This document shows positions 1 to 46,753 of a DNA stretch of 46,753 nt, in pieces; the stretch's first letter is position 1; each line of letters begins with the position of its first letter. Made by a program: the position numbers and the translations under genes. The notes under the pieces were generated by a model. That model saw nothing but the letters and a program-made list of their open reading frames with translations. It was not told the origin of the DNA and made no database searches. Source of the DNA: Mycobacterium sp. Lineage in GTDB: Bacteria > Actinomycetota > Actinomycetes > Mycobacteriales > Mycobacteriaceae. The stretch covers positions 1 through 46,753 of the forward strand of contig RXJD01000048.1 of assembly GCA_003987775.1 (NCBI GenBank), written 5' to 3'.

Positions 1-138
1 GGCGAATGAGTCTGCCGCCGAACCTAATTCCTCGGCCAGGCCCGACCAGGCCGCCGCGGCTTCGAGCATGGGTGCTGACCCAGCGCCGCACAACATCCGT
101 AGGGAGTTGACCTCTGGTGGAAGCATGGAAAAGTTCAT
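1..138 (-). CDS. PPE family protein, N-terminal 46 residues (runs off left edge)
   Basis: The minus strand read from the ATG at 136-138 is open to base 1 and encodes 46 residues beginning [15 protein letters not shown]. Pro-Pro-Glu at residues 7-9 followed by an Asn-Ser-x-Arg-Met segment and an Ala-rich stretch with Trp-Ser-Gly-Leu-Ala is the classic start of the mycobacterial PPE domain. A GGAGG about 10 nt upstream supports this start. PPE proteins are usually exported by type VII secretion and act at the cell surface. The gene is divergent from kstR2, as PPE64 is in Mtb (known synteny; orthology inferred). Only the fragment is visible, so subfamily and partner are unknown. Confidence 0.88.
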
Positions 139-752
139 AGCGCTGACCTCCGTTAAACCCGCCGCCCGCGACGAGTAAGCCCGACGCCGCAGACAATACG
201 ACTGCGCTACCCGCCATGTTTCGTTTTTGCTAAAAGTTTCGGAAATTCCGGGCGGAGTGGGCGTTCTTTGGGTGTCAGACGCTTTGCGGCGGTTGCTGGC
301 GCCGTGGTTGAGACCGGGTATATCGGTACGGAAGACATGCCTCTGCGGAATTACCCGGGCGCCTTACTCAGTCGCAGGGGCGAAAAATGGATTTAAAGTA
401 TCGGCGACGGCCGGGTGCGGTTGAATACGCCCGCCGGACTGGTTTCTATATCAAGAAAGGCACAGATGAGACTGCAGCGGCATACCCTTCACGGGCGCGG
501 TCGCAGCCTTGTCGGAAGGTCCAAAAACTCGCCTTGTTCGGCGCCGCCCCCGCGCCGATTAAATCGAAAAAGCCGCACGCCTGCCCGGCATCGGGTCCGA
601 TCCGCGGTGTGATCGGAGCCCGGGTTGCCGGCGTGCTGTTCAAGTTCCCGCTCTCTCGAAGCCGCGTTGGCCCGATCCGGGTTGCCCAGGCCGGTGCTCC
701 CTGTGCGCTCAGTGTGAGATCGACGAACAGATGACATGACCGGTGTTGGCCG
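139..752. other. Long intergenic region without a supported gene
   Basis: About 610 bases lie between the divergent PPE start and the KstR2 operator before kstR2. Short open frames occur on both strands, but their products have no recognisable domain, poor mycobacterial codon-position bias and no convincing ribosome binding site. I see no tRNA, strong hairpin or repeat. It must hold the PPE promoter on its left side. Confidence 0.5.
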
Positions 753-766
753 AGCAAGCGCTTGGT
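753..766. promoter_or_regulatory. KstR2 operator upstream of kstR2-fadA6
   Basis: AGCAAGCGCTTGGT matches the KstR2 consensus ANCAAGNNCTTGNT at every defined position. It ends 15 nt before the kstR2 start codon, so it should mediate autorepression of kstR2-fadA6. Confidence 0.9.
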
Positions 767-781
767 TGATAGGCTGGGCGG

Positions 782-1384
782 GTGGAGCGAGTGGCCGGTC
801 AGGCTAACAGCCGCCGAGACGAGTTACTGGAACTCGCCGCGGTGATGTTTGCCGAGCGCGGCCTGCGCGCCACCACCGTGCGTGACATCGCCGACGGCGC
901 CGGGATCCTTTCCGGCAGTCTCTATCACCACTTCGCCTCCAAGGAGGAGATGGTCGACGAGCTGCTGCGCGGGTTTCTCGACTGGCTGTTTGCACGTTAC
1001 CGCGAGATCGTCGACAGCGAACCCAACCCCTTGGAGCGGCTCAAAGGCTTGTTCATGGCGTCGTTCGAGGCCATCGAACATCGGCACGCCCAGGTCGTCA
1101 TCTACCAGGATGAGGCGCAGCGGCTTTCGTCGCAGCCACGGTTCTCCTACATCGACGAACGCAACAAGCAGCAGCGCGCGATGTGGGTCGAGCTGCTCAA
1201 ACAGGGCGTCAAGGAGGGCTACTTCCGGCCCGACCTGGACGTCGACCTGGTCTATCGCTTCATCCGTGACACCACGTGGGTGTCGGTCCGCTGGTATCAA
1301 CCCGGCGGACCGCTCACCGCACATCAGGTGGGTCAGAAATATCTCGCCATCGTTCTGGGCGGAATTGCAAAAGAAGGAGTCTGA
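782..1384 (+). CDS. kstR2: TetR-family repressor KstR2 of the C/D-ring regulon
   Basis: A 200-residue TetR repressor. The N-terminal helix-turn-helix (about residues 10-55) contains FAERGLRATTVRDIA and GILSGSLYHHFASKEEM; the remainder is the ligand-binding domain. In Mtb, KstR2 (Rv3557c) represses genes for the last two steroid rings and is released by a CoA thioester of HIP (known). Length and sequence match that protein closely as recalled. The GTG at 782 gives the expected N-terminus and lies just after a perfect operator; an internal GTG at 791 is an alternative start. fadA6 follows 2 nt after the stop codon, so the two form an operon. Confidence 0.96.
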   Translation: MERVAGQANSRRDELLELAAVMFAERGLRATTVRDIADGAGILSGSLYHHFASKEEMVDELLRGFLDWLFARYREIVDSEPNPLERLKGLFMASFEAIEHRHAQVVIYQDEAQRLSSQPRFSYIDERNKQQRAMWVELLKQGVKEGYFRPDLDVDLVYRFIRDTTWVSVRWYQPGGPLTAHQVGQKYLAIVLGGIAKEGV

Positions 1385-1386
1385 AG

Positions 1387-2556
1387 ATGGCTGGGTTTTC
1401 CGAGGCATATGTCATCGATGTGGTGCGTACCGCGGTTGGCAAGCGTGGCGGCGGGCTGGCAGGAATCCACCCCGTCGATCTCGGTGCCCTGGGTTGGCGG
1501 GGACTGCTGGACCGGACCGACGTCGACCCGGCTGCCGTTGACGACGTGATCGCCGGCTGCGTGGACGCGATCGGCGGGCAGGCAGGCAACATCGCCCGAC
1601 TCTCGTGGCTGGCCGCCGGCTATCCGGAAGAGGTGCCAGGCGTCACCGTCGACCGGCAATGCGGATCCAGTCAACAGGCCATTTCCTTTGGCGCGCAGGC
1701 GATCATGTCGGGTACCGCGGATCTGATCGTCGCCGGTGGCATGCAGAACATGAGCCAGATCCCGATCTCGTCGGCGATGACTGTCGGTGAACAGTTCGGA
1801 TTCACCTCGCCCACAAACGAATCCAAGCAATGGCTGCACCGGTACGGTGACCAGGAGATCTCCCAGTTCCGTGGCTCGGAGATGATCGCGGAGAAGTGGA
1901 ACCTGTCGCGGGAAGAGATGGAGCAGTACTCGCTGACCAGTCATGAGCGGGCATTCGCCGCGATTCGCGGCGGCAACTTCGACAACGAAATCCTCACCGT
2001 CGAAACCGAAACCGGCCCGTTCCGGGTGGACGAGGGTCCCCGCGAGTCGTCGCTGGAGAAGATGGCGGGGTTGAAGACCCTGGTCGACGGTGGTCGCCTG
2101 ACCGCGGCGATGGCCAGCCAGATTTCCGATGGGGCATCTGCGGTGCTGTTGGCGTCCGAGCAGGCGGTGAAAGACCATGGTCTGACGCCGCGTGCCCGCA
2201 TCCACCACATCAGCACCCGCGGCGCCGACCCGGTGTTCATGCTCACCGGTCCCATCCCCGCCACCCGTTACGCGCTGGAGAAGACGGGCCTATCCATCGA
2301 CGACATTGACACCGTCGAGATCAACGAGGCTTTCGCACCGGTTGTCATGGCCTGGCTCAAGGAGATCAAGGCCGACCCGGAGAAGGTCAACCCCAACGGC
2401 GGCGCGATCGCACTCGGGCACCCCTTGGGCGCCACCGGTGCGAAGTTGTTCACCACCATGCTGAACACGTTGGAGCGCATCGGCGGTCGCTATGGACTGC
2501 AGACGATGTGTGAGGGCGGCGGCACCGCGAACGTGACGATCATCGAACGCCTCTAG
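1387..2556 (+). CDS. fadA6: Acetyl-CoA acyltransferase (thiolase) FadA6
   Basis: A 389-residue thiolase. The nucleophilic Cys is near residue 92 ([10 protein letters not shown]), and the C-terminal catalytic motifs [14 protein letters not shown] and MCEGGGTAN carry the His and second Cys. In Mtb, FadA6 (Rv3556c) acts in the terminal thiolytic steps of C/D-ring catabolism after IpdAB ring opening (known). The ATG at 1387 is preceded by AAGAAGGAG and lies 2 nt after the kstR2 stop, so it is translated from the KstR2-controlled transcript. A start further upstream would overlap kstR2 and is not needed. Confidence 0.95.
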   Translation: MAGFSEAYVIDVVRTAVGKRGGGLAGIHPVDLGALGWRGLLDRTDVDPAAVDDVIAGCVDAIGGQAGNIARLSWLAAGYPEEVPGVTVDRQCGSSQQAISFGAQAIMSGTADLIVAGGMQNMSQIPISSAMTVGEQFGFTSPTNESKQWLHRYGDQEISQFRGSEMIAEKWNLSREEMEQYSLTSHERAFAAIRGGNFDNEILTVETETGPFRVDEGPRESSLEKMAGLKTLVDGGRLTAAMASQISDGASAVLLASEQAVKDHGLTPRARIHHISTRGADPVFMLTGPIPATRYALEKTGLSIDDIDTVEINEAFAPVVMAWLKEIKADPEKVNPNGGAIALGHPLGATGAKLFTTMLNTLERIGGRYGLQTMCEGGGTANVTIIERL

Positions 2557-2573
2557 GTCCTCGCACCTGGGGT

Positions 2574-2629
2574 CGAGTGTGGAACGTGCGACGCTCCGTC
2601 GGCGTTTCGCGTCGTGGAATTCACAGTCG
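2574..2629. repeat. 56-nt palindromic element, family A, copy 1
   Basis: Two 21-nt arms (2574-2594 and 2609-2629) around a 14-nt loop. The left arm begins CGAGTGTG; the right arm begins GCGTCGTG and has ATTCACAGTCG at its end. Arm pairing is imperfect in the middle. Size and geometry are identical to the copies at 3614 and 3728. It lies between fadA6 and the following DUF559-type gene. Confidence 0.7.
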
Positions 2630-2685
2630 GCGATGGTTGGGGATGGGCGACGGCGGTCAACGCGCCCGGCTGACAGCATGCCCGG

Positions 2686-3546
2686 ATGGACTGGCCGTTT
2701 CTGGGCGCCGAAGCCCTGGCCGGCAAGGCGATCAGCGAGCGCGCACTGCGTTGTCTTTACGAGTCCGTTTATCCGGGGGTGTACGGCCCGGCCGGTATTG
2801 AGCTGACGGCAGGCCAGCGCGCACGAGCCGCGTGGTTGTGGTCGCGCCGACGAGGCGTGGTCGCCGGCAACTCGGCCGCGGCGCTGCTGGGCGCCAAGTG
2901 GGTCAGCCCGGCGCTCGACGCGGAACTGGTGCACGACAATCGAAAACCCCCGGCGCGCATCGTCGTTCATACCGACAGTTTGGCGCCGCACGAGGTACTG
3001 ATGGTCGACGGGATCACGGTCACCACTCCGGCGCGCACGGCATTCGATATCGGCCGGCGAACCGCTGACCGCTTACATGCCGTACAGCGCCTCGACGCTT
3101 TGGTGAACGCCACCGATCTCAAGTTCGCTGAGGTCGAGGCCGTCGTTGCCGGACATCGCGGTGCGCGCGGGTTGGTCCGGCTTCGCCGCATATTGCCGTT
3201 GGTCGACGGAGGGGCGGAGTCACCGCAAGAGACGCGGACCCGATTGGTGTTGATCGACGCGGGGCTACCGAAACCACGGACACAGATTCGGGTGCATGGG
3301 GAATACGGGGACTTCGTGGCCCGCATCGACATGGGCTACGAGGAGCTGCGCGTTGGCGTCGAATACGACGGCCCGCAGCACTGGACGGATCCGGAACAAC
3401 GTGCGCGCGATATCGACCGGCACGCCGCACTGATGGACCTGGGGTGGACAATCGTCAGGGTCAGCAACGACCTGCTCCGCTACCGGGAGGCAACGTTCAT
3501 TGCTCGAGTTGTCGCGGCCATGCAGGCGGCCGGATGGCGCTGGTGA
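2686..3546 (+). CDS. DUF559/AbiEi-type protein with Vsr-like nuclease domain, paralog 1
   Basis: 286 residues; position corresponds to Rv3555c of Mtb (between fadA6 and fdxB), which is uncharacterised. The N-terminal part (about 1-90) resembles the winged-helix segment of AbiEi-like proteins. The C-terminal part (about 180-280) has the conserved pattern SPQETRTR, RIDMGYEELRVGVEYDGPQH and LGWTIVRVS, which fits a PD-(D/E)XK fold (Glu, then Asp, then Glu-x-Asp). The window holds two more paralogs, at 19530 and 39790. The gene is bracketed by family A palindromes (one 5', two 3') and converges on fdxB. Activity and role are unknown; a nuclease or TA-related role is inferred from the fold only. 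Confidence 0.82.
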   Translation: MDWPFLGAEALAGKAISERALRCLYESVYPGVYGPAGIELTAGQRARAAWLWSRRRGVVAGNSAAALLGAKWVSPALDAELVHDNRKPPARIVVHTDSLAPHEVLMVDGITVTTPARTAFDIGRRTADRLHAVQRLDALVNATDLKFAEVEAVVAGHRGARGLVRLRRILPLVDGGAESPQETRTRLVLIDAGLPKPRTQIRVHGEYGDFVARIDMGYEELRVGVEYDGPQHWTDPEQRARDIDRHAALMDLGWTIVRVSNDLLRYREATFIARVVAAMQAAGWRW

Positions 3547-3613
3547 CCCTGGACCCCGCGAGGCGGGCGGTCCGGGACTCCGGGACTCCGCGGGGCCGGG
3601 GCATGGGACGTCG

Positions 3614-3669
3614 CGAACGTGAACCTCACGTCGCCGAATCGGCGTGTCGCGTCGTGAGATTCACACTCG
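3614..3669. repeat. 56-nt palindromic element, family A, copy 2
   Basis: Arms 3614-3634 and 3649-3669 with a 14-nt loop. The right arm is identical to that of copy 3 (GCGTCGTGAGATTCACACTC plus G). The left arm begins CGAACGTGAACCTCACG, with a few mismatches to perfect pairing. Confidence 0.75.
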
Positions 3670-3727
3670 GCGAAGGGAAGCGGGGTGTGAGAGTCGCCAG
3701 GATGGCTAATGGCGCTGGGTATTACCG

Positions 3728-3783
3728 CGAGTGGGAATCTCACGACGCTCCGCCGGCGTGTCGCGTCGTGAGATTCACACTCG
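3728..3783. repeat. 56-nt palindromic element, family A, copy 3
   Basis: Arms 3728-3748 and 3763-3783 pair at 20 of 21 positions around a 14-nt loop. The ends read CGAGTGGG and CACACTCG. This is the best-preserved hairpin of the family, and it lies between two convergent genes. It could terminate transcription from either side, although no U-tract follows. Confidence 0.8.
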
Positions 3784-3789
3784 GCCGCA

Positions 3790-3880
3790 AGGGGCGGGGC
3801 CGGGGCCGCGAGGGGCGGGGCCAGGGGACGCGAGGGGCGGGGCCGGGGCCGCGAGGGGCCGCGAGGGGACGCGAGGGGCG
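3790..3880 (+). repeat. G-rich degenerate tandem repeat
   Basis: Units of about 21-22 nt built on AGGGGCGGGGCC followed by GGGGCCGCG or AGGGGACGCG occur three times. Two 10-nt half-units and a terminal fragment follow. The plus strand carries many G4 runs and could form G-quadruplexes. Together with the family A palindromes it fills most of the 356-base gap 3547-3902 before the fdxB stop codon. Confidence 0.75.
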
Positions 3881-3902
3881 CTTGGGGGCTGGGGCGTTGG
3901 CC

Positions 3903-5912
3903 CTAGGCGTCGTAGTCGACCGAGACGAACGGCGTCGTGGGGTGCGACTGGCAGGTCAAAATGTAGCCCGCGTCCAGTTCGGCCTGCCCGAGCGCGAAGT
4001 TGTGGTCCATCTCGACATTGCCCTCGACCAGCTTCGCCCGGCAGGTTCCGCACGCACCGCCCATGCAGGCGTACGGCGCATCGTCGCGAACCTGCAGCGC
4101 TCCCTCCAGGATCGAGTCGCCGGGGGTCAGGTCATACGTCCACTGCTTACCGGACAGCGTGAATGTCACCGTCGCGGCCTCGTAGGAATGCTCTGCGGCG
4201 GAACCGGTTTCGAACCCATGGAAGAGCTCGAGGTGGATGCACTCGGGATCCACGCGGTGCTCGAGCAGCGACTCGCGCACCGATGTCGTCATCTCCATCG
4301 GCCCGCAGATGAACCACTCGTCCACGGCCTCGGGCTGCAGGTTGCCGGTCAGCCACAGGTTGAGTTTGTCGCGGTCGATCCGGCCGCGCAGTTCCGGAGT
4401 GTGCAACGACTCGCCCGACAGCACGTGCAGGATCTCCAGCCGGTCGGCGTAGCGCGACTCGAGGCGGTCGAGCTCTGCGCGGAACATTGTCGATTCCTTG
4501 GTGCGGTTGCCGTAGATGAGCGTGAACCGGCTCTCGGTTTCGATCTCCAGGGTCGTCGCCAGGATCGACAAGACCGGCGTGATGCCACTGCCGGCCACCA
4601 GGCCGACGTAGTGCTTGCGGTTCAGCGGATGCAACGGGGTGCCGAACCGTCCGGTCGGGGTCATCAGCTCGAGCACGTCACCGGCCTGCAGTCGTTCGGC
4701 CACATACGTCGAAAAGGCGCCGCCTGGAATGTGTTTGACCGCAATCCGCAACTGCGCGCGGGTCGCCGGGGCGCAGATCGAGTAGTTGCGCCGAACACCC
4801 TCGGCGCCCACCACCGTCACATGCTGACCCGGCTCGAACCGGAACGCGTCCTGCAGGTCCTCCGGCACCGCGAAGGTGACCAGGGTGCTGTCGGCGGTGA
4901 TCGGGTCCACCGACGCGACCGGGATGCGGTGCAGGACGGCGTGCGGCGAACTCGAGCGTGACGGCATCCGAACCGGCAGCAGCTTGGCGAGCCGGCCGTT
5001 GAGGTCCTTCCACTCCCGGTACTCGTCGGGATTCAGTTGCTGCCCGAAGACGGTGTTGATGGCGGCGTTGCGCTCCAGGTAAGCCTCTTCGTTGCGCTTC
5101 CACGTCCGCAGATACCGATAGAACGGCACGGACGGGTGCAGGTGGTGCACCAGGTGGTAGTTCTGCGACAGCAGCACCGGGGTGAACAGCCATTCGGCGC
5201 CGACGCGATTGCGGGTTGCGCGGTAGCGATTGGTGCGCTGAGTGTCTTCCAGACCGTGATGGGGCAGCCAGTCGAACCACCACGCCAGGATGGTGAGGCC
5301 GATCCGCTGCGGGATCAGGAAGACGACGGCCAGGATCCAGAAGTTTCCGGTGACGATCGCCGCGACCAGTCCGGCGATGGACAGCGTCATCATCACGACG
5401 GTCTCGGCCACTTCGACGACCGGCCGGCTGCGGGCGCGCGGCAGGTAGTACCGCAAGTAGAAGTACTCCACCATCGACCAGCGCAGCGGCAGCTGCCACC
5501 ACTTGCCGTGCGAGGCGAAGGTGTCCGGGTCCCGGTCGTCGTCGTTGGAATGCCGGTGGTGCTGAATGTGGATGTAGCCGAACGACGGGAAGGCGACCAC
5601 CGGGCCGACGAACAGCCAGGCCAGCCGCCCCATCAGACCGTTGACCCAGCGCACGGAGCTGATCGAGTAGTGCGACGCGTCGTGCACGACGGTGAACATC
5701 ACGAACGTCACGGCGGCGTTGACCGGAATGGTCACCCACCAGGGTGACCAGCCGTTGATGTAGCCGACCGTCGTGGTGACGAACGCGGTCAGCGACGCGA
5801 GAAAGATCCCGATGGTGGGCAGCGCGAGCTTGGGAACTGCTTCACCCGGATCGGGCAGCGCGTGCTGCGCGGCGGACCCGGAGGTCGCTGGTGCCTGCTC
5901 GACGGTCGACAT
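3903..5912 (-). CDS. fdxB: FdxB: membrane desaturase/hydroxylase fused to ferredoxin reductase and [2Fe-2S] ferredoxin
   Basis: 669 residues with three parts. Residues about 35-310 are a membrane di-iron desaturase-like domain with His boxes HDASHY, HIQHHRHSND and NYHLVHHLHP. Residues about 335-560 are a ferredoxin-NADP reductase-like module with RNYSIC (flavin) and GSGITPV (nucleotide). The C-terminus is a plant-type [2Fe-2S] ferredoxin with CMGGACGTC and a later Cys (LTCQS). This predicts a self-sufficient oxygenase or desaturase. It corresponds to Rv3554 in Mtb; its substrate is not established. Its place beside ipdC-ipdB-ipdA suggests a C/D-ring or sterol-derived substrate (inferred). It is 30 nt downstream of ipdC on the same strand. 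The ATG at 5912 is the first plausible start. Confidence 0.93.
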   Translation of the reverse strand: MSTVEQAPATSGSAAQHALPDPGEAVPKLALPTIGIFLASLTAFVTTTVGYINGWSPWWVTIPVNAAVTFVMFTVVHDASHYSISSVRWVNGLMGRLAWLFVGPVVAFPSFGYIHIQHHRHSNDDDRDPDTFASHGKWWQLPLRWSMVEYFYLRYYLPRARSRPVVEVAETVVMMTLSIAGLVAAIVTGNFWILAVVFLIPQRIGLTILAWWFDWLPHHGLEDTQRTNRYRATRNRVGAEWLFTPVLLSQNYHLVHHLHPSVPFYRYLRTWKRNEEAYLERNAAINTVFGQQLNPDEYREWKDLNGRLAKLLPVRMPSRSSSPHAVLHRIPVASVDPITADSTLVTFAVPEDLQDAFRFEPGQHVTVVGAEGVRRNYSICAPATRAQLRIAVKHIPGGAFSTYVAERLQAGDVLELMTPTGRFGTPLHPLNRKHYVGLVAGSGITPVLSILATTLEIETESRFTLIYGNRTKESTMFRAELDRLESRYADRLEILHVLSGESLHTPELRGRIDRDKLNLWLTGNLQPEAVDEWFICGPMEMTTSVRESLLEHRVDPECIHLELFHGFETGSAAEHSYEAATVTFTLSGKQWTYDLTPGDSILEGALQVRDDAPYACMGGACGTCRAKLVEGNVEMDHNFALGQAELDAGYILTCQSHPTTPFVSVDYDA

Positions 5913-5942
5913 AGCTGGAAGAGCTTAGTCGACACGCGTCAA

Positions 5943-7010
5943 CTACTCCACTAGCTTCGCCGCGGCCTGCAGATGCTCGATGGCCTCCGCGACGACCGAT
6001 TCGATCAGCTCGGCACACGACGGCAGGTCGTCCAGAATGCCGGCCACCTGGCCGGATGCCAGCACGCCGGCGTCGGTGTTGCCCTCCACCAGTCCCGCCT
6101 TGAGCAACATCGGGGTGTTGGCCGCCATCACCACCTGCGACCAGGTCAGCTCCTTGCCGTGCCGCATCGCCAGACCGTCCTGGATCATCGACCGCCAGCT
6201 CATCTGCGACATCTGCTTGAACTTGGCCGCGTTGCGTACCGCCGCGGTGAAACCACGTGCCCGCGAGCCGCTTTCCAGCTTCTCCACCAGGCCGGTGCGC
6301 AGCACCCGGTGCGGCATGCCGTCGACGCGGGTGGTGACCACGGTGCCGTCCAGTGCCGAGTCCAGGTAACGCCGTTTGACGGCGTCGGGCACCGTGGAAT
6401 CCGAGGTGAGCAGGAAGCGGGTGCCCATGGCAACCCCGGCTGCGCCGTAGGACAGCGCTGCTGCCAGTCCGCGTCCGTCGAAGAACCCGCCCGCGGCGAT
6501 CACCGGAATGTCTGTGCCCTTGACCGCGTCCAGCACCGACGGCAGCAGCAGGGTCGTGGCAACCGGACCGGTGTGTCCGCCGCCTTCACCGCCCTGCACG
6601 ATCATCGCGTCGGCGCCCCACCCGGCGACCTTGCGAGCGTGCTTGGCCGCCCCGATCGACGGAATGACCACGGCCCCGGCCTCTTTGAGCCGGGCGATCA
6701 ATTCGGGTTTGGGCGCCAGCGCGAAGGACGCCACCTTGACGCCCTCACGGATCATCAGTTCGACGCGGTCGCCGGCGTCGGCGGCATCGGCACGCATGTT
6801 GACGCCGAACGGTTTGTCCGTCGCGGCCTTCACCTTCTTGATGGCCGCCGACAGTTCGTCGAGCGTCATGGTGGCCGAGGCGAGAATGCCCAACCCGCCG
6901 GCGTTGGCCGTGGCCGACACCAGCCGGGCACCGGCCACCCATCCCATCCCGGTCTGCACCACCGGGTGTTCGATGCCGACCAGCTCGGTCAGCGGCGTCT
7001 TGATCCTCAC
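5943..7010 (-). CDS. ipdC: IpdC, NMO/2-nitropropane-dioxygenase-like FMN oxidoreductase
   Basis: 355-residue FMN-binding TIM-barrel protein. The N-terminus (TPLTELVGIEHPVVQTGMG) and the glycine-rich VQGGEGGGHTG around residue 140 are typical of the nitronate monooxygenase-like family. In Mtb, IpdC (Rv3553) is an FMN-dependent reductase in catabolism of the HIP-derived C/D-ring CoA intermediates (known). The GTG start at 7010 shares one base with the ipdB stop (TAGTG), so translation is coupled to ipdB. No motif is missing by eye. Confidence 0.93.
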   Translation of the reverse strand: MRIKTPLTELVGIEHPVVQTGMGWVAGARLVSATANAGGLGILASATMTLDELSAAIKKVKAATDKPFGVNMRADAADAGDRVELMIREGVKVASFALAPKPELIARLKEAGAVVIPSIGAAKHARKVAGWGADAMIVQGGEGGGHTGPVATTLLLPSVLDAVKGTDIPVIAAGGFFDGRGLAAALSYGAAGVAMGTRFLLTSDSTVPDAVKRRYLDSALDGTVVTTRVDGMPHRVLRTGLVEKLESGSRARGFTAAVRNAAKFKQMSQMSWRSMIQDGLAMRHGKELTWSQVVMAANTPMLLKAGLVEGNTDAGVLASGQVAGILDDLPSCAELIESVVAEAIEHLQAAAKLVE

Positions 7011-7753
7011 TACCGGATCTCTCTGTCGCGCAGCGCCTTCGGGTCGATGACCTCACGGATGAGTCGCAGTTCGTCGTCGGTGGGCTGCCGGGACTCACCG
7101 GCCTCGTCGAGGCCGTGCACCTCGAACGAGGTGGCCTCGCGGACGTCGTCGGGGGACACACCGGGGTGCAGGGACAGTGCCCGCATGGTGTGGTCCGGTC
7201 CGCCGAAGTCGAAGACACCCAGATTCGACACCACCCGGAAGACGTTGACGAACCGGAACGCCGGGTTGTCCGGATCGACCTTGTCGTAACCGATGCCGGA
7301 GACGACGTCGACGGTTTCGGTGAACACCCGCTTGGAGTGGCTACCGACCCAGTAACTGGTGGCGTGGTTGATGGTATTGCCTGGTGAGCCGCGGACCCCG
7401 AACATCTGCCGGGTCGGCTGCTGCAGCGGGCCAAACGCCGAGATGTTCTGATTGCCATAGCGGTCAACCTGATTGGCGCCCATCACGACATGCCGACGGC
7501 CCCAGGAGAGGGTTTCGAAGACCCGACCGAACGGCATCCAGCCTTCGACCGGTCCGGTCTTGCCGAGTGCCGGGGTGTCGGCCAGCAATTGCGCCTCGCC
7601 GTCGGTGAGCAGGATGTCGGGGGAGAAGGTCAGCCGTGCCAGCCGGGCCCCGACGGAGGCCATGTTGGTCATCGGGCTGATCATGATTTCGCCCGCGTCC
7701 CTGAACAACTCGGCGCAGGCGATCGCGCATACTTCTGCTCGGGTGCCGCTCAT
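7010..7753 (-). CDS. ipdB: IpdB, beta subunit of COCHEA-CoA hydrolase
   Basis: 247 residues of the class I CoA-transferase beta-type fold. In Mtb, IpdA and IpdB form a heteromer that hydrolytically opens steroid ring C of COCHEA-CoA rather than transferring CoA (known for Rv3551/Rv3552). The start ATG overlaps the ipdA stop by four bases (7750-7753, ATGA) and the stop overlaps the ipdC start, so ipdA-ipdB-ipdC is tightly coupled. Length agrees with the family. Confidence 0.94.
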   Translation of the reverse strand: MSGTRAEVCAIACAELFRDAGEIMISPMTNMASVGARLARLTFSPDILLTDGEAQLLADTPALGKTGPVEGWMPFGRVFETLSWGRRHVVMGANQVDRYGNQNISAFGPLQQPTRQMFGVRGSPGNTINHATSYWVGSHSKRVFTETVDVVSGIGYDKVDPDNPAFRFVNVFRVVSNLGVFDFGGPDHTMRALSLHPGVSPDDVREATSFEVHGLDEAGESRQPTDDELRLIREVIDPKALRDREIR

Positions 7754-8634
7754 TTCGCTGCCTCCTCGGCGAACTTCCGCACGGCGGCCTGGTAATCCTC
7801 TTCGCCGCCGGACAGGTAGGTGGCTACGAACTGCTGCCAGCCCTCTTCGGTGGAAGCGGCCTCGGCGTAGTGCCGCTGGAACTTCTCGTCGCGGCCGTAG
7901 TCCGGTGCGGCGGTGGTGAAGTGAGCGCCACCAGGCGCTTCCACCACGCCGTCGACCATCATCCGGTTGATCAAAAGCGCCTGCGGGGGAACCGATTTGA
8001 CCAGTTCCTCCGTAGGCACAATGCGCTCCACCGACAGGAATCTACGGTCGGCGGCCATCAGGAACAGGTCGTCGAAGTAGGGGTCGATGCCGGTGTATGC
8101 GGCATTGCCCCTGTTGTCACCGAGATTGAGGTGGGCGAACGCGACGTCGAGCCGCAGCGCCGGCATCGCGATCAGCTTCTCGTACCCGCCGTCGGTGGGG
8201 TAGGGGCTGGTGACGGTCTTGAGTTCGCCCTCCCAGAAGTCCGGCACCGAACTGCCGAGCCCCGCGCGGGTCGGCAGGAACGGCAGCCGTTGTGCCGCCG
8301 CCTGCAAGCCGTTGCGCAGCATGCCCTCGTCCATCTCGCGGGCCTCGATGGCGCCGCTGGTGCGGGCCTTGGCGAACCACGGGTCGTAGAAGGGCGGCGA
8401 GTCCAGGGAGACGAACCCGTAGTAGACCCGCTTGACCTTGCCGGCCGAGCACAGTAGGCCCAAGTCCGGACCACCGTAGGTGACGACGGTCAGGTCGGTG
8501 ACGTCGGTGCGCAACAGTGCCCGCACGAAGGCCATTGGCTTGCGGCGCGATCCCCAGCCGGCGATGCCGATCGTCATGCCGCTCTCTACGTGCGCGACGG
8601 CGTCGTCCAGAGTGGTCGTCTTGTCGCGGGTCAT
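7750..8634 (-). CDS. ipdA: IpdA, alpha subunit of COCHEA-CoA hydrolase
   Basis: 294-residue class I CoA-transferase-like subunit starting MTRDKTTTLDDAVAHVESG, with the family glycine motif IGIAGWGSRRKPMAFVRAL. It pairs with IpdB to open ring C (known for Mtb Rv3551). I chose the ATG at 8634 because it gives the expected family N-terminus and has a strong GGAGGAG 7-13 nt upstream; that ribosome site is part of a MIRU-like element. The reading frame stays open upstream through the MIRU into echA20, but that extension has no family counterpart. Confidence 0.94.
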   Translation of the reverse strand: MTRDKTTTLDDAVAHVESGMTIGIAGWGSRRKPMAFVRALLRTDVTDLTVVTYGGPDLGLLCSAGKVKRVYYGFVSLDSPPFYDPWFAKARTSGAIEAREMDEGMLRNGLQAAAQRLPFLPTRAGLGSSVPDFWEGELKTVTSPYPTDGGYEKLIAMPALRLDVAFAHLNLGDNRGNAAYTGIDPYFDDLFLMAADRRFLSVERIVPTEELVKSVPPQALLINRMMVDGVVEAPGGAHFTTAAPDYGRDEKFQRHYAEAASTEEGWQQFVATYLSGGEEDYQAAVRKFAEEAAK

Positions 8635-8701
8635 GCGCCGCTCCTCCTCATCGCTTCGTCCCCCGCAAGCGGGCGGGACCCCCACTGCATCGTCGCCGGC
8701 G
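8635..8701 (-). repeat. MIRU-like element between echA20 and ipdA
   Basis: Read on the minus strand, the spacer starts GCCGGCGACGATGCAG next to the echA20 stop and ends AAGCGATGAGGAGGAGCGGC next to the ipdA ATG. These match both ends of the mycobacterial interspersed repetitive unit as I recall it. The middle holds a short palindrome centred on CCGCTTGCGG. The element supplies the Shine-Dalgarno sequence for ipdA, as expected for MIRUs inserted at intra-operon gene junctions. Confidence 0.8.
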
Positions 8702-9460
8702 TCATTCCTTCTTGCCCTTTGCCGTTCCGGCGAACGCGTCGCGGTGCTCGTCGGCGACACCGGCGAGGTTGAGTTCGAACGTGAACCCCTGCTCCATGCG
8801 GTAGCTCGAGTTGACGCGTTGCACGTCGATCAGGTTCAGCGCCTCCTTGGCGGCGCGGATGACGCGGGTGTCCTTGGCGGCGATATCGCGGGCCACTCTG
8901 AGCGCGGCTTCGTCCAACTCAGCGCGCGGCACCACCTCATGCACCGAGCCGAAGTGGTGCAGCGTCGCGGCGTCCACGGTGGCGGCGGTGAAGAACAGGC
9001 GCCGCATCATGTGCTGCGGCACCAGGCGGGACAGATGGGTGGCCGCGCCGAGTGCGCCGCGTTCCACCTCCGGCAGCCCGAAGATCGCGTCGTCGGAGGC
9101 GACGATGACGTCGGCGTTGCCCACCAGGCCGATGCCGCCGCCAACGCAGAAGCCGTTGACCGCGGCGATCACCGGCACCGCACACTCGTAGACCGCACGG
9201 AATGCCGCGAAGCACCCGCGGTTCGCGTCGATCAGCGCCGTGAAGCCCTCGGTGCGCTGCATTTCCTTGATGTCGACGCCGGCGTTGAAGCCGCGGCCTT
9301 CGGCCCGCAGGATGACCGCATGGGTCTGCGGATCCCGGCCGGCGGCCGTGATGGCGTCCCCGAGTTCGAACCATCCTTGTGACGGAATGGCGTTGACGGG
9401 CGGGTAGTCGACGGTGACCGCGACTATTCCGGGTTCTGTCGTTGTGGAGGTGATCGTCAT
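8702..9460 (-). CDS. echA20: EchA20, crotonase-family ring D hydrolase
   Basis: 252-residue crotonase-fold protein. Oxyanion-hole segments are LRAEGRGFNAGVDIKEM (about residues 51-67) and NGFCVGGGIGLVGNADV (about 101-118). In Mtb, EchA20 (Rv3550) hydrolyses ring D of a HIEC-CoA-type intermediate immediately before IpdAB acts (known). It is the first gene of echA20-ipdA-ipdB-ipdC, and its ATG lies 37 nt from the perfect KstR2 operator shared with the divergent SDR gene. The stop is followed directly by the MIRU-like element. Confidence 0.94.
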   Translation of the reverse strand: MTITSTTTEPGIVAVTVDYPPVNAIPSQGWFELGDAITAAGRDPQTHAVILRAEGRGFNAGVDIKEMQRTEGFTALIDANRGCFAAFRAVYECAVPVIAAVNGFCVGGGIGLVGNADVIVASDDAIFGLPEVERGALGAATHLSRLVPQHMMRRLFFTAATVDAATLHHFGSVHEVVPRAELDEAALRVARDIAAKDTRVIRAAKEALNLIDVQRVNSSYRMEQGFTFELNLAGVADEHRDAFAGTAKGKKE

Positions 9461-9497
9461 GGCACTTCCTGCTGAGTCCGCTGGGGTCAGTTACCTA

Positions 9498-9511
9498 AGC
9501 AAGCACTTGCT
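9498..9511. promoter_or_regulatory. KstR2 operator for echA20 operon and divergent SDR operon
   Basis: AGCAAGCACTTGCT is a perfect match to ANCAAGNNCTTGNT and nearly a perfect palindrome. Toward the right, TACGCT at 9515-9520 followed by six bases and the GTG start at 9527 looks like a leaderless promoter. Toward the left there is room for a 37-nt leader before echA20. Confidence 0.92.
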
Positions 9512-9526
9512 TGGTACGCTAGCACA

Positions 9527-10309
9527 GTGACCGAACCCCAATCAGCCCCCGGCAGCATCAATCTGGGTTTGGCCGGGCGTGTGGTGCTGGTGACTGGCGG
9601 CGTTCGCGGCGTCGGCGCCGGTATCAGTTCGGTTTTCGCCGAGCAGGGCGCGACGGTCGTTGCCTGTGCGAGACGCCCGGTCGAGGGCTTTCCGCACGAG
9701 TTCCACAGCTGCGACATTCGCGACGAGGAGTCGGTCAAGCGCCTGGTGGGGACGATAGTGGAGCAGCACGGGCGTCTGGACGTGCTGGTCAACAACGCCG
9801 GCGGTTCTCCGTACGTGTTGGCCGCCGAGGCGACGCACAACTTCCACCGCAAGATCGTCGAGCTCAATGTGCTTGCACCGCTGTTGGTTTCGCAGCATGC
9901 GCACGCGGTGATGCAGAACCAGCCGAACGGCGGCTCGATCGTCAACATCTGCAGCGTCAGCGGGCGCCGTCCCACGCCGGGCACCGCCGCCTACGGCGTG
10001 GCCAAGGCCGGCTTCGAAAACCTCACCACCACCCTGGCTGTCGAGTGGGCACCCAAGATCCGCGTCAACGCGGTGGTGGTCGGCATGGTCGAGACCGAAC
10101 AGTCCGAACTGTTCTACGGCGACGCCGACTCGGTCGCCCGGGTCGCGGCCACCGTGCCGTTGGGCCGGCTGGCCAAGCCTGTCGACATCGGTTGGGCGGC
10201 AGCATTTCTGGCATCCGACGTGGCGTCGTACATCAGTGGGGCGACGCTGGAGGTGCACGGCGGTGGGGAGCCGCCGCAGTATCTGGCCGCCTCGAGCGCC
10301 AACAAATGA
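9527..10309 (+). CDS. Short-chain dehydrogenase/reductase (Rv3549c-like)
   Basis: 260-residue classical SDR. The NAD(P)-binding glycine motif is VTGGVRGVGAGIS (about 17-29), followed by NNAGGSP and the catalytic Tyr-x-x-x-Lys in YGVAKAGFENL. It belongs to the KstR2 regulon, probably acting as a hydroxyacyl-CoA or hydroxysteroid dehydrogenase in C/D-ring breakdown; the exact step is not established. The GTG start lies at the expected transcription start of a leaderless promoter. It is followed 19 nt later by a second SDR gene. Confidence 0.9.
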   Translation: MTEPQSAPGSINLGLAGRVVLVTGGVRGVGAGISSVFAEQGATVVACARRPVEGFPHEFHSCDIRDEESVKRLVGTIVEQHGRLDVLVNNAGGSPYVLAAEATHNFHRKIVELNVLAPLLVSQHAHAVMQNQPNGGSIVNICSVSGRRPTPGTAAYGVAKAGFENLTTTLAVEWAPKIRVNAVVVGMVETEQSELFYGDADSVARVAATVPLGRLAKPVDIGWAAAFLASDVASYISGATLEVHGGGEPPQYLAASSANK

Positions 10310-10328
10310 CGGAAAAGGAGTAGTGGCA

Positions 10329-11243
10329 ATGGGTTTGGTTGACGGCCGAGTGGTCATCGTTACCGGCGCGGGCCGCGGCATCGGCCGTGCGCATGCCCTG
10401 GCGTTCGCCGCCGAAGGCGCACGGGTGGTGGTCAACGACATCGGCGTGGGCCTGGACGGATCGGCCGGCGAAAGCCCGGCGCAGCAGGTGGTCGACGAAA
10501 TCACCGCCGCCGGTGGGGAAGCCGTGGCCAACGGCGACGACATCGCCGACTGGACCGGCGCGCAGAACCTGATCGACACGGCGGTCGACACCTTCGGCGG
10601 CCTCGACGTGCTGGTCAACAACGCCGGATTCATCCGTGACCGGATGCTGGCCAATACCAGCGAAAGTGAGTGGGACGCCGTCATCCGTGTGCATCTCAAG
10701 GGTCACTTCGCCACCCTGCGGCACGCGGCCGGCTACTGGCGCCGGCAGATCAAGGCCGGCACCGTCGGCCCGGACGAGCTGAATGCCCGCATCATCAACA
10801 CCAGCTCCGGCGCCGGCCTGCAAGGCAGTGTCGGGCAGGGCAACTACTCCGCCGCCAAGGCGGGAATCGCGGCGCTGACTCTCGTCGGCGCCGCCGAACT
10901 GGGGCGCTACGGCATCACGGTCAATGCGATCGCGCCCGCCGCCCGTACCCGCATGACCGAGGCCGTGTTCGCCGAGACGATGGCCGCCCCGGAGGACGGC
11001 GGATTCGACGCGATGGCCCCGGAGAACGTCTCGCCGCTGGTGGTGTGGCTGGGCAGCGTCGAGTCCCGGGACGTCACCGGAAAGGTTTTCGAAGTCGAGG
11101 GCGGGCTGATCCGGGTCGCCGAGGGTTGGGCGCACGGACCACAGATCGACAAGGGCGCGAAGTGGGATCCCACCGAGCTGGGGCCGGTGGTCACCGACCT
11201 GCTGGCCAAGTCACGGACGCCGGTTCCGGTCTACGGGGCCTAG
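10329..11243 (+). CDS. Short-chain dehydrogenase, MFE-2/17beta-HSD4-like (Rv3548c-like)
   Basis: 304-residue SDR with VIVTGAGRGIGRAHAL near the start, NNAGFIRDRML and the active-site QGNYSAAKAGIAAL. These long-insert features are typical of the (R)-hydroxyacyl-CoA dehydrogenase domain of peroxisomal multifunctional enzyme 2. The role in C/D-ring beta-oxidation is inferred from family and regulon. The ATG at 10329 is preceded by GGAAAAGGAG. It ends convergent with ddn, with a long hairpin between them. Confidence 0.9.
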   Translation: MGLVDGRVVIVTGAGRGIGRAHALAFAAEGARVVVNDIGVGLDGSAGESPAQQVVDEITAAGGEAVANGDDIADWTGAQNLIDTAVDTFGGLDVLVNNAGFIRDRMLANTSESEWDAVIRVHLKGHFATLRHAAGYWRRQIKAGTVGPDELNARIINTSSGAGLQGSVGQGNYSAAKAGIAALTLVGAAELGRYGITVNAIAPAARTRMTEAVFAETMAAPEDGGFDAMAPENVSPLVVWLGSVESRDVTGKVFEVEGGLIRVAEGWAHGPQIDKGAKWDPTELGPVVTDLLAKSRTPVPVYGA

Positions 11244-11249
11244 CGTTTT

Positions 11250-11314
11250 GCGTTGACTCTGCGTACAGGGTGCGAATGTGCGGGTGCGTCGCGCCCTGGA
11301 CGCAGAATCAACGC
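11250..11314. terminator. Long imperfect hairpin between convergent genes
   Basis: A 25-nt left arm (11250-11274, GCGTTGACTCTGCGTACAGG...) pairs with 11290-11314 at 22 of 25 positions around a 15-nt loop. It starts 6 nt after the SDR stop and ends 13 nt before the ddn stop. A bidirectional terminator is likely. No strong U-run follows on the plus strand beyond ATTTTTA at 11324. Confidence 0.65.
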
Positions 11315-11327
11315 GGTCGCGGGATTT

Positions 11328-11792
<465 letters not shown>

Positions 11793-12179
11793 CTAGTGCT
11801 GGATGAACGGCGTGAAACTGGCTCTGATGTGCTGGATTTCGGCTTTGCCGGTGGGGCTTTCGGCCGGAATCACGAACGTCTCGTCGACCCGCGCGGCGAT
11901 TCGCCGACCGGCGAGCGCCGCCTTACTCAAGACGTCGTAACGGGCGTGCACCTCGTCGCCCTCGATGCGGTAGTGCGGGGGCGTGGCATCGGCGATGACG
12001 CGGTACTGCAATCCGCGATTCAGGCCGCGCCGCAGGTGATTACCGGAGAAGCCGTTCTTCACGCCCAATTCGATGCGGGTGCATCCGGCGGCGAACGGAA
12101 CGGCTTCGGCGTCGTGGCTGACGAGTGCATCGATGTAGCTCTGAGCCGCGGCGATGCGACTCTCCTCGGAGACGTGCAC
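11793..12179 (-). CDS. SnoaL/NTF2-like small protein
   Basis: 128-residue protein of the NTF2/SnoaL type: an N-terminal helical stretch (SEESRIAAAQSYIDALVSHD) followed by alternating strands. This fold is used by ketosteroid isomerases, cyclases and binding proteins. The GTG start at 12179 is 3 nt after the fadA5 stop, so it should be co-expressed with fadA5 under KstR. As I recall the Mtb locus, no such gene lies between fadA5 and ddn. Catalytic residues are not clear enough to assign an activity. Confidence 0.82.
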   Translation of the reverse strand: MHVSEESRIAAAQSYIDALVSHDAEAVPFAAGCTRIELGVKNGFSGNHLRRGLNRGLQYRVIADATPPHYRIEGDEVHARYDVLSKAALAGRRIAARVDETFVIPAESPTGKAEIQHIRASFTPFIQH

Positions 12180-12182
12180 GGT

Positions 12183-13355
<1,173 letters not shown>

Positions 13356-13356
13356 C

Positions 13357-13370
13357 TAGAACACGTTTCA
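13357..13370. promoter_or_regulatory. KstR operator, fadA5 side
   Basis: TAGAACACGTTTCA fits TNNAACNNGTTNNA exactly. It ends 10 nt from the fadA5 start and overlaps the inferred -10 region of a leaderless promoter. Confidence 0.9.
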
Positions 13371-13435
13371 TTACTATGACAAGCAAGGATGGTTACCTGC
13401 CTTTTATCTGCGCAGGAGCCGTGTTTTACTGGCAC

Positions 13436-13449
13436 TAGAACACGTTGCA
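13436..13449. promoter_or_regulatory. KstR operator, cyp125 side
   Basis: TAGAACACGTTGCA fits the KstR motif exactly, 29 nt before the cyp125 ATG. The leader contains AAAAGGAGCG as ribosome binding site. This intergenic region therefore carries two separate KstR sites, one per direction. Confidence 0.9.
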
Positions 13450-13478
13450 AATAGTGTTGTAAAAGGAGCGCACCCTAC

Positions 13479-14729
13479 ATGGCACCCCCCAATATTCCCG
13501 CCGACTTCGACTTCCTCGACCCCGACGTCAACCTCGCAGGTTTGCCCGTCGAGGAGCTCGCCTGGCTGCGCAAGGCGGAGCCGATCCACTGGGTCGACAT
13601 CCCCGGCGGCGCGGGTGGGTTCGAGGACCACGGCTATTGGCTCGTCACCCGCCACGCAGACGTCAAAGAGGTGTCAAGGCGCAGCGACCTCTTCTCCAGC
13701 TGGATGAACGGCGCCATCCCGACATGGCCGCCGGAGATGAAGCGCGAGCAGGTGGAACTGCAGCGCAGCGTCATGCTGAACATGGACGCACCCCACCACA
13801 CCCGGCTGCGCAAGATCATCTCCCGCGGCTTCACCCCGCGGGCCATCGGGAGGCTGGAAGCGGAGCTGTCCCAGCGGGCCCAGAACATCGCCAAGACTGC
13901 CGCCAGTGCGGGTAGCGGCGACTTCGTCGAGCAGGTGGCGTGCGAATTGCCATTGCAGGCCATTGCCGGCCTGCTCGGCGTTCCCCAGGAGGACCGCGAC
14001 AAGCTCTTCCGCTGGTCCAACGAGATGACCGGTGGCACCGACCCGGAGTACGCCACCGTCGATCCGGCTCAGTCCTCGATGGAGCTGATCGTGTACGCGA
14101 TGGCGATGGCCGACGAGCGGGGTAAGAATCCCACCGACGACATCGTCACGACGCTCATCCAGGCCGACATCGACGGCGAAAAGCTTTCCGACGACGAGTT
14201 CGGGTTCTTCGTGATCATGCTCGCGGTGGCCGGCAACGAGACCACGCGCAACTCGATCACCCACGGCATGATCGCCCTGGCGAACAACCCCGATCAGTGG
14301 GAGCTCTTCAAGAAGGAGCGGCCGTCGACCACCGCTGACGAGATCATCCGCTGGGCCACACCGGTTTCGGCGTTCCAGCGCACCGCCAGCGAGGACACCG
14401 AGCTGGGCGGCGTGCAGATCAAGAAGGGCCAGCGGGTGGTGATGTCCTACCGGTCAGCCAATTTCGACGAGGACGTGTTCGACGACCCGCACAGCTTCAA
14501 CATCCTGCGCGACCCGAACCCGCACGTCGGTTTCGGCGGCACCGGCGCCCACTACTGCATCGGCGCTAACCTGGCCCGCATGACCATCAACCTGATCTTC
14601 AACGCGGTGGCCGATCACATGCCGGACCTCACCCCGGTCGGTGAGCCCGAGCGGCTCCGCTCGGGCTGGCTCAACGGAATCAAGCACTGGCAGGTCGACT
14701 ACACCGGCAAAAACGCGGTGGCGCACTGA
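13479..14729 (+). CDS. cyp125: Cytochrome P450 CYP125, steroid C26/C27 monooxygenase
   Basis: 416-residue soluble P450. The I-helix oxygen-binding motif is AVAGNETTRNS, and the heme-binding loop is FGGTGAHYCIGANLARM with the axial Cys near residue 360. CYP125 (Rv3545c) oxidises the terminal methyl of cholesterol/cholestenone through alcohol and aldehyde to the acid (known). It heads cyp125-fadE28-fadE29-chsH2-chsH1-ltp2, all nearly contiguous, under a KstR operator. An electron-donor ferredoxin is not encoded next to it. Confidence 0.97.
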   Translation: MAPPNIPADFDFLDPDVNLAGLPVEELAWLRKAEPIHWVDIPGGAGGFEDHGYWLVTRHADVKEVSRRSDLFSSWMNGAIPTWPPEMKREQVELQRSVMLNMDAPHHTRLRKIISRGFTPRAIGRLEAELSQRAQNIAKTAASAGSGDFVEQVACELPLQAIAGLLGVPQEDRDKLFRWSNEMTGGTDPEYATVDPAQSSMELIVYAMAMADERGKNPTDDIVTTLIQADIDGEKLSDDEFGFFVIMLAVAGNETTRNSITHGMIALANNPDQWELFKKERPSTTADEIIRWATPVSAFQRTASEDTELGGVQIKKGQRVVMSYRSANFDEDVFDDPHSFNILRDPNPHVGFGGTGAHYCIGANLARMTINLIFNAVADHMPDLTPVGEPERLRSGWLNGIKHWQVDYTGKNAVAH

Positions 14730-14734
14730 TCACG

Positions 14735-15739
14735 ATGGACTTCAATCTCAGCGCAGAGCAGGAGGCCGTCGCCGACGTCGTGAAGTCGGTACTGAGCCGC
14801 GAATTGTCTTGGGCCGCACTGGCGGACGGCGGAGTGACGGCATTGGCGGTGCCCGAACGTCTGGGTGGGGACGGGGTAGGTCTGGCGGAGGTGGGCACCG
14901 TGCTCACCGAAGCAGGCCGCCACGGCGCCATCACACCGGCGTTGGTCACGCTGGGCTACGGCGTGGTGCCGCTGCTCGACCTGGCGTCGCAGGAGCAGCA
15001 GGACCGCTACCTGGCCGCAGTTTCCGGTGGCGGGGTGCTGACCGCGGCACTGAACGAACCCGGTTCCCCACTGCCGGACCGGCCTTCGGTTGCGTTCAGC
15101 GGCGGGCGGTTGTCCGGGGTGAAAGTCGCTGTCGGGTACGCGGAGTCGGCGGACTGGATGCTGGTGACGGCCGACACCGGTGTGGTGGTGGTGTCGCCCA
15201 ATGCCGATGGCGTGCGCCTGGTCCGTACCCCGACATCCAGCGGCTCCGACGAGTACACAGTGACCTTCACCGATGTCGCGGTCGCCGACGCCGACGTGCT
15301 GGCCGGTGCTACGGCGGCGCGGGTCAACCAACTGGTGCTGGCCATGACCGGTGCCTATGCCGCCGGCCTGGTGGCCGGAGCGTTGCGGCTGACGGCTGAC
15401 TATGTGGCCGGGCGCAAGCAGTTCGGCAAACCGCTCTCGACATTCCAGACCGTTGCGGCGCAGTTGGCGGAGGTCTACATCGCTTCGCGCACCCTCGATT
15501 TGGCGTCCAAGGCGGTGCTCTGGAAACTGGCCGAGGGACGCGACGCCGGCTCCGATCTCGACGTGCTCGGATACTGGCTGGCTTCGCAGGCGCCACCGGT
15601 GATGCAGACATGTCATCACCTGCACGGTGGCATGGGTATGGACATCACCTACCCGATGCACCGGTACTACTCCACGATCAAGGACCTGACCCGAATGCTG
15701 GGCGGGCCATCACACCGACTAGATCTGGTGGGAGTGTAG
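14735..15739 (+). CDS. fadE28: Acyl-CoA dehydrogenase FadE28 (ChsE1)
   Basis: 334 residues, shorter than typical acyl-CoA dehydrogenases, as expected for one half of the heteromeric alpha2-beta2 steroid enzymes. The C-terminal region has GRKQFGKPLSTFQ and CHHLHGGMGMD typical of the family. In Mtb, FadE28 and FadE29 form ChsE1-ChsE2, which dehydrogenates the 3-carbon side-chain CoA ester (known). The ATG follows the cyp125 stop by 5 nt. The stop abuts the fadE29 start. Confidence 0.95.
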   Translation: MDFNLSAEQEAVADVVKSVLSRELSWAALADGGVTALAVPERLGGDGVGLAEVGTVLTEAGRHGAITPALVTLGYGVVPLLDLASQEQQDRYLAAVSGGGVLTAALNEPGSPLPDRPSVAFSGGRLSGVKVAVGYAESADWMLVTADTGVVVVSPNADGVRLVRTPTSSGSDEYTVTFTDVAVADADVLAGATAARVNQLVLAMTGAYAAGLVAGALRLTADYVAGRKQFGKPLSTFQTVAAQLAEVYIASRTLDLASKAVLWKLAEGRDAGSDLDVLGYWLASQAPPVMQTCHHLHGGMGMDITYPMHRYYSTIKDLTRMLGGPSHRLDLVGV

Positions 15740-16903
15740 ATGTTTATCGACTTGACCCCTGAGCAGCGCCAGCTGCAGGCGGAGCTGCGGGAGTATTTCA
15801 CCAATCTGATTTCGTCCGACGAGGCGAAAGCGATGGAGCAGGACCGCCACAACGAGGCCTATCGAGCGGTGATCCGCCGGATGGGCAAGGACGGCAAGCT
15901 CGGCGTGGGATGGCCGAAAGAGTACGGCGGCTTGGGTTTCGGGCCGATCGAACAATCCATCTTCGTCAACGAGGCGCACCGGGCCGACGTGCCGCTGCCC
16001 GCGGTGACGCTGCAGACGGTGGGTCCGGTGCTGCAGCAGTTCGGCACCGAGGCGCAGAAGAAGAAGTTCCTGCCGGCGATCCTTGCCGGTGAGGTGCACT
16101 TCGCGATCGGTTACAGCGAGCCGGAGGCCGGCACCGACCTGGCTTCGCTGCGGACCTCGGCGGTGCGCCAGGGCGACGAGTACATCGTCAACGGCCAGAA
16201 GATGTGGACCACCGGCGGCCACGACGCCGACTACGTGTGGCTGGCCTGCCGCACCGACCCGGAAGCCGTGAAGCACAAGGGTATTTCGATCCTGATCGTG
16301 GACACCAAGGATCCCGGCTACTCCTGGACGCCGGTCATCCTGTCCGACGGCGCGCACCACACCAACGCCACGTACTACAACGACGTGCGAGTCCCGGCCG
16401 ACATGCTGGTCGGCGAGGAGAACGGCGGCTGGCGGCTGATCACCACCCAGCTCAACAACGAGCGGGTGATGCTCGGGCCGGCCGGTCGTACCGCCGGCAT
16501 CTACGATCGCCTGCACGCCTGGGCGTCCAAGCCCGGCGGCAATGGCGTCACTCCGATCGACCACCACGACGTCAAGCGGGCGCTCGGGGAGATCTACTCG
16601 CTGTGGCGGGTCAACGAGCTGTTGAACTGGCAGGTCGCCGCGGCCGGCGAGGACATCAACGTGGCCGATGCGGCATCGACGAAAGTCTTTGGTACCGAGA
16701 AGATTCAGTACATCGGGCGGCTCGCCGAAGAGATCGTCGGCAAGTACGGCAACCCGGCCGAGCCGGACACCGCGGAGCTGCTGGAGTGGCTGGACTCGCA
16801 GACCAAACGCAACCTGGTGATCACCTTCGGTGGCGGGGTCAACGAGGTGATGCGCGAGATGATCGCGGCGGCGGGTCTGAAGGTGCCGAGGGTGCCTCGA
16901 TGA
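15740..16903 (+). CDS. fadE29: Acyl-CoA dehydrogenase FadE29 (ChsE2)
   Basis: 387 residues with the family segments FAIGYSEPEAGTDLASLRT and GWRLITTQLNNERVM. It partners FadE28 in the ChsE1-ChsE2 heterotetramer acting on the propionyl side chain (known for Rv3543c). The start follows the fadE28 stop directly (TAGATG), and the stop overlaps the chsH2 start (ATGA), indicating coupled translation and stoichiometric production. Confidence 0.96.
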   Translation: MFIDLTPEQRQLQAELREYFTNLISSDEAKAMEQDRHNEAYRAVIRRMGKDGKLGVGWPKEYGGLGFGPIEQSIFVNEAHRADVPLPAVTLQTVGPVLQQFGTEAQKKKFLPAILAGEVHFAIGYSEPEAGTDLASLRTSAVRQGDEYIVNGQKMWTTGGHDADYVWLACRTDPEAVKHKGISILIVDTKDPGYSWTPVILSDGAHHTNATYYNDVRVPADMLVGEENGGWRLITTQLNNERVMLGPAGRTAGIYDRLHAWASKPGGNGVTPIDHHDVKRALGEIYSLWRVNELLNWQVAAAGEDINVADAASTKVFGTEKIQYIGRLAEEIVGKYGNPAEPDTAELLEWLDSQTKRNLVITFGGGVNEVMREMIAAAGLKVPRVPR

Positions 16904-17850
16904 GCGAACTCCAAGAAGCCATCGCCGAGATCGTCGCGGCAGGTGGCGGTAAGCCGCGCACCGGGCGAGACCCGGTCAACCAGCCGATGATCAACAACTG
17001 GGTGGAAGCGATCGGCGACCGCAACCCGATCTACGTCGACGAGGCCGCGGCCCGTGCGGCGGGTCACCCGGGACTGGTGGCGCCACCGGCAATGATCCAG
17101 GTGTGGACCATGTTCGGCCTGAACGGCGCTCGCCCGGACGACGACCCGATGGGCCCGATGATGAAGTTGTTCGACGACAACGGTTACATCGGGGTGGTCG
17201 CGACCAACTGCGAGCAGACCTATCACCGTTATCTGCGGCCCGGCGAGGACGTCAGCATCACCTCCGAAATGGGTGATGTGGTGGGGCCGAAGCAGACCGC
17301 TCTGGGTGAGGGCTTCTTCATCAATCAGCACATCGTGTGGCGCGTCGGCGATGAAGACGTCGCCGAGATGAATTGGCGAATCCTGAAATTCAAGCCCGCT
17401 TCAGGGTCTTCTGGTGCTGCGGTGCCCGACGACCTGGACGCGGATGCGATGATGCGCCCGGCGTCGTCACGCGACACCGCGTTCTTCTGGGAGGGCGTCA
17501 AGGCGCACGAGCTGCGAATCCAGAAGCTGGCCGACGGTTCGCTGCAGCATCCGCCGGTGCCGGCGGTATGGCAGGACCCGGCCGATCCCATTGACTATGC
17601 GGTGGCCAGCGGACGCGGCACCGTGTACAGCTTCGTGGTGCACCATGCGCCGAAAGTACCTGGCCGCACACTGCCTTTCGTGATCGCGCTGGTGGAACTG
17701 GAGGAAGGCGTCCGGATGCTGGGCGAACTTCGCGGCGTCGATCCCGCCGCGGTGGAGATCGGAATGCCGGTGCGCGCAACGTATATCGACTTCCCGGCCG
17801 GCGATTCCGGGCCGGAGTGGACCCTGTACGCCTGGGAGCCGGAGGCATGA
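16900..17850 (+). CDS. chsH2: ChsH2: MaoC-like hydratase fused to DUF35 OB-fold
   Basis: 316 residues. The N-terminal half (about 1-165) is a hot-dog MaoC-like domain with NNWVEAIGDRNPIYVDEAAA. The C-terminal half (about 185-316) is a DUF35 OB-fold lacking the usual zinc-ribbon Cys residues. With ChsH1 it hydrates the steroid 3-carbon enoyl-CoA, and through its DUF35 domain it docks Ltp2 for retro-aldol cleavage (known for Rv3542c). The start overlaps fadE29 by four bases; the stop overlaps the chsH1 start. Confidence 0.95.
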   Translation: MSELQEAIAEIVAAGGGKPRTGRDPVNQPMINNWVEAIGDRNPIYVDEAAARAAGHPGLVAPPAMIQVWTMFGLNGARPDDDPMGPMMKLFDDNGYIGVVATNCEQTYHRYLRPGEDVSITSEMGDVVGPKQTALGEGFFINQHIVWRVGDEDVAEMNWRILKFKPASGSSGAAVPDDLDADAMMRPASSRDTAFFWEGVKAHELRIQKLADGSLQHPPVPAVWQDPADPIDYAVASGRGTVYSFVVHHAPKVPGRTLPFVIALVELEEGVRMLGELRGVDPAAVEIGMPVRATYIDFPAGDSGPEWTLYAWEPEA

Positions 17851-18242
17851 GCGCGCCTGCTGTGGGCTTTGCCCTGCCCGAGTTGAAGTTGTACGGCGAC
17901 CCGACGTTCATCATCTCAACGGCGTTGGCTACGCGCGACTTTCAGGACGTGCACCACGACCGGGACAAGGCTGTTGCGAAGGGCTCGAAGGACATCTTCG
18001 TCAACATCCTGACCGATACCGGTCTGGTCCAGCGCTACATCACCGACTGGGCCGGGCCGTCGGCGTTGATCAAGTCAATCGGGCTGCGGCTCGGCGTGCC
18101 GTGGTACGCCTACGACACGGTGACCTTCTCCGGTGAGGTGACGGCGGTCGAGGACGGGTTGATCACGGTAAAGGTGATCGGCGCCAACAGCCTTGGCAAC
18201 CATGTCATTGCGACCGTGACGCTGACGATGGGGGACTCGTAG
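17847..18242 (+). CDS. chsH1: ChsH1, MaoC-like hydratase subunit
   Basis: 131-residue single hot-dog domain with the hydratase-2-type segment ATRDFQDVHHDRDKAVAKG. It forms the ChsH1-ChsH2 hydratase in the complex with Ltp2 (known for Rv3541c). The ATG at 17847 overlaps the chsH2 stop (ATGA). The stop abuts the ltp2 start (TAGATG). An upstream in-frame ATG inside chsH2 would add ten residues not seen in the family. Confidence 0.94.
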   Translation: MSAPAVGFALPELKLYGDPTFIISTALATRDFQDVHHDRDKAVAKGSKDIFVNILTDTGLVQRYITDWAGPSALIKSIGLRLGVPWYAYDTVTFSGEVTAVEDGLITVKVIGANSLGNHVIATVTLTMGDS

Positions 18243-19400
18243 ATGTTGTCCGGTAAAGCGGCCATCGTCGGGATCGGCGCTACCGACTTCTCCAAGAATT
18301 CCGGCCGTTCCGAGCTGCGGCTGGCTGCGGAAGCCGTTTTGGACGCGTTGGATGATGCGGGGCTTTCGCCTTCGGACGTCGATGGGTTGACCACCTTCAC
18401 CATGGACACCAACACCGAGGTCGCGGTGGCGCGCGCGGCCGGCATCGGTGATCTGAAGTTCTTCTCCAAGATCGGGTATGGCGGCGGTGCGGCGTGTGCC
18501 ACCGTCCAGCAGGCCGCGATCGCGGTGGCCACCGGGGTGGCCGACGTAGTGGTGGCCTACCGCGCCTTCAACGAGCGCTCCGGCATGCGGTTCGGCCAGG
18601 TGCAGACCCGGCTGACCGAGAACGCCGATTCGACCGGTGTGGACAACTCGTTCTCCTACCCGCATGGTCTTTCGACTCCGGCCGCGCAGGTGGCGATGAT
18701 CGCCCGGCGGTACATGCACTGGTCGGGCGCCGGCAGCCGGGACTTCGGCGCGGTGTCGGTGGCCGACCGCAGGCACGCGGCGAACAACCCGAAGGCGTAC
18801 TTCTACGAGAAGCCGATAACCATTGAGGACCACCAGAATTCGCGGTGGATCGCCGAGCCGCTGCGCCTGCTGGACTGCTGCCAGGAGACCGACGGCGCGG
18901 TGGCGATCGTGGTGACGTCGGTAGAGCGGGCACGCGACCTCAAGCACCGGCCGGCCGTCATCGAGGCGGCGGCCCAGGGATCCAGCCCGGACCAGTACAC
19001 GATGGTCAGCTACTACCGGCCCGAGATCGGGCTGCCCGAAATGGGTGTGGTGGGGGATCAACTGTGGTCGCAGTCCGGCCTTTCGCCGGCTGACATTCAG
19101 ACCGCGGTGCTGTACGACCATTTCACCCCGTTCACGCTGATTCAGTTGGAGGAGTTGGGGTTCTGCGGCCGCGGTGAGGCCAAGGACTTCATCGCCGACG
19201 GGGCGATCGAGATCGGTGGGCGGTTGCCGATCAACACGCACGGCGGTCAACTGGGTGAGGCCTACATCCATGGGATGAACGGAATCGCCGAGGGTGTAAG
19301 GCAATTGCGTGGAACGTCGGTGAACCCGGTTCCGGATGTCGAGCACGTGCTCGTCACCGCGGGGACGGGTGTGCCGACGTCCGGGCTGATCCTCGGCTGA
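18243..19400 (+). CDS. ltp2: Ltp2, thiolase-fold retro-aldolase
   Basis: 385-residue SCP-x/thiolase-fold protein without the standard thiolase Cys-His-Cys motifs. In Mtb, Ltp2 (Rv3540c) joins ChsH1-ChsH2 and cleaves the 17-hydroxy side-chain CoA ester into androstenedione-type ketone and propionyl-CoA (known). It is the last enzyme of the cyp125 operon. After its stop come 129 nt with two family B palindromes and then DUF559-type paralog 2. Confidence 0.95.
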   Translation: MLSGKAAIVGIGATDFSKNSGRSELRLAAEAVLDALDDAGLSPSDVDGLTTFTMDTNTEVAVARAAGIGDLKFFSKIGYGGGAACATVQQAAIAVATGVADVVVAYRAFNERSGMRFGQVQTRLTENADSTGVDNSFSYPHGLSTPAAQVAMIARRYMHWSGAGSRDFGAVSVADRRHAANNPKAYFYEKPITIEDHQNSRWIAEPLRLLDCCQETDGAVAIVVTSVERARDLKHRPAVIEAAAQGSSPDQYTMVSYYRPEIGLPEMGVVGDQLWSQSGLSPADIQTAVLYDHFTPFTLIQLEELGFCGRGEAKDFIADGAIEIGGRLPINTHGGQLGEAYIHGMNGIAEGVRQLRGTSVNPVPDVEHVLVTAGTGVPTSGLILG

Positions 19401-19418
19401 GCCTTGTTGCCATGGCGC

Positions 19419-19444
19419 CGAGTGTGCGGCTGGCCGCACACTCG
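19419..19444. repeat. 26-nt palindrome, family B, copy 1
   Basis: Perfect 12-nt arms CGAGTGTGCGGC and its complement around the dinucleotide TG. It lies 19 nt after the ltp2 stop. The ends are the same as in the 56-nt family A elements. Confidence 0.85.
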
Positions 19445-19450
19445 ATTGCG

Positions 19451-19473
19451 GAGGTGCGGCGAGCCGCACACTC
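19451..19473. repeat. Family B palindrome, copy 2 (shortened)
   Basis: GAGGTGCGGC, loop GA, then GCCGCACACTC. Same core and right end as copy 1, with the left arm one base short. Followed by GGC as in other copies. Confidence 0.65.
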
Positions 19474-19529
19474 GGCGGGGTGTAGACAGTTGAAGTGACC
19501 GCCGCGGCCCTGCGTGCGAGGCTGCCACC

Positions 19530-20375
19530 GTGCGTGAGCCGTTCATTGGTAGCGAGGCCCTCGCTACGGGAGTCCTGACCAAGTCTGAACTGTCTACCCG
19601 CTGTCGCCGCCTGTTTCCAGACGTCTATGTGGGGCGGAATGCGGCGGTTACCGCCTCGTCACGAGCCGAGGCCGGGTGGCTGTGGACGGGTCGCTGTGGA
19701 GTGCTCGCGGGATACTCGGCGGCGGTGCTGCACGGCAGCCGATGGGTCGACGATGGTCAGGCAGTGGAATTGCTGCACGGTAATCGTCGGTGCCCACCCG
19801 GGATCCGTGTGCACCGCGACCGCATAGATGAAGACGAGATCCAGCTGATCGACGGCATGGTTGTCACCTCCCCGGGAAGGACTGCCTTGGATCTCGGCTG
19901 CTGGTATCCAACGACGAGAGCGGTAGCGGCCATTGACGCGCTGGCTCGGGCGACCGACATCAAGGCGGCGGACGTAGAGCTGTTGTCGCGTCGATACAGT
20001 GGAAGACGAGGCATCGTGCGTGCGCGTCGGGCAATCGACTTGTTCGATGCCGGTGCGCAATCTCCGAAGGAGTCCTGGCTGCGGGTGCTGCTTGTGCAAG
20101 CCGGCTTTTCCAGGCCGCAGACCCAAATTCCGGTGAGCGACGAGTTTGGCGACGTTTTTGCGTATCTCGACATGGGCTGGCCCGACTTGAAAGTCGCAGT
20201 TGAGTACGACGGTGAGCAGCACAGAACCGATCAGCGGCAGTACAAATGGGACAGCCGGCGGCGGGAAATGCTCGAGCGTCTTGGCTGGACTGTGATTCGA
20301 GTGCTGGCCGGCGACAAGTCCGCCGACATTATCAGTCGTGTTCGCTCAGCATTGGGGAGCCGAATGTGCTGCTAG
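19530..20375 (+). CDS. DUF559/AbiEi-type protein with Vsr-like nuclease domain, paralog 2
   Basis: 281 residues, same architecture as the proteins at 2686 and 39790. The N-terminus is EPFIGSEALATGVLTKSEL. The C-terminal nuclease-like block has SPKESWLRVLLVQAG, YLDMGWPDLKVAVEYDGEQH and RLGWTVIRV. The candidate metal-binding residues (Asp in DMGW; Glu-x-Asp in EYDG) are intact. The GTG start at 19530 is the first start giving the family N-terminus. The gene's own stop codon (Cys-Cys-TAG) lies inside a family B palindrome. As I recall, Mtb has no such gene between ltp2 and hsd4B; a PPE gene is there. Function unknown. Confidence 0.8.
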   Translation: MREPFIGSEALATGVLTKSELSTRCRRLFPDVYVGRNAAVTASSRAEAGWLWTGRCGVLAGYSAAVLHGSRWVDDGQAVELLHGNRRCPPGIRVHRDRIDEDEIQLIDGMVVTSPGRTALDLGCWYPTTRAVAAIDALARATDIKAADVELLSRRYSGRRGIVRARRAIDLFDAGAQSPKESWLRVLLVQAGFSRPQTQIPVSDEFGDVFAYLDMGWPDLKVAVEYDGEQHRTDQRQYKWDSRRREMLERLGWTVIRVLAGDKSADIISRVRSALGSRMCC

Positions 20376-20386
20376 CCGCACACCGG
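20361..20386. repeat. Family B palindrome, copy 3 (degenerate, contains a stop codon)
   Basis: CGAATGTGCTGC, loop TA, then GCCGCACACCGG; 8 of 12 arm positions pair. The TAG ending the DUF559-type gene spans its loop. Confidence 0.55.
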
Positions 20387-20390
20387 AGGC

Positions 20391-20416
20391 CGAATGAGCG
20401 GCTGGCCGCACACTCG
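20391..20416. repeat. Family B palindrome, copy 4
   Basis: CGAATGAGCGGC, loop TG, then GCCGCACACTCG; 10 of 12 positions pair, and the right arm is identical to copy 1. It sits at the convergent junction with hsd4B. Confidence 0.75.
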
Positions 20417-20429
20417 GCGCAGGAGGGGG

Positions 20430-21290
20430 CTACGCGGGCACCAACTCCACGCCGCTGAGCACGACGGCGTTGTCGCGCGCCGGTGCGACAACGCCGGCCA
20501 GGAAACGGCCGTCTTCCTTCCAGACGTTGACCTGCAACGTCTCGCCCGGATACGCCACGCCCGCGAAGCGGGCGCCATAGGCCGCGACGGCTGAGGTGTC
20601 GCCGTCGAGCAGGGCGTCGGTGATGGCCTTGCACGTCATGCCGTAGGTGCACAGGCCGTGCAGGATCGGCTGCGGAAAGCCTGCGGCAGCGGCGAATTCA
20701 GGGTCGGAGTGCAGCGGGTTGCGGTCGCCGCAGAGCCGGTACAGCAGCGCCTGCTGCGGCAGAATCGGCATCGCCAGCTCGAGATCCGGCGCGCGGTCGG
20801 GTGCGGCGTCCGAACCCGACGGCCCACGTTCACCCCCGAAGCCACCTTCGCCGCGAGCGAAGATGGACCGCCGCTGCGTCCACAACACGGTGCCGTCCGG
20901 CGCCGTTGCCGTGGTCTCACTCCAGATCACCGCGGCCTTGCCCTTGTCCCAGATGTCGGTGAACCGGGTGACCGACGTCGCCGAGCCCGAAGGTGGCAGC
21001 GGCGCAGGCACTTCCACCCGCTCCGAGGCGTGCAGTACCTTGCTCAACTCGATGTCGATACCGGGGAACTGCACGGTGGGCGGCTTGGTCATGTGGAAGG
21101 TCGCGGCGACGTTACCGAAGGTGGGCAGCACCTGCGGCGTGTCGTCGACCAGGTAGCGCAGTTCGCGCGGGTCCATGGGGTCGGCGCCGGCACCCAGGCC
21201 GAGGTGGTAGAGCTGGATGTCGGTACTCGTCCAGGAGAACTCGATGGGATCCAGCTCCGCGGCGAGCGCGACTTCGACGTCGATCGGCAT
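20430..21290 (-). CDS. hsd4B: MaoC-type double hot-dog enoyl-CoA hydratase (Hsd4B, Rv3538-like)
   Basis: 286 residues built from two hot-dog domains. The C-terminal one carries the hydratase-2 motif YRLCGDRNPLHSDPEFAAAA followed by GFPQPILHG. This family hydrates trans-2-enoyl-CoA to the (R)-3-hydroxy ester, fitting the MFE-2 route of sterol side-chain degradation (family knowledge). It matches Rv3538 in length and context. It starts one base after the kstD stop, so it is expressed with kstD under KstR. Confidence 0.92.
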   Translation of the reverse strand: MPIDVEVALAAELDPIEFSWTSTDIQLYHLGLGAGADPMDPRELRYLVDDTPQVLPTFGNVAATFHMTKPPTVQFPGIDIELSKVLHASERVEVPAPLPPSGSATSVTRFTDIWDKGKAAVIWSETTATAPDGTVLWTQRRSIFARGEGGFGGERGPSGSDAAPDRAPDLELAMPILPQQALLYRLCGDRNPLHSDPEFAAAAGFPQPILHGLCTYGMTCKAITDALLDGDTSAVAAYGARFAGVAYPGETLQVNVWKEDGRFLAGVVAPARDNAVVLSGVELVPA

Positions 21291-21291
21291 G

Positions 21292-22974
21292 TCAGCGCTC
21301 TCCTGCGATGTGTAGTGCCGCCAGGTATCCGAACGTCATAGCCGGCCCGATGGTCCCGCCGGGGCCGGGGTAGGTGTGTCCCATTACCGGAGCGCTGACA
21401 TTGCCTGCGGCGTAAAGCCCTTCGATGATGCTGCCGTCGTCGCGCAGGGCGCGTCCGTGGACATCGGTGCGGATGCCGCCCTTGGTGCCCAGGTCGCCCG
21501 GCACCATCTTGGCGGCGTAGTAGGGCGCGTGGGTGATCTCGCCGAGGTTCGGATTCGGCTTGTTGGTCGGGTCGCCGTAGTACTTGTCGTAGGCGCTTTC
21601 CCCGCGATGGAAGTCCTCGTCGACGCCGGAGCGCGCGAATCCGTTGAAACGCGCCACGGTCTTGCTGAATTCGTCGACCGGTAGCCCGGCTTTACCGGCC
21701 AGCTCTTCCAGCGTGTCGGCCTGAATAATCACGCCGGACTCCATCCACTTACGCGGAATCCGTTGTCCGGGCTGCAATCCGGCAAAGATGTAGCGGTCCC
21801 GGTACTGCTGGTCGAACACCAGCCAGGCAGGAATGTTCTCGCCGGGCCCCGGGCCCTGGCCATACTGGCCGCCGTACATGTGATGGCATGCCTCGACGTA
21901 GGGCATCGATTCGTTCATGAACCGCTTGCCGGACATATTGACGATGATCGAACCAGGCGAATTACGCTCCGACAGCGCGAACCACGGGGCGTCCACCAGC
22001 GGCACCGTCGGCCCCCACCAGGCGTCTTCCATCAAATCCAATGCAGCACCCAGTTTTTCGCCCGCCACGATGCCGTCGCCGGTGTTGGCTTTGGCGCCCA
22101 CCGTCCACTCGGTGGTGATCGGGGCCCGCTGGTACTTCACCCGCATCTGCTCGTTGTGCTCGAAACCGCCCGAGGCCAGGATGACGCCGCGCCGGGCCCG
22201 GATCAACCGTGGCTCCGCAGACACCGGAGCTCCCGCGTCACGCACGTAGACGCCCCGCACCACGCCGTCCTCGACGTAGAGGTCGGTGAGCGCGGTGTTG
22301 AGCACGACCGGAACTCCGGCCCGCTGCAACCCGATTCGCAGCGGCGCGATCAACGCCCGGCCCATGCCGACCAGGTTCTTGCCGGTCGCCTTGGCCCACA
22401 TCGTGCGTCCGCCGATCTTCAAGCTGCGCAGCACGCCGCGCGGGTGCCGCTTGAGCATGTTGAGTCGCACGTAGTCCTGTTGCATGACAACCACATTGAG
22501 CGGGACCTTGCCGTAGGCGGGTTCGAGACCGGCCTCGTCGGGACCCAGCTTGCGCGCGTTGAACGGCTTGGGCTCGATGGACCGGCCGTCGGCCCGTCCG
22601 CCCGGCGCCTCCGGGTAGTAGTCGGAATAGCGCGGCACCCAGCACATCTTCAGCGGCGTGTGCTTGAGCACGAAGGAGAGCATCTCGGGCCCGCGCTCGA
22701 GGTAGGTGTCGATGCGTTCGGGCTCCACGACGTCGCCGACGATGCCGTGCAGATAGGTGCGGGCGGCCTCGGTGGTGTCCTTCACCTTGTCGCGCCGCAG
22801 AACCTCGTTGTTCGGGATCCACACGCCGCCGCCCGAGCGGGCGGTCGAGCCGCCATAGTGCGGCGCCTTCTCGATGACTACTGTCGAGAGGCCGCGGTGC
22901 GCGGCGGTGAGGGCAGCCACCATACCGGCGCCGCCGCTACCCACCACGACGACGTCGTACTCCTGTGCTGTCAT
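21292..22974 (-). CDS. kstD: 3-Ketosteroid delta-1-dehydrogenase KstD
   Basis: 560-residue FAD enzyme. The N-terminal Rossmann motif is YDVVVVGSGGAGMVAALTAA, and PHYGGSTARSGGG and AGNVSAPVMGHTYPGPGG lie in the FAD domain. KstD introduces the C1-C2 double bond that, with KshA/B hydroxylation, opens ring B (known for Rv3537). I use the ATG at 22974, which gives the family N-terminus MTAQEYDVVVV. A GTG three codons upstream lies inside the KstR operator and is less likely. With the operator only 1 nt from the start codon, the mRNA is probably leaderless or nearly so. Confidence 0.96.
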   Translation of the reverse strand: MTAQEYDVVVVGSGGAGMVAALTAAHRGLSTVVIEKAPHYGGSTARSGGGVWIPNNEVLRRDKVKDTTEAARTYLHGIVGDVVEPERIDTYLERGPEMLSFVLKHTPLKMCWVPRYSDYYPEAPGGRADGRSIEPKPFNARKLGPDEAGLEPAYGKVPLNVVVMQQDYVRLNMLKRHPRGVLRSLKIGGRTMWAKATGKNLVGMGRALIAPLRIGLQRAGVPVVLNTALTDLYVEDGVVRGVYVRDAGAPVSAEPRLIRARRGVILASGGFEHNEQMRVKYQRAPITTEWTVGAKANTGDGIVAGEKLGAALDLMEDAWWGPTVPLVDAPWFALSERNSPGSIIVNMSGKRFMNESMPYVEACHHMYGGQYGQGPGPGENIPAWLVFDQQYRDRYIFAGLQPGQRIPRKWMESGVIIQADTLEELAGKAGLPVDEFSKTVARFNGFARSGVDEDFHRGESAYDKYYGDPTNKPNPNLGEITHAPYYAAKMVPGDLGTKGGIRTDVHGRALRDDGSIIEGLYAAGNVSAPVMGHTYPGPGGTIGPAMTFGYLAALHIAGER

Positions 22975-22975
22975 G

Positions 22976-22989
22976 TAGAACACGTTATA
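22976..22989. promoter_or_regulatory. KstR operator between kstD and hsaE
   Basis: TAGAACACGTTATA matches the KstR motif at all defined positions. It touches the kstD start on one side and lies 57 nt before hsaE on the other. Confidence 0.9.
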
Positions 22990-23046
22990 GAATTGCCCGG
23001 GCTGGGCGCTACTGGCCCGGTCAAGCGGACGAAGGAACTTCGGTAA

Positions 23047-23832
23047 ATGCTCACTGATGCGACCCGGGAAGCGCTAGCTGCCGACTTGGCCCAGGCCGAA
23101 CGGACCCGCGAGGGAATCGCCCCGATTTCGCCCGCGTACCCCGACATCGACGTCATCGACGCCTACGAGATTCAGTTGCTCAACATCCGCCGGCGGATCG
23201 CCGACGGTGCCCGGGTGGTGGGGCACAAGGTGGGCCTGTCGTCGCCGGTGATGCAACAGATGATGGGCGTCAACGAGCCCGACTACGGCCATCTGCTGGA
23301 TGACATGCAGGTGTTCGAGGATGTCCCGGTGCCTACGTCCCGGTATCTGCTGCCGCGGGTGGAGGTCGAGGTGGGCTTCATCCTGTCGGGTGACCTGCCT
23401 GGTGCGGAGTGCACGGAAGAGGACGTGTTGGCCGCCACCGAGGCGCTGGTGCCGTCGATCGAGCTTATCGACACCCGGATCAAGGACTGGCAGATCAAGA
23501 TCTGCGACACCATCGCCGACAACGCCTCCTCGGCGGGCTTCGTGCTGGGACAGGACCGGGTATCGCCGGCCGACGTCGACGTCAAGGCGATCGACGCGAA
23601 GTTGACCCGCAACGGGGAGCTGATTGCCGAGGGCCGCAGCGACGCGGTGCTGGGCAACCCGGTCACCGCCGTTGCCTGGCTGTCCCGCAAGGTGGAAAGT
23701 TTTGGTGTGCGGCTGAAGAAAGGTGACATCGTTCTACCTGGATCGTGCACCTTTGCCGTCGACGCGCGGGCCGGCGACGAGTTCGTCGCTGACTTCGCGG
23801 GCCTCGGTACCGTTCGGCTTTCCTTCGAATAG
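23047..23832 (+). CDS. hsaE: HsaE, 2-hydroxyhexa-2,4-dienoate hydratase
   Basis: 261 residues of the fumarylacetoacetate-hydrolase-like hydratase family, with VGHKVGLSSPVMQQMMGV, PRVEVEVGFILSGDL and a metal-site region around ALVPSIELIDTRI. It hydrates the dienoate released by HsaD to 4-hydroxy-2-oxohexanoate (known for Rv3536c). First gene of hsaE-hsaG-hsaF, reading from the KstR site shared with kstD. A three-copy repeat separates it from hsaG. Confidence 0.95.
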   Translation: MLTDATREALAADLAQAERTREGIAPISPAYPDIDVIDAYEIQLLNIRRRIADGARVVGHKVGLSSPVMQQMMGVNEPDYGHLLDDMQVFEDVPVPTSRYLLPRVEVEVGFILSGDLPGAECTEEDVLAATEALVPSIELIDTRIKDWQIKICDTIADNASSAGFVLGQDRVSPADVDVKAIDAKLTRNGELIAEGRSDAVLGNPVTAVAWLSRKVESFGVRLKKGDIVLPGSCTFAVDARAGDEFVADFAGLGTVRLSFE

Positions 23833-23834
23833 GA

Positions 23835-23993
23835 GGAGCGATCGCGAGCGCGGCGTAGCCGGGTGAAGCGGGTCGCGACCAAACAGAATAGGAGCGATCG
23901 CGAGCGCGGCGTAGCCGGGTGAAGCGGGTCGCGACCAAACAGAATAGGAGCGATCGCGAGCGCGGCGTAGCCGGGCGAAGCGGGTCGCGACCA
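23835..23993 (+). repeat. Tandem repeat, 56-nt period, three copies, MIRU-like
   Basis: Units begin with GGAGCGATCGCGAGCGCGGC at 23835, 23891 and 23947. The first two are identical over the unit; the third has one T-to-C change and diverges after GCGACCA. The junctions repeat GAATAGGAG, which duplicates the end of hsaE with its stop and a Shine-Dalgarno-like sequence. The array separates hsaE from hsaG within the operon, and copy number is likely to vary between strains (inferred). Confidence 0.92.
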
Positions 23994-24009
23994 TGGGGTT
24001 AGGAGCAAT

Positions 24010-24924
24010 ATGCCGGCTAAGGCGAGTGTGGCCATTGTCGGATCGGGCAACATCAGCACCGATCTGCTGTACAAGCTGCTGCGATCCGACTGGCTGGAGC
24101 CCCGCTGGATGGTGGGTATCGACCCCGAGAGCGAAGGCTTGGCGCGGGCCCGCAAGCTGGGGCTGGAGACCAGCCACAAGGGGGCGGACTGGCTGCTGGA
24201 ACAGGACGAGAAGCCCGATTTGGTGTTCGAGGCGACCAGCGCCTACGTGCACAAGGCGGCGGCGCCCAAGTATGAGGCGGCCGGCATCCGGGCCATCGAC
24301 CTGACCCCGGCCGCGGTCGGTCCGGCGGTGATTCCGCCGGCGAACCTGCGCGCACATCTGGACGCCCCGAACGTCAACATGATCACCTGCGGCGGGCAGG
24401 CGACCATTCCGATCGTCTATGCCGTGTCCCGAGTCGTGGATGTGCCCTACGCCGAGATCGTGGCGTCGGTGGCGTCGGTGTCCGCGGGGCCGGGCACCCG
24501 GGCCAACATCGACGAGTTCACCAAGACGACCTCGCGCGGCGTCCAGACCATCGGTGGGGCGGCCCGCGGCAAGGCCATCATCATCCTCAACCCGGCCGAC
24601 CCGCCGATGATCATGCGCGACACCATCTTCTGCGCGATTCCTGAGGACGCCGACCGCGACGCGATCGCGAAGTCCATTCACGACGTGGTGGCCGAGGTGC
24701 AGACCTATGTGCCGGGATACCGGTTGCTCAATGAGCCGCAATTCGACGAACCGTCGGTGGTCAACGGCGGCAACCACGTGGTGACCACGTTCGTGGAGGT
24801 CGAGGGCGCCGGGGACTACCTGCCGCCGTATGCCGGCAACCTGGACATCATGACCGCGGCCGCGACCAAGGTCGGCGAGGAGATCGCCAAAGAGACGCTG
24901 GCTGTGACGGGAGGCGCACGATGA
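24010..24924 (+). CDS. hsaG: HsaG, acylating propionaldehyde/acetaldehyde dehydrogenase
   Basis: 304 residues with the NAD-binding [18 protein letters not shown] at the N-terminus and the catalytic Cys in [14 protein letters not shown] (about residue 127). It converts propionaldehyde from HsaF to propionyl-CoA by channeling in a HsaF-HsaG complex (known for Rv3535c). The ATG at 24010 has TTAGGAG 5-11 nt upstream, just after the tandem repeat. It overlaps the hsaF start by four bases. Confidence 0.95.
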
Positions 24925-25964
24925 GCGGCCACATTTTCGAGGGCGCATGGGACGTCCGGATCACCGACACCTCGCTGCGCGATGGGTCGCACCACAAGCG
25001 GCACCAGTTCACCAAGGACGAAGTGCGCTCCATCGTGACGGCGCTCGACGCCGCCGGGGTGCCGGTGATTGAGGTGACGCACGGCGACGGCCTCGGGGGC
25101 TCGTCGTTCAACTACGGCTTCTCCAAGACCCCCGAGCAGGAACTGATCAAGCTCGCCGCCGAGACCGCCCAGGAAGCCAAGATCGCCTTCCTGATGCTGC
25201 CCGGTGTCGGCACCAAAGAAGACATCAAAGAGGCGCAGGACAACGGTGGTTCGATCTGCCGCATCGCCACCCACTGCACCGAGGCCGACGTCTCCATCCA
25301 GCACTTCGGGCTGGCCCGCGAACTCGGGCTGGAAACCGTCGGGTTCCTGATGATGGCGCACACCATCCCGCCGGAGAAGTTGGCCGCACAGGCCCGCATC
25401 ATGGCCGACGCCGGCTGCCAATGCGTCTACGTCGTCGACTCGGCCGGGGCCCTGGTGCTCGACGGTGTGGCCGACCGGGTGTCGGCGCTGGTCGCCGAAC
25501 TCGGCGAGGACGCGCAGGTGGGCTTCCACGGACATGAGAATCTCGGACTCGGGGTGGCCAACTCGGTCGAGGCGGTGCGCGCCGGCGCCAAGCAGATCGA
25601 CGGCAGCGTGCGCCGGTTCGGTGCCGGTGCGGGCAACGCGCCGGTAGAGGCGCTGATCGGGGTGTTCGACAAGATCGGCGTCAAGACCGGAATCGACTTC
25701 TTCGACATCGCCGACGCCGCCGAGGACGTGGTGCGCCCGGCCATGCCGGCCGAATGCCTGTTGGACCGCAACGCGCTGATCATGGGCTACTCCGGGGTGT
25801 ACTCGTCGTTCCTCAAGCACGCCGTGCGTCAGGGCGAGCGCTACGGCGTCCCGGCACATGAGTTGTTGCACCGGGCGGGTCAGCGCAAGCTGATCGGCGG
25901 CCAGGAGGACCAGCTGATCGACATCGCGCTGGAGATCAAGCGCGAGCAGGAGGCGAACGCCTAA
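24921..25964 (+). CDS. hsaF: HsaF, 4-hydroxy-2-oxohexanoate aldolase
   Basis: 347-residue DmpG-type aldolase of the HMGL-like TIM-barrel family. The metal/catalytic segment is [18 protein letters not shown] near residue 15-32, and the later metal-ligand motif is [15 protein letters not shown]. It splits 4-hydroxy-2-oxohexanoate into pyruvate and propionaldehyde (known for Rv3534c). The ATGA overlap with hsaG fits the obligate complex. Confidence 0.95.
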
Positions 25965-26090
25965 AGCGCCTGGTTGGAGCGTCAGCAGCGGCCGCTCATC
26001 GTGGCCGTGGTGCATTTTTGCCGCGGTTTTTGTCACCTGCGCGCGAGTACCCTCGACTGCAGAACCCGCGCCGCGTGAAGGAGCATTCCG

Positions 26091-26393
26091 ATGTTGACCC
26101 TGCCTTCGAGGATTTCCAGGATGCTGGCTGGTGGACTGCTGAGTGCCGCCGGTGCCGCGCTGATCGTGATGCCCGTGGCCGCCGCCGACCCTGGCCAGCA
26201 GTGCAACACCACCTTCGGCCAAACGGCGTCCGAACAGGTACAGGGCTACCTGAACAAGCACCCCGACGTGAAGGCGGAGATCACCGCGCGTTCGCAGGCG
26301 TCGGGGTCGGGCACGAATCTGGTCGACTACCTCAATCGGCACCCGGACGTACGTCAGGCGCTGATCACGCTGGCCAACGAGTGCACGTCCTGA
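26091..26393 (+). CDS. Secreted hemophore-related protein (Rv0203/Rv1174c family type)
   Basis: 100 residues. Arg-rich N-terminus and hydrophobic stretch (about 11-30) end in VAAADP, a plausible signal peptidase site near residue 33. The mature part has two Cys (about 40 and 98) and two YLNxHPDV repeats, as in mycobacterial hemophore-like proteins that bind heme outside the cytoplasm (family knowledge). ATG preceded by GAAGGAG. In Mtb the matching position between hsaF and Rv3531c holds PPE61/PPE62. No KstR site directly precedes it. Confidence 0.78.
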   Translation: MLTLPSRISRMLAGGLLSAAGAALIVMPVAAADPGQQCNTTFGQTASEQVQGYLNKHPDVKAEITARSQASGSGTNLVDYLNRHPDVRQALITLANECTS

Positions 26394-26459
26394 GGTGATC
26401 GGGCTTCGTCGGTGAGCGTTATGCGCGACACGCGCAAATGTTCGCGGTTGACTCAAAAT

Positions 26460-26473
26460 AGGAACACGTTCTA
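26460..26473. promoter_or_regulatory. KstR operator before the Rv3531c-like operon
   Basis: AGGAACACGTTCTA matches the KstR motif except the first position (A for T). TAGCGT at 26472-26477 plus seven bases leads directly to the GTG start at 26485, a leaderless layout. Confidence 0.8.
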
Positions 26474-26484
26474 GCGTCAGTTAC

Positions 26485-27612
26485 GTGTTTTCTGACGCGC
26501 TCACCCAAGCGATCGCGGAAGCCGAGAAGCTTGTGGCTGCCGCCCCGCACATCGAGACCGAAGCCGACCTCCTCGAAGGACTGCAGTATCTGGCCGGCTG
26601 TGTGACCGGCTGCATGCATCTGGCCTTCGACTACGAACGCGACCATCCCTTCCTGCAGTCCGGAACCGGTCCGTTCACCAAGATGGGCCTGGACAATCCG
26701 GACACCCTCTACTTCGGCACCCGCGTCCACGCTGACCACGACTACGTGGTGCGTGGGGTGCGCGGTACCACCACCGACCTGAGCTTTCAGTTGCTCGGTG
26801 GTGAATACACCGACGACAACGTGCCCGCCAGCCAGGCCGCGTTCGACGACCGCGAACTCGACATCGCTGCCGACGGCACCTTCGAGTGGCGGTTGCGGCC
26901 GACCAGCCCGGGACAACTCGTGATGCGCGAGGTCTACGGTGACTGGTCGGCCACCCGGGGCACGCTGACCATCGAACGGGTGGACACCGCGGGCACCGCG
27001 CCACCGCCACTGACCCGCGAGCTGATCGAAAAGCGTTATGCCACAGCGGGTAAACAGCTGGTCAACCGGGTCAAGACGTGGCTGCAGTTTCCGCAGTGGT
27101 TCTACCTCAAGATCCCGGTCAACACCATGGTGCCGCCGCGACTGACTCCCGGCGGTCTGGCGACCCAGTACTCGTCGGTCGGCCACTTCGACCTGCAACC
27201 GGATCAAGCGCTGGTGATCACGGTGCCGGTGAGTGACGCCCCGTATCTGGGCTTCCAGCTGGGCAGCATGTGGTACATCTCGCTGGACTACATCAACCAC
27301 CAGACTTCGCTGAACAACACTCAGGCGCAGGCTGATCCGGACGGCAAGGTCCGCATCGTCGTCAGCGACCAGAATCCCGGAGTGACCAATTGGGTTGAGA
27401 CGCTGGGCCATCGGCGCGGGTTCCTGCAGTTCCGGTGGCAGCGGGTGTCCCGGGAGCTGACTGAGGCCGACGGCCCGACCGTCGAGCTGGTCGACGTCGA
27501 CGCGGTGCCGGCTTCGCTGCCTTATTTTGAGCACAACAAGATTTCCGAGGACGACTGGCGGACGCGGATCGCGCTGCGCCAGTTGCAGATTGCGGCAAGG
27601 ATGCTGGGATGA
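26485..27612 (+). CDS. DUF1214-domain protein (Rv3531c-like)
   Basis: 375 residues. The C-terminal third has the DUF1214 pattern GFQLGSMWYISLDYINHQTS and NPGVTNWVETLGHRRGFLQF. No catalytic function is known. It heads a three-gene coupled operon (DUF1214, SDR, sulfotransferase-like) behind a KstR operator, so a role on sterols or a sterol-derived metabolite is plausible (inferred). The GTG start coincides with the predicted transcription start; the stop overlaps the next start (ATGA). Confidence 0.85.
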   Translation: MFSDALTQAIAEAEKLVAAAPHIETEADLLEGLQYLAGCVTGCMHLAFDYERDHPFLQSGTGPFTKMGLDNPDTLYFGTRVHADHDYVVRGVRGTTTDLSFQLLGGEYTDDNVPASQAAFDDRELDIAADGTFEWRLRPTSPGQLVMREVYGDWSATRGTLTIERVDTAGTAPPPLTRELIEKRYATAGKQLVNRVKTWLQFPQWFYLKIPVNTMVPPRLTPGGLATQYSSVGHFDLQPDQALVITVPVSDAPYLGFQLGSMWYISLDYINHQTSLNNTQAQADPDGKVRIVVSDQNPGVTNWVETLGHRRGFLQFRWQRVSRELTEADGPTVELVDVDAVPASLPYFEHNKISEDDWRTRIALRQLQIAARMLG

Positions 27613-28391
27613 CCGACATGCTCGACGGCAAGGTGGTAGTGATCAGCGGCGTCGGCCCGGGCCTGGGCACGACGCTGGCGCGCCGATTTGCCCTCGAAGG
27701 GGCCGACCTGGTGCTAGCAGCGCGCAGCGCGGACCGGTTGGACGACGTCGCCAAGCAGGTCGTCGATCTGGGCCGCAAGGCGGTCGCGGTGCCCACCGAC
27801 ATCACCGACGACGCCCAGGTGAGCAACCTGGTGGAGGCGTCCCTGCAGGCGTACGGCAAGGTCGACGTGCTGGTCAACAATGCGTTCCGGGTGCCGTCGA
27901 TGAAGCCGTTGGCGGGCACGACATTTCAGCACATCCGCGACGCCATCGAGCTCAGTGCGCTGGGGGCCTTGCGGCTCATCCAGGGATTTACGCCCGCGCT
28001 GGCAGCGTCGAAGGGCTCCGTCGTCAACGTCAACTCAATGGTGATCCGGCACTCCCAGGCCAAGTACGGGGCCTACAAGATGGCGAAGTCGGCACTGCTG
28101 TCGATGTCGCAGTCGCTGGCGACCGAACTCGGCGAGCAAGGTATTCGCGTCAATTCCGTGGCACCGGGCTATATCTGGGGCGACACGCTGCAGGGTTACT
28201 TCAACCACCAGGCCGGTAAGTACGGCACCACCGCCGAGCAGATCTACCAGGCCACCGCTGCGAACTCGGATCTGAAGCGGCTACCCACCGAGGACGAGGT
28301 GGCCTCGGCGATTCTGTTCATGGCCAGCGACCTGTCCAGCGGCATCACCGGACAGACGCTGGACGTCAATTGCGGGGAGTACCACAACTAA
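27609..28391 (+). CDS. Short-chain dehydrogenase (Rv3530c-like)
   Basis: 260-residue SDR with VVVISGVGPGLGTTLARRFA (cofactor motif GxGxGLG), DVLVNNAF where most members have NNAG, and the catalytic Ser/Tyr/Lys in NSMVIRHSQAKYGAYKMAKSA. Probable alcohol/ketone oxidoreductase; substrate unknown. Overlaps both neighbours (ATGA at the start, TAATG at the end). Confidence 0.88.
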   Translation: MTDMLDGKVVVISGVGPGLGTTLARRFALEGADLVLAARSADRLDDVAKQVVDLGRKAVAVPTDITDDAQVSNLVEASLQAYGKVDVLVNNAFRVPSMKPLAGTTFQHIRDAIELSALGALRLIQGFTPALAASKGSVVNVNSMVIRHSQAKYGAYKMAKSALLSMSQSLATELGEQGIRVNSVAPGYIWGDTLQGYFNHQAGKYGTTAEQIYQATAANSDLKRLPTEDEVASAILFMASDLSSGITGQTLDVNCGEYHN

Positions 28392-29536
28392 TGGCCGAGC
28401 GAACTGACGTCGGAACCGTCGACGACCTGCACGCGTCGGCGACCAAAATGACCGGTCTGGACGACTTCGGCACTGACGACGACAACTACCGCGAAGCGCT
28501 GAGCGTGCTGCTGGACGCCTACAAGCGCGAAGCGGGCCTGACGGCGTTGGGCAGCAAGATGAATCGGGTATTCCTGCGCGCCGCGCTGGTGGCCCGGCTG
28601 CTGTCGGAGTCGGCATGGAAGCAGTACCCGGCCTATGCGGACGTGGCCATCAAGCAGCCGATTTTCGTGACGGGACTGCCGCGCACCGGCACGACGGTGC
28701 TGCACCGGCTGCTGGGCGCCGATCCGGCGCACCAAGGACTGCATCTGTGGCTGGCCGAGTTCCCGCAGCCCCGCCCGCCCCGGGACACCTGGGACTCGAA
28801 CCCCTGGTACAGCCAGCTGAATGAGCAGTTCAACAAACACCACCAGGAGAACCCGGAGTACACCGGGCTGCACTTCATGGCGGCCTACGAACTGGAGGAA
28901 TGCTGGCAGCTGCTGCGCCAGTCGCTGCATTCGGTGTCCTACGAGACGTTGGCCCACGTCCCGAGCTACGCACAGTGGCTTGCGCAACAGGACTGGACCC
29001 CGTCCTACCAACGGCACCGCCGCAATCTCCAGCTCATCGGAATGAATGACGCCGACAAGCGTTGGGTGCTCAAGAATCCCAGCCATCTGTTCGCGCTGGA
29101 CGCGTTGATGGCGACCTATCCTGACGCCTTGGTGATCCAGACCCACCGGCCGGTGGAGACGATCATGGCGTCAATGTGCTCGTTGGCGCAGCACACCGTT
29201 GAAGGCTGGTCGACGTCGTTCACCGGCGCCCAGATCGGCGCCGACTCGATGGAAACCTGGTCGCGGGGGCTGGAGCGGTTCAATACCGTTCGCGCGTCGC
29301 ACAATCCGGCTCAGTTCTGCGATGTGGACTACCGTGATCTGATCGCCGACCCGTTGGGCACGGTCGCCTCGGTATACCGCCATTTCGGTCTGACACTGAC
29401 CGACGAGGCGCGAAAGGCGATGGAGGACAGTCACGCCGAGAGTCAGACCGGTGCGCGTGCGCCCAAGCACAAGTACTCGCTGGCCGATTATGGGCTGACC
29501 GCCGAGCAGGTCAAGGAGCGGTTCGCCGGGCTGTGA
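28391..29536 (+). CDS. Sulfotransferase-family protein (Rv3529c-like)
   Basis: 381 residues. FVTGLPRTGTTVLHRLLGAD is the 5'-phosphosulfate-binding loop of PAPS-dependent sulfotransferases (Pfam Sulfotransfer_3 type), and RWVLKNPSHLFALDAL follows as expected. A sulfated sterol, a carrier or another acceptor is possible; none is known. Its ATG shares one base with the SDR stop. It converges on the Rv3527-like gene. Confidence 0.87.
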   Translation: MAERTDVGTVDDLHASATKMTGLDDFGTDDDNYREALSVLLDAYKREAGLTALGSKMNRVFLRAALVARLLSESAWKQYPAYADVAIKQPIFVTGLPRTGTTVLHRLLGADPAHQGLHLWLAEFPQPRPPRDTWDSNPWYSQLNEQFNKHHQENPEYTGLHFMAAYELEECWQLLRQSLHSVSYETLAHVPSYAQWLAQQDWTPSYQRHRRNLQLIGMNDADKRWVLKNPSHLFALDALMATYPDALVIQTHRPVETIMASMCSLAQHTVEGWSTSFTGAQIGADSMETWSRGLERFNTVRASHNPAQFCDVDYRDLIADPLGTVASVYRHFGLTLTDEARKAMEDSHAESQTGARAPKHKYSLADYGLTAEQVKERFAGL

Positions 29537-29539
29537 TCG

Positions 29540-29570
29540 GCGCTGCCTGTCGCTGCTAGTCGGGCAGCGC
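29540..29570. terminator. GC-rich hairpin between convergent genes
   Basis: GCGCTGCC at 29540-29547 pairs perfectly with GGCAGCGC at 29563-29570 around a 15-nt loop, 3 nt after the sulfotransferase stop. No U-tract. Likely terminator, possibly bidirectional. Confidence 0.6.
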
Positions 29571-29622
29571 GGCACTCGACTTCGGCTGGTGGCCAGTGTC
29601 GTTGCCCGCCCCGTAGCGACAA

Positions 29623-30063
29623 CTACTCCGCAGCCTCCAGGATCCCTTCGGCCACCGCATGTTCGATGCTGTCGGAGAGCCGGGGGCAGGAACGGGTGCG
29701 TGCAGTGTTCCCACCGCAGGCCCGCACCTCGGCGAAATGCGCACACCGCTGCGACGCCTCGGTATTCCATTGCACTGCAGTGTGACCCGGACCCAACCAG
29801 CGCACCGATACGGTGACGTGACAGAAGCGGCAGTCCACCGGGCGTAGCCCGCCAGTGAGATAGCGCTCCCGGTCCGCGCGGCTGGCCTCGGCCACCGCAG
29901 CGGCCCGCTGCGGATCGTCGGCGAAATCCCGTGACTTCGACCACGAACCGGACCCTCCGTTGGAGCCGTGCGGCTCGTCGTGATCATGGTGATCACCGTG
30001 CAGCATCAACATCGACCGGGCGAGCCTATCGACGTCGGGAACCGCCGGCTGGTCGTCGGACAT
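29623..30063 (-). CDS. Small Cys-rich protein coupled to kshA (Rv3527-like)
   Basis: 146 residues. The N-terminal part has a His/Asp-rich stretch (MLHGDHHDHDEPHG). The C-terminal half has five Cys in DCRFCHVTV, RCAHFAEVRAC and RSCPRL, a possible metal or Fe-S site. ATG at 30063 is 5 nt after the kshA stop, so it is co-transcribed with the Rieske oxygenase. Matches Rv3527 by position and size. Function unknown; assistance to KshA metal assembly is only a guess from context. Confidence 0.82.
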   Translation of the reverse strand: MSDDQPAVPDVDRLARSMLMLHGDHHDHDEPHGSNGGSGSWSKSRDFADDPQRAAAVAEASRADRERYLTGGLRPVDCRFCHVTVSVRWLGPGHTAVQWNTEASQRCAHFAEVRACGGNTARTRSCPRLSDSIEHAVAEGILEAAE

Positions 30064-30068
30064 TTCGG

Positions 30069-31268
30069 TCAGTGCTGTTCGGCCGGCACTTCGTCGGTAA
30101 CCGCTTCGTCGGAAACCGCTTCGTCGGAAACCGCTTCGGCCTCTTTGGCTTTCAGGTTCTCGGCGACTTCCGCGTTCCAGAACTCGTTGGCGCGGGCGGT
30201 GTCGACCTCCATCTCGAAGCGCTCCACCATCTCCGGGGTGACGTCGGCGACGTCGACGTAGAACTGCTGATACCAGCGACGCATCTGGTAGACGGCGCCG
30301 TCCTCTTCGACCAGCAGCGGGTTGTCGATGCGGGTCTTGTGCTTCCAGATCTCGACGTCCTGCAGGAAGCCCTTGCTCACACCCTCGGTGAAGACTCGGG
30401 ACAGTTTGTCGCTCATCTTTTCGTCCATGCCCTTGGGCTTTTCGACGATGACGCCCCACTGCAGGACGAAGGAGTCCTGAGTCACCGGGTAGTGGCAGTT
30501 GATCAGGATCGACTCGGACTTAAAGCCGCTGTAGCTGTTGTGCAGCCAGTTGATCATGAACGACGGGCCGAAATAGGAGGCCTCCGAATCCAATTCCGCC
30601 TCGCCGTACGAGGTGCCGAGATCGTTGACGTCGGGGCGTCCCACGTTGTGCAGGTACTGCGACGCGATGTGGCCCTCGAAGACGTTCTTGAAGTACGTCG
30701 GCAAGCCGAAGTGAATGTAGAAGAAGTGCGCCATGTCGGTGACGTTGTCGATGATGTCCCGGCAGTTGGATCCCTCGATGAGGATCCGGTTCCAGCGCCA
30801 ATTGGTCCAGTCGTCGCTGTGGGCTTCCGGAATCTCGGGGATCCGGACCGCGGGGTCCGGCGGATTGCCTTCGTGATCGTGCCAGACGAACAGCAGGCCA
30901 CCGCGGACATCCGTCGTCCACGCCCGGGTGCGCGCCGTCTTGGGGGTGCGCTTGGCGTAGGGCACCAGCTTGCAGCGGCCGTCGCCGCCCCACCGCCAGT
31001 CGTGGAAGGGGCAGGCGACCTCGTCGCCCTTGATGGTGCCTTCGGACAGGTCGCCGCCCATGTGCCGGCAGTAGCCGTCCAGGATCTTGATGTCGCCCGT
31101 GGAGTCGGCGAAGACGACCAACTTGGTGCCGAACGCCTCAACCGAGTGCGGCTTGCCGTCACGGAAGTCTTCGGCCACGCCCAGGCAGTGCCATCCTCGG
31201 GCATATCTGGTCGGCAACGCGCCGGCATCGATCTCCCGGACACCGACTCCACTTGTGTCGGTACTCAC
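30069..31268 (-). CDS. kshA: KshA, oxygenase of 3-ketosteroid 9alpha-hydroxylase
   Basis: 399-residue Rieske oxygenase. The [2Fe-2S] ligands lie in YCRHMGGDL and CPFHDWRWGG. The mononuclear iron His pair is in NVTDMAHFFYIHFG. With reductase KshB (not in this window) it hydroxylates C9, triggering ring B opening with KstD (known for Rv3526). GTG start with GGAGGTG upstream; KstR operator 28 nt away. The C-terminus carries a three-copy pentapeptide repeat (AVSDE type) not expected from the core fold. Confidence 0.96.
   Translation of the reverse strand: MSTDTSGVGVREIDAGALPTRYARGWHCLGVAEDFRDGKPHSVEAFGTKLVVFADSTGDIKILDGYCRHMGGDLSEGTIKGDEVACPFHDWRWGGDGRCKLVPYAKRTPKTARTRAWTTDVRGGLLFVWHDHEGNPPDPAVRIPEIPEAHSDDWTNWRWNRILIEGSNCRDIIDNVTDMAHFFYIHFGLPTYFKNVFEGHIASQYLHNVGRPDVNDLGTSYGEAELDSEASYFGPSFMINWLHNSYSGFKSESILINCHYPVTQDSFVLQWGVIVEKPKGMDEKMSDKLSRVFTEGVSKGFLQDVEIWKHKTRIDNPLLVEEDGAVYQMRRWYQQFYVDVADVTPEMVERFEMEVDTARANEFWNAEVAENLKAKEAEAVSDEAVSDEAVTDEVPAEQH
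30089..30133 (-). repeat. 15-nt in-frame tandem repeat at the kshA 3' end
   Basis: Three copies of CTTCGTCGGAAACCG (one with two changes) encode AVSDE-AVSDE-AVTDE close to the KshA C-terminus. A fourth partial unit follows. The period is a multiple of three, so copy number can change without frameshift. Confidence 0.88.
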
Positions 31269-31296
31269 CTGTCACCTCCAGATCACGGGTACTAAC

Positions 31297-31310
31297 TAGA
31301 ACACGTTACA
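31297..31310. promoter_or_regulatory. KstR operator between kshA and the gamma-CA-like gene
   Basis: TAGAACACGTTACA matches the KstR motif exactly. It is 28 nt from kshA and 81 nt from the divergent gene. Confidence 0.9.
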
Positions 31311-31391
31311 GTTTTGGGGCGGGGAAGCGCAACGACGGCGAGTCTGGCTGAGTTTGCTGGGGGCGTATGCGCATTGCGGTATATGTAATTG

Positions 31392-31925
31392 ATGCCGCTG
31401 TTCTCTTTCGAAGGCCGCTCGCCGAAGGTCGATCCCACCGCGTTCGTGGCGCCGACCGCGACCCTGATCGGTGACGTCACCGTCGAGGCGGGGGCGTCCG
31501 TCTGGTACAACGCCGTGCTGCGCGGCGACTACGCGCCCGTAGTGATCCGTGAGGGCGCGAACGTGCAGGACGGGTCGGTTCTGCACGCACCGCCGGGCAT
31601 CCCCGTCGACGTTGGTCCCGGGGCCACCGTGGCGCATCTGTGCGTGATCCACGGCGCGCACATCGGCTCCGAGGCATTGATCGCGAACCATGCGACGGTG
31701 CTCGACGGCGCGGTGATCGGCGCGCGCTGCATGGTGGCGGCCGGTGCTGTGGTGGTGGGTGGAACCCAGATTCCGCCCGGCATGCTGGTGACCGGCGCGC
31801 CCGCGAAAGTGAAGGGGCCGATCGAGGGCACCGGCGCCGAGATGTGGGTCAACGTCAACCCGCAGGCTTATCGGGACCTGGCGCAGCGGCATATCGCCGG
31901 GGTGGAGCCGATCGAGCCGGCTTAG
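31392..31925 (+). CDS. Gamma-carbonic-anhydrase-like left-handed beta-helix protein (Rv3525c-like)
   Basis: 177 residues of hexapeptide repeats forming a left-handed beta-helix. His in SVLHAP and the pair in VAHLCVIHGAHIG are placed like the three zinc ligands of gamma-class carbonic anhydrases; NVQDGS is also typical. Carbonic anhydrase activity is plausible, but many relatives are inactive or act as acyltransferase-like proteins. Divergent from kshA; KstR control possible. I use the ATG at 31392 rather than the adjacent TTG. Confidence 0.85.
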   Translation: MPLFSFEGRSPKVDPTAFVAPTATLIGDVTVEAGASVWYNAVLRGDYAPVVIREGANVQDGSVLHAPPGIPVDVGPGATVAHLCVIHGAHIGSEALIANHATVLDGAVIGARCMVAAGAVVVGGTQIPPGMLVTGAPAKVKGPIEGTGAEMWVNVNPQAYRDLAQRHIAGVEPIEPA

Positions 31926-31956
31926 CCCTGGCCGAACGTGCCGGCTTAGCTTTGGC

Positions 31957-31982
31957 CGAATGTGCGGCCAGCTGCACGCTCG
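31957..31982. repeat. Family B palindrome, solo copy 5
   Basis: CGAATGTGCGGC, loop CA, then GCTGCACGCTCG; 9 of 12 arm positions pair. Lies between convergent genes with no DUF559-type gene beside it. Confidence 0.6.
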
Positions 31983-31986
31983 TGGC

Positions 31987-32012
31987 CGAATGTGCGGCCA
32001 GGTTCACACTCG
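31987..32012. repeat. Family B palindrome, solo copy 6, plus a half-copy to 32040
   Basis: CGAATGTGCGGC, loop CA, then GGTTCACACTCG: the ends pair and the centre does not. A further right-arm fragment CTGGCTTCACACTCGGC follows at 32024-32040 and overlaps the end of the NTF2-like gene. Confidence 0.6.
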
Positions 32013-32029
32013 GCGGGGGGAGACTGGCT

Positions 32030-32434
32030 TCACACTCGGCGGGTGGCGGCGGCGGCCCGGTCCATCTCCCAGTACGCGCGCAGCGCCACCATCTGCCCTT
32101 CGTCGTTGGCCTTGTACGTGAAAACGCCTTCGGCCGTGGTCTGGTAGTCGCCCGTGGTGATCAGAATGTGCCCGACGTTGGCTTCCTCGTTGCCGCACTG
32201 GTAGGTGTCGCGGAAGAAGAACTCGATCTTCGTGGTGGGCGCGATTGCCTTGTCCCAGAACGCGGATATCGCCTCAAGGCCGCGGTGGCCCTTGCCTTCC
32301 GGGTCGAAAGCCGATGGGCCGATGGGGTCTTCGACAATGGCGTCATCGGCGAAGACGGCCAGCCAGGCGTCTTTGTCGCGAGCGGCGACCGCCTCGCGGG
32401 ATCGCCGGCCCGCCTCGTGCGCCGGATTGGTCAC
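32030..32434 (-). CDS. NTF2/SnoaL-like protein, ketosteroid-isomerase fold
   Basis: 134 residues with the fold's usual order: helices (TNPAHEAGRRSREAVAARD), then WLAVFADDAIVEDPIG, FWDKAIAPT and later strands. The family includes steroid isomerases, dehydratases and binding proteins; the Asp/Glu set needed for ketosteroid isomerase is not certain here. The GTG start overlaps the F420-type oxidoreductase stop (GTGA), making it the last gene of the Rv3521-ltp4-ltp3 operon. Its 3' end runs into a repeat fragment. Confidence 0.85.
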   Translation of the reverse strand: MTNPAHEAGRRSREAVAARDKDAWLAVFADDAIVEDPIGPSAFDPEGKGHRGLEAISAFWDKAIAPTTKIEFFFRDTYQCGNEEANVGHILITTGDYQTTAEGVFTYKANDEGQMVALRAYWEMDRAAAATRRV

Positions 32435-33312
32435 TTGTCCTGCCAGCCGGAATGAATGTAGGTGTCGGCGAACCGCTTCATCGAGTCCTGCTTCTTGTCC
32501 AGCGGCGCATCGAAGGCCAAGCCGTCGAACACCCACGGAATGGTGATGTAGTCGGTCACCCCGATCTCGGCCAGCTCCCGATGGCCGTCCACGCCGAACT
32601 TGTCCATACAGACGGCTTGGTACTCGAAAGGATCGTCCGCGCGGCCGTTTTCGGCGAGCAGCGCCTTGAGCTTCTTGATGGTCTCGTCCAGTTCGGCGTG
32701 CGTCATCATCGCGCTGGTCCACCCGTCGCTGACCCGGGCAGCGCGCTTGAGGGCGACGTCGGTGTGGCCGCCGACATAGAACGGCACCGGCTCGCTGGGC
32801 GCGGGACTCATCTGCAGGCGGTCGAAATCGTAGAACTCGCCGTGGAATTCGACCATCCCGCCGGCCAGTACCAGCTTGATCACTTCGATCATCTCGTCGA
32901 CGCGTTTGCCGCGACGCGCATACGGCACCCCGCACCACTCGAATTCCTCTGGTGCCCAGCCGATTCCCACGCCGAAGCCGAAGCGGTTGTTGGTCAGGTT
33001 GGCCACCGAGCCGACCTGACGGGCCAGCAGCAGCGGGTTGCGCGAACCCAGCTTCATCACGTTGGTGTAGAACCGCAGCTTCGAGGTAACCGCGCCCATC
33101 GTGCCCGCCAAGATCAGCGGATCGACCCAGGGGGCGTTCTCGTCGAACATCCGCTTGCCGTCGGCGGTGTAGGGATAGTCGACGGACTGCTGCTCGAAGT
33201 AGAAGATCGAATCCGGTAACGCGATGGAGTCGAACCCGACTTCCTCTGCCGTCTTGGCGAGCTCGGTCATCTGCTCGATCGGGCTGAACGCGATACTGAG
33301 CGTGTACTTCAT
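32431..33312 (-). CDS. LLM-class F420-dependent oxidoreductase
   Basis: 293-residue luciferase-like TIM barrel. The N-terminus MKYTLSIAFSPIEQMTELAK, the substrate/cofactor segment NRFGFGVGIGWAPEEFEW and PFYVGGHTDVALKRAAR are typical of F420-dependent members. The ATG at 33312 overlaps the ltp3 stop (ATGA), so it is translated with the Ltp proteins. A reduction of an unsaturated sterol side-chain intermediate is conceivable; no substrate is known. Confidence 0.88.
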   Translation of the reverse strand: MKYTLSIAFSPIEQMTELAKTAEEVGFDSIALPDSIFYFEQQSVDYPYTADGKRMFDENAPWVDPLILAGTMGAVTSKLRFYTNVMKLGSRNPLLLARQVGSVANLTNNRFGFGVGIGWAPEEFEWCGVPYARRGKRVDEMIEVIKLVLAGGMVEFHGEFYDFDRLQMSPAPSEPVPFYVGGHTDVALKRAARVSDGWTSAMMTHAELDETIKKLKALLAENGRADDPFEYQAVCMDKFGVDGHRELAEIGVTDYITIPWVFDGLAFDAPLDKKQDSMKRFADTYIHSGWQDK

Positions 33313-34502
33313 ATCGAAGCTTCCTCCGGTTTGTCGCTGCCGACTACCCACATGGAGTAATACTGCGAACCGCCGCCATAGGCGTGGCCCAACGCCTTAC
33401 GGGCATTGGGCACCTGATGGTCACCGCCCTTGCCCATAACCTGAATGGCGGCCTCGGCGAAGCGGATCAGGCCGGAGGCGCCGATCGGGTTGGAGGACAG
33501 CACGCCGCCGGACGGGTTGACCGGGATCCGTCCGCCGATAGCGGTCTCGCCCGCCTCGGTGAGTTTCCAGCCCTCGCCCTCGGGGGCAAAACCGAGGCTC
33601 TCCAACCACATCGGCTCGAACCAGGAGAACGGCACGTAGATCTCCGCGGCGTCGATCTCGTCGATCGGGCTGGTGATGCCGGCGGCCTTCCACAGCGCGG
33701 CCGCCGCGTCACGACTGGCCTGCGGGCTGACCTGGTCGCGGCCGGAGAACTGCAGCGGCTCGGTGCGCAACGCGGTGGCGTGGATCCACGCGACGGGACG
33801 GCCCTCAGCCACCTTGGCATCGGCCGTTTCCTCGTCACCGATGACGACGGCGGCGGCACCGTCCGAGGACGGGCACGTCTCGTCGTACCGGATCGGGTCC
33901 CACAGCATCGGGGACTCCATCACCTTCTCCACGGTGATGTCGGGCTGGTGCAGGTGGGCCAGCGGGTTGCGCACCCCGTTGAGCCGGTCCTTGACCGCGA
34001 CCATGGCACCGATGTTGAGCGGCGCGCCCGACCGGCGGATGTAGGACCGGACGTGCGGGGCGAAATACCCACCGGCGCCCGCACCCACGGGCTTGATGAA
34101 CGGAATCGGGATCGAAAGTGCCCACATGGCATTGGATTCCGACTGCTTCTCCCAGGCCATCGCCAGCACCCGCCGGTACTTGCCGGACTGGACCAGACTG
34201 GCCGCCACCACGCCGGTGGAGCCACCCACTGAACCCGCGGTGTGCACCCGGATGAGTGGCTTGCCCGTCGCCCCGACTGCGTCGGCCATGAACAACTCGG
34301 GCATCATGACGCCCTCGAAGAAGTCGGGCGCCTTGCCGACGACGACGGCGTCGATGTCGTCGAAGGTGCAGCCCGAATCTTCCAGCGCCCGGTCGATGGC
34401 CTCGCGAACCATGCCGTTCATCGACACGTCTTTGCGCTTGGCCACATACTTGGTCTGCCCGGTACCGAGTACCGCGGCGAGGTGCGCTCCTGCGCCGGCC
34501 AT
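33309..34502 (-). CDS. ltp3: Ltp3, thiolase-fold side-chain aldol-lyase
   Basis: 397-residue SCP-x-type thiolase-like protein with DGAAAVVIGDEE and NPSGGVLSSNPIGASG near the thiolase C-terminal His position. Ltp3 and Ltp4 of Rhodococcus are required to remove C24-branched sterol side chains by C-C cleavage (known); Rv3523 is the Mtb counterpart. It starts on the last base of the ltp4 stop (TGATG) and overlaps the next gene, so it is part of a coupled chain. Confidence 0.92.
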   Translation of the reverse strand: MAGAGAHLAAVLGTGQTKYVAKRKDVSMNGMVREAIDRALEDSGCTFDDIDAVVVGKAPDFFEGVMMPELFMADAVGATGKPLIRVHTAGSVGGSTGVVAASLVQSGKYRRVLAMAWEKQSESNAMWALSIPIPFIKPVGAGAGGYFAPHVRSYIRRSGAPLNIGAMVAVKDRLNGVRNPLAHLHQPDITVEKVMESPMLWDPIRYDETCPSSDGAAAVVIGDEETADAKVAEGRPVAWIHATALRTEPLQFSGRDQVSPQASRDAAAALWKAAGITSPIDEIDAAEIYVPFSWFEPMWLESLGFAPEGEGWKLTEAGETAIGGRIPVNPSGGVLSSNPIGASGLIRFAEAAIQVMGKGGDHQVPNARKALGHAYGGGSQYYSMWVVGSDKPEEASI

Positions 34503-35563
34503 CAGTTCTGTCCTTCCATGACCGCGACCAGATTCTGTTGCAGCGCAGGCCCGCTGGTGGCGTGCGCGAGCACCCGCTGTGCCGATCCGTTCCAGATGTG
34601 TTGTGCCGCCAGGCCGATACGCTCCAGACCCGCGACGAACATCGGGTTGGCCGCGAGCGCACCGCCGGACGGATTGACCTTCGTCTTGTCGGTCAACCCG
34701 ATCGCCTCGGCCAGGATCAGGTGCTGGTGGGTGAACGGCGCGTGTATCTCGGCGACGTCGATGGCGGTGTCGCCGTTGGTGGCGGCCTTTGCCGACGCCG
34801 CGGTGGACGGCGAGGTGGTGAGGTCGCGCGCACCCAGCACCGGCGTCTCGATGAGGTGCTCGATTCCCGTGATCCAGGCCGGGTTTTCGCGGAGTTCCCG
34901 GGCTCTGTCATCGGCGGCCAGCACGATCGCGGCGGCGCCGTCGGTGATCGGAGCGATGTCGTGGCGGCGCAACGGGTCGTTGAAGAACGGGCGGGCCAGC
35001 AGTTCGTCGATGCTCTTGGCCGGCTTCTCGGAGTCGTTGCGCTCGGACTGCGCGAACGAATCGAGCGCGACCTGAGCCATCTGCTCGGGTGTCCACTTGC
35101 CGGAGTCCAGCCCGATCCGGGCCTGCAACCCGGCCATCGACACCGAGTCGGGCCACAGCGGCGCAACGGTGTAGGGGTCGGTCTGGCGGGTCAGGACCTG
35201 GCGCAGAATGCCCGCCGAGGATTTTCCGAAGCCGTACACCAGCGCGGTTTCGACCTCGCCGGTGAGGATCTTGATGTAGGCCTCGAAAAGAGCCCAGGCG
35301 GCGTCCATTTCGACGTGTGACTCGTTGATCGGCGGCACCGCGCCGATCGAGTCGATCGCCGAGATAAACGAAAACGCACGCCCGGCAAGGTAATCGGAGG
35401 AGCCCGAGCACCAGAAGCCGATGTCGGACTTGTTGATGCCGAGGTCCTGGTACAGCTGTGCGAAGCACGGCATCAACATCTCGACGCCGTTGGTGGTGCC
35501 GTCGGTACGGCGAACATGCGGCGCGTGGGCGAAGCCGACCACCGCGACATTGCGATCACTCAT
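34502..35563 (-). CDS. ltp4: Ltp4, thiolase-fold side-chain aldol-lyase
   Basis: 353 residues, SCP-x/thiolase fold, with ITDGAAAIVLAADDRA and NPSGGALAANPMFVAG. Partner of Ltp3 in degradation of C24-branched side chains (known from Rhodococcus; Rv3522 in Mtb). Ltp2 needs a DUF35 protein for activity, and here a double-DUF35 protein is encoded 15 nt upstream. Confidence 0.92.
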   Translation of the reverse strand: MSDRNVAVVGFAHAPHVRRTDGTTNGVEMLMPCFAQLYQDLGINKSDIGFWCSGSSDYLAGRAFSFISAIDSIGAVPPINESHVEMDAAWALFEAYIKILTGEVETALVYGFGKSSAGILRQVLTRQTDPYTVAPLWPDSVSMAGLQARIGLDSGKWTPEQMAQVALDSFAQSERNDSEKPAKSIDELLARPFFNDPLRRHDIAPITDGAAAIVLAADDRARELRENPAWITGIEHLIETPVLGARDLTTSPSTAASAKAATNGDTAIDVAEIHAPFTHQHLILAEAIGLTDKTKVNPSGGALAANPMFVAGLERIGLAAQHIWNGSAQRVLAHATSGPALQQNLVAVMEGQN

Positions 35564-35578
35564 GTGTAGCTGTGCCCT

Positions 35579-36577
35579 TTACAGGTGGTGCTTGTAGGTG
35601 TCGTACTCGGCGTCCGGTTCGCCGGTGGGCCGGAAGAATTCGATGTTGTCGATCCCGAATCCCCACTCCTCGCGGGGTTTCCATACGGCCTCGACCCGCA
35701 TCCCCATGCGTACCTCGTGCGCGTCCACGTCGGCGACCAAGTGCAGGAACGGAATATCGGCACCGTCGAGCAACACGTAGGCCGCGACGTAGGGCGGCTT
35801 GATGCGCTGGCCCTGGAAGGGGATGTTGATGATGGCGAACGTCGTCACCGTGCCCTTGTCCGGCAGCTCGACGAACTCGGTGGTCGGCAGGCCGGTGGCC
35901 GGGTCGGCGCCGTGCGGCGGGAAGTAGACCTTTCCGGCCTCACCTGTCCTGGCGCCCAACAGCTTTCCTTCGGCTATCGCCCGCAGGTAGGCGCTCTCCT
36001 CGTGGGATGCGGTGTGCTGGATGGTCAGCGAGACCGGCGTGATGATCATGCTGACCGGGTCCAGTCCGGCCTGGGGTTCCGGCACGTCCTCGGCCTGGTC
36101 GCCGGGTGCGAAGTAGGCGATGTCGGTGATGGCGCCGACGGTCTCGTCGGCCCAGTGCACGTGCACCCGGTCGCCGGTCTTGATGCCCGAAGGACCGGCG
36201 GCTCCGACATCCACGGCGTGGATTAGCGGAGTATCGGCACCGTCGAGCTTGATCAGCGCCCAGGCGAACGGCCGGTCCAGCGGTTCACCGCCGATCGGCG
36301 CGGGTTGCCAGGTCCAGGAAACGACGGTGCCGACGCTTTCCACCGGTACCATTTCGCCCAGCGGTTCGTAGGTAACCGGGTCATATTCCGGCGGCGGCAC
36401 ATGTACCCGGCCATCGGAACCGCGTACCCCCAGAACGCGGCGCTCACGCAGTGCAGTGAAAAACTTGCCCAGCGTGGGACCCACCGAACGGGTGTAGTCG
36501 AAGGACAACGTCAACGGGGCAGAGAGGGGCGGCTCAGGGTGATCGATCAGGGCCGGGCCGCTTGAGCTGGCTGTCAC
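35579..36577 (-). CDS. Two-domain DUF35 OB-fold protein (Rv3521-like)
   Basis: 332 residues with two DUF35-type OB-folds, about 25-165 and 180-325. Each starts with a degenerate rubredoxin-like segment (ALRERRVLGVRGSDGRVHVP; AIAEGKLLGARTGEAGKVYF) lacking the zinc Cys residues. Each continues with a VVSWTW- or TTFAII-type strand. I chose the GTG at 36577; an in-frame start at 36613 would place the KstR operator inside the gene. First gene of a minus-strand operon. Likely the acyl-CoA-binding partner of Ltp3/Ltp4 (inferred from ChsH2-Ltp2). Confidence 0.87.
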   Translation of the reverse strand: MTASSSGPALIDHPEPPLSAPLTLSFDYTRSVGPTLGKFFTALRERRVLGVRGSDGRVHVPPPEYDPVTYEPLGEMVPVESVGTVVSWTWQPAPIGGEPLDRPFAWALIKLDGADTPLIHAVDVGAAGPSGIKTGDRVHVHWADETVGAITDIAYFAPGDQAEDVPEPQAGLDPVSMIITPVSLTIQHTASHEESAYLRAIAEGKLLGARTGEAGKVYFPPHGADPATGLPTTEFVELPDKGTVTTFAIINIPFQGQRIKPPYVAAYVLLDGADIPFLHLVADVDAHEVRMGMRVEAVWKPREEWGFGIDNIEFFRPTGEPDAEYDTYKHHL

Positions 36578-36586
36578 GCATTCGAG

Positions 36587-36600
36587 TAGAACAGGTTCTA
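36587..36600. promoter_or_regulatory. KstR operator, Rv3521-like operon and divergent Rv3520c-like gene
   Basis: TAGAACAGGTTCTA matches the KstR motif exactly. It lies 9 nt from the GTG of the Rv3521-like gene and 47 nt from the divergent ATG. Confidence 0.9.
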
Positions 36601-36647
36601 AGAATGGTTTCAACTAGGCCCTTTGGAAGGCCTTGGGAAGGCGACGC

Positions 36648-37679
36648 ATGAAGCTCGGATTGCAACTGGGTTATTGGGGCGCTCAGCCGCCGGAGAACCA
36701 CGCGGAGCTCGTCGCGGCCGCCGAGGAGGCCGGTTTCGACGCCGTGTTCACCGCCGAGGCATGGGGCTCCGACGCCTACACGCCGCTGGCGTGGTGGGGC
36801 CGGGAGACGCAGCGCGTGCGGCTGGGCACTTCGGTGGTGCAGCTGTCCGCGCGCACCCCGACCGCCTGCGCGATGGCGGCGTTGACGTTGGACCACCTGT
36901 CGGGCGGCCGGCACATCCTCGGCCTGGGCGTGTCCGGGCCGCAGGTGGTCGAGGGCTGGTACGGGGCACGCTTCCCCAAGCCACTGGCGCGTACCCGCGA
37001 ATACATCGACATCGTGCGCCAGGTGTGGGCCCGGGAGAAGCCGGTGACCAGCGATGGGCCGCACTACCCGTTGCCGTTGACCGGCGAGGGGACAACGGGT
37101 TTGGGTAAGCCGCTGAAGCCCATCACCCACCCGCTGCGCGCCGACATCCCGATCATGCTGGGCGCGGAAGGGCCGAAGAACGTCGCGCTGGCCGCCGAGA
37201 TCTGCGACGGCTGGTTGCCAATCTTCTATTCGCCGCGGATGGCCGACACCTACAACGAGTGGCTGGACGAGGGATTCGCCCGGCCCGGCGCCCGCCGCAG
37301 CCGGGAGGACTTCGAGGTCTGCGCGACCGCACAGGTGGTGGTGACCGAGGACCGTGCCGGGACGTTCGAGGCGGTCAAGCCGTACCTGGCGCTCTACATG
37401 GGCGGCATGGGCGCCGAAGACACCAACTTCCACGCCGACGTCTACCGCCGGATGGGATATTCCGAGGTGGTCGACGAGGTCACCAAGCTGTTCCGGTCGA
37501 ACCGCAAGGACGAGGCGGCGAAGGTCATCCCGGACGAGCTGGTCGACGACGCCATGATCGTCGGTGATCTGGACTACGTGCGTAAGCAGATCGTGGCCTG
37601 GGAGGCATCCGGCGTCACCATGATGGTGGTCGGTGCTCGCAGCGTTGAACAGGTGCGCGACCTCGCCGCGCTGACCTGA
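36648..37679 (+). CDS. LLM-class F420-dependent oxidoreductase (Rv3520c-like)
   Basis: 343-residue luciferase-like barrel starting MKLGLQLGYWGAQPPENHAEL, with GGRHILGLGVSGPQVVEGWYG and PIMLGAEGPKNVALAAEICDG. Corresponds to Rv3520c. The second F420-type enzyme of the side-chain module. KstR-controlled from the shared operator. The ATG at 36648 fits the family start, with GGGAAGG upstream. Substrate unknown. Confidence 0.9.
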   Translation: MKLGLQLGYWGAQPPENHAELVAAAEEAGFDAVFTAEAWGSDAYTPLAWWGRETQRVRLGTSVVQLSARTPTACAMAALTLDHLSGGRHILGLGVSGPQVVEGWYGARFPKPLARTREYIDIVRQVWAREKPVTSDGPHYPLPLTGEGTTGLGKPLKPITHPLRADIPIMLGAEGPKNVALAAEICDGWLPIFYSPRMADTYNEWLDEGFARPGARRSREDFEVCATAQVVVTEDRAGTFEAVKPYLALYMGGMGAEDTNFHADVYRRMGYSEVVDEVTKLFRSNRKDEAAKVIPDELVDDAMIVGDLDYVRKQIVAWEASGVTMMVVGARSVEQVRDLAALT

Positions 37680-37700
37680 GGCCGGTGCTTGCGGCCTCGC

Positions 37701-37714
37701 TAGAACACGTTCTA
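37701..37714. promoter_or_regulatory. Perfect KstR operator between convergent genes
   Basis: TAGAACACGTTCTA is a complete palindrome and the best KstR site in the window. It lies between the 3' ends of the Rv3520c-like and Rv3519-like genes. On the plus strand TAGATT at 37713-37718 plus six bases leads to ATG at 37725, the leaderless layout seen at fadA5. Transcription to the right would be antisense to the Rv3519-like gene and would reach cyp142. Confidence 0.9.
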
Positions 37715-37736
37715 GATTGGCCGGATGGAGATGGTG

Positions 37737-38447
37737 TCAGACGGCGCGTGCGTCGCCGAACGACATCTCCACGTTGGTGACCGACTGCGTCATCAGCGCC
37801 CGCTTGGGCAGTCCCAGCGTCGCCAGTTCCTTGGCGTAAGGGTGCTCGCCGAGACGGATCCTGGCACCGCCGAGCCGGGTCCGCACACCCGTGGTCTGCA
37901 TGGTCGAGGTGGTCTCGCGGGTCACGCCGTCCAGGCAGGAGTAGGTCGTCAATGTCTGGGGTTTGGGCGCGGGGTGGGGCAGGCCGCGGCTGAACTCGAT
38001 GCCGGCTATCAACTGACCGTCGGCGCTGACGTCGAACTCGAACTTGCGTCCTTCCCGAACGTTGAAGTCCGCCATGATCTTTGGGTATCCCCAGATGGTG
38101 CGGCCGGCCTCGAGGGTGAACTCCTGGTCGACCGGCAGTTGGTGGATGAAGGTGGCCGCGCCGGCCATGGCGCGGATGCCTTTGTCGTGGGTGCCGGGCC
38201 TGTTGACCATGAACGCGGTGCCGTACTCGTGGTATTTGCCGAGATCGCCGTCGATGTAGCGGACCAGCAGTTGCAGCAGAATGGCCCGGCCGGGCAGGTA
38301 TTGGAAGACTTCGAGGCCGCTGTAGTCGATAAGGCGCTGGGCTGCGTCGGCGTCGACGGAGAACATCGCGGAATGCTGATCGGCTTTGCGAATGACGACC
38401 GGCATGGTGAGAACCGTTCCGGCGATGGTGTGTTGCGAGACAGGCAT
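37737..38447 (-). CDS. Acetoacetate-decarboxylase-like protein (Rv3519-like)
   Basis: 236 residues with YEVFQ/YLPGRA-type N-terminal region and the family segment GRTIWGYPKIMADFNV, where GYPK recalls the acetoacetate decarboxylase fold. The Schiff-base Lys assignment is uncertain, so decarboxylase activity is not assured. Position matches Rv3519. It is divergent from cyp142 with only 45 nt between the start codons, and no KstR motif is visible there. Confidence 0.85.
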   Translation of the reverse strand: MPVSQHTIAGTVLTMPVVIRKADQHSAMFSVDADAAQRLIDYSGLEVFQYLPGRAILLQLLVRYIDGDLGKYHEYGTAFMVNRPGTHDKGIRAMAGAATFIHQLPVDQEFTLEAGRTIWGYPKIMADFNVREGRKFEFDVSADGQLIAGIEFSRGLPHPAPKPQTLTTYSCLDGVTRETTSTMQTTGVRTRLGGARIRLGEHPYAKELATLGLPKRALMTQSVTNVEMSFGDARAV

Positions 38448-38492
38448 GGGGCTTACTGTAATGGCCTCGAGGCAGAAAACTGGAGGCTGTAG

Positions 38493-39713
38493 ATGACGTC
38501 AACGATTCCGGACACGATCTTGAACATCGATCTGGCGGACGGCAACTTCTATGCCGACGGGGTTGCGGCGCGGGAGGCGTACCGCTGGATGCGGGCCAAC
38601 CAGCCGGTGTTCCGGGACCGCAACGGATTGGCAGGTGCGACAACGTATCAGGCGATCCTTGACGCCGAGCGCAACCCGGAGCTGTTCTCCAGCACCGGTG
38701 GCATCCGTCCCGACCAGCCGGGTATGCCCTACATGATCGACATGGACGACCCCGCGCACCTGGTGCGGCGCAAGCTCGTCAACGCGGGCTTCACCCGCAA
38801 GCGGGTCAAGGACAAAGAGGCGTCGATCGCCGAACTGTGCGACACCCTGATCGACTCGGTGTGTGAGCGGGGGGAGTGCGACTTCGTCCGCGACATCGCC
38901 GCGCCGTTGCCGATGGCGGTGATCGGCGACATGCTCGGCGTGCTGCCTTCAGAGCGGGGCATGTTGCTCAAGTGGTCCGACGATCTGGTGTGCGGGCTGT
39001 CGTCGCACATCGACCCGACCTCGGCGGAGTTCCAGACGGTCATGGAGGCATTCGCCGGCTATACGGCGTTCACCATGGACCTGATCGGCAAGCGCCGCGC
39101 GGAGCCCACCGACGACCTCTATTCGATCCTGATCAATGCCGAGGTCGAGGGTCAGCGGATGTCGGACGAAGAGATCGTCATGGAGACCTTGCTGATCCTG
39201 ATCGGCGGGGACGAAACCACCCGGCACACGTTGAGTGGCGGGACCGAGCAGCTGGTGCGGCATCAGGATCAGTTCGCGGATCTGGTGGCCGACCCTTCGT
39301 TGCTGCCGGGTGCCATCGAGGAGATGCTGCGTTGGACGTCGCCGGTGAAGAACATGTGCCGGACTTTGACGGCAGACACGGACTTTCACGGCACCTCGTT
39401 GAGTGCGGGGGAGAAGATCATGCTCTTGTTCGAGGCAGCGAACTTCGACGAGTCGGTCTTCGATCAGCCGGAGAAGTTCGATATTCGTCGTAATCCGAAC
39501 AGCCACTTGGCTTTTGGCTTCGGCACCCACTTCTGCATGGGTAACCAGCTGGCCCGTCTGGAGTTGTCGTTGATGACGTCGCGGGTGTTGCAGCGGTTGC
39601 CTGATCTGCGCTTGGCCGACGAGTCCGCGTTGCCGTTGCGGCCGGCGAACTTCGTGTCCGGCCTGGAGTCGATGCCGGTGGTGTTCACGCCGAGCGCGCC
39701 GGTGTTGGGGTAG
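38493..39713 (+). CDS. cyp142: Cytochrome P450 CYP142, steroid C26 oxidase
   Basis: 406-residue P450 with the I-helix motif LILIGGDETTRHTL and the heme loop FGFGTHFCMGNQLARLE (axial Cys near residue 348). CYP142 oxidises the sterol side-chain terminus and can back up CYP125, with opposite stereochemistry (known for Rv3518c). ATG at 38493 has TGGAGG 8-13 nt upstream. The only 5' gap is 45 nt and lacks a KstR site; the nearest one is at 37701. Confidence 0.95.
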   Translation: MTSTIPDTILNIDLADGNFYADGVAAREAYRWMRANQPVFRDRNGLAGATTYQAILDAERNPELFSSTGGIRPDQPGMPYMIDMDDPAHLVRRKLVNAGFTRKRVKDKEASIAELCDTLIDSVCERGECDFVRDIAAPLPMAVIGDMLGVLPSERGMLLKWSDDLVCGLSSHIDPTSAEFQTVMEAFAGYTAFTMDLIGKRRAEPTDDLYSILINAEVEGQRMSDEEIVMETLLILIGGDETTRHTLSGGTEQLVRHQDQFADLVADPSLLPGAIEEMLRWTSPVKNMCRTLTADTDFHGTSLSAGEKIMLLFEAANFDESVFDQPEKFDIRRNPNSHLAFGFGTHFCMGNQLARLELSLMTSRVLQRLPDLRLADESALPLRPANFVSGLESMPVVFTPSAPVLG

Positions 39714-39724
39714 ACGTTTCTTTT

Positions 39725-39765
39725 GGCTTTGCGTCTTTTAGGCTTTGCGTCTTTTAGGCTTTGCG
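39725..39765 (+). repeat. 16-nt tandem repeat after cyp142
   Basis: GGCTTTGCGTCTTTTA occurs twice in tandem (39725, 39741) and partially a third time (39757). T-rich and unusual for this GC-rich region; lies between the convergent cyp142 and DUF559-type gene. Confidence 0.88.
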
Positions 39766-39789
39766 CCGCGCGTGACGTGAGGGTTGAAT

Positions 39790-40653
39790 TCAGGCGATTT
39801 TTCCGCCCTCCTTACACGTTCGGCGCGACCACGCCGCAGCAAGTCGGCCAAGGACGCCCCCTGGGGTGTCCTGGTTGGTGACTCGGAGGATCAGCCAGTC
39901 GAGATCGGTCGTCATTGTCTCGTAGCGGGCGACGTCCTTCGCGAACTGCGATGATGTCCGATGGTGCTCGCCCTCGTATTCGAGCGCGAGTTTGATTGCC
40001 TCCCAGCCCATGTCGACGATGCCGACGAGCTCCTGGTATCGGCCGTAGATTGGGATCTGCGTTTGCGGGGGCGGGTAGCCGGCCTGGATGACGAGCAGCC
40101 GCAGCCACGTCTCTCGTGGGGACTGTGCGCCGGGGTCGACGAGGGTAAGGGCTTTTCGGGCTTCGCGGATGTTGCGGTGGCCTTTGTGGCGGTCGAATAG
40201 AGGCTCGGCGTCAGCGGTTTGGAGCTTCGTGGCCCGCGCCAGGCCGTCAATGGCCGCGACCGCTCTATTGAGTGGGTAGCGGCAGGCGAGGTCGAATGCC
40301 GTGCGAGCTGGAGTTGTGACAGCGACGCCGGCGATCACCTGTATTTCTTCCGGCGCGACCTGATCGGACCAGGTGATGATGCCGGGCGGCGGGCGACGGT
40401 GTGCGTATAGCAACTGCGCAGGCGCTCGAGGGTCGACCCACTTTGCGCCGTGCAGTGCCGAGGCGGACTGACCGCCCACGGTGCCACGCCGTTTTGACCA
40501 GAGCCACGCTGCGTAGGCGCGTTCCTGAGCGGTCATGTCGACCTCGGGCGGCACGTAGACATCAGGGTGGAGTGCGACGAAGCGGCGGCGCAGAGCGTGG
40601 CGAGTCAGCGCGCCGGACCTGATCGCCTCGCTGCCGATGAACGGTTTCATCAT
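39790..40653 (-). CDS. DUF559/AbiEi-type protein with Vsr-like nuclease domain, paralog 3
   Basis: 287 residues; synteny matches Rv3517 of Mtb. N-terminus KPFIGSEAIRSGALTRHALRR. The nuclease-like block is SPRETWLRLLVIQAGYPPPQ, GIVDMGWEAIKLALEYEGEH and DLDWLILRV; Glu replaces the Asp of the EYDG motif seen in the other paralogs. Two adjacent ATGs (40653 or 40650) are possible starts. A 56-nt palindrome of the family A size lies 37 nt upstream. Converges on cyp142. Function unknown. Confidence 0.82.
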   Translation of the reverse strand: MMKPFIGSEAIRSGALTRHALRRRFVALHPDVYVPPEVDMTAQERAYAAWLWSKRRGTVGGQSASALHGAKWVDPRAPAQLLYAHRRPPPGIITWSDQVAPEEIQVIAGVAVTTPARTAFDLACRYPLNRAVAAIDGLARATKLQTADAEPLFDRHKGHRNIREARKALTLVDPGAQSPRETWLRLLVIQAGYPPPQTQIPIYGRYQELVGIVDMGWEAIKLALEYEGEHHRTSSQFAKDVARYETMTTDLDWLILRVTNQDTPGGVLGRLAAAWSRRTCKEGGKIA

Positions 40654-40689
40654 GGGTGGCAGTGTTCATCGGGCCACCGACAACGTCGT

Positions 40690-40745
40690 CGAACGTGCTG
40701 TGAGGGATGAGATCCGGCCGAAAACCCGCCCTCATGTCACGCTCG
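40690..40745. repeat. 56-nt palindromic element, family A, diverged copy 4
   Basis: Ends CGAACGTG (40690) and CACGCTCG (to 40745). The outer 17 nt pair at 13 of 17 positions (CGAACGTGCTGTGAGGG against CCCTCATGTCACGCTCG). The total length equals the 56 nt of copies 1-3. It lies between the DUF559-type gene and echA19. Confidence 0.6.
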
Positions 40746-40760
40746 GCGGGAACGGAGGGG

Positions 40761-41570
40761 TCAGCGGTTTTTGAACTCGGGCTTGCGTTTCTCGGCGAAC
40801 GCCCGCGGCCCTTCCTTCGCGTCGTCGGACAGGAACACCTGGATGCCGATCTGAGTATCGATCTTGAACGCCTCGTTCTCGTGCATACCTTCGGTCTCGC
40901 GGATGGTCCGCAGGATCGCCTGCACAGCGAGAGGGCCGTTGTTCTCGATGATTTCGGCGAGTTCGAGCGCCTTGGTCAAGGCCTGACCGTCGGGGACGAC
41001 GTGCCCGATCAAGCCCATCTCGAGGGCCTCGGTAGCGGTGATGTGCCGTCCGGTCAGCAGTAGGTCGCATGCGACGGTGTAGGGGATCTGCCGGACCAAC
41101 CGGACGGCCGAACCGCCCATCGGATACAGGCTCCACTTTGCCTCGGAGATGCCGAACTTGGCGCTCTCGCCGGCCACCCGGATATCGGTGCCTTGCAGAA
41201 TCTCGGTGCCGCCGGCGATCGCCGGTCCCTCCACCGCCGCAATCAACGGCTTGGTGAGCCGGCGACCTTTGAGCAGGGCGTCGATGCGTGACGGGTCGTA
41301 GCTGCCGTCCTTGAAGGAGTCACCCGGCGGCTTCTGTGTTGCGGTCTTGAGGTCCATGCCCGCACAAAAGTAGCCACCGGCACCGGTCAGGATGCAGCAG
41401 CGGATGTCGGGATCGTTGTCCACGCGGTCCCACGCCTCCACCATGATCTGCATCATTTCAGTGCTCAGAGCGTTGCGGCGGTGCGGCCGGTTCATCGTTA
41501 CGATGAGGGTGTGACCGCGCTGCTCGACCAGCGCGTCCGGCCCGGATTCGTTTGCTGGCTGCTCCGCCAC
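40761..41570 (-). CDS. echA19: EchA19, steroid side-chain enoyl-CoA hydratase
   Basis: 269-residue crotonase. Oxyanion segments are [19 protein letters not shown] and [21 protein letters not shown], with a catalytic Glu region near [16 protein letters not shown]. EchA19 (Rv3516) hydrates the 5-carbon steroid enoyl-CoA made from the FadD19 product line (known). The frame is open further upstream across the KstR operator. I take the GTG at 41570, preceded by GAAGAAGAGG, because it gives a family-like N-terminus ([16 protein letters not shown]). Divergent from fadD19. Confidence 0.92.
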
Positions 41571-41615
41571 GGCTACCGCCTCTTCTTCGACATGGGGTGT
41601 GAGCTTGTCAAGAAA

Positions 41616-41629
41616 TGTAACACGTTCTA
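41616..41629. promoter_or_regulatory. KstR operator between echA19 and fadD19
   Basis: TGTAACACGTTCTA matches the KstR motif exactly. It ends 5 nt before the fadD19 GTG and lies 45 nt from the chosen echA19 start. Confidence 0.9.
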
Positions 41630-41634
41630 ATTTG

Positions 41635-43275
41635 GTGGCCGTGGCTCTGAATATTGCTGACCTTGCCGAGCACGCCATAGACGCTGTGCCGGATCGTGTT
41701 GCTCTCATCTGCGGTGACGAGCAGTTGACCTACGCCCAACTGGAAGAGAAGGCCAACCGCCTCGGGCATTACCTGATCGACCAAGGTGTGCGCGAGGGCG
41801 ACAAGGTCGGCCTCTACTGCCGCAACCGCATCGAGATCGTGATCGCGATGCTGGGCATCATCAAGGCGGGGGCCATCCTGGTCAACGTCAACTTCCGCTA
41901 TGTCGAGGGCGAACTGCGCTACCTCTTCGACAATTCCGACATGGTGGCGCTGGTGCACGAGCGCCAGTACTCCGACCGGGTCGCCAACGTGCTGCCGGAC
42001 ACCCCGAACGTCAAGACGGTGCTGGTGGTCGAGGACGGCAGCGATCTGGACTACCAGCGCTACGGGGGCGTCGAGTTCTACTCCGCGATCGCTGACAGTT
42101 CGCCCGAGCGCGACTTCGGCGAGCGCACCGCCGACGCCATCTACCTCCTCTACACGGGCGGCACCACCGGCTTCCCGAAAGGCGTGATGTGGCGCCACGA
42201 AGACATCTACCGCGTGCTACTCGGCGGAACCGATTTCGCCACTGGGGAATTCGTCAAGGACGAGTACGACCTCGCCAAGGCCGCCGCGGCGAATCCGCCC
42301 ATGGTCCGGTACCCGATTCCACCGATGATCCATGGGGCCACCCAATCGGCCACCTGGATGTCGATCTTCGGAGGCCAAACCACGGTGCTGGCACCGGAAT
42401 TCAACGCCGACGAGGTATGGCGCACGATTCACAAGCACAAGGTGAACCTGCTGTTCTTCACCGGTGACGCGATGGCGCGGCCGCTACTGGATGCGCTGGA
42501 GAAGAACAACGACTACGACTTGTCGTCGCTGTTCCTGCTGGCCAGCACCGCCGCGCTGTTCTCGCCGAGCATCAAGGAGAAACTCCTTGAGCTGCTGCCC
42601 AATCGCGTCATCACCGACTCGATCGGCTCGTCGGAGACCGGGTTCGGTGGCACCAGCATCGTCGCCAAGGACGCGCCGCACAGCGGTGGCCCGCGGGTCA
42701 CCATCGATCACCGCACCGTCGTGCTCGACGACGAAGGCAACGAAGTGAAGCCGGGTTCGGGTGTGCGCGGGTTCATCGCGAAGAAGGGCAACATCCCCGT
42801 CGGTTACTACAAGGACGAGAAGAAGACTGCCGAGACGTTCAAGACCATCAACGGTGTGCGCTATGCGATTCCGGGCGACTACGCGTTGGTCGAAGAGGAC
42901 GGCACCGTAACGATGCTGGGCCGTGGGTCGGTGTCGATCAACAGCGGCGGCGAGAAGATCTATCCCGAAGAGGTCGAGGCTGCGTTGAAGGGTCACCCCG
43001 ACGTGTTCGACGCACTGGTGGTGGGGGTGCCGGACCCGCGCTACGGCCAGCACGTCGCGGCAGTGGTGCAGGCCCGGGAAGGGGCGCGCCCGTCGCTGGC
43101 CGAGCTGGACAGCTTCGTTCGCTCTGAGATCGCGGGATACAAAGTGCCACGCAGTCTTTGGTTCGTCGACGAGGTGAAACGGTCACCGGCCGGCAAGCCC
43201 GACTATCGGTGGGCCAAGGAGCAGACTGAGGCGCGGCCGGCCGACGATGTGCACGCCGCGCACGCGACTGCCTGA
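41635..43275 (+). CDS. fadD19: FadD19, steroid side-chain acyl-CoA synthetase
   Basis: 546-residue ANL enzyme with the P-loop [19 protein letters not shown], the A8 hinge region [18 protein letters not shown] and the C-terminal catalytic Lys in [10 protein letters not shown]. FadD19 (Rv3515c) activates C27 and C24-branched sterol side-chain acids as CoA esters (known). Start GTG at 41635 ([10 protein letters not shown]). The GTG at 41641 is an alternative if the mRNA starts 7 nt after TAATTT at 41628-41633; either way the leader is absent or tiny. Confidence 0.96.
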
Positions 43276-43294
43276 CGCATAACGTTTTTCGCGG

Positions 43295-46200
43295 TTAGGG
43301 CGCGCCGCCGGCCCCGCCGGCGCCGCCACTGAGACCGGCCAGGCCGCCCGTTCCGCCCTTGCCGCCGTTGTTGCCACTCGGCGCCGCACCATTTCCGCCT
43401 GCCGAACCGCTGGCGCCGCCGGTGCCGGACTTGCCGGTGTTGCCGCTGCCGCTGACACCGCCGGTGCCACCGGTTCCGCCGGCGCCGCCAGTGCTGCCTT
43501 TACCGCCGGTACCGCCGGTGCCGCCCACGGGTGCGGTTCCGCCGGCACCGCCGTTGCCGATCGTGGCGGTGCTTGAGCCGCTGCCGCCGCCGGTTTGGCC
43601 GCCGGCCCCACCGGCGCCGCCGGCCCCCGCTTGGGTGGCGCCCGTTCCGCCCTTGCCACCGTTGCCGCCCGTTCCGCCTACCCCGTTGACGCCGCCGTCG
43701 CCGCCGTTGCCGGCGATGCCGCCGGCGACCCCGCTGCCACCGCCGGTGCCGCCGTTACCGCCGTTCGCGCCGCCGAGGTTGCTGCCGCCCGCGCCGCCGA
43801 TGCCGCCGGTACCGCCGATGCCTTTGCTCGAGGCGCCGCCGTCGCCGCCCTGTCCGCCGGCCCCGGCATTGGCGCCGGCGCCGCCTGCTCCGCCGTTCGC
43901 GCCGGGCGTTGTGGCCGTCAGGCTGAGGCCGCCGGTGCCGCCGGTGCCGCCGTTGCCGCCGTCCCCGCCGATTCCGCCGGTGCCGCCGGCGCCTCCGGTA
44001 CCGTTCACCGCTGTACCGCCGGCGCCGCCCTTGCCGCCCTGACCGCCGACGGAGCCGGCTCCGCCTGCGCTGGCGGTGCCGGGCGTTCCGCCGGAGCCGC
44101 CGTTGCCGCCGTTGCCGCCGATCTGGTCTGTGGCGCCGCTGTTGCCGCCGTTGCCGCCGGTGCCGCCCTTGCCGCCGTTGTTCGCGCCCGTTGCGTTGCC
44201 GCCGTTGCCGCCGTTGCCGCCGTTGCCGTTGATGCCGGCGTTACCGGCTATACCGGCATTTCCGCCCTGACCGGTCGCGCTGCCGTTGCCGCCGTTGCCG
44301 GCGTTGCCGCCGTTTCCACCTTGGCCGCCATTTCCACCGGTGCCGCCGGTAGCTCCGGGGGTTGTCGCGTTGCCGCCGTTGCCGCCGTTGCCGGCGGTGC
44401 CACCGGTCCCGCCGCTGCCGCCTTGACCGCCATCCCCGCCGGTTCCCCCACCACCGACATTGCCGCCGTTACCGGCGTTGCCTCCGGTGCCGCCGTTGGC
44501 GCCTGCCCCGCCGGTGCCGGTGCCGGTGTTAGTGGCGCCGCTGCTGCCGGCACCGCCGTTGCCACCGTTGCCGCCGACACCGCCGCTGCCGTTGATGCCG
44601 GTGCTGGTGAGTCCGGCCCCACCCTGCCCGCCGGCACCGCCCGCACCACCGTTTCCACCCGCTTTGCCGGTCGCACCCGAGGCAGTCACGATTCCGCCAT
44701 CGCCGCCGGTGCCACCCGCTCCGCCGGCGCCGCCGGTACCGCCGCTGCCCCTGTTGGCACCCGTCCCGCCGCCGCCAGAAGCGCCACCGGCGCCGCCCGC
44801 ACCACCGTTGCCGGCGTTGCCGCCGGCGATGGCCGATGCGCCCGACCCACCGCTACCGCCATTGCCGCCTGCCCCGCCGGCGCCACCCTGACCGCCGTTG
44901 CCGCCGATGCCGGCGCCGCCGGTGCCGATCGGATTGCCGCCGCTGCCACCCTGGCCGCCGGTGCCACCCTGGCCGCCGTTGGTACCCGCAGCCCCGCTGC
45001 CGGCCGCCCCGGACGTCCCTGCTGTGCCGGCACCGCCATTGCCGCCGGTGCCACCGTTGCCGGCGTTGCCGGCGGTGCCACCCGTGCCGCCGGTGCCGGC
45101 GATCCCTGCGGTGCCCCCCTTGCCGCCCTGGCCGCCATTGCCGCCGCTACCGCCGGCTGTGGTGCTGACACCGCCCTGTCCGCCGGTTCCGCCTACGCCG
45201 CCGTTGCCACCGCTGCCGTTGACACCGTTGGTAAGGCCGGTGCCGGCGTTACCACCTTGGCCACCCGTGCCCCCGGTGCCACCGCCGGTGCCATTGCCGG
45301 CGGTGGCGGCGTTGGGCCCCGCCGCGCCCGTGCCACCCTGGCCGCCGTCGCCACCCTTGCCGCCGTTGCCGCCGTTGCCCTGGGTGCCGGGCGTAGAGCC
45401 GGTTCCCGCCGCGCCGGCCTTGCCGCCGTTGCCGCCCAGGCCGCCGGTGCCGCCGGTGCCTGCACCGCTGCCGGTGTCGGTGGCACCTTGGCCGCCCGTT
45501 CCGCCCGTTCCGCCGTTGCCGCCGTTGCCGCCCTGGCCCCCGGCACCTTGGATGCCGGCGGTGCCGCCGTTGGTGGCGCCGGCTGAGCCTCCGGAACCGC
45601 CCTGGCCGCCGTCGCCGCCGGCGGCACCGGGCCCGCCGACACCGCCGCCGCTGCTTCCTGTGGTCCCGTTGCCGCCGTTTCCGCCGTTGCCGCCCAGGCC
45701 GCCCGCGCCGCCGTTGCCCGCGGTGCCGGCGGTGCCTGCCGTAGAGCCGACACCGGCCTGTCCGGCGGCGCCACCAGTGCCTCCTGTGCCGCCCTTTCCG
45801 CCGGTGCCGCCGGCGATACCCACGTTGGCGCTGTTGTCCGTGCCGTTGCCGCCGGTGCCACCCTTACCGCCGGTGCCGCCGACGCCGCCCTGGCCGCCGG
45901 CGCCTTGAGTTCCGGCGGTGCCGCCGTTGGTGGCTCCGGCTGTGCCTCCGGTGCCTCCCTGGCCGCCGTCGCCTCCGGCGCCGCCCTGGGCGCCCTGCTG
46001 GCCGGTGGAAGCGACGGTGGTGTTGTCGGCCCCCTTGCCGCCGTTGCCGCCCAGGCCGCCGGTGCCGCCGTTGCCGGCGGTGCCTGCGGCACCCGCGGTG
46101 GAACCGGTGCCGCCCTTGCCGGCTGCGCCGCCGCTGCCTCCGGTGCCACCCTGGCCGCCGGCCTGACCGGCTGTGCTCGGGTTGGTGCTGGCGGTGCCGT

Positions 46201-46753
46201 TGCCTCCGGTGCCACCCTTGCCGCCGGTGCCTCCGACGCCGCCCTGGCCGCCGGCGCCTTGGGCACCGTTGAAGCCGCCGTTCGCCTTGCCGGCGGCCCC
46301 GCCAGCGCCCCCTTGGCCGCCGTCGCCTCCGGTGCCGCCCTGGGCGCCTTGCTGGCCGGCGGATGCGACGGTGGTGTTGTCGGCCCCCTTGCCGCCGTTG
46401 CCGCCCAGGCCGCCGGTGCCGCCGTTGCCGGCGGAGCCTGCGGCACCCGTGGTGGAGCCGGTGCCGCCCTTGCCGGCTGCGCCGCCGTCGCCTCCGGTGC
46501 CGCCCTGGCCGCCGGCTTGACCGGCTGTGCTCGGGTTGATGCTGTCGGCGCCGTTGCCGCCGGTGCCGCCCTGGCCGCCGGTGCCGCCGAAGCCACCCTG
46601 TCCGCCGGCGCCCTGGACGCCGTTGAAGCCGCCGTTGGCGTTGCCCGCGGCGCCGCCGGCGCCGCCCTGTCCGCCGTCGCCGCCGGCGGCACCCTGACCG
46701 CCGGTGCCGCCACCGATCGCGCCGGCATTGCCTTGTCCGCCCGCGCCGCCGGT
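43295..46753 (-). CDS. PGRS-type glycine-rich protein, C-terminal 1152 residues (5' end beyond right edge)
   Basis: The minus-strand frame is open from the right edge to the stop at 43295 and encodes almost entirely Gly-Gly-x/Gly-Asn-Gly-Gly units (GGTGGxGG, GGAGGxGG), the hallmark of PGRS domains. No PE domain is visible because the start lies outside. The distal part is organised in longer repeats of about 118-119 residues. It ends GGAGGAP without a separate C-terminal domain. Converges on fadD19 with 19 nt between stops, as PE_PGRS genes do next to fadD19 in Mtb. Cell-surface exposure is expected for the family. Confidence 0.9.
45540..46753 (-). repeat. Long tandem repeat in the PGRS gene, period about 354-357 nt
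   Basis: GCGACGGTGGTGTTGTCGGC recurs at 46011 and 46365, and GTTGAAGCCGCCGTT at 46268 and 46622, both 354 nt apart. An earlier pair (GGTGCCGCCGTTGGTGGC at 45560 and 45917) is 357 nt apart. All periods are multiples of three (118-119 residues). Confidence 0.8.

Follow-up and report, generated by a model that had tools for sequence, protein, structure and literature searches.

The nuclease-type gene described here probably belongs to a REPtron-like mobile unit of about 1.0 kb, composed of a palindrome, the gene and a further palindrome in direct orientation, with additional palindrome copies dispersed at intergenic 3′ sites. The best reading of our data is that a sequence-specific nuclease stands in for the HUH transposase in such a system. 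The architecture of the units, the pairing of gene clades with palindromes, the genome-level association of the two, the presence or absence of units at matching sites and the conservation of predicted active-site residues are all established. The initial annotation of this locus had proposed a REP-like element with its own nuclease-type partner, and this proposal is supported inasmuch as palindromes of the family studied here (R1) are dispersed, their number follows the gene, and filled and empty units exist. More generally, the units might represent an actinobacterial class of mobile DNA in which an AbiEi-like reader joined to a DUF559/MTES_1575 nuclease copies a clade-specific palindrome of about 60 nt, and occasionally itself, with reader and palindrome changing specificity together; we regard this broader proposition as evenly balanced.

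The window, that is, the whole analysed stretch of 46,753 nucleotides from a Mycobacterium genome (G000), carries the gene at 2686-3546, with a thiolase gene just before it and a convergent desaturase/ferredoxin-reductase gene after it. The gene, two paralogs and the associated palindromes are as follows.

2574..2629, + strand: upstream palindrome, family R1; 21-14-21, 14/21 Watson-Crick pairs; 56 nt from its end to the start codon
2686..3546, + strand: nuclease-type gene, 286 aa; AbiEi-like N part and C-terminal REase_MTES_1575/DUF559
3614..3669, + strand: downstream palindrome 1, family R1; same orientation, 17/21 pairs
3728..3783, + strand: downstream palindrome 2, family R1; same orientation, 20/21 pairs
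19416..19477, + strand: upstream palindrome of the second paralog; different family from R1, CGCCGAGTGTGCGGC...GCCGCACACTCGGCG
19539..20375, + strand: second paralog, 44% identical; start codon provisional, stop codon within its own downstream palindrome
20359..20418, + strand: downstream palindrome of the second paralog; resembles 19416-19477
31957..32012, + strand: solitary palindrome; 14/21 pairs, by eye like the second paralog's family
39871..40647, - strand: third paralog, 45% identical; weak AbiEi_1 match only
40687..40748, - strand: upstream palindrome of the third paralog; third family, 15/21 pairs in the 21-arm register

All three palindromes around the gene are 56 nt long in the 21-14-21 register, lie in one shared orientation and have almost identical right arms. 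The earlier description of palindromes of identical geometry bracketing the gene was thus correct. As for the layout it gave, one palindrome before the gene and two after, this is what the window contains but not what is usual, namely one per side. Pairing in this register reached a maximum of 16 in 300 single-base shuffles of the gene flanks; the upstream palindrome alone is inside the chance range, whereas 3614-3669 and 3728-3783 are outside it. Of these three, the repeat search at its settings reported 3728-3783 alone. The three stand above chance because of their shared sequence: the palindrome end motif, allowing up to two mismatches, occurs at 29 places genome-wide compared to 0 for the reversed control. 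They score 64.7, 68.1 and 76.6 bits with the R1 covariance model, all three belonging to the model's 14 source copies. Chance palindromes were rejected on the basis of the end-motif control, the flank-repeat controls and the shuffled flanks. The palindromes of the second paralog (19416-20418) have the look of a double hairpin with repeated CGAGTGTGCGGC-like units.

The C-terminal domain of the protein (residues 198-278) matches the Pfam family REase_MTES_1575 with 41.4 bits, above the cut-off of 38.2, and DUF559 as well. We take the MTES_1575/DUF559 family to have the PD-(D/E)XK fold. Residues 26-131 match AbiEi models (PADLOC, E 2.9e-12), with Pfam AbiEi_1 remaining under its cut-off; hits to the window protein in the defence library include these models and a defence-candidate model, PDC-S37 (E 2.5e-5). 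Among 38 aligned proteins, Pfam detects REase_MTES_1575 in 37, DUF559 in 27 and AbiEi_1 in 5, and no transposase families, TnpA and TnpB included. Positions invariant in this alignment include D215, E226, Y227, G229, H232, D242, W254 and R258; judging from the alignment, D215, E226, H232 and D242 are as expected of an active PD-(D/E)XK-type nuclease. The compatibility with such a nuclease noted at the outset is matched by an MTES_1575 profile score above its cut-off and by invariant acidic residues. We also considered TALE repeat chains, which gave a best E of 1.4e-7 with the 38-protein profile at residues ~120-171; this value sums weak hits, no stretch of which passes alone, and the candidate was rejected. 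The signal itself may be compositional or may reflect a similar helix-loop-helix unit. No gene for an AbiEii (DUF1814) toxin lies beside the gene at the window locus, the neighbours being the thiolase and desaturase/ferredoxin-reductase genes. In the third paralog, Pfam finds no nuclease family at E≤0.1. Homologs (E≤1e-10) are present in all 59 genomes sampled from the genus, at 2-17 per genome. The window's genome has nine, three of which are within the window and so share one 46.8-kb contig of a 7.29-Mb assembly.

The R1 family extends well beyond the gene. With the model built from 14 palindrome copies of the window's genome, a scan of that genome returned 87 match rows on both strands at E≤1, corresponding to 46 distinct places; at E≤1e-3 there are 43, of which three flank the gene and 40 lie elsewhere. 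We checked the gene context of 41 of these 43 places, the three gene flanks included, with genes predicted by a GC-position script. None lies inside a predicted gene, and the neighbouring genes are convergent at 24 places, tandem at 10, divergent at 5 and undetermined at 2. The convergent share, 24 of the 39 places with both neighbours, exceeds that of background gaps (16 of 45, p 0.03). In other words, the genome-wide palindrome scan suggested by the initial annotation reveals a dispersed, intergenic family in this genome. Target-site duplications of 2-9 nt at 28 places in the same genome show no clear excess over shuffled partners (at most 9 versus 6.2 expected, at 4 nt). No Rfam match was found in the 7 loci searched. 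In an alignment of 58 copies, R1 is 56 nt long with CGAG/CTCG ends, and palindromes of the other families are mostly similar in length.

To relate palindrome number to the gene, we counted R1 rows at E≤1e-6 on both strands (sites being fewer) in the 59 genomes. All 14 genomes having a homolog of at least 60% identity contain at least 5 R1 rows, compared to 7 of the 45 without one. With the model's source genome excluded, the counts are 13/13 versus 7/45 (p 2.5e-8); since the genomes are related and the identity cut-offs of 60% and 64% were chosen after the lists had been seen, this and the other p-values of the comparison overstate the case. The exceptions are G040 (24 rows), G050 (10), G048 (9), G012 (7), G036 (7), G045 (6) and G029 (5). 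G048 has a 50% homolog at the thiolase site, and G029 has a partial 62% match that was placed in the group without the gene; moving it to the other group gives 14/14 versus 6/44. In G040 the best homolog is 49% identical and the gene is reduced to a C-terminal fragment at the thiolase site, yet 24 R1 rows are present; palindromes seem to outlast the gene. Where the thiolase is at least 92% identical (23 genomes), R1 counts are 5-52 in the ten with the gene at this site and 0-6 in the ten without it there, and 24, 4 and 10 in the three with gene or palindrome remnants at the thiolase site.

A second model, R2, was built from 12 palindromes of another clade in 7 genomes. At least 5 R2 rows occur in 9 of 11 genomes with a homolog of at least 64% identity (one of them truncated, in G024) and in 4 of 48 without. 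Seven of the 11 supplied the model, and the R2 replication is therefore weaker than R1; the four R2-gene genomes outside the model source (30, 15, 2 and 1 rows) give a Fisher p of 0.06 and a Mann-Whitney p of 5e-4. Across the 59 genomes, neither family correlates with the gene of the other (rho 0.07 and 0.13). The initial annotation had asked about distance to the gene; the association examined here across mycobacteria, that of palindrome number with the gene, is strong for R1 and weaker for R2, and the palindromes are not distributed independently of the gene.

Palindromes flank the gene in many loci. We collected 158 mycobacterial loci (38, a further 40 fetched and 80 named, the last from M. 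gordonae, M. asiaticum, M. gastri, Mycolicibacter and others), representing 149 distinct genes, 145 of them with enough flank, and took 142 control pairs from regions farther out in the same loci. A direct repeat shared by the upstream and downstream flanks scores at least 18 in 69 of the 145 loci versus 0 of the 142 control pairs, leaving 76 loci below this threshold; at a score of at least 14 the repeat is found in 92 loci, again with no control pair. Comparing the flanks in inverted orientation gives 53 loci at ≥18, as palindromes must. In the 69 loci the median distance from the upstream copy to the start codon is about 40 nt, and that from the stop codon to the downstream copy is 0 nt. 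A hairpin scoring at least 14 is present upstream in 23 of 77 and downstream in 17 of 77 loci. Across the 80 named loci, matches to R1 (E≤0.001) occupy 105 distinct places in 61 loci, 102 of them within two short windows at the gene ends; these loci were chosen by gene, so that 102/105 measures position and not genome-wide enrichment. The sole three places off the gene ends are L212:4979-5034, L216:5378-5433 and L247:1931-1986.

The arms differ among gene clades, and by eye we distinguish at least 10 arm families, many of them 56-64 nt long with CGCCGA...TCGGCG-like ends. As a measure of flank likeness, the upstream flank of one locus was compared with the downstream flank of another over all ordered pairs of 143 loci. 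The fraction of pairs reaching 18 rises with protein identity: 0/7,346 below 50%, 244/2,162 at 60-70% and 404/904 at 70-80%. It does so also for pairs at different sites, with 0/7,304 below 50%, 79/1,432 at 60-70%, 69/144 at 70-80% and 4/14 above 80%. Flank and protein likeness correlate with a Spearman coefficient of 0.295, compared to a maximum of 0.060 in 200 permutations. Gene clades are each paired with their own palindrome family, and palindrome likeness tracks the protein even across genomic sites. By protein region, the partial rho of palindrome likeness is 0.30 for residues 61-120, 0.22 for residues 1-60 and 0.13 for the nuclease part, these values referring to non-independent pairs of at least 50% protein identity; such a gradient fits a palindrome reader in the predicted N-terminal part.

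The covariation score of 58 gene-flanking R1 copies exceeds all 500 shuffles, with columns 5, 7 and 9 covarying most clearly, each above every shuffle, and the middle columns pairing weakly. The number of pairs changed on both sides, 10, was reached in 34 of the 500 shuffles. These both-side changes fit a folded hairpin and a reader tracking symmetrical duplex half-sites equally well. Across three alignments, G.T and A.C mismatches number 77 and 63, 14 and 16, and 7 and 14; being about equally common, they speak against RNA pairing on one strand as the likely driver, and with no consistent G.T excess we rejected selection at the RNA level. The sequence just outside the palindromes has a likeness of 0.26-0.40 at different sites, near background, and of 0.28-0.39 for same-site pairs; being low for the latter as well, it does not fix the palindrome ends.

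We next turn to matching sites in different genomes. The gene follows the thiolase in 11 of the 40 other genomes fetched and lies 6.6 kb away in one more, and all 11 have at least one R1 match at the site, so that, with regard to another possibility raised in the initial annotation, the gene is not fixed at this site with the palindromes absent. The comparison of filled and empty sites that it had also suggested reveals whole palindrome-gene-palindrome units of about 1.0 kb present or absent at matching positions: at least 99 locus pairs, representing far fewer sites, match in both unit flanks with less than 700 bp between them. Units of 1.03-1.05 kb lie between convergent genes in Mycolicibacter (L226, L227, L232, L233) and in M. 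talmoniae (L276, where the gene frame is short under the GC-position gene-prediction script). The same site is empty in G041 and G040, with the convergent stop codons read as abutting and no palindrome present as a target of the kind that a homing endonuclease gene would disrupt; on comparison of the loci the difference has the appearance of an insertion. Downstream of the thiolase, several species have units of about 1.01 kb where G054 and G001 have short spacers, in which apparent leftover end letters suggest loss rather than a site never filled. Gene or single-palindrome remnants after the thiolase are also seen in L170 (G040), L187 (G026) and L190 (G050), which suggests loss by deletion. 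Among the filled and empty loci compared, none provides an exact junction within one species. Overall, the gene seems to be mostly vertically inherited, as a resident enzyme.

Solitary palindromes turn over between genomes. Between the genes that flank one R1 place of the window's genome, G004 and G006 have a GAGCAGACGC-type palindrome and G060 has a third kind, while the spacers are 9 and 22 bp in G003 and G061 and 79 bp, with no palindrome by eye, in G007; in G005 a GAGCAGACGC-like palindrome lies beside the right-hand gene, with the left flank about 3.4 kb off. At the L106 site, a solitary R1 in G058 corresponds to a gene in each of G020 and G009, accompanied by palindromes of two other families (in G020 upstream only). 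Two R1 places lie on contig C70. G070 and G004 both have the first, which G071 lacks; the second is found in G070, whereas G004 has other DNA in its place and G071 is cut there by a contig end. The GAGCAGACGC-like palindrome constitutes a second widespread intergenic type, found where other genomes have R1 or nothing (L290 in G004, L293 in G005, L299 in G006, L192 in G039, L194 in G035 and L195 in G016). A similar upstream palindrome, CGAGCAGTCGC..., accompanies the paralog L038 (32% identical), a possible partner of this type.

The initial annotation called the system mycobacterial; it is indeed widespread in the genus, but it extends further, similar units occurring in other families of the order and class. 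Searches with the 38-protein profile (E≤1e-12) covered 8 genomes belonging to other families of the order and detected homologs in 6. In a raw count of the 16 loci of these families, L367, L368 and L373 have direct-repeat palindromes on both sides, L372 has a strong upstream palindrome and L369 a downstream one, most others being negative. In a sample of the phylum, 14 of 119 genomes match at E≤1e-25, four of them from this genus. Outside the genus, 19 of 20 fetched loci were testable: a direct repeat scoring at least 16 is found in 7 versus 0 of 18 controls, and a hairpin scoring at least 14 in 12 of 19 versus 0 of 19. Each of the four paralogs in G084, a genome of the same class, has a flanking repeat of its own, and three of these repeats are clearly palindromic. 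The high repeat score of L390, from another class, seems to reflect an array of repeats and not clean palindromes; outside the class, loci are mostly negative. Neither 72,556 plasmid records (E≤1e-20) nor 50,697 phage records (E≤1e-10) yielded a match for the window protein, and its carriage by plasmids or phages was rejected on these searches.

As to mechanism, the AbiEi-like N part would act as the reader of the cognate palindrome, recognising it in the form of two inverted half-sites, while cutting or nicking at or near this palindrome would fall to the DUF559/MTES_1575 nuclease domain. Repair of the break, or strand transfer, could then copy palindromes, and rarely the whole unit, into new intergenic sites. 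Two readers may face each other on the 21-24-nt arms, with a nuclease pair over the centre of ~14 nt. According to the parts of PMC7319586 considered here, the inverted repeats recognised by AbiEi antitoxins are 23 bp long and paired, with a spacing of 3 bp in one system and of 13 bp in Rv2827c, and lie within 131 bp of the start codon; the arms and centre described here are of similar geometry. We consider it the most likely mechanism, and a reasonably probable one, that the cognate palindrome is cut or nicked and that copying through repair or strand transfer follows.

The same AbiEi likeness could instead mean that the protein is an autoregulator, the upstream palindrome its operator and the dispersed copies its other sites, with the nuclease serving otherwise. 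In line with this, AbiEi antitoxins bind their own promoter at paired 23-bp inverted repeats (PMC7319586, as far as considered here), strong hairpins are slightly more frequent upstream (23/77) than downstream (17/77), and R1 columns 7 and 9, and also 5, exceed every shuffle in the manner of duplex half-sites with a changing reader. A regulon nevertheless leaves unexplained the directly oriented palindrome at the stop codon, the convergent 3′-end excess (24 of 41, against 5 divergent) and the unrelated palindromes found at a single site, and we judge it unlikely. The convergent excess (24/41; 24/39 against 16/45 background gaps, p 0.03) and the substitution of different palindromes at a single site are what one would expect if the palindromes were simply kept as transcription terminators or mRNA 3′ ends, their link to the gene being incidental. 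However, this very improbable explanation is at odds with the clade-specific palindromes, with the genome-level association with the gene and with G.T mismatches that are not consistently above A.C (77 versus 63, 14 versus 16, 7 versus 14).

It is also conceivable that only the whole unit moves, in a homing-like manner, and that solitary palindromes are recombination scars comparable to solo LTRs. The gene is flanked by direct copies, whole units are present or absent, and deletion of the core between direct palindromes is known in haloarchaeal PATEs and IS605-type elements (PMC3119063, in the parts drawn on). Yet the L106 site has a solitary R1 in one genome and, in two others, genes accompanied by palindromes from different families, and among the matches listed we noticed no site pairing a unit with a solitary palindrome of the same family; we hold this explanation to be quite unlikely. 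Finally, the matches to AbiEi models and PDC-S37 (E 2.5e-5) in the defence library might point to defence or addiction, with palindromes marking self DNA or restraining an otherwise toxic nuclease. This is highly doubtful given the neighbours of the window gene, a thiolase and a desaturase/ferredoxin-reductase with no toxin gene, and given the R1 palindromes retained by G040 with only a gene remnant at the site.

We found no description of this palindrome-nuclease pairing in the open-licence literature, and the kind of mobile DNA seems to be undescribed; its enzyme has no relation to the one known to partner palindromic repeats. Even REPs, which have HUH enzymes as their described partners, leave unanswered how repetitive palindromes spread, and a REP class (CGTC) has been reported without a dedicated enzyme in the sections of PMC3733652 considered. 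A nuclease-based system with many natural protein-palindrome pairs would, if true, be a second, independent solution. It would also provide a function for an uncharacterised many-copy gene family (2-17 homologs in each of 59 genomes), as well as a set of DNA readers matched with their target palindromes, in which changes of specificity could be studied.

The closest likeness is to REPtrons as presented in the consulted parts of PMC6006769, PMC3733652 and PMC8266576. The gene is chromosomal and flanked by palindromes of its own family (69/145 loci at the strict threshold), the family is dispersed, intergenic and mostly at convergent or tandem positions, gene and family occur together, and palindrome and protein diverge together. 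In contrast, the enzyme here is of the REase_MTES_1575/DUF559 type and that of REPtrons an HUH/Y1 tyrosine transposase (TnpAREP, RAYT). R1 is 56 nt long with 21-nt arms and no GTAG tag, whereas REPs are 20-50 nt long with a GTAG-type tag. Here the gene usually has a single palindrome upstream and another at its stop codon, whereas the layout of REPtrons varies in the accounts consulted. Having neither an HUH enzyme nor GTAG-tagged REPs, the system is not a REPtron member; among the Actinobacteridae sampled in PMC6006769, the part considered gives only subclass 1.1 (IS200-type) TnpA. IS200/IS605 elements and haloarchaeal PATEs share palindromes near both ends, end-only derivatives and the lack of target duplication (PMC3119063, as far as consulted), but no TnpA or TnpB family and no plasmid or phage match of the window protein was found here. 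The AbiE type IV toxin-antitoxin system resembles ours in the AbiEi-matching N part and in paired inverted repeats of similar length upstream (PMC7319586, in the same parts as above); our system differs in the C-terminal nuclease domain, in the lack of an adjoining AbiEii at the window locus and in palindromes that lie on both sides and are dispersed. Judged by these features, the system is neither an IS200/IS605 element nor an AbiE pair. Myt-1 and Myt-8 of M. tuberculosis are likewise dispersed structured repeats, of 72 and 92 nt, but the portion of PMC2267715 describing them gives no partner gene such as we find here. Some of the catalogued M. tuberculosis structured repeats may belong to the families described here.
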